DNA from: Gemmatimonadota bacterium
GTDB taxonomy: Bacteria; Gemmatimonadota; Gemmatimonadetes; Gemmatimonadales; Gemmatimonadaceae
NCBI GenBank assembly: GCA_014192065.1
Contig: BJHH01000003.1
Location: 109,835 to 173,834 of the forward strand
Direction of reading: 5' to 3'
Length of the DNA stretch: 64,000 nucleotides
This document shows, piece after piece, positions 1 to 64,000 of this stretch. The notes below the pieces were generated by a model that was given only the letters and a program-made list of their open reading frames with translations, did not search any database and was not told where the DNA came from. The position numbers were made by a program, and so were the translations under genes. Within the stretch, counting starts at the first letter, position 1. Every line of letters starts with the position of its first letter.

Positions 1-1982
<1,982 letters not shown>

Positions 1983-1985
1983 CCG

Positions 1986-2822
1986 ATGGCCGCTCCGCTT
2001 TTCCCGTGCAAGCAGTTCTTTGTGATCGCAGGCCCCTGCGTGATCGAAAGCGATCGCGTCAACCTCAAGGTCGCCGACACGCTCGCCCGTCTGGCCGAAC
2101 GCGTGCCCGGTGGCATCGTGTTCAAGGCCAGTTTTGACAAGGCGAACCGGTCGAACGCTGGGGCTCACCGAGGACCCGGCATCGCCGCCGGCCTCGCGGC
2201 ACTGGACCGCGTTCGCGCCAAGACCGGCCTTCGCATCCTGACCGATGTGCACGACGCCGAGCAATGCGCCATCGTGAGCGAGGTCGTGGACGTTCTGCAG
2301 ATCCCTGCCTTTCTCTGCCGCCAGACGGACCTGCTCGTCGCGGCTGGGCGGACCGGCAAAGCCGTGAACGTCAAGAAGGGGCAGTGGTTGCATCCGGAAG
2401 GCATGCGAGGCGCCGTAGACAAGGTGCGGGGTGCGCAACGGAAGTCCGCCGAGATCGCCGTCACCGAGCGCGGATCGTTCTTCGGCTACGGCGATCTGGT
2501 CGTAGACATGCGCGCGATCTCCCGCATGGCCGACGCCACGAACTGTCCGGTGATTTTCGACGCCACCCATTCCGTCCAGCAGCCTGGCAAAGGCGTCGGC
2601 GGTGCCAGTGGTGGCGTTCGTGAAATGATCAGGCCGCTGACGCTTGCCGCAGTAGCCGCTGGCGCGAACGGCCTATTCCTCGAAACGCACCCCGATCCCG
2701 ATCGCGCACTGAGTGACGGCCCGAACATGGTTCCGCTCCGCGATCTCGAAGATCTCCTCGACCGCGCCATCGACGTCTGGGCGGCGGCAACCTCGTCGCC
2801 GAAGCAGCGGACGCGCTCGTGA
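1986..2822 (+). CDS. kdsA: 2-dehydro-3-deoxyphosphooctonate aldolase (KDO-8-P synthase)
   Basis: Condenses phosphoenolpyruvate with arabinose-5-phosphate to KDO-8-phosphate, the committed KDO step (278 aa). Family landmarks visible are FFVIAGPCVIES at the N terminus, FKASFDKANRS for substrate binding, GLRILTDVHD, VNVKKGQWLHPE and FDATHSVQQPG. The start follows the pyrG stop by 3 bases. The last bases overlap the kdsD start by 4 (GTGA), so kdsA and the arabinose-5-phosphate isomerase that feeds it are coupled. Cys in the GPCV motif is compatible with a metal-dependent enzyme, but the metal class cannot be settled by eye. Confidence 0.96.
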   Translation: MAAPLFPCKQFFVIAGPCVIESDRVNLKVADTLARLAERVPGGIVFKASFDKANRSNAGAHRGPGIAAGLAALDRVRAKTGLRILTDVHDAEQCAIVSEVVDVLQIPAFLCRQTDLLVAAGRTGKAVNVKKGQWLHPEGMRGAVDKVRGAQRKSAEIAVTERGSFFGYGDLVVDMRAISRMADATNCPVIFDATHSVQQPGKGVGGASGGVREMIRPLTLAAVAAGANGLFLETHPDPDRALSDGPNMVPLRDLEDLLDRAIDVWAAATSSPKQRTRS

Positions 2823-3781
2823 GCTCCGACGACATCATTGCACGTGGACGCCGCGTCCTTCGCGCAGAGCGAGACGCGCTCGCCGAGGCAGAACAGCGCC
2901 TGGGCGCATCATTTGCGACCGCCGTGGAGATGATCGCCGCGAGCCGCGGGCGGGTCATCGTCGCTGGTGTCGGCAAGTCGGGACTTGTCGGACGAAAGAT
3001 CGCCGCCACGCTGACGTCGACCGGTACGCCGTCGATGTTCCTGCACCCGGTTGAGAGCGTCCACGGCGACCTCGGCATCGTGACATCAGACGACGTGGCC
3101 ATCCTGATTTCGAAGAGCGGAGAAACAGCCGAACTCTTGCCGCTGCTGGAACAACTGAAGGGCCTGGGTGTACGGACGGTGGCCATCACCGCCGAACCGC
3201 AGTCCACACTTGGCAGACATTGCGATGCCTCGCTCGACGGGTCGGTGCGCGAAGAGGCGTGTCCGCACGACTTGGCCCCAACGACGAGCACCACGGTGGC
3301 GCTCGCCCTTGGCGACGCGCTCGCTGTCGCGCTCCTGCAACACCGGGGGTTCAAGCGCGAAGATTTCGCCCGCCTGCACCCTGGAGGATCGCTCGGCAAG
3401 CAATTGCTGACGCGCGTGACCGACGTGATGCTCAGTGACGACCTCCCTCTACTGGAGACCGGTGCGACGATGCGCGAAGCCGTCGTACACCTAGCCGAGC
3501 GGCGCGGGATCGCCATCATCGTGAAGGACGGGGTGCTCCAGGGAGTCGTGACAACCGGAAACTTCATGCGCCTGATGGAGAAGCAGAGCGACATCTGGAC
3601 GGTGCCGGTCGTCGAGGTGATGACGCGCGCGCCCAAGACGACGACCGAAGATGAACTCGGCAGCGCCGTCGTGTTTCGGATGAAGCAGCACGGCATCATC
3701 TCGATGCCCGTGCTCGATGCTCAGCAGCGCGTCGTCGGCGTCGTACACCTGCACGACCTCCTGCGTTCGGGGGCGGCGTGA
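2819..3781 (+). CDS. kdsD: arabinose-5-phosphate isomerase (SIS domain plus two CBS domains)
   Basis: Interconverts ribulose-5-phosphate and arabinose-5-phosphate, the precursor used by KdsA. The 320-residue protein shows an N-terminal SIS sugar-isomerase domain (about residues 40-175, including VAGVGKSGLVGRKIAATLTS and SKSGETAELLPLL) and a C-terminal pair of CBS domains (about 205-320, ending GVVHLHDLLRSG). This is the KdsD/KpsF architecture. The GTG start at 2819 overlaps the kdsA stop by 4 bases. The stop overlaps lptC directly; the KDO-8-phosphate phosphatase gene kdsC that sits here in E. coli is absent. Confidence 0.95.
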   Translation: MSSDDIIARGRRVLRAERDALAEAEQRLGASFATAVEMIAASRGRVIVAGVGKSGLVGRKIAATLTSTGTPSMFLHPVESVHGDLGIVTSDDVAILISKSGETAELLPLLEQLKGLGVRTVAITAEPQSTLGRHCDASLDGSVREEACPHDLAPTTSTTVALALGDALAVALLQHRGFKREDFARLHPGGSLGKQLLTRVTDVMLSDDLPLLETGATMREAVVHLAERRGIAIIVKDGVLQGVVTTGNFMRLMEKQSDIWTVPVVEVMTRAPKTTTEDELGSAVVFRMKQHGIISMPVLDAQQRVVGVVHLHDLLRSGAA

Positions 3782-4335
3782 ACCTCGGCGCACGACTCGG
3801 ACTCTTGGCCACTGTGACCCTCCTGGCCGCAGCGTGCACGAAACGCGAAGGTCCGCCCGTCGGTGCGCGGGCGCATTCGCTCGCCGACTCGTCCGACCAG
3901 ATCCTGTACGGATCGAAGTTCACGATTACGGACCGCGGCCTGCGTCGCGCGGACATCGAGGGTGACACGTCGTATTTCTTTCACGACAACACCCGTATCG
4001 TGTTGCGCCCGCTGCGCGGAACGTTCTTTAGTTCCAATGGTGCACTGGACGGCATCATCACCGCACGACAGGGTGTGTACGACACGCGGCTGGGCGCGCT
4101 CGAAGCGAGCGGAGACGTCGTGGTGACTTCGCTCGACGGCAAGCGACTCCAGACTCCCTTCTGCCGATTCGACCAGCGGCTGAACCTCATATCGAGCGAC
4201 AGCACCTTTGTCATGTCTGAGCCCGGACGCGACCTCCGCGGCAAAGGATTTCGCTCGGATGCCGACCTCAACACGTTCAGCGTCACCACGCTGATCAGCA
4301 GCAAGGCCGGGATCGTAGCCATGCCCGCCAAGTGA
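3778..4335 (+). CDS. lptC: LptC-like lipoprotein of the LPS export bridge
   Basis: Predicted inner-membrane-anchored periplasmic component that receives LPS from LptB2FG and passes it to LptA. The 185-residue product starts with a short hydrophobic signal ending in a lipobox-like LLAAAC, so unlike E. coli LptC it is probably a lipoprotein rather than a bitopic protein. The rest is beta-rich with the LptC/OstA pattern (DRGLRRADIEGDTSYFF, GTFFSSNGALDG, ASGDVVV). The GTG start overlaps kdsD by 4 bases and the stop overlaps the next gene by 4. Assignment rests on position between kdsD and lptA/lptB together with these features; sequence similarity to LptC is low in general. Confidence 0.8.
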   Translation: MNLGARLGLLATVTLLAAACTKREGPPVGARAHSLADSSDQILYGSKFTITDRGLRRADIEGDTSYFFHDNTRIVLRPLRGTFFSSNGALDGIITARQGVYDTRLGALEASGDVVVTSLDGKRLQTPFCRFDQRLNLISSDSTFVMSEPGRDLRGKGFRSDADLNTFSVTTLISSKAGIVAMPAK

Positions 4336-5720
4336 CGCGCTTCACGGTCGCCGGAACGATCGCGCTGACGCTCGCGTCCGCGTGGGTGGTTGAGGGCCAA
4401 GCCACCCAGCCACGTTCCCGTGACTGCGACACCCAGTTCGACGGCGTGAAGGTCGGCGGAGTGATCACGACGCACTTCCAATCGCATAGCACCTCGGCTG
4501 GGCATTCGAACCTGTTCGTCGGTGGCGGCGTAAACGGCTACTGCCGGAACTCGGACCAGAAGGTCCTTGCGGATAGCGCCGAACATTACGGTGACAACCG
4601 CGTCCTCATTCTCATTGGACGGGTACGGTACATCGAAAAACGCATGCAACTCGACGCAGACACGATCACGTATTACATGGGAGAAGAGCGCTTGGTCGCC
4701 AAAGGGCACGTGGTTGGCCGCACGAGCGCCGGCACGCGGTTCACGGGACCGAGCGCGGTCTACCTTCGCGCAAAGCAGGGACTGCGGGACCGCTCGCGCC
4801 TCGACGCCGCCGGCCGGCCGGACACCTGGATCAGCGGCAGCGACGCAGGGTCGGCGACAGACAAACCTGACTCGGTGCACGTGCTAGCCGATTCGCTCAT
4901 TAGTGACAACGACTCGCTCGTGTACGCGCTCGGTAAGGTGATCATCGAACGGCCTGATCTCATTGCAACCGGCGACTCGGCGATGATGGATCAGGGGCGC
5001 GAGATCGCCTCGCTCCGCCTGACGCCGAAGGTGGTTGGCCGTGGCGAGAAATCGTTCGCGCTCTCCGGTCATGCAATCGACATTTACTCTCGCAACCGGC
5101 AGGCCGAGCGCGTGCGGAGCGCTGGCGCGGCCAAGGCGACGAGCGACGCCGTGCAGCTGGACGCCGACACCATCGTCCTGCAAGTCACTGATCAACAACT
5201 GTCCAACGCGACCGCATGGGGTCCCAAGGGGGCACGCGCCGCGCAGTCCGGGCGTGACATTACGGCGGATTCCATCGACGTCGCCATGCCTAGACAGATC
5301 CTGCGGGCGATCCATGCAGTGCATCACGCCAAAGTCGCCACGCTCGCGGACTCGCTCAATGTGCGGTCACGTGAACGCGATTGGTTTGCGGGCGATACGA
5401 TCATCGCGGAGTTCGACTCGGTCGCGACCCGCGACACGTCGTCCGCCACCCGCATTCGCTCGCTGGTGGCGAAGGGAAGCGCGCGCAGCTGGCAACAGAG
5501 CGCGCGGTCTGGCGTGCCCGTCCCTGACTCTACACCCGCCATCAACTACATCACTGGGCGGATGATTACCGTGAGCTTCGCGGAAGACCGGTCACTCGAC
5601 CGACTCAGCGTATTGGACCAGGTCACGGGACTTCTCGTGCAGCCTTCAGCCGATACAACCAAGGCGAAGCCGGCGCCAAAGAAACCAGGCTCAGGCGGGA
5701 CGAGGCGCGACTCACGATGA
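4332..5720 (+). CDS. lptA: OstA/LptA-family periplasmic LPS-transport protein, expanded
   Basis: Periplasmic jellyroll protein expected to bridge LptC to the outer-membrane LptD. It begins with a cleavable signal peptide (hydrophobic [14 protein letters not shown]) and contains repeated OstA-type strands: an [15 protein letters not shown] unit near residue 105 and a [14 protein letters not shown] unit near residue 275, with further similar strands between. At 462 residues it is about 2.5 times the length of E. coli LptA, so it carries several OstA modules in one chain or resembles an LptD N-terminal domain without the barrel. The GTG start overlaps lptC by 4 bases and the stop overlaps lptB by 4. 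The extra length is discussed in the findings. Confidence 0.75.
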
Positions 5721-6928
5721 CAGATCCAACGCAGGCAATAGCGCCCGAAGCGTTCGTGGCGCAATTCACGGAAGGCGATCGGTCCACCGCCATGGCGCTG
5801 CTGGCGCTGATTCAGGCAGCGAACGATACGGGCGAAGCCAGCCTTCACGAGATCGCCGTGGCACATCGCGCCGCCTACGTGGCCTCGCTGAGGTCAGAGG
5901 GCCGCGAGGCTGACGGCGAGGCCAGCCGTGTGTCACTCGATGAGATTCGGCTGCATCTGGCGCGCGTGGCGTTGCCTCGGCTCATCAGCGTTGGGGCGGT
6001 CGAGCCGCTCCCGGCTGACGATGGCGGCGACGGCGGGGCCTGGCGGGTGTCGCCGCTGGCTTGGCACGGGGTGCTGGCGCGGCGGGATGAACTGATTCAT
6101 GCGCTCCGCAACACCAGCGAGCATACCGTGGCACGAAAGCAGGTGGCGGCCCGCGTCGAAGGCACGAGCGTGCTACGCGCTGAAGGGTTGGTCAAGACGT
6201 ACCGGCGCCGCAATGTGGTCAACAACGTGGCACTCGAGGTCAAGCAGGGCGAAATCGTCGGCCTGCTTGGGCCAAACGGGGCAGGCAAGACGACCACGTT
6301 TTACATGATCGTCGGGCTGATCCCACCGAACGCAGGGCGCATTCTGTTCGACGGCGACGACATCACCCGCACGCCGATGTTCAAGCGGGCGCGACGAGGC
6401 ATCGGCTATCTCTCGCAGGAGCCGTCAGTCTTCAGAAAGCTCACGGTCGAGGAGAACATCCTCGCCATTCTGGAAACGATGCCGATGAGCAGGGATGAGC
6501 AGCATGCGCGACTCGAGTCGCTGCTCAACGAACTGGCCATCACACACCTGCGCACGAGCAAGGCGTATACACTCTCAGGTGGTGAACGCCGGCGCCTGGA
6601 GATCACGCGGGCGCTGGTCACGCAGCCAAAGTTCATGCTGCTCGACGAGCCGTTCGCTGGCGTCGACCCGATCGCCGTGCACGATATTCAACAGATCGTC
6701 GCGAGCCTCAAGAACCGCGGCATCGGCGTGCTCATCACGGATCACAACGTCGAGCAGACGCTCGATATCGTGGACCGCGCGTACATCGTGTACGATGGGC
6801 AGATGCAGGTCTCCGGGACAGTGCGCGAGTTGGTGTTTGACGACACCGTGGCCGACATCTACCTCGGACCGACGCTCACCGCACGGCTCCGCGCGCGGTT
6901 TCTCGACGAGCACGGCACGTCCAAATGA
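5717..6928 (+). CDS. lptB: LPS export ABC transporter ATPase LptB with extra N-terminal domain
   Basis: Cytoplasmic ATPase that powers LPS extraction with LptF/LptG (not in the window). From about residue 152 the sequence is classical Lpt[13 protein letters not shown], Walker [10 protein letters not shown] (about 185), [18 protein letters not shown], signature LSGGERRR (about 286), Walker [12 protein letters not shown] (about 308) and the [11 protein letters not shown] switch histidine. LptB proteins are normally about 240 residues; here roughly 150 residues precede the ABC core. That extension is in the same frame, has no stop, and begins with an ATG that overlaps the lptA stop (ATGA), so it appears real. 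It looks like a helical, possibly winged-helix domain of unknown role. Confidence 0.93.
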
Positions 6929-8421
6929 AGGCTGGGCTCAGTCAGTCCGTTCGTCTCGGACAAGAGCTGAAAATCAACCCTCGCCTGTATCAGGCGATGG
7001 ACATGCTGTACATGCCTCTGCTGGATCTCCAGCAACAGCTGAAGCAGGAGCTGCTGGTCAATCCATTTCTTGAACTCGCGGATGACGGCGATGACGACGC
7101 CGAAGCGGACGAGACGGAAGATGCGGCTGACACGACGGGCATTGCCGACGCCGCCAACCCCGACCGTCTCGAGCCCATCAGCGGCCAGGACGACACTGAC
7201 AAGTGGGATACGATCCTGCAAGACGGCTTCGAACCTGAGGGTGCCACGCGCGAGGAGCGGGACGAGCGGGAACATTTCGAGCCGACTCCGATCGCCACGC
7301 ACGACCTTGGCGACCATCTCCGTGACCAGATCCAGCTGCTCGACCTGACGCCTCGGCAGTTGCTGCTTGCCGACGAGTTTGTCGGGAGCATCGGTGACGA
7401 CGGGTACCTAACCGCTTCACTTGATGAGATCCGCGACGGGATCAACAGCATGGTCACTCAGGCCGCAGAGAAGGAAGGTCGCGACAACGTCCCACTCCCA
7501 CTGTACAGGGACGACGAAGTCACCCAGATGCTTGTGGTCATCCAGGCCCTGGAGCCAGCTGGAATCGGTGCATGCAACCTTCGGGAATGCCTACTGCTCC
7601 AACTCCGCGATGCAGGCCACGATGCGCTCCCGTCGCGACTCGTCCGCGACCACTTCGACGACCTCATCGCGCACCGGTGGGCCGAGATCGCCCGTCAGGT
7701 TGGGTGCACGCCTGCGGACGCTCAAGCGGCCGCGGACGCGGTGGCTAAACTGAATCCGAAACCGGGTCGCTTGCAATCATCCGGCCCGGACAACTACGTC
7801 GTACCGGACCTGATCGTCGAGAAGATTGACGGCGAATACCTCGTGTTCATCAACGACGGCAACCTCCCTAGGTTGCGACTGAGTCGTTCATACCGGGACC
7901 TCGCGCGCAATCGCAAGACGCTTGACGCAGAGCAGAAGGAGTTCATCGCGAGTAAGCTCAACGCGGCACAGTGGCTCATCCAGGCGATCGAGCAGCGGCG
8001 GCAGACTGTGCTGAAGGTGATGCACTTCATCGTCAATCGGCAGCGCGACTTCTTCGAGAAGGGCATCCAGTTCCTAAAACCCTTGACGCTCCGCGAGGTC
8101 GCTGACACGATCGGCATGCACGAGAGTACCGTGAGCCGTGTGACCAACGACAAGTACGCGCAGACCCCGCGCGGCATGTTGCCGCTCAAGTTCTTCTTTT
8201 CGAGCGGCCTCGCCACTGTCGATGGTGAAGACGTGTCGGCTCGCGGCATCAAAGCCACCATCGAGACGCTCGTGGCCGACGAAGACACCAAGAATCCGTT
8301 GACCGACCAGGCGATCGTTGCCCTCTTGGAACGTGACGGCATACAGATTGCGCGCCGGACGGTCGCCAAGTACCGTGACCAGCTCGGCGTGCTTTCGGCG
8401 AGGATGCGCAAGCGCGTATGA
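6925..8421 (+). CDS. rpoN: RNA polymerase sigma-54 factor
   Basis: Alternative sigma factor that recognises -24/-12 promoters and needs an AAA+ activator. The 498-residue protein has the glutamine/leucine-rich N-terminal activator-interaction region ([20 protein letters not shown], then [17 protein letters not shown]), an acidic linker rich in Asp/Glu (about residues 52-90), the core-binding domain, the helix-turn-helix with [12 protein letters not shown], and the C-terminal RpoN box ARRTVAKYR. The ATG start overlaps lptB by 4 bases. The kds-lpt-rpoN order matches that of proteobacteria. No bacterial enhancer-binding protein is encoded in the window. Confidence 0.97.
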
Positions 8422-9404
8422 CCGACCCACAAACTCCATCTTTTGGCGGAGCAGCCATCGTGCAACGACCCCCGGCGACCGTCGATGTTTCCGTACTGGT
8501 GCCAGCCCGCGACGAAGCGGAAAGCCTGGCCCAGTTCATTGAGCAGTGCGACGTGGTGTTTCGCACGCGCTCGGAGCGTTACGAAGTGATCGTCATCGAC
8601 GACGGATCGCGCGACAATACCTGGAGCGTGCTCGAAGGCCTTCGCGCGCAATATCCATTCGTGAGAACGGTTCGGCATCGCAGTGGACGCGGCATCGCCG
8701 ACGCCCTGCGCTCTGGCTACCTGACGTCGAATGCCGGGATTCTCGTCTTTTATCCGGCCGATCTGCAATTCAAGCCTGAAGACATCCCCAGGCTCGTGGC
8801 ACCGATCCTGGCCGGTGAATCCGACATGGTCACGGGCCGCAAGGAAGGGAAATACGACAAAGCCTTCGTCTCACGCATCTACAACGGACTGTCGCGCACA
8901 CTCTTCCAGATTCCGGTCCAAGATCTCAACAACGTGAAGGCGTATCGGCGCGAGGTGATGGACGACCAGCCGGTGCGGCCGGACTGGCATCGCTACATGA
9001 TCGTACTCGCGGTTGCGCAGGGATATTCCGTGAGCGAGATCCCCGTGCCGCTGTATCCGCGCAACGCGGGCAAGTCCAAGTTCGGATTGTCGCGAATCCC
9101 GATCGGCGTGCTCGATATGCTCGCCGTCTGGTTTGAGTTACGGTTCGGCCGCAAGCCGCTGCTTGCATTCGGCATCCTCGGCGGCGCGATGTTCGCCATC
9201 GCCGGCATCATTGGACTCCTCCTGCTGACGACGCGGGCCGGTACACGGCCCTACTGGACCATGATTCAGTCCGCGCTGACGCTGGGGTCGGTCTTCTTCG
9301 CGACCGGGATCCTCGGAGAACAGATTGCGGCTCTGCGTGCTGAGCAGCGAGAGCTGCGTCGCCGGCTCGACGGGCGGGCGTCCGACAGTTCGTCGGACGC
9401 ATAG
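8418..9404 (+). CDS. membrane-anchored GT2 polyprenyl-phosphate glycosyltransferase
   Basis: A 328-residue family-2 glycosyltransferase with the catalytic domain at about 20-235 (VSVLVPARDEAESL, VIVIDDGSRDNTW) followed by two hydrophobic segments (about 248-270 and 285-305) and a basic, Arg-rich tail. This plan, catalytic domain plus two C-terminal membrane helices, is that of CsbB/GtrB/ArnC-type enzymes that load a sugar on undecaprenyl phosphate. The usual DxDLQ metal motif reads PADLQ, so the first Asp is missing. The start overlaps rpoN by 4 bases. Together with the flippase-like and YfhO-like genes downstream it may supply a lipid-linked sugar; substrate unknown. Confidence 0.82.
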   Translation: MTDPQTPSFGGAAIVQRPPATVDVSVLVPARDEAESLAQFIEQCDVVFRTRSERYEVIVIDDGSRDNTWSVLEGLRAQYPFVRTVRHRSGRGIADALRSGYLTSNAGILVFYPADLQFKPEDIPRLVAPILAGESDMVTGRKEGKYDKAFVSRIYNGLSRTLFQIPVQDLNNVKAYRREVMDDQPVRPDWHRYMIVLAVAQGYSVSEIPVPLYPRNAGKSKFGLSRIPIGVLDMLAVWFELRFGRKPLLAFGILGGAMFAIAGIIGLLLLTTRAGTRPYWTMIQSALTLGSVFFATGILGEQIAALRAEQRELRRRLDGRASDSSSDA

Positions 9405-9418
9405 GCTCGCCGCGCCGC

Positions 9419-10567
9419 ATGCGCGTACTCTTCGTCACGCATTCGTTTCCGCGACATGACGGAGACGGCGCAGGGGAGTTCATCCTCCGGCTCGCCGTCG
9501 CGCTCGTCGCGACCGGCTGCGACGTGCGCGTCCTGGCGCCGTCCGCTCCAGGGCTCGAACGGGAAACGACCATTCGCGGTGTCCGCGTCAGCCGCTTTCG
9601 ATACGCGCCGCGTTCGTGGGAAACGCTCGCCTACGAAGGGACAATGGCGGAGCAGGTCGCGGACACGATGCGCGGCAAGTTGGCCCTCGTCGGCCTGATC
9701 GACGGGACTCGCCGCGCGGTCGCAAGGATCACCGCGACATGGCGCCCCGACGTGATTCACGCGCACTGGTGGTTTCCGTGCGGCATTGGGGCCGCGCTCG
9801 CTCGGGGCAACGCACCGGTCGTCGTGACCATGCATGGCAGCGACGTGCGCTTGGCAGCCCACAGTGTGGTGGCACCGGCACTGTTTCGATTGGTGGCCCG
9901 CCGGTCGGCGCGGTTGATGGCGGTGAGTTCCTGGCTCGCCAAAACGGCGGAGGGGTTCGCTCCCGGTCTCCAGGTTGGTGTCGCCCCCATGCCAGTGGAC
10001 ACCGCGCTCTTCACGCCAGGCGCTTGGCCAAGAACACCGACTCTCCTTGCAGTTGGCCGACTCAACGAACAGAAGGGCGTGTCCGACTGCATTCAGCTGC
10101 TTGCCCAGTTGCCCGACGCCGTGACGGCCGACATCGTCGGCGACGGCCCTGATCGCGACCGTCTGCACACGATGGCGCGTACGCTCGGCGTCGGTGGCAG
10201 GATACGGTGGCACGGTCGGCTGCCGCAGTCTGCGGTGGCGCCCCTCTATCGAGGCGCCCTGGCGACCGTGATGCCCTCGCGCGACGAAGGCCTCGGACTC
10301 GTCGCTGTCGAGTCGTTGTTGTCCGAAACACCGGTTGTGGCATATCGCTCCGGCGGGATCGTCGACCTGATCGTCGATGGCGAGACTGGGTTGCTCACCC
10401 GCGAAGGGTCGGTCGACGAACTGGCTGCCGCGGTCATGCAACTGCTTGACAATCCGGCCAGCGCCGAACGGATGGGCGCCGCCGGGCGAGCTCGCATGTT
10501 GTCGGCTTTCTCTCCAGCTACGGCGGCGGCGACGTACCACGCCGTGTACCAGGCGGCGGTCAGATGA
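9419..10567 (+). CDS. GT4-family glycosyltransferase
   Basis: A 382-residue retaining, GT-B fold enzyme. The N-terminal domain opens with MRVLFVTHSFPRHDGDGAGEF and has the THPEXH-like HAHWWFPCGIG and VTMHGSDVRL loops. The C-terminal nucleotide-sugar domain has LLAVGRLNEQKGV, VGDGPDRDRL and the E-x7-E motif in SRDEGLGLVAVESL. It is cytoplasmic or peripheral to the membrane, with no signal or membrane helix. It starts 14 bases after the previous gene and its stop overlaps the next gene by 4. It likely adds a sugar to a lipid-linked or LPS acceptor; donor and acceptor cannot be told from sequence. Confidence 0.87.
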   Translation: MRVLFVTHSFPRHDGDGAGEFILRLAVALVATGCDVRVLAPSAPGLERETTIRGVRVSRFRYAPRSWETLAYEGTMAEQVADTMRGKLALVGLIDGTRRAVARITATWRPDVIHAHWWFPCGIGAALARGNAPVVVTMHGSDVRLAAHSVVAPALFRLVARRSARLMAVSSWLAKTAEGFAPGLQVGVAPMPVDTALFTPGAWPRTPTLLAVGRLNEQKGVSDCIQLLAQLPDAVTADIVGDGPDRDRLHTMARTLGVGGRIRWHGRLPQSAVAPLYRGALATVMPSRDEGLGLVAVESLLSETPVVAYRSGGIVDLIVDGETGLLTREGSVDELAAAVMQLLDNPASAERMGAAGRARMLSAFSPATAAATYHAVYQAAVR

Positions 10568-11499
10568 GCCGCAAGGCACTCTGGCAGCTGTCCCAGGTCG
10601 CGATCGTCGCCGCCGTGCTCTGGTTCGCGGGGCGACGCATCAGCGCACAGTGGGCTGAGCTTTCGGCGGCTAGCGCTACGCTGGCCCCAGACTACGCCTT
10701 GCTCGCCGCCTCTGCGGCGATCGTCGCGCTGAGTTACCTCGTGCTCATCTGGACCTGGCAGCGCACGGTGCGCGCGTGGGGTGAAGGCCTGGCATTCGGC
10801 GACGCCGCACGAATCTGGTTCGTGTCGAACCTCGGTCGCTACCTCCCGGGAAAGGTCTGGCAGATCGGCGCGATGGGAATGCTTGCCCAGCGAGTCGGCG
10901 TGTCGCCGGTCGCCGCGGTCGGTTCGTCAATTGTTGTTTCGATCGTCAATATTCTTGCCGGCGCTGCGGTGGCTGTCGCGAGCGGGGCAGGTGGCCTCGA
11001 TTCGCCGAAGTGGGCGATACCGGCGACCGTCGTCGTCGCGGTCGGAATGGTGGCGGCCCCTTGGCTCTTGCCGATCGTCGCGCGCACCGCGTCGGCGATA
11101 TTCCGCCGCGATATCCGTATTGCTCGACTGCCACATTCAGCCGTCTGGATCGCGGCAGCCGGTTGCACCGTGGCGTGGGTGCTATACGGCGTCGGTTTCC
11201 GCTGCTTCCACCTAGCGCTCCTTGGCCACGCAACTGGCACGCTCGCTGGCTCGACGGCAACTTTCACTTGGTCTTACCTGGCGGGCTTTCTCTTCCTCCC
11301 GGCACCTGGCGGAATCGGCGTTCGCGAGGGATTCATGCTCGATCTCCTTCCGCGGTTTGGCCTCGCCACCGGTGGCGAGGCGCTGCTGGTGGTGCTGGGC
11401 TCGCGCCTTTGGCTGACTATTCTTGAAGTATTCCCCGGCGTCCTGTTCCTGCTGTTCGGCAGACGGCACGCCGCCATCACCAAGCCAACTCCTGAATGA
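10564..11499 (+). CDS. multispanning flippase-like membrane protein (LPG synthase TM family)
   Basis: A 311-residue integral membrane protein with about eight hydrophobic stretches. It contains the family hallmark FVSNLGRYLPGKVWQIGAM, a pattern of the lysylphosphatidylglycerol synthase transmembrane region/UPF0104 group (PF03706), and PAPGGIGVREGFM near the C terminus, another family motif. There is no aminoacyl-transferase domain, so it is not an LPG synthase itself; stand-alone members are usually thought to move lipid-linked substrates across the membrane. It is coupled by 4-base overlaps to the GT4 gene upstream and the YfhO-like gene downstream, which supports a role in handling a glycolipid made by these neighbours. 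Exact substrate unknown. Confidence 0.8.
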   Translation: MSRKALWQLSQVAIVAAVLWFAGRRISAQWAELSAASATLAPDYALLAASAAIVALSYLVLIWTWQRTVRAWGEGLAFGDAARIWFVSNLGRYLPGKVWQIGAMGMLAQRVGVSPVAAVGSSIVVSIVNILAGAAVAVASGAGGLDSPKWAIPATVVVAVGMVAAPWLLPIVARTASAIFRRDIRIARLPHSAVWIAAAGCTVAWVLYGVGFRCFHLALLGHATGTLAGSTATFTWSYLAGFLFLPAPGGIGVREGFMLDLLPRFGLATGGEALLVVLGSRLWLTILEVFPGVLFLLFGRRHAAITKPTPE

Positions 11500-13922
11500 T
11501 TGCAGATCGCCAGGCCGCCACGCCCATCGCTGGGCCACGTTTCGCTTCGGCGTGGGCCGCGCTGACGTACGCGCTCTGCTCGCTTTCGCTCGCGTGGCCG
11601 GTGGTGGCCGGCCGCTTTCTCGTCAACCAAAACAGCGATCAGTACCTCGCCGGCTACGCGTTTCGTGAGTTTGCCTCGAGTTTCATGCGGGCGAACGGGA
11701 CGTTTCCACTCTGGAATCCGTATCTCCAAGGCGGCATGCCCTTCGTTGCGGCGATGCATGGCGATATTTTTTATCCTACCTTTCTGCTCCGACTGATCCT
11801 GCCGGTCGACGTCGCCATGTCGTGGGGAATGGTCGGCCATTTCTTTCTCTGCGGCATCGCGACTTACTGGTTTCTGCGCGTCGCGGGACGACTGTCATTC
11901 TTCGCCGCGCTGGTTGGGGGCGTCGCGTACATGATGACCGGCTTTGTGTCATCGCTTCTCTCTGCAGGTCACGACGGAAAGTTGTTTGTCAACGCGCTCT
12001 TTCCGATCACGCTGCTCATGCTCACCTGGGCGATGCGCGACGGGAAACGCTGGGCGTGGGGCGCGTTTGCGATGATCGTCGGACTCGCACTCCTGACACC
12101 GCACCCACAGCTGTTTCAGTACTTACTGCTCGCCTCGGCGGCGTGGGCACTGTTTCTCGCGTTTGGCGGCGTCGGTGTTGAGCGCATGCCGGTGAAAACG
12201 GCCTTCACGCGCCTCGGCCTCGCACTCGGTGGCGTGATGCTCGGCGCGGCCATGGGCGCCATTCAGTATCTGCCGGTCGCTGAATACGCAGCCTGGTCTC
12301 CGCGGGCGGGGGGGCGCGACTACCAGTTCGCGACTTCGTATTCATTCCCAATCGAAGAGCTACTGAATCTGTATCTGCCGCAGTTTTCAGGGATCCTGAA
12401 TGATTACTGGGGCCGTAACGGCATTCACTTCCACAGTGAATACGCTGGCGTCGCGGTCCTGATGCTGGCCGGCGCAGCGTTCGGTGCCGCAACCACTGTC
12501 GCCCGCAAGCGGTTCTTTCGGTTCTGGCTGGGCGTGGCCCTGGTTTCGCTGCTCTGGGCGCTCGGCGGCTCAACCCCGTTCTACGCGCTGATCTATGCAG
12601 TCGTGCCAGGCACGACATTTTTTCGCGCGCCAAGCACGATCTTTTTCATCACCGCGTTTGCGATCGCCGTGTTCGCCGCGATCGGCACTGAGCGGGTTCT
12701 CGAAAAGCGACTGAGTCGTCGGTACGTCATCGGATGGCTCGTGGCCTCGGGCGTGATCACACTACTCGCGATCTCGGGTGCCCTGTCGACGCTCGCCCAG
12801 AGTCTGGTCACGATTCCTCAACTCATGGACCGTGTGGATGCCGGGGCAGGGGCCCTCACACTTGGCGCGATTCGGTCACTGGCATTCGTCGGGCTCACGG
12901 CCGGCGCGATGGTCGCCATCGCTGGCGGCCGACTCAGCGGGTGGAAGGCCGGCGTGACGCTCGCCGTCCTGAGCGCCGCCGATCTTTGGACGATCGAGCG
13001 CCGGTACTGGGGATCCGTACCACCGGCATCGCAGATCTACGCTAGCGACGCGACGATTGCGTACCTCAACAAGCTCACGGAGCCAGCGCGCGTGCTCGCC
13101 TTCGAGGATCACAACCTGCCGGCAGCGCCGCACGATCCATTCCTCAATGGCGATGGCTTGATGGTGCACCGCGTGTCGTCGATGCTGGGATACCACGGGA
13201 ACGAACTGGGCCGGTATCAGTTCTTCCAGACCCCACAAATGGTCGGGAACCCGACCACATGGGCCATCACCAACACTCGATATCTGCTCGTCAACAACGA
13301 CTCGATGGACATTCCTGGCGCGAAACGGGTCGCCGGACCGGCGGTGAACGCCGCCGGCACGCGGGTCTCGTTGTATGAACTGCCCGGTGAGCACCGCTTC
13401 GCTTGGGTAGCGCCGGTGATTGCGAAGTATCCGGACGAGAACATCATGGAAGCCATGAAGGCGCCAAACTTCCCGGCGCACAGTGTCGCGTTGGTCGATC
13501 CCAAGTCGACACTCCAGACAGTCACGCTCGCCGCAGTGCCGACCCCGTTGCCGATCGTCGTATCGACGACCAACTATTCCGCAGGGAAGATGTCGCTGAC
13601 GTTGAACACACCGGCGCCAGCTGGCTCCGCCCTCGTCGTGGCGGAAAACTTCTACCCGGGCTGGATCGCAACGGTTGATGGGAAACCCGTGACCGTCGAG
13701 CGGACCAATCTCGTGCTTATTGGCGTGCCGCTCACCGAAGGCGCGAAAACGGTCGAGCTGACCTTCACGAGTCCCGCATTCGAGCGCGGCAAAACGATTA
13801 CGATCGCAGCGACACTGCTCGCACTGCTCGCCACGCTCGCTGGATTGATTCCGTCAGGTCCACGGACCGGTGGACGGCGCACCCGTGCCATGGATGCCAT
13901 CGCCTTGGAGAAGTCCGCGTGA
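11496..13922 (+). CDS. YfhO-family multispanning membrane protein, probable GT-C glycosyltransferase
   Basis: An 808-residue membrane protein with a dozen or so predicted helices, then a soluble domain of roughly 280 residues facing the outside (about 500-775), then a final helix before a short tail. The first external loop holds an acidic motif (LVNQNSDQYLAGYAFREF) and the sequence FPLWNPYLQGGMPF, both typical of YfhO and related GT-C enzymes, where an Asp in this loop is catalytic. In Gram-positive bacteria YfhO accepts a sugar from a CsbB-made polyprenyl phosphate and puts it on lipoteichoic acid. Here teichoic acid is not expected, so the acceptor is unknown. Start and stop overlap neighbours by 4 bases. 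Confidence 0.83.
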   Translation: MIADRQAATPIAGPRFASAWAALTYALCSLSLAWPVVAGRFLVNQNSDQYLAGYAFREFASSFMRANGTFPLWNPYLQGGMPFVAAMHGDIFYPTFLLRLILPVDVAMSWGMVGHFFLCGIATYWFLRVAGRLSFFAALVGGVAYMMTGFVSSLLSAGHDGKLFVNALFPITLLMLTWAMRDGKRWAWGAFAMIVGLALLTPHPQLFQYLLLASAAWALFLAFGGVGVERMPVKTAFTRLGLALGGVMLGAAMGAIQYLPVAEYAAWSPRAGGRDYQFATSYSFPIEELLNLYLPQFSGILNDYWGRNGIHFHSEYAGVAVLMLAGAAFGAATTVARKRFFRFWLGVALVSLLWALGGSTPFYALIYAVVPGTTFFRAPSTIFFITAFAIAVFAAIGTERVLEKRLSRRYVIGWLVASGVITLLAISGALSTLAQSLVTIPQLMDRVDAGAGALTLGAIRSLAFVGLTAGAMVAIAGGRLSGWKAGVTLAVLSAADLWTIERRYWGSVPPASQIYASDATIAYLNKLTEPARVLAFEDHNLPAAPHDPFLNGDGLMVHRVSSMLGYHGNELGRYQFFQTPQMVGNPTTWAITNTRYLLVNNDSMDIPGAKRVAGPAVNAAGTRVSLYELPGEHRFAWVAPVIAKYPDENIMEAMKAPNFPAHSVALVDPKSTLQTVTLAAVPTPLPIVVSTTNYSAGKMSLTLNTPAPAGSALVVAENFYPGWIATVDGKPVTVERTNLVLIGVPLTEGAKTVELTFTSPAFERGKTITIAATLLALLATLAGLIPSGPRTGGRRTRAMDAIALEKSA

Positions 13923-14644
13923 TGATTGAGAAGGCGCTCGTCATCGTCCCGACGTACAACGAGAAGGAAAACGTCCGGAACATCATCTCGGCGGTACTCG
14001 GCTGCGAGTCGCGCGCCGACGTGCTCATCGTCGATGACAACTCTCCGGATGGTACGGGCGACATTGTCGCCGCGCTCGAGGCCGAGGATCCCCGCGTGCA
14101 CCTGATGCGGCGACCCGGCAAGATGGGGCTGGGGACCGCGTACCGGGACGGATTCCGCTGGGCCCTCGCACGCGACTACGAATACATCCTGGAGATGGAC
14201 GCCGATTTCTCGCACGACCCGGCCCACATCCCAAAGTTCATCGCGGCCGCACAGGATGCGGATTTCGTCCTTGGGTCGCGGTACCTGGACGGCAACGTTA
14301 CCGTCATGAACTGGCCGATGTCCCGCCTCATGCTGAGCTATTTCGCCAATGTGTACGCCCGGATCGTCACCGGCCTCACCCTCTGGGACGCGACCGGCGG
14401 CTTCAAGTGCTTTCACCGTCGCGTCCTTGAGGCCATCGACCTCGACGATGTGCGATCGAACGGATATGCCTTCCAGATTGAAATGAGCTTTCGCGCGTTC
14501 CGGAAAGGGTTCAAGGGGAAGGAGATCCCGATTGTCTTTTCAGACCGCGCCCATGGCACGAGCAAGATGAACAGAGGCATCGTCCGCGAAGCGATCTGGA
14601 TGGTGTGGCGACTGCGCTTCTGGGCACTCACTGGGCGGCTGTAG
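13919..14644 (+). CDS. polyprenol monophosphomannose synthase-like GT2
   Basis: A 241-residue soluble family-2 glycosyltransferase resembling dolichol/polyprenol-phosphate mannose synthases: VPTYNEKENVRNII, VLIVDDNSPDGTG, intact DxD in EMDADFSHDP, GSRYLDGN, ATGGFKCFHRRVL and SNGYAFQIEM. It lacks C-terminal membrane helices, unlike the GT2 at 8418. It probably transfers mannose from GDP-mannose to a polyprenyl phosphate carrier at the inner face of the membrane, giving a donor for an external GT-C enzyme such as the upstream YfhO-like protein. Translation can start at GTG 13919 (4-base overlap with the upstream stop) or ATG 13922. Sugar specificity is inferred from the family only. Confidence 0.88.
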   Translation: MMIEKALVIVPTYNEKENVRNIISAVLGCESRADVLIVDDNSPDGTGDIVAALEAEDPRVHLMRRPGKMGLGTAYRDGFRWALARDYEYILEMDADFSHDPAHIPKFIAAAQDADFVLGSRYLDGNVTVMNWPMSRLMLSYFANVYARIVTGLTLWDATGGFKCFHRRVLEAIDLDDVRSNGYAFQIEMSFRAFRKGFKGKEIPIVFSDRAHGTSKMNRGIVREAIWMVWRLRFWALTGRL

Positions 14645-14645
14645 C

Positions 14646-15506
14646 ATGGTCGCGCCAGACGAACCGCTCCTGGCAGCGCCGCGTCCGAGGCCGGGAGGGG
14701 CTGGCCGCGGGTTCTGGAAGATGAGCGGATCCGGGAATGACTTCGTGTTCCTCGATGGCAGGGTCCCCGGCGTCGGCGCATTCGAGACCCCTGAGGCCAT
14801 CGGCCGGCTCTGCTCGCGGACGGAAGGCGTCGGCGCAGACGGCGTGGTGGTCATCGCACAGCACCCCGTCGAACCGTTCAGCATCCGGTATTTCAACCGG
14901 GACGGGAGCCGGGGCGAACTATGTGGCAATGCCTCGCTCTGCAGTTCAAGGCTGGCAGTCATGCTCGGCCTCGCCGATCCTGCAGCGTTTCGGTTTTGTA
15001 CGGACGTCGGGACCATCGCTGGGCGGATCGTCGGGAATGAGGCCGAACTAGACCTACCGGCGGCCCACGGGCTTCAACCGGATGCCGACATTCTGGCTGA
15101 GGCTGGCGAACGGCGGATCGGATTCGTGGACACTGGCGTGCCGCACCTAGTTGTCCTCACCGACGACGCCAACTCCATCGACCTAATGCGGCGCGGCGCA
15201 GCTCTGCGCCGGCACAAAAGCCTCACGGCCGGCGCCAACGTGAACTTTATCTCGCCCGCGGGCGCTCGATGGCGTATGCGGACCTACGAACGCGGCGTGG
15301 AAGGCGAAACGCTCGCATGCGGTACTGGCGCAGCCGCCTCGGCGATCGTCCTGGAGGCGTGGGGGCTGGCCAAGCCTCCAGTCGAGCTACTCACGACATC
15401 AGGGAAGCTCCTGACGGTGTCTGTGACCCACGATGACAAGGCGATACACCCATCGCTTCGCGGAGAGGGTCGATTGGTATATGCCGGAGAGCTGGTGGAG
15501 TTCTAG
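14646..15506 (+). CDS. dapF: diaminopimelate epimerase
   Basis: Interconverts LL- and meso-diaminopimelate for lysine and peptidoglycan synthesis (286 aa). N-terminal half: FWKMSGSGNDFVFLDGR and the first catalytic Cys in ELCGNASLC. C-terminal half: the second catalytic Cys in ETLACGTGAAAS. The first active-site loop, normally CGNGARC or CGNGGRC, reads CGNASLC here, keeping the cysteine but changing the following small residues. About 22 residues precede the conserved start, so an internal initiation cannot be excluded, but the only in-frame ATG at the junction is 14646, one base after the upstream stop. It is the last gene of the plus-strand run. Confidence 0.92.
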   Translation: MVAPDEPLLAAPRPRPGGAGRGFWKMSGSGNDFVFLDGRVPGVGAFETPEAIGRLCSRTEGVGADGVVVIAQHPVEPFSIRYFNRDGSRGELCGNASLCSSRLAVMLGLADPAAFRFCTDVGTIAGRIVGNEAELDLPAAHGLQPDADILAEAGERRIGFVDTGVPHLVVLTDDANSIDLMRRGAALRRHKSLTAGANVNFISPAGARWRMRTYERGVEGETLACGTGAAASAIVLEAWGLAKPPVELLTTSGKLLTVSVTHDDKAIHPSLRGEGRLVYAGELVEF

Positions 15507-15669
15507 CCTTTCCACACCACTGTGTCTATTTACTTTACATAATACATATTATACGCAGTATTAAGCGACAGGCAGACAACAATAAGGAGATGACCATCTG
15601 TTAGTGGCCATCTCCCTATTAATGAATCAGTTAGCTATCGTAAGCTCATGTACTCTCTGTCGCGACTTG
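15507..15669. other. AT-rich convergent intergenic spacer
   Basis: A 163-base gap between the convergent dapF and TPR genes. Bases 15525-15570 are strikingly AT-rich compared with the surrounding coding DNA and carry short near-palindromic stretches (for example around 15541-15562). The right half contains the hairpin listed separately. No open reading frame, tRNA or promoter pair was seen. It is the point where all transcription switches from plus to minus strand. Confidence 0.7.
15581..15620 (-). terminator. 16-bp hairpin, probable (bidirectional) terminator
   Basis: Arms 15581-15596 and 15605-15620 are inverted repeats separated by an 8-base loop. Read on the minus strand the stem is fully paired, with two G-U wobbles, and is followed by TATTGTTG, a weak U-rich tail. 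Read on the plus strand the two wobbles become A-C mismatches, so the minus-strand product is the more stable. It lies 50 bases beyond the stop of the minus-strand TPR gene and 75 beyond dapF, the expected place for a shared terminator. Confidence 0.75.
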
Positions 15670-16332
15670 CTACTTCGCAGCCGCCTTTACATCCAGCTCT
15701 CCGAGCCGTACCCTGGCCTCGTTGAGCACCGGCGACTCCCGGTTCGTCGCCAACGCCTGCCAGAGCTTTCTGGCCTCGGCGTCGTTCCCAGCCATCCCGT
15801 AGCTTCGTGCCGCCTCTGCCCGATAGATGTCTTTGTCAGACGGAAAAGGCGCGAGGTTGGCTGCCTTCAGGTAGTGCGAGGCTGCCTCGTCGTAGCGCTT
15901 GGCATCGGAATGGCCGGCCGCGATCAGCTCCTCAAGGGCCGGTGCAAACTGCGCTGGAGCGCCACTTTGCGCGGCCGTCAGCAACTTGACCCCGTCGTCG
16001 TACTTGCTTTCGCCGTAGGCGATCTGCGCGAGCAGGATTGCGGCCTGCGTCCCGCCAACCGTGCCGGGATAGCGTGTCACCACCTTGTCGAGGTCGGACT
16101 TGGCGAGCACTGGATTGCCAGAGTAGAAGGCATTTTGACCAGTCGCCAGCGCCGCATTGGCTCGTTCGTTCTTGATCTGGTTCGACTGTTGCCAGAACAA
16201 ATAGACGGCGATTCCAACGACCACGACGCCACCTGCAACAGAAAGCGCTTTGGCCCGTTGTACGACCCAGTCCCTGATGGTGTCCGCATCGAGCACTTTT
16301 TTGCCGGCGGTTTCCGGTATTGACGTTCCCAT
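15670..16332 (-). CDS. membrane-anchored TPR protein (YfgM/CpoB-like)
   Basis: A 220-residue protein with a short cytoplasmic N terminus, a single membrane helix (about residues 32-48, AGGVVVVGIAVYLFW) and a periplasmic region built of tetratricopeptide-type helices (ALATGQNAFYSGNPVLAKSD, then AAILLAQIAYGESKYDDG, then YDEAASHYLKAANLAP). This matches the PF09976 tetratricopeptide-like group containing E. coli YfgM, which assists secretion and envelope stress. Function in this organism is not known. The ATG is preceded by AGGAG 11 bases upstream. It is the last minus-strand gene before the convergent terminator and is separated from apt by tRNA-Arg, so it may be transcribed alone or with the tRNA. 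Confidence 0.7.
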   Translation of the reverse strand: MGTSIPETAGKKVLDADTIRDWVVQRAKALSVAGGVVVVGIAVYLFWQQSNQIKNERANAALATGQNAFYSGNPVLAKSDLDKVVTRYPGTVGGTQAAILLAQIAYGESKYDDGVKLLTAAQSGAPAQFAPALEELIAAGHSDAKRYDEAASHYLKAANLAPFPSDKDIYRAEAARSYGMAGNDAEARKLWQALATNRESPVLNEARVRLGELDVKAAAK

Positions 16333-16418
16333 AGTCGTTAACTCTCCTGAGACCTGTAAAATAACCGCCCGCGCTTCCCTTTGGGACCCTCGGAAGATCC
16401 GCGGACGCCGTGATCAAG

Positions 16419-16492
<74 letters not shown>

Positions 16493-16554
16493 CAACATGC
16501 ATTTGCCTTGAAGGCTATCCGTGTTCCACACCCGTGGGTAGTCGCAGCAAACAG

Positions 16555-17109
16555 TCAGTAGGCGAGCAAGGCGGATACCGAACGTTTTTCCAGCTGCCGC
16601 CTGCCGTGCAGTGCTTCCAACTCGACCAAAAAGACGCAGGCCACCACGATCCCGCCCGCCCGTTCCACGAGGCGGCAGGTGGCGGCGGCCGTCCCCCCAG
16701 TCGCGAGCACGTCATCGACGACCAGCACCCGCGCGCCAGCGGGAAGCGCGTCGGAATGCAGCTCGAGCGAATCGTCACCGTATTCAAGCGTGTACGGTTC
16801 GCTGAGCGTCGCCGATGGCAGTTTGCCCGGCTTGCGAACCGGCACGAATCCCGCGTGGATGGCAATCGCGATCGGCGCCCCCACGATGAATCCACGACTC
16901 TCTACGGCAACCACGTGCGTGATCGCCTGTCCGACGAACGCAGCACCGAGCTCGTCGGTCACCTCACGATACAATGTCGCATTCGCGAGGAGCGGGGTGA
17001 TATCCCTGAACAGAATTCCCGGCTTGGGAAAATCCTGGACGCTTCGAATCGCTGCGCGAGCCGCGGCCGCCACCGGCGTGTCTGCCATCCGAGACGCGGA
17101 GTTCGTCAT
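16555..17109 (-). CDS. apt: adenine phosphoribosyltransferase
   Basis: Salvages adenine with PRPP to AMP. Landmarks are SVQDFPKPGILFRDITPLL near the N terminus, VVAVESRGFIVGAPIA, and the PRPP-binding loop VLVVDDVLATGGT. The start is ambiguous: ATG 17109 overlaps the pcm stop as ATGA, the commonest junction in this genome, giving 184 residues; ATG 17118 and ATG 17088 are also in frame. The 17109 start was chosen for the overlap. It ends the surE-pcm-apt group and is followed by tRNA-Arg. Confidence 0.94.
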   Translation of the reverse strand: MTNSASRMADTPVAAAARAAIRSVQDFPKPGILFRDITPLLANATLYREVTDELGAAFVGQAITHVVAVESRGFIVGAPIAIAIHAGFVPVRKPGKLPSATLSEPYTLEYGDDSLELHSDALPAGARVLVVDDVLATGGTAAATCRLVERAGGIVVACVFLVELEALHGRRQLEKRSVSALLAY

Positions 17110-17774
17110 CCGTTCCATCCATGCTCGCCAACAAGCGGAACGAACCGGACGGGGTCGAGCATCGTTCGGTCAAAGGTCGATCCGTTCCGAACAACGAGCA
17201 CCAGCCGCTGTTCGTCGCGATCGCCGACCGGCGTGATCAGCCGTCCTCCTTCAGCCAGTTGATCGAGCAGCGGCTGAGGAATGCCCGGTGCTCCAGCGCT
17301 CACCACGATTGCATCGTACGGCGCGTACTCTGCCCAGCCAAGCGTTCCATCGCCGCATCGGAGGTGAACGTTGGTGGCGCCGGCGGTACGAACGGCATCA
17401 CCGGCCCGTTCGATCAGGTCGTCTATTCGCTCGACGCTGTAGACCTCACGGGCGAGGTGCGACAGCAGCACCGTCTGGTACCCGGATCCCGTGCCGATTT
17501 CGAGGACGCGCTCTGCGCCCTCAAGCGCGAGTAACTCGAGCGACCGCGCGTGCACGAACGGTTGACTGATCGTCTGCCCACTTCCGATCAGAAGCGCCGA
17601 GTCTTCGTAGGCGCGATGCCGCATTCCGCTGGGAACGAACGCATGGCGCGCGGTCCGCTCGAACGCATCCAGTACAGACTGGCTGGCGATGCCTTTCGCC
17701 CTCAGCTCCTCGACAAGCCGCCTTCTGGCGCCGGTAAACTGCGGAACCGGAGACGTCAGGGCGCCTTCCACCAT
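17106..17774 (-). CDS. pcm: protein-L-isoaspartate O-methyltransferase
   Basis: Repairs isoaspartyl damage in aged proteins using S-adenosylmethionine. The 222-residue product has the family's SGQTISQPFVHARSLELL segment and the SAM-binding motif I VLEIGTGSGYQTVLLS, with YSVERIDDLIERA after it. The reading frame runs another 51 codons upstream inside surE, but this stretch is low-complexity and out of family; ATG 17774 gives the proper N terminus and overlaps the surE stop by 19 bases. The surE-pcm neighbourhood is the same stress-survival pairing as in E. coli, here without nlpD or rpoS beside it. Confidence 0.95.
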   Translation of the reverse strand: MVEGALTSPVPQFTGARRRLVEELRAKGIASQSVLDAFERTARHAFVPSGMRHRAYEDSALLIGSGQTISQPFVHARSLELLALEGAERVLEIGTGSGYQTVLLSHLAREVYSVERIDDLIERAGDAVRTAGATNVHLRCGDGTLGWAEYAPYDAIVVSAGAPGIPQPLLDQLAEGGRLITPVGDRDEQRLVLVVRNGSTFDRTMLDPVRFVPLVGEHGWNG

Positions 17775-18517
17775 TCCGCCGCGTCTTCGAGCCGCGCTTC
17801 GTGAGTGATGTCGAGATGCAGCGGCGTCACCGACACGAATCCGGCCCGCACCGCATCGATGTCGGTTCCCTCGCCGGCGGTCCAAGTAACCGACCCACCG
17901 CCAATCCAGTAGATCGGCCGTCCCCACGGGTCCTGCATCTTGGCGATGGAATCCGAAAAGACCCGACGCCCGAGCCGCGTGAGCTTCACACCCCTGATCT
18001 CTGCGGCCGGTATCGGCGGGATGTTCACATTGAGCAACGTATGCGCCGGAAACTCCGGTAACGAAGTCAGGTGGGCCAGCAATGCCGCGAGCGGCTCGAC
18101 GTGCTGGTCGAGCATGGCCTGGTTGGTGCCGAAGTCGCGGCCAGCGAAACTCACGGCAATTCCCGGCACGCCGAGCATCAGACCTTCCATCGCGGCGGCC
18201 ACCGTCCCCGAATAGAGGACGTCCTCACCCATGTTGGGCCCGTGATTGACGCCGCTGAGCACAAAATCTGGCCGCGTTGGCATCAGCGCCTCGATGGCCA
18301 GCATCACACAGTCGGTGGGCGTGCCGTCGACCTGCCAGCGGCGCTCGGCGAGCTGAATCGGCCGCAGCGGATGATGGAGGGTCAGCGAGTGGCTGGTGGC
18401 GCTCTGTTCACGGTCTGGCGCGACGACGAATACATCGCCAAGCGAGCGCGCTGCCTGTTCGAGGCACGACAGACCAGCGGCAAGAATCCCATCATCGTTA
18501 CTGCAGAGCAGCAGCAT
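17756..18517 (-). CDS. surE: 5'-nucleotidase SurE
   Basis: Metal-dependent nucleoside monophosphatase (253 aa). The two adjacent metal-binding aspartates are in LLCSNDDGILAAGL at the N terminus, the Ser in DREQSATSHSLT, and the asparagine motif is SGVNHGPNMGEDVLYSGTV. The ATG start shares one base with the upstream merR stop (TGATG) and the C terminus overlaps pcm. Length and motifs are fully normal. Confidence 0.96.
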   Translation of the reverse strand: MLLLCSNDDGILAAGLSCLEQAARSLGDVFVVAPDREQSATSHSLTLHHPLRPIQLAERRWQVDGTPTDCVMLAIEALMPTRPDFVLSGVNHGPNMGEDVLYSGTVAAAMEGLMLGVPGIAVSFAGRDFGTNQAMLDQHVEPLAALLAHLTSLPEFPAHTLLNVNIPPIPAAEIRGVKLTRLGRRVFSDSIAKMQDPWGRPIYWIGGGSVTWTAGEGTDIDAVRAGFVSVTPLHLDITHEARLEDAAEWWKAP

Positions 18518-18891
18518 CAGGCCCCGTCTCCCGCGAGTAGCGCGGCGATCTGCTTCAGTTCGCGTTCGACCAGGCGAATCGACTCGAGGTCGAGTCCTGC
18601 CCTTGCTGCCAGCTTCAGTCCCCCGCCCTTACGCTCGTCATCCAACTTCTGACGCGCCCCGTCAATCGTGTATTTCTCCTCGTACAATAGGTGCTTGACG
18701 AGCACCACCAGCTCGATCTCGCGTCGGGAGTACACGCGGTTGCCGGAACGGTTTTTCGCTGGACTCAGGAACCGGAACTGTGATTCCCAATAGCGCAACA
18801 CATGCGGCTTCAGCTCGGTGAGCTCACAGACTTCGCCAATCGAGAAGAACTCCTGCACCGGCTCCGGGCGGTCGTGGGCTCTCGTGGCCAT
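18517..18891 (-). CDS. MerR-family transcriptional regulator
   Basis: A 124-residue DNA-binding protein: winged-helix MerR head at about residues 14-83 (FFSIGEVCELTELKPHVLRY, then NRSGNRVYSRREIE) followed by a helical, basic stretch and a predicted dimerisation coiled coil (LESIRLVERELKQIAALL). No cysteine cluster for metal sensing and no large effector domain are present, so the signal is unknown. The start was set at ATG 18891, which overlaps the gpsA stop by one base; a longer in-frame stretch upstream lies entirely inside gpsA. Similar small MerR proteins occur beside housekeeping genes in several phyla. Confidence 0.85.
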   Translation of the reverse strand: MATRAHDRPEPVQEFFSIGEVCELTELKPHVLRYWESQFRFLSPAKNRSGNRVYSRREIELVVLVKHLLYEEKYTIDGARQKLDDERKGGGLKLAARAGLDLESIRLVERELKQIAALLAGDGA

Positions 18892-19883
18892 CAGTCCTCC
18901 TCGCTGCGCAGTCCGCGCGTCATGAGTTCGACGAGCGCCCATCTCGCCGGCTGTCGCTCAAACAGGATGCGATGCACCGCCGTGACGATCGGCATGTCCA
19001 CGCCCTCGCGTGCGGCCAAGCCCATCGCGCTCTCAGTCGTGATCACGCCCTCCGCGACAGTCTCGCGGCTGGCGAGCACCTCGCTGAGCGTTCGCCCGCG
19101 GCCGATCTCAAGTCCAACCGCGCGATTTCGTGAAAGCGCCCCAGTGCAGGTGAGCACGAGGTCGCCGATACCGGTAAGCCCTGCAAATGTCGCTGGGCGC
19201 GCGCCGAGGCGGATGCCGAGTCGCATCATTTCCGCGAGACCACGCGTGATCAGCGCCGCACGGGCATTGAAGCCGAGTGCGAGCCCGTCTGAAATGCCGG
19301 TGGCAACCGCCATGACGTTCTTGAGCGCCCCGCCGAGCTCCACGCCGATCACGTCGTCGTGCGTATACACACGGAGACTCGGCGAACTCAGCGCGGATTG
19401 GACGAACGTCGCCGCGGCAAGGTCGCGCGACGCGGCAACGATCGCAGTGGGCTGCCGCGCCGCGACTTCCGCCGCGAAGCTCGGACCCGAAAGACCGACA
19501 ATCGGACGGCCGGGCAAGGCTTCGCTGACCACGTCGGTCATCAGAGAGAGCGTGCCCCGTTCGATGCCCTTCGTCGCCACCACCACGGGCGCCGTGGACA
19601 GCGTCCAGGCATGGCAGGATTCGAGGACGGCGCGCACCACGTGGCTCGGCGATGCGACAACCACGAGCTCCGCATCGGCAAGCGCCTCAACCTTGTCGGT
19701 CGTGCCACGAATCGACGCCGCGAGTGCCGTCCCAGGCAGGAACCGCGGATTCTCATGCCGATCCTCGATTGCCTCAGCGACATCGGGCTCGAACGCCCAG
19801 ATGGTCACGTCGTGCCCGTTTTCGGCTAGCACGGCCGAAAGCGCCGTCCCCCAAGCACCGGCGCCAATGACGGCACATTTCAT
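18891..19883 (-). CDS. gpsA: glycerol-3-phosphate dehydrogenase [NAD(P)+]
   Basis: Reduces dihydroxyacetone phosphate to sn-glycerol-3-phosphate for phospholipids (330 aa). The dinucleotide-binding GAGAWGTALSAVLAENGHDV opens the protein; GLSGPSFAAEVA, the catalytic-lysine segment ALKNVMAVATG, and GLTGIGDLVLTCTG follow. It overlaps plsY by 4 bases, so the enzyme making glycerol-3-phosphate is coupled to the acyltransferase that uses it. Confidence 0.97.
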   Translation of the reverse strand: MKCAVIGAGAWGTALSAVLAENGHDVTIWAFEPDVAEAIEDRHENPRFLPGTALAASIRGTTDKVEALADAELVVVASPSHVVRAVLESCHAWTLSTAPVVVATKGIERGTLSLMTDVVSEALPGRPIVGLSGPSFAAEVAARQPTAIVAASRDLAAATFVQSALSSPSLRVYTHDDVIGVELGGALKNVMAVATGISDGLALGFNARAALITRGLAEMMRLGIRLGARPATFAGLTGIGDLVLTCTGALSRNRAVGLEIGRGRTLSEVLASRETVAEGVITTESAMGLAAREGVDMPIVTAVHRILFERQPARWALVELMTRGLRSEED

Positions 19884-20512
19884 GGCTGCCCGCCGGGTCG
19901 CGAGAGGCGCGGTTCAACACCAGCGCGAAGTCGTGCGATGTTCGCGCGGTGTGCCCAAGCAACGAAGAGCGCGACCGCCACACTTGCGCCAGTCACCGGA
20001 GAAGGCCCCATGGCGAACCATTCAAACACCGGCAGCAGCGCCGCCGCGATGATGGACGCCAGCGAGACGAATCGCGTCGCCGCCACGACCGCGATAAACG
20101 CAACGATACAAAGCGAAGCCGGCGCGGGCGAGACCGCCAAGAACATGCCGGCCGCAGTCGCAACGCCCTTCCCGCCCCCGTTCCAGAGCAGAAATACGGG
20201 CTTGACGTGACCAGTAATCGCTGCTGCACCAAAACCGACCGCCCAGAGCTCCGTGCCGGCCTCGCTCTGGATCCCAGTCACCAGCAGCCCAGGCAGAAGC
20301 AGCGTCGGGAGCGCTCCCTTGAGCAGGTCAACGAGCAGAACGACGACCGCTGCCGCAGGCCCGAGTTCCCGGAACACGTTCGTCGCGCCGAGGTTGCCCG
20401 ATCCGACCGTTCGCAGGTCGATGCCCTTCAGCATCCGGCCGGCCAGATACGCGCTCGGAAACGAACCGACGACGTATGCCACTAGCAAGCCAAGAATGCC
20501 GGTCACGTTCAC
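19880..20512 (-). CDS. plsY: acyl-phosphate:glycerol-3-phosphate acyltransferase
   Basis: Inner-membrane enzyme making lysophosphatidic acid from acyl phosphate. The five-helix pattern and the conserved loops are clear: GSFPSAYLAGRM, GSGNLGATNVFRELGP and GHVKPVFLLWNGGGKGVATA. The start is taken as GTG 20512, which overlaps the der stop by 4 (GTGA) and gives 210 residues; a further 20 in-frame codons upstream lie in der and are not family-like. Partner of gpsA immediately downstream. Confidence 0.95.
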   Translation of the reverse strand: MNVTGILGLLVAYVVGSFPSAYLAGRMLKGIDLRTVGSGNLGATNVFRELGPAAAVVVLLVDLLKGALPTLLLPGLLVTGIQSEAGTELWAVGFGAAAITGHVKPVFLLWNGGGKGVATAAGMFLAVSPAPASLCIVAFIAVVAATRFVSLASIIAAALLPVFEWFAMGPSPVTGASVAVALFVAWAHRANIARLRAGVEPRLSRPGGQP

Positions 20513-21831
20513 CGTTCGGCCGACGACTTCCGCCGTAGCAGAATACGAAGCGGATTGCCCAGGAAGCCCCAATGCTCGCGGAAGCCGTTGTGCAGATACC
20601 GGATGTAGTGCTCGGCAACGAGTTCCGGATGATTACCGAAAATGGCGATCGACGGAGGAATCGAATCGACCTGCGTGGCATAGTTGAGCCGCACCTCATT
20701 TCCCGCGGCCTGCGGGGGCTGCAGCCTCGCCATCAATTCTCCGAGCACCCTGTTGACTTCTGACGTCGACACGCGCTTGTGCCGTTCCGCGTCGACTTGG
20801 AGGATCACGTCAAGCGTCTTCGCCACGCGCTGGCCAGTGAGCGCACTCGTGAAGAGGAACGGAACGAACTTCAGGAAGGGCGCCTTTTCGCCGCACTCCT
20901 TCTCGAAGTGCGCGGCCGTCTTGTCACCCTTGTCTTCCTTGATGTCCCACTTGTTGACCAGCATGATCAGTGCGCGACCGGCCTCCCACGCCAACGCGGC
21001 GATCTTGAGGTCCTGGTTGTGCAGGCCCTCGGTCGCGTCGATCATCAGCAGGCAGATGTCGGCACGTTCGATCGCCCTCCGCGTGCGCAGCGACGAGTAG
21101 AACTCGACCCCGTCGTCCACTTTCGATTTCCGCCGCAAGCCCGCCGTATCCACGAAAATCAACTGACGGCCGTGGTACGTATACGGCGAGTCGATCGCAT
21201 CACGCGTCGTACCCGCCTCGGAGGCTACGACGTGACGGTCTTCCCCAAGCAGTTTGTTGATCAGCGATGACTTGCCGACGTTGGGGCGGCCGATCACGGC
21301 CACCCGCAACGTTTCCGCAGGCGGCTCAGCAGCCGAATCCGGCAATCGCCTCACCAGCTCATCGAGCAGGTCGCCGGAATTCTTTCCGTTGAGCGCCGAG
21401 ACGGGGATCGGATCGCCGGCACCGAGGTTGAACAGTTCATAAAAATCAGTACTGCGCGGGTCGTCAACCTTGTTGGCGACCACGATCCACGGTTTCCCCG
21501 ATTCGCGAAGAATCTCGACGATGCGCGCATCGCTCGGGTGCAGACCGGCCTGTCCGTCCAGCACGAGCAGCATCAGATCGGCCTCTTCGATCGCGACACC
21601 CACTTGGCGGCGAATCTCCGCGTCCATCGGAATATCCGATCCTTCGCGCAATCCGCCCGTATCCACGAGCCAAAAGGAGCGACTATTCCACTCGGCCTCG
21701 GCGAAATGCCGGTCGCGTGTTGTGCCCGCCTCTTCGCTGACGATCGCAGAGTCGGTACCGATGATCCGGTTGAACAGCGAGGACTTCCCGACGTTGGGTC
21801 GTCCGATGATCGCTACGACGGGCCGGCTCAT
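20509..21831 (-). CDS. der: ribosome-assembly GTPase Der
   Basis: Double-GTPase factor for 50S maturation (440 aa). The first G domain opens with GRPNVGKSSLFNRIIG and has DTGG; the second opens with GRPNVGKSSLINKLLGED and has DTAGLRRKSK. NKVD and NKWD specificity motifs are both present. A C-terminal KH-like domain ends the protein (GNPLRILLRRKS). The ATG overlaps the upstream DUF512 gene stop by 4 bases. Confidence 0.97.
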   Translation of the reverse strand: MSRPVVAIIGRPNVGKSSLFNRIIGTDSAIVSEEAGTTRDRHFAEAEWNSRSFWLVDTGGLREGSDIPMDAEIRRQVGVAIEEADLMLLVLDGQAGLHPSDARIVEILRESGKPWIVVANKVDDPRSTDFYELFNLGAGDPIPVSALNGKNSGDLLDELVRRLPDSAAEPPAETLRVAVIGRPNVGKSSLINKLLGEDRHVVASEAGTTRDAIDSPYTYHGRQLIFVDTAGLRRKSKVDDGVEFYSSLRTRRAIERADICLLMIDATEGLHNQDLKIAALAWEAGRALIMLVNKWDIKEDKGDKTAAHFEKECGEKAPFLKFVPFLFTSALTGQRVAKTLDVILQVDAERHKRVSTSEVNRVLGELMARLQPPQAAGNEVRLNYATQVDSIPPSIAIFGNHPELVAEHYIRYLHNGFREHWGFLGNPLRILLRRKSSAER

Positions 21832-23126
21832 CGGGCCTCCACGGTGATGGGAGACAGATCCGCCGCGGCGAGCACGTCAATGAAGTCGTATGACGGTTCG
21901 ACCACAACGGACAGCGCGCTCCGTACCGACTCAAGTGTCATGTCGTCGAGGAATAGCCCGTTCTCATTGATGGTTTCTGCGGGAATGAGCGCGAGGTTGA
22001 GGTCAGAGCGACCCTCGAGTGCGCGCAGAATGTCTGCGCCCACCAGAAGCCCCGCTGACGTCGTCGTCGGACCAAAGAGTGAGTTCGTCGCTTCGATGAT
22101 TTCAAACTGCGCGCCAGTCGCCCGCGCCAGCTGCTCCAGCAGTGGCGGCATCAACGGCTGCATCGAGACTCCGGTGACCACGCCAATCTTCTGGCCATCG
22201 AGACGCGGCAACCGATCGAGTCCTTCGGCAACCCGCGAGCGGAGCGTCGCCACAGCACCGATGCCATTCTCCACCTGCTCGAAGTCGCCATAGAATGATG
22301 CGGGCGGCAACTCACGGCCGGAGAGCAGGTACAGTTCGTCGGAGCCGAATACCCACGTGTTGCCGCGTTCACGCCGGGCGCGGCCTCCCCACGCCTCAGC
22401 GACGTCGAGTATGGCGGTCGCGTTGGCACGGTCCATGGTCTTCCCTGTGTAGAGATGCGAAAATTGCGTGAGGCCGACCGGCACGAGCGCAACGCTGAGC
22501 ACCGCGCCCTCGAGCGACCAAAGATCCTGTAGTGATTCTTGAAGCACGGCGCCGTCATTGAGGCCCGGCACGATGACCATCTGTCCGTGGAACTGGATAC
22601 CGCCCGCGGCGAGCACACGCATCTGTTCGATGATGTTCGGCACGCGCGGATTGTTCAGCAACACCTTGCGCGCTTCCCAAGGCGTCGCGTGTACCGACAC
22701 GTACAGCGGCGACAGCCGGTACTCGAGGATCCGATCGGTGTCCCGCTGCTTCAGATTGGAGAGCGTCGCGAAGTTTCCGTACGCGAACGACAGGCGGTAG
22801 TCGTCATCTCGGATATACAGCGGCTTCCGAAGGCCCTTCGGCAGCCCTTCGACGAAGCAGAACTCGCAGCGGTTGGCACAACGGCGAACCGAAGGCGGCT
22901 CCAGCTCGACGCCAAGCGCATCGCCGTCGGACCGTTCGATGTCATAGAGCACCTGCTCGCCCGAGGGAAGCGTTGCCTGGACCTCGAAGGCCTCCTCAGC
23001 CGTCAGGAACTCCCAATCGAGGAAGTCATCGATTGGCCGACCGGAAACCGAGTGGAGTTCGGTACCTGGGGTGATACCCAACTCATCGGCAATGCTACCG
23101 GGCGCAATGCGGCTGACGCGAACCAT
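21828..23126 (-). CDS. DUF512-family radical SAM protein with N-terminal PDZ-like domain
   Basis: A 432-residue protein: PDZ-like segment at residues 1-75 (ISRIAPGSIADELGITPGTE-type pattern), then a radical-SAM-like cysteine cluster C-x3-C-x2-C in RRCANRCEFCFVEGLPKGL (about 82-100), and the C-terminal DUF512 domain. The reaction is unknown for the family. It is translationally coupled to der, a linkage that recurs in other phyla and hints at a role near ribosome assembly or redox. The ATG is only 6 bases beyond a good -10 element and has no ribosome-binding site, so the mRNA may be leaderless (see findings). Confidence 0.87.
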   Translation of the reverse strand: MVRVSRIAPGSIADELGITPGTELHSVSGRPIDDFLDWEFLTAEEAFEVQATLPSGEQVLYDIERSDGDALGVELEPPSVRRCANRCEFCFVEGLPKGLRKPLYIRDDDYRLSFAYGNFATLSNLKQRDTDRILEYRLSPLYVSVHATPWEARKVLLNNPRVPNIIEQMRVLAAGGIQFHGQMVIVPGLNDGAVLQESLQDLWSLEGAVLSVALVPVGLTQFSHLYTGKTMDRANATAILDVAEAWGGRARRERGNTWVFGSDELYLLSGRELPPASFYGDFEQVENGIGAVATLRSRVAEGLDRLPRLDGQKIGVVTGVSMQPLMPPLLEQLARATGAQFEIIEATNSLFGPTTTSAGLLVGADILRALEGRSDLNLALIPAETINENGLFLDDMTLESVRSALSVVVEPSYDFIDVLAAADLSPITVEAR

Positions 23127-23132
23127 TGATGT

Positions 23133-23161
23133 AAAATATCAAGCGAGAAGGTCAAAGTCAA
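23133..23161 (-). promoter_or_regulatory. sigma-70-type promoter for the DUF512-der operon
   Basis: On the minus strand: -35 TTGACT (23161-23156), 17-base spacer, extended -10 TGATATTTT with hexamer TATTTT (23138-23133). The predicted start site falls about 6-7 bases downstream, on or next to the A of the ATG at 23126. The gap between larC and the DUF512 gene is otherwise 55 bases of AT-rich sequence. Confidence 0.7.
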
Positions 23162-23181
23162 TCTACTGAAACAACTTGCGC

Positions 23182-24351
23182 CTACTTTGACTCGCCTGCC
23201 TTGGTCGCTGCAGCCAGAACATCTGCGTGGGTTTTCCCCGTCGCCCTTGCGACCCGGTCGACGTCGTCAAACTCTGGCTTCAGCCGAGTCGTCCCGTCCG
23301 GCAGTGTCACAATTTTCAGCGCCACGTCGTGGCCGAAAACCGATACGGCCACTGCCCGACGGGAAAGCACGCGCCTTGTCGCCACGGTGCGCCGCACACC
23401 GATTGTACTGGTGTGAGTGAGCAGCAAGGACTCGAGGCGTTCGGCCGCGTCGGTGGCGCAGAGCAACTCGACGCGCGTGCCGAGCCTGCCCTTCTTCATC
23501 ACGATCGGCAGGAGCGTCACGTCGAGCGCGCCATTCGCACGGGCGACTTCCGCAGCCGCCGCGAGGTACTCGGCCGACATGTCATCGATATCGCACGCGA
23601 GGAGGGTCACCGCCTCAGCCTCACCAACCGTGTCCACGTCGGCAAGGATTACGCGTAGCGCATTCGCTCGTCCCTTGAAGTCTTTGGTCCCCGCTCCGTA
23701 GCCGGCGTTCACCGGTCGGTAGCTCGACGGAACACCACGGGTCGCGAGGGCGCGCATCAGGACGGCGCCAGTGGGCGTCGTCAGTTCTCCGCTCTCGCTA
23801 GGCCCAGGACGGACATCAAAGCCCTCGAGGAGCTTGATCACCGCCGGAGCTGGGACGGCCATGCGGCCGTGGGCGGCATCAACGAAACCGTCTCCGAGCG
23901 CGATCGTACCACAATGCACGCCAGCAACGCCTAGCAGGTCGAGCCCCCACACCGATCCCACCACGTCGAGAATCGCGTCGACGGCTCCGACTTCGTGCAG
24001 GTGTACCTTTTCCACTGTGGTCCCGTGCACGGCAGCCTCTGCCTCAGTGAGCATCACAAAGGCACGGTTCGCAATCTCTTTCACGCGATCCGGCGCCTTG
24101 GACGCGTCGACGATCGCCCGAATGTGTTTGAGGTGGCGGCCGTGCGGTTGCGGTGGGATCGCGAATTCCACTCGCCGACAGGCAATCTCACCGCGGCGCA
24201 CGCGCTCCGTGCGCACGGTCACGCCGTCGAGCGAAAGTGCCGATGGCAACGCGCCGAGCCAAGCCTCGTCGAGTCCGAGGTCCAGCAGCGCGCCCAGCAT
24301 CATGTCCCCTGCGATGCCGGACGATGGTTCAACGATTGCGACGCGCGTCAT
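23182..24351 (-). CDS. larC: nickel-pincer cofactor biosynthesis protein LarC
   Basis: LarC (formerly DUF111) inserts nickel into the pyridinium dithiodicarboxylic acid mononucleotide cofactor of lactate racemase and related enzymes. The 389-residue protein has the family start VAIVEPSSGIAGDMMLGALLDLG, the histidine-rich HGTTVEKVHLHEVGAVDAI, the PTGAVLMRAL segment and the second domain ending before HADVLAAAT. It is a single uninterrupted frame, unlike the frameshifted larC1/larC2 of Lactobacillus. larA, larB and larE are not in the window. It follows thrC by 34 bases. Confidence 0.92.
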   Translation of the reverse strand: MTRVAIVEPSSGIAGDMMLGALLDLGLDEAWLGALPSALSLDGVTVRTERVRRGEIACRRVEFAIPPQPHGRHLKHIRAIVDASKAPDRVKEIANRAFVMLTEAEAAVHGTTVEKVHLHEVGAVDAILDVVGSVWGLDLLGVAGVHCGTIALGDGFVDAAHGRMAVPAPAVIKLLEGFDVRPGPSESGELTTPTGAVLMRALATRGVPSSYRPVNAGYGAGTKDFKGRANALRVILADVDTVGEAEAVTLLACDIDDMSAEYLAAAAEVARANGALDVTLLPIVMKKGRLGTRVELLCATDAAERLESLLLTHTSTIGVRRTVATRRVLSRRAVAVSVFGHDVALKIVTLPDGTTRLKPEFDDVDRVARATGKTHADVLAAATKAGESK

Positions 24352-24385
24352 GGACCCAATCTAGCGCAGCTGCGTGCAACACCGA

Positions 24386-25531
24386 TTACCAGCGATACGA
24401 GGCGCCAGAACCGGTGTTAAAAACAACGACCCGAGCATCGGAGCTGATCAAACCGGCCTCGCGCGCCATTCCAGCGACCGCTAAGCCGCAGCCACCTTCT
24501 GGAGCGGCGTCGATTCCGCTCGACGACGCCAGCCTGAACGTCGACGTCCGCATTTTCTCCTCATCGACCGCAAAAGCTCCACCCTTGCTCTCGCGCAGCG
24601 TACGCAGCGTCCATCGATCGCCGAAGGGTCCAGGTACGCGGAGCCCGCTTGCGTGGGTTACTGGATTCTCCCAGGGCGTCGCCTTCTCCTCTCCGGCGTT
24701 GAACGCGCGGACGAGCGGCGCGCAGCCGGCTGCCTGTGCGGCGATCATCTTGGGCAGCGCGGTGTCCTTGGGTAACCAGCCCCAGTCGATCATTTCCCTG
24801 AACGCTTTCCAGATGCCGATCGTCCCTTCACCGCCACCGGTGGGATAGACGATGGCGTCCGGCAAGGCCCACGCGAGTTGCTCGGCGAGTTCATAGCCCA
24901 TCGTCTTCATTCCCTCGACGCGGTACGGCTCACGGACCGTCGCCACGTTGAAGAATCCGCTGTCCTTCGCAAACTGCATGGTGGCCTTGCCAGCATCGCC
25001 GATGTGGCCATCGACGAGCTCAAGTTCGGCGCCGTACGCTCGGATGCTTCCGAGAATCGGCGGTGGCGTGGTCTTGGGTGCGTAGATGCGGGCCTTCATA
25101 CCCGCCGCTGCGGCATACGCCGAAAGCGCGATCCCTGCATTGCCAGCCGTCGGGACGCAGACACCAGACAATCCGAGCGCCTTGGCCCGCGTCACCGCCA
25201 TACAGAGGCCGCGAGCCTTGAAGCTGGCCGTCGGGTTCAGTCCTTCATCCTTGACCCAGAAGCGTGCGACGCCAGCGTCAGCCGCGAGTTCCGGGAGCTC
25301 GACCAGCGGCGTCATCCCTTCGCCGACCGACACCCGCGTCTCGCCATCGAGGATCGGCATGGCAGCCGCGTAGCGCCACATGTCCGGCGCGGACGTCACG
25401 GCCGTTCGCGGGACGGGAGCCAGTTTCACCGAGAGCGGCTGGCCGCAGTCCGGACAAACCGATGCGAGGCGGTCACCCGGAACGGTGTATGCGCAGGCAG
25501 TGCAATGGAGGGTCCACGGGGCAGCCGTCAT
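24386..25531 (-). CDS. thrC: threonine synthase
   Basis: PLP enzyme converting phosphohomoserine to threonine (381 aa). The N terminus has a small zinc-ribbon-like CTAC...CPDC pair (residues about 10-31), typical of the plant/archaeal-type class. PLP lysine is in NPTASFKARGL, followed by VPTAGNAGIALSAYAA and the phosphate-binding YPTGGGEGTIG. It overlaps uvrC by 4 bases (ATGA). No other threonine-pathway gene is present here. Confidence 0.93.
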   Translation of the reverse strand: MTAAPWTLHCTACAYTVPGDRLASVCPDCGQPLSVKLAPVPRTAVTSAPDMWRYAAAMPILDGETRVSVGEGMTPLVELPELAADAGVARFWVKDEGLNPTASFKARGLCMAVTRAKALGLSGVCVPTAGNAGIALSAYAAAAGMKARIYAPKTTPPPILGSIRAYGAELELVDGHIGDAGKATMQFAKDSGFFNVATVREPYRVEGMKTMGYELAEQLAWALPDAIVYPTGGGEGTIGIWKAFREMIDWGWLPKDTALPKMIAAQAAGCAPLVRAFNAGEEKATPWENPVTHASGLRVPGPFGDRWTLRTLRESKGGAFAVDEEKMRTSTFRLASSSGIDAAPEGGCGLAVAGMAREAGLISSDARVVVFNTGSGASYRW

Positions 25532-27441
25532 GATTCCGATTCCTTTGGGGATGAGACTGCAATTTCACCTGCCGCATCGACGCGCGCAGCGGGGGCGGTG
25601 ACATGCGTTTGGCCGAACACGGGGTCACTCACGCGCAGTGATGTGAGAATCCGCTCGGCGGACTTCGCCGAAAAGCCGGGCACAGCGGCGATAGCATCGA
25701 CCGTCGCGTCCCGAACCCCCTGCAGAGAACCGAACTGCGTCAGCAACGCCCTGCGCTTGGTCGGGCCGACGCCGTCAATGCGCAACAGCTCGGACGTGAC
25801 CGTTCGCATCGTGCGACGCTTCCTGTTGTAACCGACGGCCGTACGGTGGGCTTCGTCGCGGATGCGCTGCAGCAGCCGCAGCGCCGCGGACCGTCGCGCC
25901 AGCCTGAGTGGCTCTGACCGCCCGCGCACGAATATTTCTTCTTCACGCTTTGCCAGTGCCACCACAGGCAGTGCCGCGAGGTCGAGTGCGTCCAGCGCCT
26001 CGATCGCTGCGCCAAGCTGCCCCTTCCCACCATCCACCACGATGAGGTCCGGGAGCGGCTTCTGCTCATCGATTCGCCGCCGCACGTATCGCGACACCAC
26101 TTCACGCATCGACGCGAAATCATCTGGCCCTGTCGATTCGCCGGCCAGCGCCTTCACCTTCATGGTCCGATACTCAGCCCGGCGCGGACGGCCGTTGTCG
26201 AACCAGACGACGGCACCAACGTTGTCCTTGCCCTGTGACGTGGAATTATCGAAGCAGACCATCGACCGCGGAATGCGCTGAAGTCCGAGCTCCCGTCCGA
26301 GATCGTAGACAGGGTCCGCCGCGCGCTCGTCGGCCTCGAGCCCTTCGAGCTTGAACTCTTCCAGCAGATGGCGGGCGTTCTGCTCAGCCACGTCGAGCAT
26401 TTCGCGACGTTGGCCCCGCTGCGGAATGCGCACGTGCGTGCCGACCGCAAGCACCGTGAAGAGTTCTTGGTCGCTGAACTCGAAGGGGACGAACACCTCG
26501 GCGGGCCGGCCTTCGCGGGCCAGGAAGCCCGCCGTCATGTACGCGCCGAGCACATCACCGTCCGACGACTCTTCAACATGTTCGAGGAGGCGGTGCTCCC
26601 GCGCCATCAGTTTTCCGTCGCGCACGATGAGGATCGCGACGCACGCGTCGTCACCGTCTCTGGCGTAGCCGAGGATGTCGCGGTCGCCACCCCCGACATC
26701 GACCATCACGGTCGGTTCCTCGATTTGCTCGAGATGCGCCATGGCATCGCGCAGTTCGGCGGCATGTTCGAACTCGAGTCGTTCCGAGGCGCCCGTCATT
26801 TTGTCGCGGAGGCGGCGCGTCACCTCTTCCGTCCGCCCGGCAAGGAAGGCCACCACTTCGTCGATCATGTCGCGATAGTCGTCCTGTGACTGCGCGCCTA
26901 CGCACGGTCCCTTGCAGCGCTTGATGTAGAAGTCGAGACAGGCTCGCTGGGGCATGTCCTGCGGCATGTCGTACCGGCACGAACGCACCGTAAAGATGCG
27001 TTTCACGACGTTGAGCGTCCGTCGCATCGCACCGACGTCCGTATACGGTCCGAAGTAGCGGGCCCCATCGTCGCGCAGTTGCCGCGTGACGTACACGCGC
27101 GGGTACGGCTCCTGCACCGTCACCTTCACAAACGGGTACGATTTGTCGTCGCGCAGGAGGATATTGAAACGCGGCCGGTGCTCCTTGATGAGGTTCGACT
27201 CGAGCATCAGCGCACTCGCCTCGTCGGGAACAACGATGGTCTCGAGCGCCGTCGCTTGCTCCATCAACGCACGCGTCTTTGGCGTCTGCAACTCTTCGCT
27301 ACGCACATAGCTCCGCACACGGGCTTTCAGCCTGATGGCCTTACCGACGTACAACACGGTGCCGTCCAGGTCCTTCCACAGGTACACACCGGGCGTGTCG
27401 GGCAGCCGCAACGTGGATGCAGCGACCTGGTCCGAAATCAC
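25528..27441 (-). CDS. uvrC: excinuclease ABC subunit C
   Basis: Dual-incision nuclease of nucleotide excision repair (637 aa). N-terminal GIY-YIG domain (DTPGVYLWKDLDGTVLYVGK), four-cysteine region (CRYD...CLDFYIKRCKGPC), UVR motif (about 205-240), the RNase H-like endonuclease domain with DNSTSQGKDNVGAVVWFDNG and DLIVVDGGKGQLGAA, and a C-terminal helix-hairpin-helix pair (LLRIDGVGPTKRRALLTQF). The start is GTG 27441, which overlaps the murJ stop by 4; the long in-frame stretch upstream lies inside murJ and is spurious. Confidence 0.96.
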   Translation of the reverse strand: MISDQVAASTLRLPDTPGVYLWKDLDGTVLYVGKAIRLKARVRSYVRSEELQTPKTRALMEQATALETIVVPDEASALMLESNLIKEHRPRFNILLRDDKSYPFVKVTVQEPYPRVYVTRQLRDDGARYFGPYTDVGAMRRTLNVVKRIFTVRSCRYDMPQDMPQRACLDFYIKRCKGPCVGAQSQDDYRDMIDEVVAFLAGRTEEVTRRLRDKMTGASERLEFEHAAELRDAMAHLEQIEEPTVMVDVGGGDRDILGYARDGDDACVAILIVRDGKLMAREHRLLEHVEESSDGDVLGAYMTAGFLAREGRPAEVFVPFEFSDQELFTVLAVGTHVRIPQRGQRREMLDVAEQNARHLLEEFKLEGLEADERAADPVYDLGRELGLQRIPRSMVCFDNSTSQGKDNVGAVVWFDNGRPRRAEYRTMKVKALAGESTGPDDFASMREVVSRYVRRRIDEQKPLPDLIVVDGGKGQLGAAIEALDALDLAALPVVALAKREEEIFVRGRSEPLRLARRSAALRLLQRIRDEAHRTAVGYNRKRRTMRTVTSELLRIDGVGPTKRRALLTQFGSLQGVRDATVDAIAAVPGFSAKSAERILTSLRVSDPVFGQTHVTAPAARVDAAGEIAVSSPKESES

Positions 27442-29042
27442 GAACCGTCTCCGGACCGAACCCCTATGCCCAGTCGGACACGGATACGTTGCAACGCAGC
27501 CCCCGATTCGCTGATGCCAAACAGCGACGTCATGCCGAAATACAGCACGCCGTATGCCGCAAAGACGATGACGGCGAGCAACATGGGGTGCGTGGCGCCG
27601 AGCATGATCTTGATGCCGAAGCCAACGGCGCCGGCCATCAACGCCGCGCCCCAGAGTCGCGGAAGGAACCCGTTGGGTAGCCCCGTCCAGCCGATCCGGG
27701 CATTGAGGGCCCGGCGCAGCAACGCAAACTCGACCCATGCGGCAACGCTGGCGCTCAACGTCAGCCCCGCGACGCCCCACTTGGGCTCGATGCCGATCCA
27801 GTCCGGAACGAGCAGCGCGGCCGTCGACCCCAACACTGCTGCGATGACGATTCTGAGCAACGCGATGCGTACCGGCGTTCGCGTGTCGTGCAAAGCGTAC
27901 CACGCGCTGTTGTAGAGGCGGCCGAGCGTACCGGCGAGCAGGCCGACCGAAGAACCGGCAAGCACAGCCCAAACCCACACCGTGTCGCTGCGTTGGAACT
28001 GTCCGGTCTGAAGGACGGCTCCGGCCAGCACATCACCCAGCACCAGCAGTGCCACCGAGGAGGGTACGACGAACCATGCGATGGCACGAAGCCCACCCTG
28101 CAGGCGCTCATGAATCGCCTGTTCGACCTTGTCCGAGGAACGCCCTGACATCTCGGTCAGTTCACTGGCCGAAACCGCCATCCCAAACACCGACACCGGC
28201 AGTAACGCGATGTTTTGCGCGTAGAACAGGACCGACGCCGCGCCAGCGGTGGCAAACGAGGCGATCAGTTGGTCCAGCCAGCCGCTGACCTGCACCACGC
28301 CGCGGCCGAGGACCACCGGAAAGAAGTTGGTCATCACGCGCCGCAATTCCGCCGTGCGCCATGGCCCGTCCCTCGCGGCCGGAAGGAGATGCACGAGCCA
28401 AGGCAACTGCACGGCGAACTGCAGCACACTGCCGATCACTGCGCCGATCGCCACGAGTCGTGCTACACCGGCTGGATCCTGAGTGGGCGCGCCAGCCAGG
28501 AGCGTGACGATGATGGCAATGTTCCACGCAACCGGCGCCGTGTAACTCACGAAGAACTTGCGATGCGCATTGAGAATACCGAGGCACCACGCCGCCAGCA
28601 CGAGGGCCCCCATTCCCGGAAAGAGAATGCGCACGAGGTGCACCGTGAGGGCGCGCTTCTCCGCTGAGAACCCACCAGAGATCATGGCCACCAGTGCCGG
28701 CGCGAATGCCATTCCCGCTAACACCACCACTGCCGACACAGCGGCCAACAGCGCGCCGACCGAGCGGGCAAGGCGAGCGGCATCGCCCTCGCGCCCTTCG
28801 GCCCGCAGACGGGCGTAGACCGGCACGAATGACGCTGAGAGTACGCCCTCACCCAATAGGTTCTGCAAGACGTTGGGAATGCGAAGCGCGGCGCTGAGGA
28901 CATCGGCAGTATCGCCGACGCCGAGGAAGTGCCCGATCGCCCGCTGGCGGACCAGCCCGAACAACCGGCTGATGAGAATTCCCGCTCCGACGGCCACCGC
29001 TCCCCCGGCGCCTCGGCGGCCGGTCGGCGTGGTAGCCGTCAC
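27438..29042 (-). CDS. murJ: lipid II flippase MurJ
   Basis: Polytopic membrane protein (534 aa, about 14 helices) that flips lipid II to the periplasmic face. It has the MurJ N-terminal pattern ILISRLFGLVRQRAIGHFLG and the LPNVLQNLLGEG-type motif (here RIPNVLQNLLGEGVLSASFV) and a basic central cavity residue pattern. The ATG overlaps bshC by 4 bases. With mur genes absent from the window it is likely transcribed within this mixed envelope/housekeeping operon. Confidence 0.94.
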   Translation of the reverse strand: MTATTPTGRRGAGGAVAVGAGILISRLFGLVRQRAIGHFLGVGDTADVLSAALRIPNVLQNLLGEGVLSASFVPVYARLRAEGREGDAARLARSVGALLAAVSAVVVLAGMAFAPALVAMISGGFSAEKRALTVHLVRILFPGMGALVLAAWCLGILNAHRKFFVSYTAPVAWNIAIIVTLLAGAPTQDPAGVARLVAIGAVIGSVLQFAVQLPWLVHLLPAARDGPWRTAELRRVMTNFFPVVLGRGVVQVSGWLDQLIASFATAGAASVLFYAQNIALLPVSVFGMAVSASELTEMSGRSSDKVEQAIHERLQGGLRAIAWFVVPSSVALLVLGDVLAGAVLQTGQFQRSDTVWVWAVLAGSSVGLLAGTLGRLYNSAWYALHDTRTPVRIALLRIVIAAVLGSTAALLVPDWIGIEPKWGVAGLTLSASVAAWVEFALLRRALNARIGWTGLPNGFLPRLWGAALMAGAVGFGIKIMLGATHPMLLAVIVFAAYGVLYFGMTSLFGISESGAALQRIRVRLGIGVRSGDGS

Positions 29043-30595
29043 CGTGCGCCTATCAGCGCCGCCGCGTGAAGCGCCGCGCCGTCCTTGAGGCGCGAGACAA
29101 GCGGGTCGCCGTAGCGTGCGAAGAACGGCAGGTAATTGAGGCGACGTTCCTGGCGGGCGCCCTCGGGCAGCAGCGTCGCGCGAATGGCCGCGAGATCGCG
29201 CACGGCCTCAGTCTCCGACTTGGTCGCGGCGGTGCGCACGCGCCGCTCCAGTCGCTCGATGCGATGCATGAGCTGGCGGCGCGCGCCCTCGATCACCTCA
29301 GGCGTCGACATCCCTGCCGTGGCGGCCGCGCCAGCGAGCGCGGTCACGTGCAGCTCAACAGCAGACTGTAAGGCAGCCAGCGCCTCGCGCACCGAAGGTG
29401 CCATCGCGCGATCACCGATCTTCCGTTCCGCGTCGTGCGCCACGCGCACATCGTCGACCATCATCCCTAGGCGGCCCAGCATCCGGTCCACGCTGGGTTC
29501 CACAACTGTCGCCGACCATCGTGGAACCACGAGCGGCAGGGGTTCACCTAAGGCAGCGGCCACCGCACCGACCTGTGCGAAGTAGGCCACTTCACCAGGA
29601 CCGCCCACATACGCAATGGTCGGCAGGATTCGGCGTTCGACAATCGGACGCAACAGCACGTTCGCCGACAGCACCAGGCCTTTACGCCGACCGGCATCGC
29701 TGGACTGCGACAGAGGGACGCGTTCCTTGATCCCGTCCGTACTGCGAAACACGAGCGACAAGCGCGACACCCGCGACACCTGCGCACGATATCCTGCCCG
29801 CTCAATGCTCACGGTCCGCATCGACACGGCTTCATCGATCGCGGCGGCCCGGCCAAGCGCCGCGACGAGCACCGGCCGGGCAACAGCGCGCACCGATGGA
29901 TGCCACGCGTCGATGACGGGCATGCCGAGTGGCTCGAGCACGTGGCGCAGCAACTGCACGTAGGCATTGCCAACAGTGTTCTCGGCCTGGTACGCTCGCT
30001 GCACTGCCTCGACGATGCCGCGGTGCGGCGCGGACCGCGTCGCCTCCACAAACGCCGCGAGGGCAGACGAGACGTCGCCGAGTGGCATCTGCGACATGAC
30101 GAGGCCTTCCTCACCCATGCGTTCGACCGATACGCGACGACACTCGGAACCGATCGCGACGGTTGTGAAACTTGCCTCGGCGAAATCCGCATCGTCTGTT
30201 GCTGCCCAAAACATCGGCACGGCAGGGATGCCCGTTTCGCGCTCAAAACGATCGGCAAGCGTGATCGCCGTCAGCGCCTTCAGCCAGGTGTACCCGGGAC
30301 CGCCGAACAACCCCGGCTGCTGTCCTGTCGTCACGACCACACCCTTCCCCGCCGCGACCCGCTCGAGGCGCTCGGCCGCCTTGCCTGACGCCGAGATTGC
30401 CGGGAGCAGTGCCTTGAGCCAACTCGCGCCCGTGAAACCCGCGCGGACCGATTCGGCATGACGGCGCCATTCATCCGCACCGCGCGGCTGTGGCAGGAAC
30501 CAATCCTTCGGCGCAGAACCGTCCAACGCGGCACGCGTGAGCGCCCCTCCGCCGAATGGCTCCGCCATCACGCGCGCGATCGCGGCTTCGCTCAC
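29039..30595 (-). CDS. bshC: putative cysteine ligase BshC (bacillithiol synthesis)
   Basis: Adds cysteine to glucosamine-malate in the last step of bacillithiol synthesis. The 518-residue protein shows the family's TTGQQPGLFGGPGYTWLKA, FWAATDDADFAEA, AWHPSVRAVARPVL and AYVGGPGEVAYFAQ motifs, with a long coiled-coil segment near the C terminus (about 425-470). GTG start at 30595, 7 bases after the rlmH stop. bshA and bshB are not in the window. Bacillithiol is best known in Firmicutes but BshC is also found in Bacteroidetes, Acidobacteria and related diderms. Confidence 0.92.
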   Translation of the reverse strand: MSEAAIARVMAEPFGGGALTRAALDGSAPKDWFLPQPRGADEWRRHAESVRAGFTGASWLKALLPAISASGKAAERLERVAAGKGVVVTTGQQPGLFGGPGYTWLKALTAITLADRFERETGIPAVPMFWAATDDADFAEASFTTVAIGSECRRVSVERMGEEGLVMSQMPLGDVSSALAAFVEATRSAPHRGIVEAVQRAYQAENTVGNAYVQLLRHVLEPLGMPVIDAWHPSVRAVARPVLVAALGRAAAIDEAVSMRTVSIERAGYRAQVSRVSRLSLVFRSTDGIKERVPLSQSSDAGRRKGLVLSANVLLRPIVERRILPTIAYVGGPGEVAYFAQVGAVAAALGEPLPLVVPRWSATVVEPSVDRMLGRLGMMVDDVRVAHDAERKIGDRAMAPSVREALAALQSAVELHVTALAGAAATAGMSTPEVIEGARRQLMHRIERLERRVRTAATKSETEAVRDLAAIRATLLPEGARQERRLNYLPFFARYGDPLVSRLKDGAALHAAALIGAR

Positions 30596-30602
30596 ACGCT
30601 GC

Positions 30603-31067
30603 TCATTTGTGGTAGGGTTCGCGACGGATGATGGTGCCGGCGCGATAGAGCTGTTCCGCCAGAACCAGGCGCGCCATCTCGTGCGGTAGCGTCCACGGTG
30701 CGAGCGACAATCGCGTGCGCGCTACCGACCGGATCGCGTCCGACAATCCGTGCGCTCCGCCGATCATAAAGCAGAGGTCGACACCGCGCTCGCGTTCCTG
30801 TTGCAGCCAGGCGCTGAAGGCCTCCGATGTCATGTCCCGTCCGCCCGGATCGCACGCCACGACGTGCGCGCCGACCGGTGCACAGGCCAGCAACCGCACG
30901 CCTTCCTTGTCGCGAACCTGATCTGGCCCGACGCCGCGCGCGGGTTCCTCGCGCACCTCCCGAACATGCATCGGCCAGTAACGCGCCGCGCGCTCCTCGT
31001 AGTCCCGCGCAGCAGGACCCACGGCCGGATGACGTGCCCGTCCCACTACTGCGACGATGACTTTCAT
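30603..31067 (-). CDS. rlmH: 23S rRNA (pseudouridine-1915-N3)-methyltransferase RlmH
   Basis: Small SPOUT-class methyltransferase (154 aa) that modifies helix 69 of 23S rRNA. The knot motif is visible: CFMIGGAHGLSDAIRSVA, then SLAPWTLPHEMARLVLAEQLYRA and the invariant C-terminal YHK (EPYHK). ATG start at 31067, 33 bases after the gdh stop. Length and C terminus match the family exactly. Confidence 0.96.
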   Translation of the reverse strand: MKVIVAVVGRARHPAVGPAARDYEERAARYWPMHVREVREEPARGVGPDQVRDKEGVRLLACAPVGAHVVACDPGGRDMTSEAFSAWLQQERERGVDLCFMIGGAHGLSDAIRSVARTRLSLAPWTLPHEMARLVLAEQLYRAGTIIRREPYHK

Positions 31068-31100
31068 CCCGCGTCACACGCGCTTCGCCGCCGTCGATGT

Positions 31101-32408
31101 TCAGGCGTAGATGCCGCGCAGTCTATGCACGGTGGCCACGCGGCTGATCGCAAGCATATAGGCGGCCGTGCGCATGTTGACCTTGTGTTGCTTCGAAAGA
31201 TCAAGTACCGCGTGGAAACTGCGCTCCATGATTTCCTGGAGCGATTCGTTCACGCGCTTCTCAGTCCAAAAGTACCCGCCTCGATCCTGAACCCACTCGA
31301 AGTACGACACGGTCACGCCGCCCGCGTTTGCGAGGATGTCCGGAATCACGAAGATTCCCTTGGCGTCGAGAATCGCGTCGGCCGCTGCCGTGGTCGGGCC
31401 GTTCGCACCTTCGCAAATGACCTTGGCCTTGATCTGCGCTGCATTCTTTGTGGTGATGACGTTTTCGAGCGCGGCGGGCAGCAGGACGTCGACCTGGGTG
31501 GTCAACAACTGCTCGTTGGTCACCGCATCGCCCTTCTTGTAGCCCTCGAGCGATCGGTGCTCCTGTACGTATGCGATCGCGTCGTCGACGTCGATGCCCT
31601 TCGCGTTCAGGAATCCACCAGTTCGATCGCTGATGCCGATGATCTTGCACCCTTCCTTCTGGAGCAACTGTGCGGCGACGGAGCCGACATTGCCGAAGCC
31701 CTGAATGACCACGGAGGTGCCTTTCATCGGCATGCCGAGGTGGGCCAACGCTTCCTTGGTCACGAGCATGCAGCCTCGGCCCGTCGCCTCGCGACGGCCA
31801 AGCGAACCACCCATCTCCACAGGCTTGCCCGTCACGACGGAGGTCACCGTGTGTCCGACACGCATGGAGTAGGTGTCCATGATCCAGGCCATGACCCGCT
31901 CATTCGTGTTCACGTCCGGCGCCGGGACGTCCGAGTCAGGGCCGAGTGTCTGGATGATCGATGTGGTGTAACGGCGAGTCAGACGTTCCAGTTCGCCGAT
32001 GCTCATCTTGAGCGGATCGCAGATCACGCCGCCCTTCGCGCCGCCGAACGGAATGTTGACGACGGCGCACTTCCACGTCATCCATGCGGCAAGTGCCGTG
32101 ACTTCATCAAGGGAAACATTGAGGTCAAAGCGGATGCCACCCTTGGCGGGGCCGCGCGACGTATTGTAGAGCACACGAATCCCGGTGAACACCTCGACCT
32201 CGCCGCTGTCGAGCATCACGGGGACCGACGTGATAATCTGCTTCTCCGGGTGGCGAAGGACCTTGTAGATGCCGGGCTCGAGGTCCAGCAACTCGGCGGC
32301 CCTGTCGAACCGGGACATCATGCCCTCAAATGGATTCTCTTCGTTGAGGAAGCGATCCTTGTCAGGACGAACAATCGGGGAGGCCGGGAGGAGTAGGTCG
32401 GGCTTCAT
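31101..32408 (-). CDS. gdhA: glutamate dehydrogenase (Glu/Leu/Phe/Val family)
   Basis: Oxidatively deaminates glutamate (or performs the reverse) in the cytoplasm. The 435-residue protein has [14 protein letters not shown], the catalytic lysine motif [28 protein letters not shown], and the Rossmann nucleotide-binding [11 protein letters not shown]. The frame continues upstream into lpxK; ATG 32408 was chosen because it has AAGGA 10 bases upstream and the family begins close to here. Cofactor preference (NAD or NADP) is not decided by eye. Branched-chain amino acid dehydrogenases are shorter and less likely. Confidence 0.92.
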
Positions 32409-32451
32409 CTGCTCAAAATCCTTCGCCGGTCCGGACCGGCGCGCTGTGTCG

Positions 32452-33474
32452 TCAGTTGTGGGCGGAGGCGGCGAGGCGGCGGACAAGCCCATCGAGGGAT
32501 TCCGCGCCATGCTCGATACTCACGCGCTGCGAAAGATACCATAACGGCTGCTCCGCGGGAGGCCACAACGGGCCCAGCTTGACCGCGTCCTTGAGTGTAC
32601 ACACCGCGAAGTCTGCACGAGTAGAATCGTCGACCAGCTGCCGTACGTCATCCCTGGAAAAGGCATAGTGATCGGGATAGGTGCGCGCCGCGCACCGCGC
32701 GCCCAGTTGCTGCAATTGCGCTACAAATGCTTGTGGATCTCCGATCGCGCAGATCACGAGCGCGCGAGCACCGATCAACAGCTCGAGACGTTTTCTTTCT
32801 CCGGTATCCCACCGAACCAGTGCGTCCGGTGCGAGATGCACGATGGACACCTTCGCATCTGGCGCCAGGCGCGAGACGTCGCCAGCCACTTGCTTCGCAC
32901 CCTGCGGCGGCGTGCGTTTGCGTGTCACCACGATGTGCGTTGCGCGTCGAAGCGACTCCGCTGGCTCGCGCCACGGGCCTGCCGGGAGCATGCGAACCGT
33001 TTGGTACCGATCGGCCGACACCAGCACGACGTCGGCGTCCCGCTGCGCACGACGGTGCTGGAACCCATCATCGAGCACGAGCACCGTGGCGCCCCGAGCA
33101 CGCGCGTGCGCCGCGGAGGCGATCCGGTCGGCCCCGACAACGACCAGGGCGCTCGGCACGAGGTGCTCGTGAACGAGCACCTCATCGCCGCCGTACCCGC
33201 GCAACAGAATGGCCGGGCGCTCGCCCGCCGCCAACAGTTGTTGAGCAAACCACGACGCCAGCGGAGTCTTCCCGGTCCCTCCGACCGTGAGGTTTCCGAT
33301 GGAAACCGTGGGCCGCCCAAGTGAGTGCGTGGCGAACGTGCCGCGGTCGTAGGCGGCGTTGCGCATCCGCACCGCCGCCGCGTAGAGCCAACTCAACGGC
33401 GCGAGCACCGCGCTGACAAGCCGCGAAAACGGGGACGTGGACTCCCACCGCCGCTTGAGGAATCGATCAGCCAC
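32452..33474 (-). CDS. lpxK: tetraacyldisaccharide 4'-kinase
   Basis: Phosphorylates the lipid A disaccharide at the inner membrane. Walker A-like [27 protein letters not shown] and [16 protein letters not shown] are characteristic of LpxK. N-terminal membrane-associated helix [13 protein letters not shown] is present. Start uncertain: GTG 33474 (used, 340 aa) overlaps the upstream acyltransferase stop by 8 bases; ATG 33486 is an alternative. It closes the lipid A cluster before gdh. Confidence 0.94.
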
Positions 33475-34123
33475 GGGCCGCCGCATTGCTCGCGACGAAC
33501 AGCGCCTCGAAGCGCGGCGCGTCGGCGACCGCGTCACCCGGTGTGCCCGGCCGAACGTTGGTCGGCTCGCCGAAATGCAGGACAATTTTTGCGAAGGGCA
33601 TCGGAATCATGAATCGATCCCAGCTATTGAGCGCCCACGCGCGTTCCGCGGTCACGAACATCGTCACGATCGGCACGCCGCTTCGCTGCGCTGCGACCGC
33701 CGCACCAGGTGAAAACTTTCGTGCGGGACCCTTTGGACCATCCGGCGTGATGCAGACCGCCACCCCAGTTTTGAGTGCACGCACCATCTCAACGAGCGCA
33801 CGTGCGCCACCGCGCGTCGACGACCCACGGATCATCGAATAGCCGAGCCGCTGGAGGATTCTGGCAATGATTTCTCCATCGCGATGTTCACTGACGAGCA
33901 CGGACATCCCGTGTCCCCGCAGAAACCAGGCCAGCGGCAACAGGTGGCCGTGCCAGAGCGCGAGCACGACGCCCCGCTTCGCCGCCACGAGCGACCGCCA
34001 ACCGGCATCGCCATGTGCTTCGAATCTCCACGTCAACGCGACCAAGCGCAGCACCAGGAGACCGACGGGAACGCCGAACCAGAGGCGCCAGTCATCACGT
34101 CGGCCGGCGACCGGTGCGGTCAT
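33467..34123 (-). CDS. lysophospholipid acyltransferase-family protein (DUF374)
   Basis: A 218-residue membrane-associated protein with an N-terminal hydrophobic helix (about 15-31), the acyltransferase-like catalytic HGHLLPLAWFLRG box (LALWHGHLLPLA), SEHRDGEIIARI, RGSSTRGGARAL and TPDGPKGPARKF. This is the DUF374 group related to LpxL/PlsC acyltransferases, in which the histidine and aspartate differ from the HX4D of LpxL. It overlaps lpxB upstream and lpxK downstream, so it very likely acts on lipid A or its precursor, perhaps as the late acyltransferase, but this has not been shown for this family member. Confidence 0.82.
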   Translation of the reverse strand: MTAPVAGRRDDWRLWFGVPVGLLVLRLVALTWRFEAHGDAGWRSLVAAKRGVVLALWHGHLLPLAWFLRGHGMSVLVSEHRDGEIIARILQRLGYSMIRGSSTRGGARALVEMVRALKTGVAVCITPDGPKGPARKFSPGAAVAAQRSGVPIVTMFVTAERAWALNSWDRFMIPMPFAKIVLHFGEPTNVRPGTPGDAVADAPRFEALFVASNAAARG

Positions 34124-35226
34124 CGGATCATGCCCGCGACCATCTGGGCCACCCGTTCTGATGCTCCCGGCTCGCCAAGCTGCGCACGCACGTCGGCGAG
34201 GCCGGCAAGCATCGTCGCACGCGCCGGGGAGGCTGGATCGAAGAGCGGCTCGAGCGCATCGGCGACCGGAATCGGCTGGAATGCGGCCTGTACGAATTCA
34301 GGCACCACCTCGCGCCCCACGACGATGTTGACCAATCCGATATGCGTAATGCGGACGAGCCGCTTCACGATCTCATAGGTCATCGCGTTGGTGCGGTAGA
34401 CTACGGCAAAGGGGCAACCCGCGATGGCCGCTTCGAGCGTCGTCGTCCCGCTCTTGCAGAGGGCGACGTCGGCGGCCCGCAACAGATCGAACGCTGGTGC
34501 CCGCAATAGTTGAAAAGGAAACTCCGCCGGATCAATACTGACGGTTGGCGCCACACCCACCACTACGCGCAGCCCAGGACGGCGGCGCTCCAACTCACGC
34601 GCAACGGCGACGAAATCCGCGGTGTGAAGCCGGATTTCCTGCGCCCGGCTCCCTGGGAACAGTGCCAGGATTTCGCCGTCCTCCCGCATCCCGAGCCGGC
34701 GACGCGCTTCCGCCTTTGAGGGCAGATCGGTCGCTCGGTCAAGCAGCGGATGCCCGACGAACGTCGCGTCGACACCATGCGCCCGAAGCAGGGCCTCTTC
34801 AAACGGCAGGATCACAGCCGCGCGGGTGATCACGCGCGCCATCGTCTTGAGACGCCCGGCGCGAGATGCCCACACCTGCGGTGTGATGTAGTAGAGCACC
34901 GGAACGCCGACCGCGCGCGCCGCCGCGGCCACACGGAGGTTGAATCCTCCGTAATCGATCAGCACCGCCAGCCCGACCTCTCCGCTGGCGAATCGTGCGC
35001 GAAGCCGTCGGAGGAGGCGCCAATGCGCCGGAATATGCCGAAGCACTTCGACGAAGCCGATGATCCCCGTCGTGCGCTCCAGTAGGCGCACCCCTGCACT
35101 TTCCATTCGCGATCCACCGACCCCCGTCAGGATGAGGTCCGGCCGGATCACGCGTAACCGATCCGCGAGCGCCGCGCCGTGCAGATCGCCGGACGCTTCA
35201 CCCGCGACAATCAGGACTTCAGGCAC
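34120..35226 (-). CDS. lpxB: lipid-A-disaccharide synthase
   Basis: Condenses 2,3-diacylglucosamine-1-phosphate with UDP-2,3-diacylglucosamine (368 aa). Family landmarks: EVLIVAGEASGDLHGAALA at the N terminus, GVGGSRMESAGVRLL, YYITPQVWASRAGRL, FVGHPLLDRA, LFPGSRAQEI and CKSGTTTLEAAIAGCPFAVV. Start is GTG 35226, 8 bases inside the upstream Gfo/Idh stop; the extra upstream frame is spurious. Its substrate pair requires LpxH, LpxI or LpxG, none of which is recognisable in the window. Confidence 0.96.
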   Translation of the reverse strand: MPEVLIVAGEASGDLHGAALADRLRVIRPDLILTGVGGSRMESAGVRLLERTTGIIGFVEVLRHIPAHWRLLRRLRARFASGEVGLAVLIDYGGFNLRVAAAARAVGVPVLYYITPQVWASRAGRLKTMARVITRAAVILPFEEALLRAHGVDATFVGHPLLDRATDLPSKAEARRRLGMREDGEILALFPGSRAQEIRLHTADFVAVARELERRRPGLRVVVGVAPTVSIDPAEFPFQLLRAPAFDLLRAADVALCKSGTTTLEAAIAGCPFAVVYRTNAMTYEIVKRLVRITHIGLVNIVVGREVVPEFVQAAFQPIPVADALEPLFDPASPARATMLAGLADVRAQLGEPGASERVAQMVAGMIR

Positions 35227-36241
35227 CGGGACCGACGCCGGTCCGCAACGCGGGAACCGCCGGCAGCGCTCGCTCGATGTCGCGAACGATACGCAGCGCG
35301 ACCGCGAGCGCATCGCGCCCTTCCTCGCCTGAGACGGCGACCTTGGACTCGCCCCGCAAAGCCGAGACAAAGTTTTCCAGTTCGAGCTTGAGCGGCTCGC
35401 CTTCGGGGGCTTCGAGCGGCATGCGCTCGACGAACGCCTCGAGCGGCTGCGCCTGATGCACCAACGTCGCGAGGTCCACGTCCGATCGGAGTCGGTAGAG
35501 TTCGCCGGTACCGGCGGCCAAGTCGAGCGAGAGATAGCCATTCCGTTGAAAGATCCGGAGCTTGCGCATGCGGTCCTTCGACACGCGGCTTGCCGTGATC
35601 GTTGCCACCGCCCCGTTTTCAAACGCGATGCGCGCGTTGGCGATGTCCACCGATGGCGTCAGTACCGGAATACCTGCCGCCGAGATGTCGCGGACTTTCG
35701 ATCCGACAAGCGACAGCAGTAGGTCGATGTCGTGGATCATCAAGTCGAGCACAACGGCTACGTCGGCACCACGTGGACTGAAGGGCGCCAAACGATCGCT
35801 GTCGAGAAAGAGCGGCTGGTCGATGTACGGAGCGGCTGCCCGAATCGCGCGATTGAACCGTTCGATGTGGCCGATCTGCACGATCACGCCGTTGTCCTTG
35901 GCAAGCGACAGCAGTTCGTCGGCTTCCTCAAGCGTTGCGGTCATCGGCTTTTCGATCAGCACATGTTTGCCGGCAACCAGCGCAGCCTTAGCCACGTCGA
36001 AGTGGGCCTTGGTCGGGACCACCACCGAGATGGCGTCCACATCGGCAAGCAACTCGGCAATCGACGGATATGCGCGGATTCCCAGCTCGCGGGACACCGT
36101 GCCCGCGCGATCAGCGTTCGCTTCGAAGAACCCCATACATACTGCGGTCTTCACCTCACGGAGAATGCGCGCATGATGGTAGCCGAGACTGCCCACACCG
36201 ATCACGCCAATCCGTGGCGGCGATGCGCCGGCAGCGCTCAC
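35219..36241 (-). CDS. Gfo/Idh/MocA-family NAD(P)-dependent oxidoreductase in the lipid A cluster
   Basis: A 340-residue Rossmann protein: dinucleotide motif RIGVIGVGSLGYHHARIL, KHVLIEKPMTATLEEADEL (the EKP motif lysine) and the C-terminal catalytic domain with DLMIHDIDLLLSLVG. It overlaps lpxA by 4 bases and lpxB by 8, so it is a stable member of this operon. In Acidithiobacillus and Leptospira the analogous gene gnnA, with the aminotransferase gnnB, converts UDP-GlcNAc to its 3-amino form; no gnnB is beside it here. Function therefore unproven: either GnnA-like or another sugar-nucleotide step. Confidence 0.85.
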   Translation of the reverse strand: MSAAGASPPRIGVIGVGSLGYHHARILREVKTAVCMGFFEANADRAGTVSRELGIRAYPSIAELLADVDAISVVVPTKAHFDVAKAALVAGKHVLIEKPMTATLEEADELLSLAKDNGVIVQIGHIERFNRAIRAAAPYIDQPLFLDSDRLAPFSPRGADVAVVLDLMIHDIDLLLSLVGSKVRDISAAGIPVLTPSVDIANARIAFENGAVATITASRVSKDRMRKLRIFQRNGYLSLDLAAGTGELYRLRSDVDLATLVHQAQPLEAFVERMPLEAPEGEPLKLELENFVSALRGESKVAVSGEEGRDALAVALRIVRDIERALPAVPALRTGVGPGA

Positions 36242-37014
36242 AGCGTCGCCCCGCGTTCGCTCTCCGACAGGAAGGTGATCAGCGCTTTCACCTCAGGAGT
36301 CTGCGTGAGCTCAGTCGACGCGCGCGCCATCGCCTGGGTGACGTTGAGTTCGCTGCGGAACAAAAGCCGATACGCCTTCTTCAATTCGGTCAACGTTTCC
36401 GCTGAGAAGCCGCGCCGCTGCAGTCCGACACTGTTGAGCCCGTAGAGCTTGATCGGATTGCCGACCGCTTTCACGAAGGGCGGTACGTCCTTCGGAACGC
36501 GTGAATGGCCACCGATGTACGCATGCTGCCCGATACGCGTAAACTGGTGCACCGCGCACAGGCCCGAGATGCCCGCATAGTCCTCAACGGTGACATGCCC
36601 GGCCAGTTGCGTCCCGTTTGAAATGATCACATGGTCGCCGACCTGACAGTCGTGGGCGAGATGCACGTACGACATGAGAAACGAGTGCTTGCCAACCGTC
36701 GTCTTGAAGGACTCGGACGTCCCCCGGTTGACGGTGGCATACTCGCGAATTGTCGTACCGTCACCAATCTCGACCCAGGTCTCCTCACCCTTGAACTTGA
36801 GGTCTTGCGGCGGCCCGCCGAGCACGCTGCCGATGCCAACGGTCACGTTCTCGCCAAGGCGGACGTGCGATTCCAGCGTGACCCGCATGGCAAGCTTTGA
36901 TCCAGCGCCAACCGAACAGTGCGGCCCGACGAACGCCCAAGGGCCGATTTCGACGCCAGCGCCGATCTCTGCCTTCTTGTCGACGATCGCGGTTGGATGG
37001 ATTGTCGTGGTCAT
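36238..37014 (-). CDS. lpxA: acyl-[ACP]-UDP-N-acetylglucosamine O-acyltransferase
   Basis: First enzyme of lipid A synthesis, adding a 3-hydroxyacyl chain to UDP-GlcNAc (258 aa). Left-handed beta-helix of hexapeptide repeats from residue 1 (IHPTAIVDKKAEIGAGVEIG) to about 190, catalytic histidine in YVHLAHDCQVGD, then a C-terminal helical domain containing GFSAETLTELKKAYRLLF. It overlaps lpxC/fabZ upstream by 4 bases and the oxidoreductase downstream by 4. Confidence 0.96.
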   Translation of the reverse strand: MTTTIHPTAIVDKKAEIGAGVEIGPWAFVGPHCSVGAGSKLAMRVTLESHVRLGENVTVGIGSVLGGPPQDLKFKGEETWVEIGDGTTIREYATVNRGTSESFKTTVGKHSFLMSYVHLAHDCQVGDHVIISNGTQLAGHVTVEDYAGISGLCAVHQFTRIGQHAYIGGHSRVPKDVPPFVKAVGNPIKLYGLNSVGLQRRGFSAETLTELKKAYRLLFRSELNVTQAMARASTELTQTPEVKALITFLSESERGATL

Positions 37015-38288
37015 TTATCGCGCACCATAGCCGCCATCTCGGCTTCGCACACCACCACACCGTCCACCTTAGCGATGCCAGCCATGCGACAGACGGTACC
37101 GCGCACCTGCTTCATCTCGAGCTCAAACCGCAGCTGGTCGCCCGGCTTGACCGGCTTTCGGAACTTGACGTTGTCAAGCGACATGAAATACACCACCTTC
37201 GATCCCGGATCCGGCACCGCCCCCATCAGTAGCATCCCGCCGACCTGCGCCATCGCTTCCACGATCAGCACGCCGGGCATGATCGGATGTCCAGGGAAAT
37301 GCCCCTGGAAGAACGGTTCGTTCACAGTGACGTTCTTGATGCCCACGCATCGCTTCATGACCTCGATCTCGAGGATCCGGTCCACCAACAGGAACGGATA
37401 GCGATGCGGCAGGATCTTCATGATCTCGTCGATTTCCATCACGCGGGCCTCCTTCGGCTCTGGCTTGGCGTTGGCGATCAGCTCGCGAACGAGCGTCACG
37501 GTACCACGATGACTCGGCTTGTGCGCGCTGATGTGCGCGCGAACTCGACGTCCGGCGAGCGCCAGATCGCCGACCACGTCCAGGGCTTTGTGCCGAAGGA
37601 ACTCATCCGGCCATCGCAGGGTGTTCTCAATGATGCCCTGTTCGTCCAGCACGATGGCATTCTGTGTTGAGGCGCCCTGAATCAGTCCTTGTGAGCGGAG
37701 CATGTCGACTTCGTGCATGAATCCAAACGTCCGCGCACCGGCCAACTCGACGGCAAACGACTCGGGCGTTACGCGCCACGTGCCGGCCTGTGCGCCGATC
37801 AAGGGATGCGGATAATCGATCGTCACGTCAAGGTCGAGATAGTCGGACGGCGTCGCGACGTACACCGAGTCGCCATGCACCACGCGAACCGTATCGGTGA
37901 GGCGCAGCACCTCGACAACACCGCCATGCTCGACCATCCCAGCGGCCACGAGCGCATCGTGAAACAGTCGCGCACTTCCATCGAGAATCGGTGGCTCTGC
38001 AGCGTCCATCTCGATTGACAAATCGTCGATGCCGAGCCCCGCCACGGCGGCCAGTACGTGCTCGACCGTATGCAAGGCACGTTCACCATCGCCGATCTGC
38101 GTCCGTCGTTCGCTGAGCACGGCCTCGTCCACGCGCGCCGGAATGTCCGGTGTGCCGGGCAGGTCAACTCGTCGGAACTGGATGCCATGGCCGGAAAGAG
38201 CCGGAGCAAACACGAGCCGGCAGACTTTTCCGTAGTGAAGCCCGATACCGTCAACTGCCGCCCTCGCACGAATGGTGCGGCGGCTCAC
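37011..38288 (-). CDS. lpxC/fabZ: bifunctional UDP-3-O-acyl-GlcNAc deacetylase / 3-hydroxyacyl-ACP dehydratase (LpxC-FabZ fusion)
   Basis: A 425-residue fusion. LpxC part (about 1-275) has the zinc histidine in LHTVEHVLAAVAGLGID, DGSARLFHDAL, and the RHKALDVVGDLALAG and HKPSHRG motifs with the remaining zinc ligands and catalytic His. FabZ part (about 285-425) starts MEIDEIMKILPHRYPFLLVDR and has the catalytic His in FFQGHFPGHPIMPGVL and Glu in VEAMAQ. Fused LpxC-FabZ is well known in Bacteroidetes and relatives. It joins the committed lipid A step to the dehydratase that competes for 3-hydroxyacyl-ACP. Confidence 0.96.
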   Translation of the reverse strand: MSRRTIRARAAVDGIGLHYGKVCRLVFAPALSGHGIQFRRVDLPGTPDIPARVDEAVLSERRTQIGDGERALHTVEHVLAAVAGLGIDDLSIEMDAAEPPILDGSARLFHDALVAAGMVEHGGVVEVLRLTDTVRVVHGDSVYVATPSDYLDLDVTIDYPHPLIGAQAGTWRVTPESFAVELAGARTFGFMHEVDMLRSQGLIQGASTQNAIVLDEQGIIENTLRWPDEFLRHKALDVVGDLALAGRRVRAHISAHKPSHRGTVTLVRELIANAKPEPKEARVMEIDEIMKILPHRYPFLLVDRILEIEVMKRCVGIKNVTVNEPFFQGHFPGHPIMPGVLIVEAMAQVGGMLLMGAVPDPGSKVVYFMSLDNVKFRKPVKPGDQLRFELEMKQVRGTVCRMAGIAKVDGVVVCEAEMAAMVRDK

Positions 38289-39322
38289 GCGCCTTTCCCC
38301 GCAATGAACCGCTCAACGCGCTTCATGAACTCAGCAAGTTTCAGCGTTGCCGCATGCGCACGGAGCGATTCGCGGTGCGGCCGGGCCGGACTGCCGGACC
38401 AGATCTCACCCGCCGGGATATCGCTCCAGACCGCGCTCTTCGCGCCAACCATGGCGCCCTTGCCAATTAAGAGATGGCCGGCGGCACCCGACTGACCCGT
38501 GAACACCACCCCGTCTTCCAAATGCGTACTACCCGAGATCCCCACCTGCGACATCAGCAGACAGAGGCGCCCGATGCGCACGTTGTGCGCGACTTGGCAG
38601 AGGTTGTCGATCTTCGTGCCGTCACCGATGACCGTGTCATCGATGCTGCCACGATCAATCGTGCTGTTCGCTCCGATTTCGACGTCGTTGCCGATCAGAC
38701 AGCGTCCGACATGCAGGATCTTGTGGTGAACCCCATCGCGAAACGCGTAGCCGAAACCATCGCTTCCGAGCCGGACGCCTGCGTGAATGAACGACCGCTC
38801 ACCTACCACTGTACCGGGGTACGCCGTCACCTGCGGAAAGATCCGGCTATCCGCGCCGATCGTCACGCCGTCGCCAATCACGGCGCTTGCTCCGATCCAG
38901 ACTCGATCGCCAATCGACGCACCGGCGCCGATCACCGCGTAAGCATCGATGCGCACGTCGCGGCCAAGGCTCACCCCATTGCCCACGATGGCGGTCGCGT
39001 GGATGCCGGGCTCCATGACTGGCGCGGCGTAAAACTTTGGAAGGAGCGCGACGAGCGCGTCGTAGGGCTTAGCGACGATCACCCGCGCCGCGCAACGCCC
39101 CGCAGTGCCGGCGAGTTCAGGAGTCACCAGCACCACGCCGGCGTTCGAAGACTCGAATGCCGGCGCATACTTCGCGTGCGCCAATAAGCTGAGGTCAGTT
39201 GCCCCGGCCCGGTCGAGCGGCGCCACCGTACTGACCACCACCGTGGACTCGCCAGTCAGCGTACCCCCGACGGCGGCCGCAATCTCGGCTGCCGTCATCG
39301 GCTTCATCACGGGCGCAGCCAT
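38285..39322 (-). CDS. lpxD: UDP-3-O-(3-hydroxyacyl)glucosamine N-acyltransferase
   Basis: Third lipid A enzyme (345 aa). N-terminal uridine-binding domain (about 1-100), then a long left-handed beta-helix of hexapeptide repeats (AIVGNGVSLGRDVRIDAYAV and onward), with the catalytic His in NLCQVAHNVRIGRL, and a C-terminal helix. It overlaps lpxC/fabZ by 4 bases and lies 42 bases after ompH, the conserved bamA-ompH-lpxD arrangement. Confidence 0.96.
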   Translation of the reverse strand: MAAPVMKPMTAAEIAAAVGGTLTGESTVVVSTVAPLDRAGATDLSLLAHAKYAPAFESSNAGVVLVTPELAGTAGRCAARVIVAKPYDALVALLPKFYAAPVMEPGIHATAIVGNGVSLGRDVRIDAYAVIGAGASIGDRVWIGASAVIGDGVTIGADSRIFPQVTAYPGTVVGERSFIHAGVRLGSDGFGYAFRDGVHHKILHVGRCLIGNDVEIGANSTIDRGSIDDTVIGDGTKIDNLCQVAHNVRIGRLCLLMSQVGISGSTHLEDGVVFTGQSGAAGHLLIGKGAMVGAKSAVWSDIPAGEIWSGSPARPHRESLRAHAATLKLAEFMKRVERFIAGKGA

Positions 39323-39364
39323 CTGGGGTTGGCGCGGCCGGGACGGAGACGCGGCTCGCTACCG

Positions 39365-40117
39365 CTACTCAGGCTTCTTCGTCGCGGTGGAATCCGGCCG
39401 CTTCACCTTGAGCGAATCGGCCTTCTTCGCCGAGTCCGTCTTTTCCGGAACCTGCGCCGCCGGCGCAACGCCACCCGGCCGACCGATACCGGCCGGAGTC
39501 TGGACCGGTGCGCCTACCGGTGGAGCCGCCTTGACCGGCGCCTTCGCATCAGCCTTGGTTGGCGCGGCCGCTTTCTCAGCAAGCATCGGTACAGGCATCG
39601 TGCGCAGCTTGGCGAGCACACGATCGGAGATGTTGAGGTTCTTGTCTGCCGCGACCAGCACGCCGCTCTGCGAAATATCAAGAATCATCGTCAGGCCCAT
39701 CTCGACCCGAATGTCCTCGAGCGCCAGCTTGATCTGGTCGAGGATCGGCTGCATGACCTCAGCTTCGCGATCCTGGAGCTGCTGTTGCAGCGACTGATAC
39801 CGCTGCTGGTACTCACCTTGGCGGTCGTTGATGACTTTGATGCGTGCGTCGCGCCTCTCACCCGTCAACGTTGCCTGCTCCTTGCTGAAGGCCGCGGTCA
39901 GCGCATCGAGCGAATCGCTCATGCGCTTGACCTGCGTTTCGGCGGTCGCGCCGTCACGTTGCAGGATCGCCTGCGCGATCGGCGTGCCGGGTGCCCCGTT
40001 GACGATAAAACGACTGTCGACATACGCGAATTTGGCCGGAACAGTGCCCTGCGCCTCAAGGATGAAAGCCGGCGCAAGGAACAGGATCGCACCACGGAAA
40101 CGAGCAAACGAAAACAT
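39365..40117 (-). CDS. ompH: OmpH/Skp-family periplasmic chaperone with proline-rich tail
   Basis: Periplasmic holdase for outer-membrane proteins on their way to BamA. The 250-residue precursor has a signal peptide (RGAILFLAPAFILEAQG), the Skp fold with long coiled-coil arms (about 70-140, QYQSLQQQL-type repeats) and AYVDSRFIVNGAPGT near the start. After about residue 180 there is an unusual low-complexity tail rich in Pro, Ala and Lys (KADAKAPVKAAPPVGAP and on), about 70 residues longer than E. coli Skp. ATG 40117 is preceded by GGGAG. It lies between bamA and lpxD. Confidence 0.88.
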   Translation of the reverse strand: MFSFARFRGAILFLAPAFILEAQGTVPAKFAYVDSRFIVNGAPGTPIAQAILQRDGATAETQVKRMSDSLDALTAAFSKEQATLTGERRDARIKVINDRQGEYQQRYQSLQQQLQDREAEVMQPILDQIKLALEDIRVEMGLTMILDISQSGVLVAADKNLNISDRVLAKLRTMPVPMLAEKAAAPTKADAKAPVKAAPPVGAPVQTPAGIGRPGGVAPAAQVPEKTDSAKKADSLKVKRPDSTATKKPE

Positions 40118-40130
40118 TGGATCTCCCGAT

Positions 40131-42569
40131 TTAGTAGAAGTACTGGCCAAGTCTGAAATGCACCATCCACTTCGGATCCGGACGCCCATATGCATCCACG
40201 CGATCGAACCCATACGCGTAATCCAGTCCGAGCGGACCGAGCGGCGTGACAGCCGACCCGCCGACCCCCATGCCGCGGAAGAGCCGCGTCGGGTTGAAGT
40301 CGCGCGGCCGCGACCACAGGTTGCCAGCCTCGAAGAATGCGTTGAGATAAAACTGCGAACTGACGCGGAAGCCCACTTCAGCCGTTGACGTAAAGTAGGT
40401 GTTGCCGAATGAACTACGCACCGCGTTGTTGGTACTGGTGCCTGCGTTGAAACCGATGGGCGTGATCGAAAACTCCGGGTAGCCACGCAGCGCTTCGCCG
40501 TACTGCACGCCGCCGAGCGCGAATGCCTGCGAGCTGAAGAACGGTCCCGGATCCCCGAACACGAACCCCGACTTCTGCGAAACGCCGGCCACGATCTTCA
40601 TCTTCTCGCCGCTTCGACCATCGCCGAATGCCGCGAGTGTCGTGTACGCCTTGAACTCGGTCGTGTACCGCTGGAACGACGCGGAACCACCGAGCGGTCC
40701 GCCATTGAACTGCGAGCTCAGCGACTGCAGCACACCGTCGGTCGGGAACGGCACTTCAATGCGCGTATCGCGGGTGACGTCTACGCCGAAGGTGGATCTG
40801 AAGCAGCCGGCGCACTGATTGGTCGTTACGGTGCCGAGCAGACCGTAGTCGCCGTACCGGACGGCCTCGGCGCCATACGAGGCAAATACACGCGTGTATC
40901 GCGAACTCAGGAGCGGGAACCCGACCCGGACCTGTCCACCCGTGCGGGTCGTCTGGCCGAGGTCGGCAATGGTGTAGCGGGACTGCGACCGGTACGCGAT
41001 CACCGTGCCAGAAAACCGTGATTGCTCGATCGACGGATCGGTGTACGACAGTTGAAAGTCATTGATGTAGCGACCGAACTGCCAGTTGAGCGATGCCTTT
41101 TTGCAGCGACCGAACAGGTTGGGCTGGTCGAGGCCAATGAAGCCGCCCAGTCCGGTGCCTTGCCCCATGGACGCGCCAAAGTTCACGTTGCCGGTGCGCT
41201 TTTCCTTGACCTTGAACACGATATCCACGTCTCCCTGTTCGTTCGCCGGACGTGTGTCAGGAGCAGCGATAGGCGTCTCGAAGAACCCGAGGTTTCCAAG
41301 GCTCTGCCAACTGCGAACGAGGCGGTCGCGGCTGAACACGTCACCGGGGATGATGACGAGCTGGTCGCGGATACAGCTCTCGGTCGTGTAGTCGTTCCCG
41401 AGGATCTCAATCCGGTTGATGATCGCCGGCTGCCCCTCCGTGATATCCCATCGGAGATTGACCACGCCGACCGAATCGGCGCCGACCTGGCGGTCCACGA
41501 TCGGGCGAACCTGCGAGTAGATGAAGCCGTCGTTCGCATACGCGTTGCGCACCTTTTCGGTTCCGTCATCCCACGTGCTCTGGCTAAATACACCTGTGCG
41601 GATCGGGCGCCCCCGGACGGCGGCGTTGAGTCGCCGCGCAAGGGAGACGGCGCTATCGCTGAACGGGTAGAACCGGGCGATGTCCACCGAGGAGTAGCGA
41701 CGGTTGCCGGTGACTTCGAAGGTGCCGAGTCTGAACTGGCGCCCTTCGGCAATCTTCAGTTCGATCAACCCTTTGCCACGCTCACGGTCCACGACGAGCG
41801 TGTCGCGCTCGACCTGAAAATCGATGTACCCGCGATCGGCGTACAGCTTCGGGATACGCTCGCCCAGGTCCTGGGCATACTTGTCGGCGTCGAACTCCCC
41901 CTTCTGCCAGAAGAAGAGTCCTTCAGGCTTGACCTGCAGTTGTTTGACGATTTCCTTGGCCGGGACAGCGGAACTCCCGTCGACCCGGACGCCCGACACG
42001 GCGAGCTTGCGCCCTTCGTCTACCCGGAAAAGAATCGACACATGGTCTGGTGCTGTGGTGGTCGTCTCCGGCCTGACCTGCATGCCCCAGTAGCCCTGCG
42101 CCCGGTACACCGAATCGATTCGGGCGATGTTGCCGGCGACATTGGCCGGGCTCAGGGGACGGCCAATGAGCAGATCGACCTTGTCCCGTACGCTGTTGAG
42201 CGAAATCGCCTTTGGCCCCGCGACGTCCACGTTATCGAGGATCGGCCGTTCCTTCACGCGAATCAGGTACACCGTCTTGGCGGCCGGCTCGTCGAGCAGG
42301 AGGCACTCGACAGCGACTTCGTCGAACTGCCCCGTCTCGAACAGGGTGCGGATAGCCCGCTGAATCGTCGTGAAATTCGTGAGCATCGCCGGCGCGAGAT
42401 TCGCGTCGGTGATGACCGTCGCCGCCGCGATCCGCGAGTTGCCGAGTACGCGGATCGAATCGGGTGTGGTGCACCGTCCACCGCCGTCCTGCGCCATGAG
42501 AGGCGCAGCAAGCAGGGAGGTGAGCACCGGGATCAGGACGGGCGCCAAAAGGCGCGCGGATTTCCGCAT
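40131..42569 (-). CDS. bamA: outer-membrane assembly factor BamA
   Basis: Barrel-forming core of the BAM complex (812 aa). Signal peptide (LLAPVLIPVLTSLLAAPLMAQ), five POTRA domains from about 35 to 420, then a 16-strand barrel ending in an aromatic-terminated strand (VHFRLGQYFY). The barrel's VRGF-type loop 6 motif appears as ALRGYPEF. ATG 42569 was taken as start; the frame goes further upstream to the clpC end, but only the ATG gives a good signal peptide. The gene follows clpC by 98 bases that include a hairpin. Confidence 0.95.
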   Translation of the reverse strand: MRKSARLLAPVLIPVLTSLLAAPLMAQDGGGRCTTPDSIRVLGNSRIAAATVITDANLAPAMLTNFTTIQRAIRTLFETGQFDEVAVECLLLDEPAAKTVYLIRVKERPILDNVDVAGPKAISLNSVRDKVDLLIGRPLSPANVAGNIARIDSVYRAQGYWGMQVRPETTTTAPDHVSILFRVDEGRKLAVSGVRVDGSSAVPAKEIVKQLQVKPEGLFFWQKGEFDADKYAQDLGERIPKLYADRGYIDFQVERDTLVVDRERGKGLIELKIAEGRQFRLGTFEVTGNRRYSSVDIARFYPFSDSAVSLARRLNAAVRGRPIRTGVFSQSTWDDGTEKVRNAYANDGFIYSQVRPIVDRQVGADSVGVVNLRWDITEGQPAIINRIEILGNDYTTESCIRDQLVIIPGDVFSRDRLVRSWQSLGNLGFFETPIAAPDTRPANEQGDVDIVFKVKEKRTGNVNFGASMGQGTGLGGFIGLDQPNLFGRCKKASLNWQFGRYINDFQLSYTDPSIEQSRFSGTVIAYRSQSRYTIADLGQTTRTGGQVRVGFPLLSSRYTRVFASYGAEAVRYGDYGLLGTVTTNQCAGCFRSTFGVDVTRDTRIEVPFPTDGVLQSLSSQFNGGPLGGSASFQRYTTEFKAYTTLAAFGDGRSGEKMKIVAGVSQKSGFVFGDPGPFFSSQAFALGGVQYGEALRGYPEFSITPIGFNAGTSTNNAVRSSFGNTYFTSTAEVGFRVSSQFYLNAFFEAGNLWSRPRDFNPTRLFRGMGVGGSAVTPLGPLGLDYAYGFDRVDAYGRPDPKWMVHFRLGQYFY

Positions 42570-42588
42570 AGCTTTCAATAATAACAGG

Positions 42589-42628
42589 TGAAGGGGCCAA
42601 AAGGGTCTAACCCCTTCCAGCCCCTTCA
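42589..42628 (-). terminator. two-tier hairpin between clpC and bamA
   Basis: Perfect 9-bp arms at 42589-42597 and 42620-42628, enclosing an inner AAGGG/CCCTT stem (42601-42605 with 42612-42616). On the minus strand the stem is followed by CCTGTTATTATTG. It lies 40 bases past the clpC stop and 20 bases before the bamA ATG, so it may end clpC transcripts or act in the bamA leader. Confidence 0.55.
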
Positions 42629-42667
42629 GTTCCGGCCTGCCCCCCGCTAACCCAGGGCTCGCTTCCG

Positions 42668-45175
42668 TCACGCCTTCGGCGTACTCGCCAAAACCCTAAA
42701 ATCCAGCTTGTCACCTGACGCCGCGACATCGACATCGATTTCGTCGCCCTTGGAGAACTCAGCGAGCAGAATCTTCTCGGAAAGCGGGTCTTCGATGAAC
42801 CGCTGAATGGCCCGCTTCAGCGGCCGGGCCCCATAGCTCGGGTCGAACCCGTTCTTGACGAGAAACTCGACAGCGCCGTCTGTGAGTTTCAGCGTGAGCT
42901 CCTCGTCGGTCAACCGCGTCGACACATCGCGAAGCAGGATCGTCACGATCTGCGCGATATGTTCCTTTTCGAGCGGATGGAAGATGATGGTGTCGTCAAG
43001 CCGGTTCAGAAACTCCGGATTGAACACGTGCTGGAGTTCTTCGCGGATCTTCTCCGACATGCGCGGGAACGACACGCCCAAGTCACGCTCGCCAAACCCA
43101 AGTGTGCGATTCTTGGTGATGTCCTTGGCGCCAACGTTTGACGTCATGATGACGACCGTGTTCTTGAAGTCGATCCGGCGTCCATAGTTATCGGTCAGGT
43201 GGCCTTCGTCGAGCACCTGCAGCAGCACATTGAACACGTCAGGGTGCGCCTTTTCGATTTCATCAAGAAGCACGACGCTGTACGGCTTGCGCCGAACGGC
43301 CTTGGTGAGCGCGCCCGAATCCTCGTAGCCGACGTACCCCGGAGGGGCGCCGATCAACCTCGAGACGGAGAACTTCTCCATATACTCGCTCATGTCCACC
43401 CGAATGAGCGCCTGCGCGTCCGCGAACAGAAACTTCGCGAGTGCTCTGGCCAGCTCGGTCTTTCCTACTCCGGTCGGGCCACAGAAGATGAACGAACCGA
43501 TTGGACGCTTGGGATCCTTGAGACCCGCGCGCCCGCGGCGAATGGCCCTCGCGATGGCGCGAATGGCCTCATCCTGGGCCACCACCGACTGGTGCAGCTC
43601 GTCTTCCATCCGCATCAGGCGAGCCGTTTCGGCCTCCTGGAGGCGTGTCACTGGGATTCCGGTCCATCGACTGATGATGAACGAAATCTCTTGCTCGCCA
43701 AGAACGGGACGGTGCGACTGCCGATGCTTGTCCCATTCTTCCTGTCGAGTGCGAATCTCGCCCTGGAGTTCGCGTTCGGAATCCCGCAACGCCGCGGCAC
43801 GTTCGAAATTTTGATCACGGACGGCCGCATCCTTCTCGGTATTCACGGCCTCGAGTTTCAGTTTGAGACTCGCGACCTCCGGCGGCGGCGCCTGTGCCGC
43901 TAGCCGCGCACGGGCTCCAGCCTCGTCGATGACATCGATCGCCTTGTCCGGCAGGAAGCGATCGGTGATGTACCGCTCCGAGAGTTTCGCCGCCAGCGCG
44001 AGCGTTTCGTCAGGGATCGTCACGCGATGATGGTCTTCATAGCGTTTCCGGAGACCGCGAAGAATCTCCACTGTTTCATCCACCGAGGGTGGCTCAACCA
44101 CGACGGTCTGGAACCGACGCTCGAGCGCTCCGTCCTTCTCGATGTACTTGCGGTACTCGTTCAGCGTCGACGCACCCACACACTGCAGCTCACCACGCGC
44201 GAGGGCTGGCTTCAGCATGTTGCTCGCGTCAATCGCGCCTTCGGCCGCGCCGGCGCCAACCAGCGTGTGCAGTTCATCGATAAACAGGACGACATTCTTG
44301 TTCTGCGCGATCTCGTTCATGACCGCCTTGAGGCGTTCCTCGAACTGGCCGCGGTACTTCGTCCCGGCGATCACCGCTGCCATGTCGAGCGACAGCACGC
44401 GATTGCCGCGCAGCGAATCGGGGCAGTCACCGTTGGCGATGAGCTGGGCCAGCCCTTCGACGATCGCGGTCTTGCCGACACCGGGTTCACCGATGAGCAC
44501 CGGGTTGTTTTTCTTTCGGCGCGTAAGGACTTCCATGACGCGCTCGATTTCCTTGGCGCGCCCAATGGTTGGATCGAGCTGGCCTTCGGCCGCCAGCGTG
44601 GTCAGATCGCGGCAGAAATGGTCCAGCGCGGGCGTCTTGGACTTCTTCTCTCCCGCCTTCGTCGGCGCCTGAGGCACCGCCGCGGACCCGCCCGCCTGGC
44701 CGGTCGCGCTGGAGCCGCCGCCCTGGGGCATTTCGGTGCCGAGCAGTCGAAGCGTCTCGGCGCGCGCCGTGTCGAGGTTCACGCCGGCGTCCGCGAGCAC
44801 CTGGGCCGCGATCCCTTTCTCCTCGCGGAGGAGGCCGAGTAGCAGGTGTTCGGTGCCAACGTAACTGTGATTGAGCTCTCGCGCCTCACCCATGGCGAGT
44901 TCGAGAACCTTTTTCGCGCGTGAGGTATACGGGAGGTCGGGGCCGGTTGCCTGCGCGGCTTTCCCCTTCTTCACCATCTCTTCGATCTTTTGCTGGATCT
45001 CGTCGAGATCGACGTTCAGGTTCTGCAGCACCGCCGCAGCGACGCCCTCCCCTTCGCGGATCAGGCCAAGCAAGATGTGTTCTGTGCCGACGTACTCGTG
45101 ATGCAAGCGCGCGGCTTCCTCCCGCGCCATCGCCAGAACTTTTCGCACACGCTCAGTGAAGTTGTAACCGTTCAT
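42668..45175 (-). CDS. clpC: AAA+ unfoldase ClpC
   Basis: Hexameric unfoldase feeding ClpP (835 aa). N-terminal double Clp_N repeat starting [17 protein letters not shown] ([20 protein letters not shown], then [19 protein letters not shown]), first ATPase [19 protein letters not shown]-containing middle domain ([19 protein letters not shown]), second ATPase [19 protein letters not shown] 45175 was chosen because ClpC proteins begin just before FTER and GAGGA lies 4 bases upstream; a GTG at 45205 is an alternative. It follows mcsA-mcsB, its activating adaptor and arginine kinase. ctsR, the usual repressor gene at this locus, is absent. Confidence 0.96.
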
Positions 45176-45211
45176 CCAGTCCTCGAGTGTCTGGAGCCCC
45201 CTCACCTGATC

Positions 45212-46300
45212 CTACCGGTCGATACTGGCCTCGTTTGCCAGCACTCCGCGCACGTACCTCGCTCGGGCCACGCAGGCCTCGCTCTCCGTGAGCGCTCGGC
45301 CCGCCTCATGCGAGAGGTGGGCCGACTGGCCGAACACTACGAGCTTGTTGAGCGTGTAGATGCTCAGCCCGCCGATCAGTTGCAGTCCAACGGCGAGCCG
45401 CACACCGCTCAGCAGGTTCATCGCTTCATCAGCACCAAGGCTGCGTGCATGCCGTAGCGTGCCATACGCGCGCCACAGCTTGTCCTCGATAATATAGCCG
45501 GCGTCCCGCGCCAAAACTTTGCGCGCCACGTACTCCTGCTCGACCAGCCGCTTCACCACGCGCTGCAGGTGGTCGCCCAGTTCATCTTCCGACTGCCCGA
45601 GCGTCGTCTGATTCGACACCTGGAAGAAGCTCCCCACCACATCACTGCCCTCGCCGTACAGCCCGCGATGCGTCAGCCCCATCTGCTGGAGCCCCTGCAG
45701 GACCTTCGCGATCTCCTGCGTGAGCACGAGCCCCGGCAGGTGCACCATCACTGATGCGCGCAGCCCGGTGCCCGTATTGGTCGGGCACGACGTGAGAAAT
45801 CCAAAGTCGCGATGGAAGGCGAACGGCACCTGCTCGCCAAGCTCTCGGTCCACACGGGTGGCCACCTGGAGCGCGCCGGCGATGTCGCATCCGGACCGAA
45901 AGACCTGAAGCCTCAGGTGGTCCTCCTCGTTCACCATCACGCTGGCAGACTCGGATACCACCACCGCAGATGCCGGCCTGATCTCCGCGACACCCTCGCC
46001 GCCAATGAGCTCCCGGCTCACCAAGTGGCGCTCCCGTAAGACCTGGCGGTCGACGACCGACAAATCATCCATGCGGAGGACCATAGCGCCGGCCAGTGCC
46101 GAAACGCGAGGCAGGGCTTCGCGTACCTGCGCGAGAATACGAAGCCGTTCACCGTCACGCTCACGTGACGAGAAGTTGTACCCCGCAATGTTGCGTGCGA
46201 GCCGTATGCGTGATGACAGGACGATATCCGCGTAGTCGCCGCTGGCAGCGAGCCAGGGGACCCCGCCGTCGGGGATCAGCGAAAGATCGAGCGACGCCAT
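45212..46300 (-). CDS. mcsB: protein arginine kinase McsB
   Basis: Phosphorylates arginine on misfolded proteins to tag them for ClpC:ClpP (362 aa). Phosphagen-kinase-like catalytic domain with LSSRIRLARNIAG, VNEEDHLRLQVFRSG, FLTSCPTNTGTGLRASVMVH and RGLYGEGSDVVGSFFQVSNQ. ATG 46300 lies 4 bases after the mcsA stop. The C-terminal RDxxRA segment, which in Bacillus McsB is an allosteric phosphoarginine pocket, reads EACVARARYVR here, so its Arg-Asp pair seems to be missing. Confidence 0.95.
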   Translation of the reverse strand: MASLDLSLIPDGGVPWLAASGDYADIVLSSRIRLARNIAGYNFSSRERDGERLRILAQVREALPRVSALAGAMVLRMDDLSVVDRQVLRERHLVSRELIGGEGVAEIRPASAVVVSESASVMVNEEDHLRLQVFRSGCDIAGALQVATRVDRELGEQVPFAFHRDFGFLTSCPTNTGTGLRASVMVHLPGLVLTQEIAKVLQGLQQMGLTHRGLYGEGSDVVGSFFQVSNQTTLGQSEDELGDHLQRVVKRLVEQEYVARKVLARDAGYIIEDKLWRAYGTLRHARSLGADEAMNLLSGVRLAVGLQLIGGLSIYTLNKLVVFGQSAHLSHEAGRALTESEACVARARYVRGVLANEASIDR

Positions 46301-46304
46301 CGGT

Positions 46305-46790
46305 CTACTCGAGCGTCCGGATCTGGTCACGCAAGGTTGCGGCGAGTTCGAATTCCTCACCGCGAATCGCACCGTCGAGCCGTCCACGCAGTTCCGTCAG
46401 CGTGGCGTCGCGTTCGAGCGCCGGTTCGTCCGCACCGAGGTAGGAGCGACCCACGTGGGTCGAACTGCCATGCACCCGACGGAGCAGATCCTTGAGGCTC
46501 TGCTCGAACGCACTGTAGCAGCGCGCGCAACCCAACTTGCCGCTTGCTCGGAAGTCGCGCAGCGACGTGCCGCAGTAGGAGCAGCGCGCGGCGTCCCCCG
46601 GGAGCTGCAGAGCCTGCTGCTGTGCCGCCTGCAGGAAATCGTCCAACGGGTGTTTGGGAATCGCCACGCTGGTCTCGATTCCCCGCTCCGCGGCGCACTT
46701 CTCGCACAGGTGGACCTGCGTGACCGCGCCCTCGACAATCTGGGTCAAGTGCACCACCGCATCCCGTTCCTGACACTGGCTACAGATCAT
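46305..46790 (-). CDS. mcsA: McsA, activator of protein arginine kinase
   Basis: Zinc-binding adaptor (161 aa) that activates McsB. Four CxxC pairs are visible (MICSQCQE, HLCEKCAAE, RCSYCGTS, LGCARCYSAF), followed by a C-terminal UVR-like helix (IRGEEFELAATLRDQIRTL). ATG 46790 overlaps the lolD stop by one base. Together with mcsB and clpC it makes an arginine-phosphorylation operon. Confidence 0.93.
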   Translation of the reverse strand: MICSQCQERDAVVHLTQIVEGAVTQVHLCEKCAAERGIETSVAIPKHPLDDFLQAAQQQALQLPGDAARCSYCGTSLRDFRASGKLGCARCYSAFEQSLKDLLRRVHGSSTHVGRSYLGADEPALERDATLTELRGRLDGAIRGEEFELAATLRDQIRTLE

Positions 46791-47539
46791 CAGACGGCCC
46801 CGTCGTTCCACGAGGTATCGGTCAGCTGGCCGTCGGCCAACATGAGTACCCGTCCAGCGCGCGCCGCGAGCGACCGATTGTGTGTGACCACGACGGCACC
46901 GAGTCCAAGATCCTGTACCAAGCCAGCCAACAGGTCGTGCAGCGCTTCGGCGGTATGGTGATCCAGATTGCCCGATGGTTCGTCGGCGAGCACCAACGAG
47001 GGCTGCATCGCGAGGGCACGCGCGACGGCCGTGCGTTGCTGTTCGCCACCCGACATTTCCGACGGCCGGTGCGTGGCTCGGTGGGAGAGGCCCACGCGCT
47101 CGAGCAGAGCCATCGCCCGCTCGCGCGACTCGCGCGGCGCGTGGCCCGCAATGCGGAGCGGGATCATGACATTCTCAGCCGCAGAAAATTCTTTCAAGAG
47201 ATGGTGAAACTGGAAAACGAATCCCACATGCCGGTTCCGGATCACGGACAGCGACTCGTCATCGACGCCGGCGACATCTTGACCGGCAATGCACACCGAT
47301 CCACTCGACGGCCGTTCCAGCGCTCCCAGTACATGCAACAGCGTGCTCTTTCCAGAACCGCTCGTTCCCACCACCGCCACCATCTCGCCAGCGCCGACGG
47401 AGAAGTCCACTCCTCCGAGCACGCGCACGTCGTTGCCGTCCCCGCCACGAAAGGTCTTCACGACCTGACGCGCGTCCAGCAGACGCGATACGGACGGCTC
47501 GCCCACCTGCGAGCGCGGAAGCGCCAACGGCTCCGTCAT
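46790..47539 (-). CDS. lolD: lipoprotein-releasing ABC transporter ATPase LolD
   Basis: ATPase that drives extraction of lipoproteins from the inner membrane (249 aa). Walker A GTSGSGKSTLLHVLGALERP, FVFQFHHLLKEFSAAENVMIP, signature MSGGEQQRTAVARALA and Walker B VLADEPSGNLDH. The start overlaps lolC by 4 bases (ATGA). Confidence 0.95.
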   Translation of the reverse strand: MTEPLALPRSQVGEPSVSRLLDARQVVKTFRGGDGNDVRVLGGVDFSVGAGEMVAVVGTSGSGKSTLLHVLGALERPSSGSVCIAGQDVAGVDDESLSVIRNRHVGFVFQFHHLLKEFSAAENVMIPLRIAGHAPRESRERAMALLERVGLSHRATHRPSEMSGGEQQRTAVARALAMQPSLVLADEPSGNLDHHTAEALHDLLAGLVQDLGLGAVVVTHNRSLAARAGRVLMLADGQLTDTSWNDGAV

Positions 47540-48792
47540 TCGCTGCGGATCGCCTCAACGGGGTACAGCCGCGAAGCCTGAATCGCCGGATGCAACGTCG
47601 CGAGCGTGGCCACGGCGAGACTGGCGATGGCGATGATCGCTACGTCGCTTGGTTCAATGATCACGGGCAGGTGATCAAGGAAATAGATCTGCGGGTCGAG
47701 CTTGATAAGGTGGTACTTGTCCAGCGCGACGCCCGTCGCGAGCCCAATCAGCAGTCCCAATCCCGTGCCGACGCCGCCAATCACGACCCCTTGGACGAGG
47801 AACACGCGGCGCACCGCGGCAGACCCCAAGCCCATGGCCTTGAGAATGCCAATTTCACGCTGCTTGTCGCGCACGACCATGGTGAGCGTGCTGACGATAT
47901 TGAACGCGGCCACGAGCGTGATAAGGCCGAGGATCACCGCCATACCGAGTTTTTCGAGGCTCAGTGCGCGGAAGAGCGCGCTGTTCTGCTGCTGCCAGTC
48001 GATCGTGCGGTACGGAAAACCCATCGAGTCGGTGAGCGCCACGGCTAGTGCCGGCGCCGCCCATCGGTCAGTGGTGCGAACCTCGATCCCCGTGACGGCA
48101 CTATCGAGTCCGACGAGCCGCTGACCCGCGGAGAGGTCGACAAAGGCGTACTGGTTGTCGTATTCGTACATGCCCGTCTCGAAGACGCCGGTCACTTCGA
48201 ACTCGACGATTCGCGGGATAATGCCGCCCGTCACGGGCGACGTCTGCATTCCAGCGGCGGTGGCGAGTTGGATCGACGTGCCCACGTACGCATTGAATCG
48301 CTCGGCGAGGAGGTTGCCGAGCACGATGCCGTTTCGCTTGCCGTCCTTGGTCGCGAAGGAGAAGTCCCCGCTCGTCGCCTTCGTACGAATCGGGGTGACT
48401 TCGGGCCCACTGCCGCCGGCGGGGGTGATACCCATGACCGACACGCCACCGGCATAGTTCCGGCCCGGAACGCTCGCCAGTGCCTCGCCAAGCACGAACG
48501 GCGCCGCCGCCACAATTCCCTGCTGCCGGCGGACCTTGTCGAGCGCGGCACGCCAGTCCGTGATCCGCAGATCATCGCCGAAGTTGAGTAACCGGATATC
48601 CGGACTCGCCACGAGAATCTTTTCGCGCAAATCCGTCTGGAGTCCGTTCATGACACCCATGATCACGACGAGCGCGCTCACCCCGACGACGACACCACCC
48701 ATCGCGATCACGGTGATGAACGACAGGAGCCGAGACCCGCGACGGCTGCGCAGGTAGCGCCATGCGATCGACAGCTCCAGTCGGGTCATCAT
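47536..48792 (-). CDS. lolC: lipoprotein-releasing ABC transporter permease
   Basis: FtsX/MacB-family permease (418 aa): first helix near the N terminus (ELSIAWRYLRSRRGSRLLSF then FITVIAMGGVVVGVSALVV), large periplasmic domain (about 45-265), and three C-terminal helices (VVRDKQREIGILKAMGLGSA-type coupling helix). Only one permease gene is present, so it may form a homodimer, as in LolF systems, rather than a LolC/LolE pair. It overlaps lysS by 4 bases. Confidence 0.92.
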   Translation of the reverse strand: MMTRLELSIAWRYLRSRRGSRLLSFITVIAMGGVVVGVSALVVIMGVMNGLQTDLREKILVASPDIRLLNFGDDLRITDWRAALDKVRRQQGIVAAAPFVLGEALASVPGRNYAGGVSVMGITPAGGSGPEVTPIRTKATSGDFSFATKDGKRNGIVLGNLLAERFNAYVGTSIQLATAAGMQTSPVTGGIIPRIVEFEVTGVFETGMYEYDNQYAFVDLSAGQRLVGLDSAVTGIEVRTTDRWAAPALAVALTDSMGFPYRTIDWQQQNSALFRALSLEKLGMAVILGLITLVAAFNIVSTLTMVVRDKQREIGILKAMGLGSAAVRRVFLVQGVVIGGVGTGLGLLIGLATGVALDKYHLIKLDPQIYFLDHLPVIIEPSDVAIIAIASLAVATLATLHPAIQASRLYPVEAIRSE

Positions 48793-50345
48793 TCCGGCCG
48801 CATCGTGGGAAACAGGATCGCGTCGCGAATGTGTTGCGTGCCACTCAGATACATGAACAGGCGGTCAAGGCCTATCCCGACGCCACCCATTGGCGGCATG
48901 CCGTATTCCATCGCCCGCAGGTAATCCTCGTCAACCGAAGAGGCTTCCTCGTCGCCGGCAGCCTTGAGTTTGGCCTGCGCCTCAAAACGCCGCCGCTGGT
49001 CGATCGGATCGTTCAGCTCACTGAAGGCGTTCGCAAGCTCCCGGCCGCGCGCGAAGAGTTCGAATCGCTCGGTCAGCGCAGGGTTGCCGCGCTTCGGCTT
49101 GGCGAGCGGCGACAGTTCGAGTGGATAGTCGATCACGAACGTTGGCCGGTCGATCTTGGACTCCACGTGCACTTGGAACAGTTCGTCGAGCAGTTTCGGT
49201 CGTAACATCTGTTCAACGCGGTGCACCCCTACACGCGCCGCCGCCGCACGGAGCGCCTGGTCGTCGAGCGCGAGCACATCCGGTACGCCCACGCCGCGCG
49301 AGAGCGCCGGCAGCCACTCAATGCGCGGGAATCCGCCTTTCTCCAGCGCGGGGTCGAATGCGGCGGCATCGTCGGGACGGTCGATCACCGCCAAGGCCGC
49401 GCGGACCGCGACGGCCGCGGCGCCGACCAGTGATTCCACGACGTCCATCATTTCGACGTAATCGGCGTACGCCTGGTAGAACTCCAGCATCGTGAATTCG
49501 GGATTGTGCGTGCGGTCAATCCCCTCATTCCGAAAATCATGTCCGATCTCATACACGCGTTCGAATCCGCCCACGACGAGGCGTTTCAGGTACAGCTCGT
49601 CCGCGATGCGAAGAAAGAGCGGCATGTCCAGCGTGTTGTGATGGGTCACGAAGGGTTTGGCGAGCGCCCCGCCGTAGAGCGGTTGCAGCACCGGTGTCTC
49701 CACCTCCAGAAACCCCCGTCCGTCAAGGAAGGTCCGGATCGCCCGCGTCATCGCGGATCGCGAGGCAAACAGCGCCCGTACCTCAGGATGGACCGCGAGG
49801 TCGGCGTACCGCTGACGTGACCGCATCTCCCCATCTGTGAAGGCGGAGTGGCGCACCGGCTTGCCATCCACGATCTCTTCCTTGCCGAACGGGAGTGGAC
49901 GGAGGGACTTGGCGAGCAGCTCGACCTCGACGACGCGCACGGTCACTTCACCCGTGCGCGTGCGGAACAACGGCCCGCGCACCCCAACGATGTCACCCAG
50001 ATCGAACAATTGAATCGTCTCGTAGGCCGCGCCGAGCACGTCCTGCTTCAGGTAGAGCTGAATACGTCCCGACGGATCGGAAAGGTGTGCGAACGTGGTC
50101 TTCCCATGCGCGCGCCACGCCACGAGCCGGCCAGCGAGCTTCACCTCTTGTCCCTCCTCGGCATCTCCGAGGAGCTGTAGCGCGTCGGCGGCTAGGTGGG
50201 AGCGGCTGTAGCCGTAGGCGAACCCCGGCACACCCTTCGCCGCGAGTGCGTCGAGTTTATCCAGACGGGCGCGCATAACGAAATTCAGGTCGTCACGTTC
50301 GTCACGTTCGCTTGGCAGTGCGTCGCCTGCTGGTGTATCGCTCAC
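48789..50345 (-). CDS. lysS: lysyl-tRNA synthetase (class II)
   Basis: Charges tRNA-Lys (518 aa). N-terminal OB-fold anticodon-binding domain (about 60-165), class II core with motif 2 EIGHDFRNEGIDRTHNPEFTM and motif 3 GMPPMGGVGIGLDRLFMYL. GTG start at 50345 with 26 bases after prfB. Normal length. Confidence 0.96.
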   Translation of the reverse strand: MSDTPAGDALPSERDERDDLNFVMRARLDKLDALAAKGVPGFAYGYSRSHLAADALQLLGDAEEGQEVKLAGRLVAWRAHGKTTFAHLSDPSGRIQLYLKQDVLGAAYETIQLFDLGDIVGVRGPLFRTRTGEVTVRVVEVELLAKSLRPLPFGKEEIVDGKPVRHSAFTDGEMRSRQRYADLAVHPEVRALFASRSAMTRAIRTFLDGRGFLEVETPVLQPLYGGALAKPFVTHHNTLDMPLFLRIADELYLKRLVVGGFERVYEIGHDFRNEGIDRTHNPEFTMLEFYQAYADYVEMMDVVESLVGAAAVAVRAALAVIDRPDDAAAFDPALEKGGFPRIEWLPALSRGVGVPDVLALDDQALRAAAARVGVHRVEQMLRPKLLDELFQVHVESKIDRPTFVIDYPLELSPLAKPKRGNPALTERFELFARGRELANAFSELNDPIDQRRRFEAQAKLKAAGDEEASSVDEDYLRAMEYGMPPMGGVGIGLDRLFMYLSGTQHIRDAILFPTMRPE

Positions 50346-50371
50346 GATGTGGCCGGGGTGTATTTGGATGA

Positions 50372-51488
50372 CTACGCGCTGTCCTTCGGACCGCCCTTCT
50401 GCGTCAGAAATGCCTCAATGAACGGGTCGATCGCACCGTCCATTACCCGCTGCACGTCGGTGATTTTCAATTCAGTGCGATGATCATTCACCATCGTGTA
50501 CGGCTGGAAGACGTAGCTGCGAATCTGGCTGCCGAATGACACGTCCTGCTTACTGGCGTCCAATTTGGCCTTGACCGCCGCCTGCTTCTCCACTTCAAGC
50601 TGGTAGAGGCGGTTCTTGAGCTGCTTCATCGCCGTCGCCTTGTTCTTGCCCTGGCTTCGCTCCTGCTGGCAGGTGACCACGATACCCGACGGTATGTGCG
50701 TGATGCGCACCGCCGAGCTGGTCTTGTTCACGTGCTGTCCGCCGGCACCCGAAGCGCGGAATACGTCCAGCTTGATATCGTCGTCGCGAATTTCAATGTT
50801 GATGTCGTTGTCCACCACCGGATAGATGAACACTGAGGCGAAGCTGGTATGCCGCCGGGCCTGTGAATCGAACGGGGAAATACGCACCAAACGGTGCACC
50901 CCCGTTTCCGGTCGCAGAAACCCGAAGGCGTAGAGCCCCTTGATCTCGAGCACCGCCCCCTTGATGCCGGCTTCTTCGCCTTCGCTCATATCGAGAATCT
51001 CGACGCCATAGCCGCGGCGTTCGGCCCAGCGCGTATACATGCGCATCAGCATCTGCGCCCAATCCTGGGCTTCGGTACCGCCGGCCCCTGCGGCGATTTC
51101 CACCTGCGCGTCGCGAAAGTCGTCGGCGCCCTGCAGCAGCGACTTCAACTTGAAGGAGTCGATGTCTTCCCTGACCGCCGCCGTTTCACGGTCCACTTCG
51201 GCTGTCATGTCGGGGTCGGGGTCGGATTCGAGGAGGAGATCCATCTCGATCGCGCCCTGCACCCGTTCCCACAGCCGGTCGAATGTGTCAACCCAGACTT
51301 TGAGGCCCTTGACCTGCTGGACCACTGCACGCGCGCGCTCCTGGTTGGCCCAGAAGCCGGCGTCGGCCATTTCGCCCTCGACCGCGGCTAGCGCCGCCCG
51401 CTTACCGGTAAGGTCAAAGGTACCTCCGGAGATCCGCAAGGCAGTTTTCGTCGTGTTTCAACGATTTTGCGCGTTCTGATTCCGCCAT
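50372..51488 (-). CDS. prfB: peptide chain release factor 2, expressed by programmed +1 frameshift
   Basis: Terminates translation at UGA and UAA. The zero frame begins at ATG 51488 (AGGGG 7 bases upstream), runs 24 codons and meets TGA at 51416-51414. A +1 shift at the preceding CTT continues for 347 codons, giving a 371-residue product of normal RF2 length. The downstream part has the RF2 tripeptide SPF in RISPFDSQARRHTSF and the catalytic GGQ in GAGGQHVNKTSSAVRIT. The site itself is listed separately. As in most bacteria, RF2 should autoregulate by the rate of termination at the internal UGA. Confidence 0.96.
51413..51428 (-). promoter_or_regulatory. prfB programmed +1 frameshift site
   Basis: Minus-strand sequence CGGAGGTACCTTTGAC: a Shine-Dalgarno-like GGAGG, a three-base spacer codon (TAC), slippery CTT and the UGA codon followed by C. 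This layout is the same as in E. coli prfB (AGGGGGTATCTTTGAC). Confidence 0.95.
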
Positions 51489-51505
51489 CGGTCGCCCCTA
51501 AGAGA

Positions 51506-51539
51506 TGAGCCGTCCCCCGCGTCTCGGGAAGACGGCTCA
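51506..51539 (-). terminator. hairpin upstream of prfB
   Basis: Arms TGAGCCGTC (51506-51514) and GACGGCTCA (51531-51539) are perfectly complementary, with an inner CCCG/CGGG that extends the stem. On the minus strand the stem is followed by TCTCTTAGG, a short T-rich tail. It lies 47 bases beyond the stop of the upstream membrane protein gene and 18 before the prfB ATG, so it may be its terminator or a prfB leader structure. Confidence 0.55.
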
Positions 51540-51586
51540 CGGCACATCCCAAAGATAGCATCGCGTCAGTAGGCGCGTAGTCGCGG

Positions 51587-52414
51587 CTATCGGATCGGTA
51601 GGTATCCGGTCAGCTCGAACGTACCGCGCGGCGCCCCGACCCCACCCCGCAGCCTCAGCGTCACGAACGCGTCGAGCATTGAGAGCACATGATTGACCGC
51701 CACCGCAGCGATGTAGTGCCTCGCCTCGCGACTGGCGTCATTTCCGCGCCGAATGATCTGACGATACTGATCCCACTCCAACTGGGCATTGCGCCAAGTC
51801 CAGCGGTATTCCGGAGTCACGGCATGCGTGGCATAGAAGGCCATGGCCGCGCGGTAGGGCGCGGACGCGCGATCGGGTTCGATATTCGGGTTGGGCCATT
51901 GCGACAGCTGCCTGGCTTTGAGCCAGATCGCACCATTGAAGGTCGACGTGTCGATTTCTGGCGAGAACGGGCCGGTTCCTGGCGTGCGATTGTACACACC
52001 ACTCTCGAGGTGCTTCTCCATCGCCTCGTAGTAGTCCCAAGTTCCTAGGGCCTCGTTGCCTGGCACAAACGCGCGCGCGATGTCCCGTGCGAGGGCCTGG
52101 TAACGCGAACGTTCTCGAATAAACGTCGCCTTGCGGCTCATGTACCCCGCGAGCGCATACGCCTCGACAGCGAGATATGGCACGAACCGGTCCTGCCCGA
52201 GCAGGATCTGCCCGTAACCTGGAATCACCCCGGACGCCAACGGAACCCACCACGCAGAATCACGCACCGGAATCCGAAGGCCTGCCAGCGAAGGAACCGT
52301 TGCCGACTTGCCACGGTCGACGGACACCCCGACGGTGACCGCGGACTGGGCACGGACCGAACCGGGAGCGATCATGATCGCGATCGCGAGCACGAGAGAT
52401 CGCACGGGATTCAT
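51587..52414 (-). CDS. hypothetical envelope protein, DUF5683-like
   Basis: A 275-residue protein with a signal peptide (VLAIAIMIAPGSVRAQ), then SLLPGAGQ-type hydrophobic segment (VPLASGVIPGYGQILLGQDR), then a mostly soluble region with many Arg/Tyr/Trp residues, ending VAVNHVLSMLDAFVTLRL. The glycine-containing hairpin near residues 58-75 and the NHxxSxxDAFVxxRL motif are shared with the gene at 54587, so the two are probably distant paralogues. No enzymatic motif seen. It overlaps the PorV-like gene by 4 bases. Function unknown; an envelope or outer-membrane accessory role is a guess from the signal peptide and neighbour. Confidence 0.6.
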   Translation of the reverse strand: MNPVRSLVLAIAIMIAPGSVRAQSAVTVGVSVDRGKSATVPSLAGLRIPVRDSAWWVPLASGVIPGYGQILLGQDRFVPYLAVEAYALAGYMSRKATFIRERSRYQALARDIARAFVPGNEALGTWDYYEAMEKHLESGVYNRTPGTGPFSPEIDTSTFNGAIWLKARQLSQWPNPNIEPDRASAPYRAAMAFYATHAVTPEYRWTWRNAQLEWDQYRQIIRRGNDASREARHYIAAVAVNHVLSMLDAFVTLRLRGGVGAPRGTFELTGYLPIR

Positions 52415-53472
52415 CGGAACATGAACCTGACCGTCAGGTACGTCGGCGGCTCTCCTGCGTCGGACGACAGGCCACCAAATGTTCTCGCAAACTCCAGCCC
52501 GAGCGCACCCTGGCGTACGCCGAGCCCAACAGCGGCGGTCGAACCGTCGCCACTGGCCGTGAGCATCCCGCCTCGGAGGAAGTACCGCTCGGCAACACCG
52601 AACTCGGCACCGGCCCGGAAGGCGGAATCGTCGAACCCCAGCCGCGACACCACTTCACCCGTGAAATGCAGCGTGAGGCCCGGCGCGGCACGCGAAACCG
52701 CATCAATGCGATAATCAGCGCCGGCGTGCAGTCGAGCCGGAACTGGATCGCACTGTTCCGTGTCGACGACTTGAATGCAAAATCCGACGTTTCGGGCAAC
52801 GGCGCCGACCGTCAGCGCCCGTTTCGTTCCTGCAACGACGTGCGCGCCAAGGTCGAACGCACTCGTAGATACCAAGTACGTGAGGACACCCTGGCACGAT
52901 CCACCGCAGCTCTGGCTCTGCTGCAGGTACTTGTAGGTCAGCCCGACCGACACGCGGTCGCCAAACGTCGCCGAGTACGACGTCGCGAAAACTGCCGCTT
53001 TGGAGTAGAGCGTCCCGATCGTCGCGCCGAACTGATCTGTCGACAACTGGTCGCCGAAATTGAAGTGCAGCAACGATGCGCTGAGGACGCCCGCTTTGCC
53101 CGCGGGGAACACGGCGTTGGCCGCCGTGCCGGTGAGCAAGAAGTTCTTGGAATAGTCAATCGTGAACTCCCGCCGAATGGACCACCCCAGAGCCGCGGGG
53201 TTCCACCAGATGGCTTCACCGCTGAGCCGGCTGGCGACCGCCGCCTGTCCTTGCCCCACCGCGCGAGCACCGATGGGAACAAGGAGGAACAGTGCGCCCT
53301 CTTTCGCGACATCCTGCGCCACGGCGCTGATCGCGCTGATCGCGCTGATCGCGCTGACGAGCGCTGTCACGATCGCCGTCCGGGCGATCGCACCGAGCCT
53401 TCCAACTGCAGCGGCCACGGGCACGGGCACGGGCGCGCGCCGGTGCAGGCTACGCAATCGGCGTGGCCTCAT
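52411..53472 (-). CDS. PorV/PorQ-family outer-membrane barrel protein
   Basis: A 353-residue precursor of a small beta-barrel (LFLLVPIGARAVGQGQAAVA, then SGEAIWWNPAALGWSIRREF, and a final aromatic strand LTVRFMFR). The pattern matches the PorV/UPF0164 group, used in Bacteroidetes type IX secretion and in other outer-membrane roles. The signal region holds a repeat-encoded ISAISAISA. ATG 53472 overlaps the upstream gene by 23 bases; GTG codons at 53430, 53424 or 53418 are alternatives that avoid the overlap. No T9SS marker (PorU, gldN) is in the window, so a type IX link is not implied. Confidence 0.75.
   Translation of the reverse strand: MRPRRLRSLHRRAPVPVPVAAAVGRLGAIARTAIVTALVSAISAISAISAVAQDVAKEGALFLLVPIGARAVGQGQAAVASRLSGEAIWWNPAALGWSIRREFTIDYSKNFLLTGTAANAVFPAGKAGVLSASLLHFNFGDQLSTDQFGATIGTLYSKAAVFATSYSATFGDRVSVGLTYKYLQQSQSCGGSCQGVLTYLVSTSAFDLGAHVVAGTKRALTVGAVARNVGFCIQVVDTEQCDPVPARLHAGADYRIDAVSRAAPGLTLHFTGEVVSRLGFDDSAFRAGAEFGVAERYFLRGGMLTASGDGSTAAVGLGVRQGALGLEFARTFGGLSSDAGEPPTYLTVRFMFR
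53324..53359 (-). repeat. 9-bp tandem repeat inside the PorV-like signal peptide
   Basis: Three exact copies of GCGCTGATC on the plus strand (53324-53332, 53333-53341, 53342-53350) plus a degenerate fourth copy (53351-53359). On the minus strand the array encodes a repeated Ile-Ser-Ala in the hydrophobic core of the signal peptide. A change in copy number would keep the frame. Confidence 0.9.
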
Positions 53473-53620
53473 CAATCAGCATCACGGGGATGTCATCGCG
53501 CACGGCGTAGCGCAGCTTGCACGCAGCGCAATCGAGGGCACTGTCCTGCTCGCGGTAATCGAGGGTTCCCTTGCACTTCGGGCAGGCCAGGATGGCGAGC
53601 AACTGGGGGGCGAGCGCCAT
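53450..53620 (-). CDS. Trm112-like zinc-ribbon protein
   Basis: A 56-residue protein of the Trm112/YcaR (UPF0434) group: two CxxC pairs (LACPKCKGTL and CAACKLRYA) and the C-terminal RDDIPVMLIDEA pattern. Eukaryotic and archaeal Trm112 activates methyltransferases; the bacterial role is unclear. ATG 53620 with GAGGA 8 bases upstream was chosen; a TTG at 53635 overlapping the era stop is an alternative. It is coupled to era upstream. Confidence 0.85.
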   Translation of the reverse strand: MALAPQLLAILACPKCKGTLDYREQDSALDCAACKLRYAVRDDIPVMLIDEATPIA

Positions 53621-53631
53621 AGAACGGATCC

Positions 53632-54513
53632 TCAACGATCGTCAGATGGAGAATAGCCAAGGCGGCGGAGCGCAGCGGCATCGCGTCGCCAGTTGGGAAG
53701 CACCTTCACCCAGAGTTCGAGGAAGACCTGCCCGCCAACGAGGGGTTCAATCTTGGCCCGCGACCGTTTGCCGATCTCGCGGATCCGCTCCCCACCGGTG
53801 CCGATGACGATACGTTTTTGACTGTCCCGCTCGACGTACAGCACCGCACGAATGTACACCGGCGCCTTGGCCTCGCGGAACTCCTCGACCACGCACGCGA
53901 TGGCATGCGGGATTTCGTCATCCAGCTCCTCGAGCGCAGTTTCGCGCACCATTTCGGCGACGAAGAAGCGAAGGTTTTGCGTACTGACGTCGTCGGCGGG
54001 ATACAGAAAGGCGCCCTCGGGAACCATCGCACGTAGTCTGGCGATCAACCGGTCGACACCATCTCCGGTTTTGCCAGAAATCAGAGAGGCGTCGGGATTG
54101 TCCTGTGCGAGGTACCCGCGAGCGGCCTCGGAAAGTTCGTCGATCTTATTCAGCGCGCTCATGACTGGCGTACGGGGCGCATCCCCTTCCCATGCAGCCT
54201 CGGCCCAGAGCGAATGCGGTGGCCCAGCGCCGGCATCCCACAGGTGGACGATCACGTCAGCGTCAATCAGCGCCCGCCTTGAAGCGGCACGCATGGTGTG
54301 GTGTAGCGCGTCGGCTGGCTCTATCAGCCCTGGCGTATCCAGAAAGACCAACTGCGAGGTCTCATCACTCAGAATTCCGACCACTCGCCCGCGAGTGGAT
54401 TGCGCCTTCGGGCTGGTGAGCGCAAGCCGCTCGCCGATGAGGCGATTTAACAGCGTCGACTTTCCGGCGTTCGGCCGGCCAGCGATCGTGACTATTCCGC
54501 ATCGAGTCATCAT
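53632..54513 (-). CDS. era: GTPase Era
   Basis: Binds the 3' end of 16S rRNA and helps 30S assembly (293 aa). G1 GRPNAGKSTLLNRLIGE, DTPG, NKID, and a C-terminal KH domain (VIGTGGERIREIGKRSRAKIE-type) ending with KVLPNWRRDAAALRRLG. Two adjacent ATGs at the start (54513, 54510). The gap to the upstream membrane gene is 73 bases. Confidence 0.96.
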   Translation of the reverse strand: MMTRCGIVTIAGRPNAGKSTLLNRLIGERLALTSPKAQSTRGRVVGILSDETSQLVFLDTPGLIEPADALHHTMRAASRRALIDADVIVHLWDAGAGPPHSLWAEAAWEGDAPRTPVMSALNKIDELSEAARGYLAQDNPDASLISGKTGDGVDRLIARLRAMVPEGAFLYPADDVSTQNLRFFVAEMVRETALEELDDEIPHAIACVVEEFREAKAPVYIRAVLYVERDSQKRIVIGTGGERIREIGKRSRAKIEPLVGGQVFLELWVKVLPNWRRDAAALRRLGYSPSDDR

Positions 54514-54586
54514 TTTAAGACGAGTAGTGGCAGCCAGAAGTCAATCTTGGCCGGGCCAGTGGTCCAAGGGCTTCGGCGGTGGACGC

Positions 54587-55150
54587 TCAGCGAATGCCGA
54601 TCTGCGCGGAGAGGCCGAATCCGCCACGGATCGGCGCTGCCCGCAGCTTCACGTGCTGGGGCAGGTCCCACAGCTGGGCCGCGACGAACGCCTCGACGCC
54701 GGCGATGAGGTGATTGAACACCAGTACCGCGGTCCAGTCTTCCACCTGCAGCCGACGCGCGCGGACGAGCGCGTCGCTGTAGTACGGCGGGTCCAGCGTC
54801 GAGACGCCAGTCGCCTGATCGATCTTGTAGATGCGCGGGAGCGAGTCGCGGCGGTACGCACGGGCGAGGCGCAGATCATCACCAGTCCGATGCACGAGCG
54901 CAATCGCGAATGCTTCCATCAGGAAAAATCCTGCCCCGACGAACGGACGATCGAGCTTGGCCTGCCCGAGACCGGGGAGTACGAGCGAATAGAGGAACGC
55001 CTGCCGTGGCGTAATCGGCGCACGCCCGGTGTCAGCTGGAGTGATCCCCACGCGGGCGCCGGCGGACCGCACCTGGGCGCCGAGTGGATCTGCGCACAGC
55101 TGCGACCAGAGCCCGCCCAGCAGAGAGAGAGCGGCAAGGCGCGTGGCCAG
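54587..55150 (-). CDS. DUF5683-like membrane protein, start uncertain
   Basis: A roughly 187-residue envelope protein. It has a signal peptide ending LGAQ, then RQAFLYSLVLPGLGQAKLDRP and VGAGFFLMEAFAIALVHRTG (two hydrophobic segments), a soluble part, and the motif NHLIAGVEAFVAAQLWDLP shared in pattern with the product of 51587-52414. No ATG, GTG or TTG lies in frame between the tRNA-Sec 3' end (55193) and the signal peptide; a CTG at 55150 gives the expected N terminus. An in-frame TTG (55225) and ATG (55246) lie within the tRNA gene. Function unknown. Confidence 0.6.
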   Translation of the reverse strand: MATRLAALSLLGGLWSQLCADPLGAQVRSAGARVGITPADTGRAPITPRQAFLYSLVLPGLGQAKLDRPFVGAGFFLMEAFAIALVHRTGDDLRLARAYRRDSLPRIYKIDQATGVSTLDPPYYSDALVRARRLQVEDWTAVLVFNHLIAGVEAFVAAQLWDLPQHVKLRAAPIRGGFGLSAQIGIR

Positions 55151-55192
55151 GCGGCGGCGTGGCGCCCTGAAGCCCGCGTCGACCGCTCGCCG

Positions 55193-55289
55193 TGGCGGGA
55201 GCGCATGGGAATCGAACCCACCCAACCCGACGATGTCAGGTCGCATCAGTTTTGAAGACTGAGGGAGCCACCAGGCTCCATGCACTCCC
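55193..55289 (-). tRNA. selC: tRNA-Sec (anticodon UCA)
   Basis: Read 55289 to 55193 it folds as a selenocysteine tRNA: 8-bp acceptor stem GGGAGTGC/GCGCTCCC (one G-U), 6-bp D stem GGAGCC/GGCTCC with a 4-base TGGT loop, anticodon stem TCAGT/ACTGA with loop CTTCAAA (anticodon TCA), a long variable arm (9-bp stem with two wobbles and a 3-base loop), T arm GTGGG/CCCAT with loop TTCGATT, discriminator G and an encoded CCA. These are the specific marks of tRNA-Sec rather than tRNA-Ser. It starts 29 bases after the selD stop. Confidence 0.97.
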
Positions 55290-55318
55290 GTGGCGCACGG
55301 TTTCGCCTAACATCGTGC

Positions 55319-56359
55319 CTACGCGACCACGATGGCGCGCTCGCCGGCCGCGATCGCCTCGCCAATCACGACGGCGTCTGGCACGCCCGCCATAAACGCC
55401 GCTACGCGATCGGCGCGCAACGCGACGAGCAGTCCGCCGGACGTTTGAGGATCCACGAGCACCGCGCGCATCTCATCAGTGGTACGACCCCAATCCACGA
55501 GTGGTTCCAGATAGGAGATGTTTCGTGCCGCGCCACCGGTCAGCGCGCCCTGTTCGATCATCGCGCGAGTCCCCGGGAGAAGTGGTACGGCCGCGTGACG
55601 AATCCGCATGGTTACGTGACTGGCACGCGCGACGTGCGATGCGTGACCCAGCAACCCGAAACCGGTGACGTCGGTCGCGCAGGTGGCGCCAGCCGCCAAC
55701 GCCGCACGGCTCGCCGTGCGGTTCAGCGTGGTCATTGACGCCGTCAGCATGGCGCGTTCGGCCTCGGGCAAGAGTCCGCGTTTTGCCGCCGTCGAGAGAA
55801 TCCCGGTACCGATCGCCTTCGTGAGCACGAAGACGTCGCCCACCTTTGCGGAGGCGTTGGACAGGATGCGCAACGGGTGCACTGTGCCGGTGACCGACAG
55901 TCCGTACTTGAGCTCTTCGTCGGTGATGGTGTGCCCACCGACCAGGTGTGCGTCGGCCGCGTGGACCATGTCCTGCCCGCCGCGGAGTACCTCAGAGAGC
56001 ACCTCGAGGGGAAGCTTTCCGACCGGAAAACCCACGATGTTCATGGCGGTGAGCGCTTCGCCGCCCATCGCGAAGACATCAGAGAGCGCGTTCGTCGCCG
56101 CGACGCGGCCAAAATCGTACGGATCGTCCACGATTGGCGCGAAGAAATCGAGCGTCTGCACAAGGGCGATCTCGGGCGAGATCTGAAAAATCCCGGCATC
56201 GTCGAACGTCTCGTGCCCGACAAGCAGGCGCGGATCGCTGAGCCGTTTGAGCGACTTAAGCGCCCGCGTGAGGTCGGCCGGCCCCATCTTGGCGGCGCAG
56301 CCGGCACAGCGGGCCCAGTCGGTAAGACGGATGGCGGCGTCTACAGTGGAGGGAGGCAT
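55319..56359 (-). CDS. selD: selenide, water dikinase
   Basis: Makes selenophosphate, the selenium donor for Sec-tRNA and selenouridine (346 aa). The catalytic region is RCAGCAAKMGPADL: cysteine (Cys21) at the position that is Sec or Cys in the family, with the lysine three residues on. It also has DFFAPIVDDPYDFGRVAATNA and GGHTITDEELKYGLSVTG. It ends 29 bases before tRNA-Sec, likely in one transcript, so this organism is set up to make selenoproteins even though none is visible here. Confidence 0.96.
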   Translation of the reverse strand: MPPSTVDAAIRLTDWARCAGCAAKMGPADLTRALKSLKRLSDPRLLVGHETFDDAGIFQISPEIALVQTLDFFAPIVDDPYDFGRVAATNALSDVFAMGGEALTAMNIVGFPVGKLPLEVLSEVLRGGQDMVHAADAHLVGGHTITDEELKYGLSVTGTVHPLRILSNASAKVGDVFVLTKAIGTGILSTAAKRGLLPEAERAMLTASMTTLNRTASRAALAAGATCATDVTGFGLLGHASHVARASHVTMRIRHAAVPLLPGTRAMIEQGALTGGAARNISYLEPLVDWGRTTDEMRAVLVDPQTSGGLLVALRADRVAAFMAGVPDAVVIGEAIAAGERAIVVA

Positions 56360-56416
56360 CGGAACGAGGTGGGACGGGGTTTGGGGCGGGACAACTCCGT
56401 GACGAGTCAGTGGGAA

Positions 56417-56800
56417 CTAGGGCAGCTTGGCGATGCACTCAATCTCGACGCGCACGCCGCGCGGCAGGCCGGCGACCGCAACGGTCGAGCGGGCAGGCTT
56501 CGTGGCGCCAAGATGTTTCCCGTACACCTCGTTGACCTGAGCAAAGTCGTCCATCGTTGTCAGAAAGATGGTCGTCTTGACGACATCGTTCCAACCACAG
56601 CCGGCGGTCGCAAGGACCGCGTTCAGGTTTGCCATCACCTGCTCAGCCTGCGCCGTGATGTCACCTGCGACAACGGTGGTCGTCGCCGGATCGAGCGCAA
56701 TCTGACCCGCCGTGAAGAGAAACCCACCAGCCGTGGTCGCCTGTGAATACGGCCCAATGGCCGCAGGCGCGTCATTCGTATGCAGATACTGAACCGTCAT
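56417..56800 (-). CDS. ridA: RidA-family enamine/imine deaminase
   Basis: Hydrolyses reactive 2-aminoacrylate and related imines (127 aa). APAAIGPYSQATTAGGFLFT, AGQIALDP, and the catalytic Arg segment AGLPRGVRVEIECIA are typical. ATG 56800 with GGAG upstream was preferred to the TTG at 56806. It lies between tatD and selD. Confidence 0.93.
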   Translation of the reverse strand: MTVQYLHTNDAPAAIGPYSQATTAGGFLFTAGQIALDPATTTVVAGDITAQAEQVMANLNAVLATAGCGWNDVVKTTIFLTTMDDFAQVNEVYGKHLGATKPARSTVAVAGLPRGVRVEIECIAKLP

Positions 56801-56820
56801 GCGCAAGATTCTCCGTGAAG

Positions 56821-57630
56821 TCAGGCCGAGGCGGCGAAGCCACTATGGCTTGTCGGCGGCACCGGCAGGTTGAAGCATCGTACCGCGTTCTGCACCACGA
56901 GTTCGCCCATCTCCGCCAGATCGAGCCCCCGGACGGCGGCGAGGCGTGCCACCGTCAGCGCAACCCAACTGGGCTCGTTACGCTTGCTCCGGTTGGGCAC
57001 CGGCGCCAGGTATGGCGCATCCGATTCAGCGAGGATGCGGTCTGGCGGCACCATGCGCACGAGTTCATCACCGTCCCACTTTTTGAACGTGACGATTCCG
57101 CTAAACGAAATGTACCATCCGGCCAGCAGCGCAGTCTCCGCCAGCGATGACGGCCCCGTGAAGCAATGCAGCACGCCGCCAACTCCTGCCGCACCGGCTT
57201 CAGCGATCATCGCGGCGGTGTCGTCAACGGCGTCACGCGTGTGGACAATCACCGGCTTGCCGCATCGGCCAGCGATCTCCAACTGCGCGGCAAAGGCTCG
57301 TCGCTGCAACAGCATCGGCGAATGGTCGTAGTGCGAATCGAGCCCGCATTCGCCGACCGCGACGGCGCCATCGGCGAGAAGCCTCTCCAGCGCGGGGAGA
57401 TCACGGATGGGATCGAACTGCGCGGCGTCATGCGGATGCACACCGGCCGTGAAGAAGACGAATCCCGGATACCGCGCGGCGAGCGCGCGCGATGCCTGCG
57501 CCTGCGCGATGGATTCCCCGACACACACGAGAGCGGCCGCGCCCGCATCGCGGGCACGGCCGATCACCTCGCTGGAATCAGCGGCGAATGCCGCGTCAGC
57601 CAAGTGCGTATGCGAATCGATGAATCGCAC
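56821..57630 (-). CDS. tatD: TatD-family metal-dependent deoxyribonuclease
   Basis: 3'-5' exonuclease and DNA quality-control enzyme (269 aa) with FIDSHTHLAD at the N terminus, GECGLDSHYDH, VIVHTRDAVDDT and ILAESDAPYLAPVP. GTG start at 57630, 24 bases downstream of secF. Confidence 0.93.
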   Translation of the reverse strand: MRFIDSHTHLADAAFAADSSEVIGRARDAGAAALVCVGESIAQAQASRALAARYPGFVFFTAGVHPHDAAQFDPIRDLPALERLLADGAVAVGECGLDSHYDHSPMLLQRRAFAAQLEIAGRCGKPVIVHTRDAVDDTAAMIAEAGAAGVGGVLHCFTGPSSLAETALLAGWYISFSGIVTFKKWDGDELVRMVPPDRILAESDAPYLAPVPNRSKRNEPSWVALTVARLAAVRGLDLAEMGELVVQNAVRCFNLPVPPTSHSGFAASA

Positions 57631-57654
57631 GGGAGCGCTGGCCCCCGCGACGGC

Positions 57655-58626
57655 TCAGCGTCCGCCGGTGCGCGCCTGCGCCGGCACCGACGGCGCCGGA
57701 GTGCGCGCGCCCTTACCGTCCACATCGCGCGGATACTTATGCTCGATATACATCAGAATCGGCGACGCGACGTAGATGGAGCTGAAGGTGCCGGTAAACA
57801 CGCCGAACGCCATGACCCAGGCAAACGGCCGAATCACTTCGCCCGCGAAGATCAGGAGGGCGAGGGTCGAAATGAGCACGGTCGCGTGCGTGAGCACCGA
57901 ACGCGGGAGCGTCTCGTTAATGGAGCGATTGAGTGTGTTGTAGAGCGGTTCACGCCGGTTCTTCCGAAGGTTCTCGCGCACGCGATCGAAGATGATAATC
58001 GTGTCATTGAGCGAGTAGCCGAGCACCGTCAGCAGTGCCGCAACGACGGTGAGCGACAGCTCCAGGCGCATCATCGCGATAAACGCAATGGTCGCGATAA
58101 TATCGTGGGCCGTCGCGATGACCGCGGCGAGGCCAAACCGCCATTCGAACCGCCAGGCGAGGTACGCCAGCGTGATCAGGAATGACACCGCAATGGCGAG
58201 GATGGCCCCGCGGCGCAATTCGGCGCCAACGCGCGGGCCGACCACTTCTGCGCGATCCACGCGGAACCCCTCCGCACCGACCACACTCGTGACGGCGGCC
58301 TTGATCTTCTGTGATGCGATTTCTGTGCCGGCCAGTCCGGTATCGCCCTGCACGCGCACGAGATATTCGGTGGCGTCGCCAAACTGCTGCAACTCGACGG
58401 CGTGCGTTGCCCCGCTCTCGACGGCAGCCCGAATCTTGGCGACATCGGGTGCCTGCGTGAACGTCAACTGCATGACCGTTCCGCCGGTAAAGTCCACGCT
58501 GTAGTTGAATCCGCCTGCGATCGCGAGCGCCGCCAAGCCGGCCACGATGAATCCGATCGTGAGCCAGGCCGCCGTCCGCCACCAGCGGATGAAGTCGTAC
58601 TTGGTATCGTGCAGGATGCGAAGCAT
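57655..58626 (-). CDS. secF: protein translocase subunit SecF
   Basis: Inner-membrane component that pulls translocating proteins from the SecYEG channel (323 aa). The FIRWWRTAAWLTIGF first helix, FTGGTVMQL (SecF signature VDFTGGT), and the C-terminal five-helix domain with YSLNDTIIIFDRVREN are visible. One-base overlap with secD (TGATG). Confidence 0.95.
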   Translation of the reverse strand: MLRILHDTKYDFIRWWRTAAWLTIGFIVAGLAALAIAGGFNYSVDFTGGTVMQLTFTQAPDVAKIRAAVESGATHAVELQQFGDATEYLVRVQGDTGLAGTEIASQKIKAAVTSVVGAEGFRVDRAEVVGPRVGAELRRGAILAIAVSFLITLAYLAWRFEWRFGLAAVIATAHDIIATIAFIAMMRLELSLTVVAALLTVLGYSLNDTIIIFDRVRENLRKNRREPLYNTLNRSINETLPRSVLTHATVLISTLALLIFAGEVIRPFAWVMAFGVFTGTFSSIYVASPILMYIEHKYPRDVDGKGARTPAPSVPAQARTGGR

Positions 58627-60260
58627 CAGATGCTCAGGGTTTGGGCCGTCTTGTTGCGGTTCAGCCAGATGAGATAAAACGTGCGGACGACGAAGACCCC
58701 CGTGAACACGGAAGCGACGATACCAGCGAGCAGCGTCACCGCGAAGCCCCGCACAGGTCCGGTGCCGTACTGGTAGAGCACCGCGGCGGTGAGCGCCGTG
58801 GAAACACTCGTGTCGATGATGGCCGGCATCGCGTGCCGAAACCCTTCCTCGATCGAGGTGCGGACGGTCTTGCCGTGGACGATTTCTTCGCGAATGCGCT
58901 CAAAGATCAGCACGTTGGCGTCCACTGCGATGCCGATAGAGAGCACGAAACCTGCGATGCCCGGCAGGGTGAGCACGGCACCAAAGACGGCGAGCGTCGC
59001 CAGGGTGAAGAGCACATATAGGAGGAGCCCGCAGACCGCGAGCACGCCGGACAAGCGATAATAGACGACAAGAATTCCGACGATCAGGCCGACCGCCAGC
59101 AATCCGGCGAAAATGCCATCCTGAATGGAATCTTCACCGAGGCTGGCCCCGATATTGCGGACTTCGGCGATTCGCAACGGCACAGGGAGCGCGCCCGCGC
59201 GGAGCACCAGCGCGAGGTCGCTGGCCGCCTGCAGGCTCCCGCCGCCCATCGTGATTTGACCACGCGTGCCGATGGCGCTCTGAATGATCGGAGCGCTCAT
59301 GACGCGATCGTCAAGCACAATGGCCATGTAGTCCTTCACGTGCTTGCCCGTCTCGTTCTTGAACTTGCGTCCACCTTCGTTATTGAACTCGAACTCGACG
59401 ACCGTGCCCTCGAGTGGCACCTGATTCGGCTTGGCATCCGTGAGGTACTCACCGGTAATGATGGGCCGCGCTTCGAGCACGTAGAGCGCGCGCATGGCCG
59501 TGCCAGCGTTGGCGATCGAGTCGGCGCCCCAGCGGACTTCCTTGCCCGGTGGAAGCGCCGCCTTGACGTCCGCGTTCTGAAGGTAGGAGTCGATCTCTGG
59601 CTGATCGCGGTTCGCCACGTAAAAGACACCAGGGATTCCGGCCGGTTGCAGCAGGCGCGAGAACGGTCCGTCGGTCGTGGTGGCCGCGGTGTCGCCCGCC
59701 GCTTTCTTGGCCGTGTCGTTCGCGGCGAAGAGCGACTTGAGCCCGGGTTGCGCCGCGCTGTCACTACGGACGTTGGGCGCGCGCGAGCCAAGCTTCTTTT
59801 CCTTGACAATGCCATCGAGACGAGGAATCACCCGCTCGAGCGCCTGCGACTTGTCCGTAATCTGGAACTTGAGGAAGGCCGACTTCTGGACGACCTGTAT
59901 GGCTCGCTCCGGATCATCGATCCCGGGGAGTTCGACGATGATGCGGTCGTTGCCAACGCGTTGGACAACGGGCTCGGCCACGCCGAACTCATCGATACGC
60001 GTGCGAACGACCTTGAGCGCGCGCTCAATGGCGGCGGCCTTGTCGGTGATGACGGTCTTCGACTCGTCGGGCTCGAGCGTCAGGTGCATGCCGCCCTGAA
60101 GATCGAGGCCGCGCTTGAGCGGGACGCGTTTTACGGTGTCGTAGCCGATGGAACCGTCGGCTCGCTTGCTCCGCTCGATGACGGTCCGCGGAGTGAGCGC
60201 GCCAATCGAAAGGGCCACGAACCCGATGATCAGGGCCAGGCGGTACTTCAGGTTTGACAT
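58626..60260 (-). CDS. secD: protein translocase subunit SecD
   Basis: Partner of SecF (544 aa). N-terminal helix ([17 protein letters not shown]), the [12 protein letters not shown] motif, a periplasmic P1 region (about 60-340) and the C-terminal helices with [10 protein letters not shown]. The ATG start is not preceded by a clear ribosome-binding site. The promoter listed separately lies 40-70 bases upstream. Confidence 0.95.
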
Positions 60261-60301
60261 GCTGCCAGGCGTGAAAAAGTGTTGGTTGATGGCAAACAGT
60301 A

Positions 60302-60331
60302 AGTGTAGCCGGGGGCGTAGGCTTGGGTCAA
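60302..60331 (-). promoter_or_regulatory. sigma-70-type promoter for secDF
   Basis: Minus strand TTGACC (60331-60326), 18-base spacer, TACACT (60307-60302). It lies in the 105-base gap between ribF and secD, and the predicted start site leaves a leader of about 35 bases. Match to consensus is moderate (5 of 6 and 4 of 6). Confidence 0.6.
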
Positions 60332-60365
60332 GCGATCTCGTGCAGTGACAACGCTTTGGATTGCG

Positions 60366-61292
60366 TCAGTTGCCGGCGCGATGCCGGGCCAACACCACGC
60401 GTGCCGACTCCTCATCGTGCCTGAGTTGGCGCGCCAACGCGTCGGGCCCTGAAAACTGCTGCACATCGCGAAGTCGGCCGATGAAGTCGAGGCGGACGCG
60501 CTCGTCATACCAGTCGGCGGCCGCGTCGAACAGATGCGCCTCAATCGTGCGCGTTTGGTCTCCGAATGTCGGGCGTCCACCCAAGTTCATCATTCCGCCC
60601 AGTTGACCGGATGGCGTCTGCGCGCGGACCGCATAGACGCCGTCTGGCGGCAGGAGCTTGTCCGGGTCCGGCTGGCCAAGATTGATCGTGCGGTATCCAA
60701 GCACCCTTCCCCGTCCGTCACCGCGCCTGACTCGACCGGCGACCGAGTACGGTCGACCAAGCCCATCGGCCGCGCCCGCCAGATCGCCGCCGGCGATCGC
60801 GCGTCGGATCGACGTCGACGACACCGGCTGTCCATCTCGCGCAGCGACGGGAGGAACCAGGTGCACGGCAAAACCGCGCGAGCGCCCGAGCCGTTCAAGG
60901 ACGGAGAGATCGCCGGACCGCCCGCGGCCGAATCCATGGTCGTGGCCGACAAACAGTTCGCGCATTCCGAACCGTTCGATCAGCACGAGACCGACGAACT
61001 GTTCAGCCTCATACGCGGCCAGTTCACGCGTAAAGGGGACGATCGCCACTTCATCAAGGCCGGACGACACAAGCACTTCCGATTTCTCATCACCAACGCT
61101 GAGCAGCGCCGGAGCCGCTGTGGGATGTACCACGGCGAGCGGGTGCGGCGAAAACGTGACGAGGATCGCGCGGAGTTGGCGGTCGCGCGCCGCCGCGGCA
61201 AGCCGATCGAGCACCAGCCGATGTCCGCGATGTACGCCATCGAATGATCCGACCGTCACGATGCTCGGGCGTGCAGCACCGTTGCGGGTCAT
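60366..61292 (-). CDS. ribF: bifunctional riboflavin kinase/FAD synthetase
   Basis: Makes FMN and FAD (308 aa). N-terminal FAD synthetase domain with VTVGSFDGVHRGHRLVLD (nucleotidyltransferase HxGH), FVGHDHGFGRGRSGD, SSTSIRRAI; C-terminal riboflavin kinase domain with PDGVYAV and GRPTFGDQ. The usual FPTAN motif of the kinase reads YRTIN here, an unusual change. The ATG at 61292 overlaps the truB stop by 4 bases. Confidence 0.93.
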   Translation of the reverse strand: MTRNGAARPSIVTVGSFDGVHRGHRLVLDRLAAAARDRQLRAILVTFSPHPLAVVHPTAAPALLSVGDEKSEVLVSSGLDEVAIVPFTRELAAYEAEQFVGLVLIERFGMRELFVGHDHGFGRGRSGDLSVLERLGRSRGFAVHLVPPVAARDGQPVSSTSIRRAIAGGDLAGAADGLGRPYSVAGRVRRGDGRGRVLGYRTINLGQPDPDKLLPPDGVYAVRAQTPSGQLGGMMNLGGRPTFGDQTRTIEAHLFDAAADWYDERVRLDFIGRLRDVQQFSGPDALARQLRHDEESARVVLARHRAGN

Positions 61293-62227
61293 CCATCGCC
61301 CCGCATCACCACCCTCGGCTGCCAACGGTCGCCAAGTTCCGATATTCGCCGCTCGGCGAGACAGACCAGCGTATCGCCAGCGGCCGACGCCATGATCAGC
61401 GCGGCATGCGTGCCGGGTACTTTCGCCGCGACGTCGATGCCCCGTACGACGCGCGCAACATCGTCGGGCGCGAGCGCCTGCCGTGGATAGCCGGGGAGCG
61501 CGTCGAGCGATGTGCCGAGCATGGGCGGGCCAGACTTCAACGCTTCGAAGGTGACGGCATCGCGCACAGAAAACGGGCCGGAGTCGGTGCGCCGCAGCGC
61601 CTCAAGGTGCGCCGCGCTGCCAGCCGCCCGCGCCAGGTCACGCGCAAGAGACCGCACGTAGGTGCCGCCGCCGCACGCCACACGCATGCGACAGCGGACG
61701 ACGCGATCGCCCTCCAGTTCGAAATCGTCGAGCAGGAGTTCATCGACATGGACCAGCGACGGCTTGAGGTCAGGCGCCTCGCCCTTGCGGGCCAATTTGT
61801 AGGCGCGCGTGCCGTCCACGCGTTTGGCCGAGTAGGCGGGCGGGACTTGTTCGATGTCGCCGACCAGCGTCGTGCGCGCCGTCTCGAGCGCGGCGGTATC
61901 CGGAAGCGCCGCCTCATGCGTCGCCGTGCCAGTCAGGTCCTCCGTGTCGGTCTCGGTACCGAACCGCACCGTGGCGACGTATCGTTTAGGCTCATGCGGC
62001 AAGTGCTGCAGCAACCGGGTCGCGCGGCCTACGAGAAGCACCAGCAGTCCGGTCGCAAACGGATCGAGTGTGCCCGCGTGGCCGATGCGCTGTTCACCAA
62101 GCACGCGGCGCGCCACCGAGACGACGTCGTGAGACGAGACCCCGGCCGCCTTGTCTACGAGCAGCAGTCCGTCAACCGCCGGTGGCGTCGTCAGAGGTAT
62201 TCCCTGGTCCGCCTGCAGCCGTCGCAT
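61289..62227 (-). CDS. truB: tRNA pseudouridine-55 synthase
   Basis: Isomerises U55 in the tRNA T loop (312 aa). DKAAGVSSHDVVSVARRVLG, the catalytic Asp in GHAGTLDPFATGLL, YVATVRFGTETDTED and CGGGTYVRSLARDLA. ATG 62227 gives the family N terminus but overlaps rbfA by 56 bases, a large overlap; no better start was seen downstream. Confidence 0.93.
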   Translation of the reverse strand: MRRLQADQGIPLTTPPAVDGLLLVDKAAGVSSHDVVSVARRVLGEQRIGHAGTLDPFATGLLVLLVGRATRLLQHLPHEPKRYVATVRFGTETDTEDLTGTATHEAALPDTAALETARTTLVGDIEQVPPAYSAKRVDGTRAYKLARKGEAPDLKPSLVHVDELLLDDFELEGDRVVRCRMRVACGGGTYVRSLARDLARAAGSAAHLEALRRTDSGPFSVRDAVTFEALKSGPPMLGTSLDALPGYPRQALAPDDVARVVRGIDVAAKVPGTHAALIMASAAGDTLVCLAERRISELGDRWQPRVVMRGDG

Positions 62228-62603
62228 CCGTTGCGTCGACCGCCGGCTGAACCGACTTGATGGTGGCGAGCAGCGTCTCAATGCGGGCCGCGCGAGCGAC
62301 GCTTTCATCGAGACGGAAGTTGAGGCGCGGGGCAAGGCGCAGTCGCAACGCGCGCCCGATACGCGACCGAAAGGTCGGCGCGATCGCCTGCAACCCATCG
62401 AAGGTCGCGGACTTCTCCGGCTCGTCCGCGAAGATGCTGACGAAGACGTTCGCCTCGACGAGGTCGCGGGACATCTCCACCCCCGTGACGGTCACGAACC
62501 CCGTCACGCGCGCGTCTCGCACACCCTCGGCGAGGATCATGGCGATCTCCTCGCGGACCGCCGCCGCTACGCGGTCCGGGCGTCTCGTGTCACGCGGTGG
62601 CAT
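62172..62603 (-). CDS. rbfA: ribosome-binding factor A
   Basis: 30S maturation factor with a KH-type fold (143 aa). RVAAAVREEIAMILAEGVRD, then VTVTGVEMSRDLVEANVFVS, then RSRIGRALRLRLAPRLNFRLDES. The C-terminal tail (after about residue 118) is low complexity and overlaps truB. It follows infB by 30 bases. Confidence 0.93.
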   Translation of the reverse strand: MPPRDTRRPDRVAAAVREEIAMILAEGVRDARVTGFVTVTGVEMSRDLVEANVFVSIFADEPEKSATFDGLQAIAPTFRSRIGRALRLRLAPRLNFRLDESVARAARIETLLATIKSVQPAVDATDATAAGGPGNTSDDATGG

Positions 62604-62633
62604 GGCATCGCCTCAGTCGGACAATGGAGGCGA

Positions 62634-64000
62634 TCAGCCGGCCGACGCCGACTGAAGGGTGCGGGCGACGGTCTCCTTTTTGTAGCACTCGAGCATATCG
62701 CCGACCTTCAAATCATTGAAGTTCTCCACGCCGATACCACACTCGAAGCCGTCCTTGACTTCCTTGACGTCGTCCTTGAAGCGACGGAGTGACGCGATCG
62801 CGCCCTCGTACACTTCCTTGCCGTCGCGCATAACGCGAATCCGGCCTGTCCGATTGATCACGCCGCTCTTGACGTGGCAGCCGGCGATGGTGCCAATCTT
62901 GGAAACCTTGAACGTCTCGCGGACTTCTGCATCGCCGAGGATGATTTCCTTCTCCTCTGGGCGCAGCATGCCTTCAAGAGCGGCGCGCACATCAGCCACC
63001 GCCTCGTAGATGATTTTGTAGAGGCGGACATCCACGCCTTCGCGATCGGCCGCCGTGCGCGCCTTGTTGTCGGGACGCACGTGGAAACCAATGATGATCG
63101 CACCCGACGCCTTGGCGAGCAGGATGTCGCCTTCGGTGATGGCACCGACCGCGCGCTGCAAGACTTCAACCGCGACCTCGCCCGACGACAGCGCGGCCAA
63201 TGCATCGGCGAGCGCTTCGGCCGGACCGCCCTGGTCGGCCTTGATGACGAGCTTGAGCGTGCGACGTTCGCCGCTCGCCGCGTGCGCCATGAAATCCTCG
63301 AGCGAGACAGCACCCTTCGCGGTGCGACGACTCTTGGCTTCGCGATCGAGCCGTTCACGCGTCTGGGCAATCTCACGCGCCTTCATTGAATCTTCGACGA
63401 CGAGGAACTGGTCGCCGGCCATCGGCACACCGCTCATGCCGAGCACCTGCACTGGCATGGCAGGACCGGCGTCCTTGACCGCTTTGCCGCGCTCATCGAG
63501 GAGCGCGCGCACGCGACCCGAGAAGAGTCCGCAGATGAAGTCGTCGCCGACGCGGAGGGTCCCGTTCTCGACGAGCACGGTCGCGACCGGACCCTTCCCC
63601 GCATCGAGTTGGGCTTCAACGACGGCGCCTGTCGCCTTCCGATCGGGGTTCGACTTGAGGTCGAGGATTTCGGCCTGCAGGAGAATCTGGTCGAGCAACG
63701 TGTCGACGTTCGTGCCCTTCTTGGCGCTGATTTCCGAATGGAGGACTTGGCCGCCAAACTCTTCAAGCACGACGCCGTACTGGAGGAGTTCCTGCTTGAC
63801 CTTCATCGCGTTGGCGGCGGGAAGGTCGATCTTGTTGATGGCCACGATGATGGGCACGCCGGCGTTCTTGGCATGCGAAATCGCTTCGATCGTCTGCGGC
63901 ATGACCGAGTCATCCGCCGCCACAACGAGGACCACGATGTCCGTCACCTGCGCACCTCGCGCGCGCATCGCCGTGAAGGCCTCGTGGCCTGGCGTGTCCA
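62634..64000 (-). CDS. infB: translation initiation factor IF-2, C-terminal part
   Basis: Runs off the window edge; the N terminus and G1 loop lie beyond base 64000. What is visible begins in the G domain (DTPGHEAFTAMRARG, then NKIDLP) and continues through domains II to IV, including the region binding fMet-tRNA (FECGIGVENFNDLKVGDMLE near the end). It is the first of the infB-rbfA-truB-ribF group, a common bacterial arrangement. Visible part about 455 residues. Confidence 0.95.
   Translation of the reverse strand, partial: DTPGHEAFTAMRARGAQVTDIVVLVVAADDSVMPQTIEAISHAKNAGVPIIVAINKIDLPAANAMKVKQELLQYGVVLEEFGGQVLHSEISAKKGTNVDTLLDQILLQAEILDLKSNPDRKATGAVVEAQLDAGKGPVATVLVENGTLRVGDDFICGLFSGRVRALLDERGKAVKDAGPAMPVQVLGMSGVPMAGDQFLVVEDSMKAREIAQTRERLDREAKSRRTAKGAVSLEDFMAHAASGERRTLKLVIKADQGGPAEALADALAALSSGEVAVEVLQRAVGAITEGDILLAKASGAIIIGFHVRPDNKARTAADREGVDVRLYKIIYEAVADVRAALEGMLRPEEKEIILGDAEVRETFKVSKIGTIAGCHVKSGVINRTGRIRVMRDGKEVYEGAIASLRRFKDDVKEVKDGFECGIGVENFNDLKVGDMLECYKKETVARTLQSASAG

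Follow-up and report, generated by a model that had tools for sequence, protein, structure and literature searches.

Within the 64,000-nucleotide stretch of DNA analysed here (the window), selD, the gene for selenocysteine tRNA (tRNA-Sec, selC) and a gene for a DUF5683-like membrane protein probably form one operon, in which translation of the membrane protein would start inside the unprocessed tRNA. Many relatives of this bacterium appear to share the arrangement. We strongly infer, from sequence comparison, that the tRNA and the protein gene overlap. The evidence covers the overlap itself, the absence of other starts, the locking of the reading frame to the tRNA and coding selection downstream of it.

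Organization of the selD locus

The genes, parts and candidate start codons are collected in Table 1. The window comes from one draft genome of 16 contigs, in which selA (530.8 bits) and selB (C3:242521-244359, 364.7 bits) are also present; the gene overlapped by tRNA-Sec is the DUF5683-like one and not selB. Given its RF01852 score and the presence of selA, selB and selD, the tRNA-Sec should be functional. The frame that ends at the DUF5683-like stop codon is open back to 55306, an offset of -114 from the tRNA end. The protein is called DUF5683-like because its match stays below the PF18935 gathering score of 26.7, as do those of all four relatives tested (15.9-19.9 bits). Its signal peptide was judged by hydropathy and an AQ-type motif, which we take to be the cleavage site; all such calls are predictions.

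Between the selD stop codon and the tRNA lie 29 nt in the window and about 7 nt in two other genera (g5 and g7), so that a single transcript is likely. The original prediction had considered an mRNA beginning within the tRNA; co-transcription with selD is simpler and makes such a 5′ end unnecessary.

Table 1. Features of the window and candidate start codons of the DUF5683-like gene
Feature	Position	Strand	Evidence or remark
selD, selenide water dikinase	55319..56359	(-)	NCBIfam TIGR00476, 380.4 bits (cut-off 125)
tRNA-Sec (selC), anticodon TCA, CCA encoded	55193..55289	(-)	ARAGORN; Rfam RF01852, 82.6 bits (gathering score 47)
tRNA-Sec, proposed second role as 5′ coding part of the next gene	55193..55289	(-)
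DUF5683-like membrane-protein ORF	54587..55285	(-)	PF18935, 23.5 bits; from the first in-frame canonical start in the tRNA
Candidate start GTG	55283..55285	(-)	nt 5-7 of the tRNA
Candidate start ATG	55244..55246	(-)	past the anticodon arm
Candidate start TTG	55223..55225	(-)	ahead of the T arm
CTG	55148..55150	(-)	42 nt past the tRNA; not conserved
Hydrophobic core of predicted signal peptide, LAALSLLGG	55112..55138	(-)	hydropathy
GTG	55070..55072	(-)	first canonical in-frame start past the tRNA (+120); beyond the cleavage motif
era-like GTPase gene, downstream	53632..54513	(-)	ORF with ordinary ATG; MMR_HSR1 and KH_2 domains
Second, weaker DUF5683-like protein, about 2 kb downstream	51587-52414	(-)	E 0.051; ordinary ATG and signal peptide
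tRNA-Arg, the only other tRNA in the window	16418-16492		an ORF with an ordinary ATG follows 85 nt on

Start codons available to the DUF5683-like gene

From the 3′ end of tRNA-Sec (55193) to the predicted cleavage site, the window holds no in-frame ATG, GTG or TTG, which confirms the central claim of the original prediction; the next canonical codon is GTG 55072, directly behind the AQ of the predicted signal peptide. Inside the tRNA, the two starts named earlier, ATG 55246 and TTG 55225, are indeed in frame, and a third, GTG 55285, had been overlooked. At the codon position of ATG 55246, all displayed frame-0 loci without another start carry ATG or TTG. The three in-tRNA starts of the window have no SD-like sequence, a feature that selD and era there also lack, and SD scores were rejected as a means of choosing among them.

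CTG 55150, proposed earlier as an alternative start, exists as claimed. Under such a reading, with a non-canonical or leaderless start, processing at the CCA end would leave a short-leader mRNA translated from CTG 55150 or another near-cognate codon past the tRNA, which we regard as unlikely. The codon would give a 26-residue signal peptide, has the best SD-like score among the upstream candidates of the window (-2.8), and ATG, GTG or TTG follows shortly past the tRNA in 51 of the 76 tRNA-adjacent loci described below (count by rule, from which L026 and L132 are to be deducted). As a general explanation, however, CTG fails, since an in-frame CTG, ATT, ATC, ATA or ACG is absent from the 60 nt next to the tRNA in three loci (L025, L138 and L148), and no near-cognate start position is conserved among relatives.

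Survey of orthologous loci

The protein was found in 56 of 61 genomes by a first search and in 162 of 179 genomes of the family by a second. We examined 149 orthologous loci of this Gemmatimonadota family, 30 from the first search and 119 from the second, with 13 of the 162 matching genomes not taken. ARAGORN places a same-strand tRNA-Sec immediately upstream, inside the stretch retrieved, in 76 of them. A locus was scored as lacking a start when no canonical codon separates the end of the tRNA from the best hydrophobic window; by this rule 24 loci lack a start, one (L015) is borderline, 22 have GTG or TTG only and 29 have ATG. Two more (L026 and L132), for which the rule had picked a later hydrophobic patch, were reclassified by eye, so that 26 of the 76 have no start ahead of the signal-peptide core, including four soft cases (L002, L014, L016 and L134) in which a start codon falls among the core's first residues.

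Ten of the 76 loci reach their first canonical start past the tRNA only behind the cleavage motif: at +120 (L001), +289 (L025), +80 (L026), +121 (L126), +146 (L129), +173 (L130), +80 (L132), +98 (L135), +98 (L136) and +149 (L137).

As controls we used the 73 loci in whose fetched stretch no tRNA-Sec occurs. A canonical start precedes the core in 69 of the 72 that could be scored (ATG in 54), and of the three exceptions two (L052 and L153) run off the contig end and one (L150) has no signal peptide in view. The start gap exceeds chance: further species show it too, some of them in a different reading frame, whereas 69 of the 72 tRNA-less orthologues are normal. The comparison of the junction across related genomes, suggested at the outset, supports a start inside the tRNA: in several relatives, conserved coding sequence precedes the first canonical codon past the tRNA, and in the window's genus the frame is locked to the tRNA.

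This recurrence also means that the gap is neither a one-off nor a sequencing slip. An assembly or sequencing error concealing an ordinary start, which had been named as one way in which the original prediction might fail, could be suspected in a single draft genome with a (CT)5 run in its signal-peptide region; we consider it very improbable, because 25 other loci from independent assemblies show the same gap (by rule, plus the two classified by eye).

Within the window's genus, 7 of the 12 tRNA-adjacent loci have a start between the tRNA and the core (six GTG or TTG only, one ATG), so that an in-tRNA start is not needed in those; L002, the nearest relative (72%), has a GTG at +18. Outside the family, eight tRNA-adjacent loci of the same order were inspected by eye: one (L155) lacks any start ahead of the cleavage motif, four (L154, L157, L158 and L161) have starts only in the hydrophobic or cleavage part, and three (L156, L159 and L160) have a usable start. 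The openness of the frame from the in-tRNA start was considered as stand-alone evidence and set aside as weak, with 27 of 27 loci open (the 26 and L015) against the 18.7 that random frames would give.

Frame lock and coding selection

If translation started after the tRNA, insertions and deletions between the two would scramble the frame of the gene relative to the tRNA. In four genera that show the start gap (g1, g5, g7 and g18) this frame is identical in 130 of 130 within-genus pairs, with one locus (L119) omitted, down to 40-50% core identity, compared with 39 of 86 pairs in the other genera. On a core-protein tree, the other genera show 13 frame changes over 9.7 length units. Genus g1 shows none over 3.51 length units (4.7 expected, P 0.009), and g5 and g7 without L119 show none over 4.33 (5.8 expected, P 0.003), or one against 6.2 expected when L119 is included; these rates are approximate, and the groups were chosen with the data already in view. 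A start past the tRNA leaves this lock unexplained. It suggests that even those g1 members with a GTG or TTG past the tRNA use, or until lately used, a start within it.

The codons just past the cleavage motif indicate that the frame is translated: over codons 19-29 past the tRNA in nine gapless g5 loci, differences per site are 0.04, 0.08 and 0.52 at the first, second and third positions. The signal-peptide codons of g5 lend weak support (0.56, 0.35 and 0.58). A codon-level test on the signal peptide alone was weak (pN/pS 0.75, a value matched or undercut by 9 of 300 column shuffles, while reading with a shift of 1 gives 0.74).

These data bear on the idea that the protein begins past the apparent signal peptide, at GTG 55072 in the window, and that the upstream open frame is untranslated. 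The codon does sit immediately behind the cleavage motif, yet the core motif of the family precedes the first post-tRNA start in two loci (L025 and L130) and contains it in two more (L129 and L137). Moreover, the second-position conservation and strong coding selection in g5 extend upstream of any start, and in 69 of 72 tRNA-less loci an ordinary signal peptide is present together with a start of its own. We give this reading hardly any credence.

Reading frames through the tRNA

All three frames of the tRNA are used, in different lineages. The window's genus uses frame 0, with tRNA-encoded residues ending in ..GGFDSHALPP; residues that the tRNA would encode include GGFDSHALPPRR in the window and WVRFPHSPA in g5 and g7. 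In 11 of the 12 g5 loci and all four g7 loci, hydrophobic codons start 2-14 nt past the CCA end, so that the n-region (..GWVRFPHSPA) would be encoded by the tRNA in frame 2; a start past the tRNA would leave no room for it. The one g5 exception, L119, has its own ATG and stops in frame 2. The same arrangement of hydrophobic codons and n-region is seen in frame 1 in g18 (three of three loci; residues ..VGSIPTRSRH) and in L025.

Further variants were seen at the 5′ side. In L014, L015 and L016, and also L013, the 5′ half of tRNA-Sec is altered and the DUF5683 frame opens at ATG -75 (TGA ATG in L014), which confines the start to -75 or later. In L025, an ATG three bases past the selD stop is in frame with the DUF5683 gene and would place the whole tRNA inside the downstream ORF. 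A conserved TTGCGATCG ahead of the tRNA in g5 and g7 was considered as an upstream start or a -35 box and rejected, as it belongs to the C-terminal coding part of selD, read in another frame.

Broken tRNA-gene pairs

The pairing of tRNA-Sec with this gene has been broken repeatedly within the order. Two genomes, G005 (L163) and G030 (L168), have 3-8 kb between an intact tRNA-Sec and the DUF5683-like gene. In both, sequence matching the 3′ end of the tRNA at 26/32 positions is left before the gene, in its open frame; the gap looks like an insertion at the tRNA 3′ end. In L162, L164, L165 and L169-L173, and in G015 (L166 and L167), the gene is preceded by tRNA-Sec at a distance of about 1-25 kb. 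Among the gaps of L162, L164, L165 and L169-L173, those searched contain no remnant of the tRNA.

Proposed mechanism

We propose that selD, tRNA-Sec and the DUF5683-like gene share one compact transcript. Ribosomes finishing selD, or loading on the G-rich 5′ strand of the tRNA, would initiate in unfolded tRNA sequence at a canonical codon, presumably ATG 55246, TTG 55225 or GTG 55285 in the window. The 3′ half of the tRNA would then be read through, giving the first residues ahead of or within the signal-peptide n-region, and translation would continue through the hydrophobic core to the mature part of the protein. Once folded, a tRNA is poorly suited to initiation, which counts against such a start. 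All 15 g5 and g7 loci carry a GTG at -79 for which the 5′ strand of the tRNA itself offers strong SD-like complementarity (-9.7 kcal/mol, long spacing), and the ATG at -89 of L025 has an SD-like score of -7.3.

Folding of tRNA-Sec and cleavage at its 3′ end would presumably strip the downstream RNA of its start, and with a start inside the tRNA, one RNA molecule could thus become either mature tRNA-Sec or translatable mRNA but not both. Regulation by tRNA processing, with protein output linked to tRNA maturation, is a plausible hypothesis.

The overlap may also be real but neutral, the start having drifted slowly into the tRNA under compaction, with enough unprocessed transcript and no regulation. 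This variant of our preferred explanation, rather than its opposite, has in our estimate not quite an even chance. It fits the at least 10 state changes on the tree and the loss of the pairing in many relatives (73 of the 149 loci lack tRNA-Sec in the stretch), while the frame lock over deep divergence in g1 and in g5 and g7 speaks for long retention and is silent on regulation.

Relation to known overlapping tRNA genes and implications

In Mukai 2021 (PMC8124441), tRNA-Sec nested in the selB ORF is described in Alphaproteobacteria, with partial overlaps in Gammaproteobacteria and Nitrospirae, and processing and protein expression are proposed as alternatives. That case and the present locus share a same-strand overlap of tRNA-Sec with a protein gene, tRNA-encoded residues, conservation in a clade with loss in some members, and in-frame tRNA remnants in some, those of G005 and G030 resembling the selC remnants in selB. 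There, the tRNA adds to the C-terminal end of selB, and the following ORF begins at the end of the tRNA region. The present locus has an intact same-strand tRNA-Sec overlapping a protein ORF and no C-terminal extension of selB; instead, the tRNA would hold the start codon and N-terminal residues of a predicted signal-peptide DUF5683-like protein, behind selD, in Gemmatimonadota and in a frame that differs by lineage. Animal mitochondria (Armadillidium) have large overlaps of tRNA and protein genes, as cited in PMC8124441, likewise with tRNA sequence within protein-coding mRNA and a proposed competition by tRNA processing; they are organelles under extreme compaction, whereas here the start codon would lie in tRNA-Sec of a free-living bacterium. 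tRNA-Sec nested in selB appears to be the nearest precedent, the new element being a tRNA at the N-terminus of the protein rather than the C-terminus. The open-access literature yielded no earlier description of a start within tRNA-Sec in Gemmatimonadota and no relevant work on DUF5683.

Gene callers that bar overlap between CDS and tRNA may mis-start or drop such genes. The arrangement makes initiation by ribosomes inside an unprocessed tRNA, and tRNA processing as a gene switch, open to experiment. More tentatively, and in our estimate less probably than not, it may act as a conserved RNA fate switch, in which each selD-tRNA-Sec-DUF5683 transcript, with the start codon and signal-peptide n-region inside the tRNA, would yield either mature tRNA-Sec or mRNA, so that the membrane protein, and possibly era, would be inversely tied to tRNA-Sec maturation or selenocysteine demand. 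If the in-tRNA start is true, it would represent a widespread bacterial case of a protein whose initiation codon and N-terminus come from a tRNA gene, with each of the three frames used in one lineage or another.
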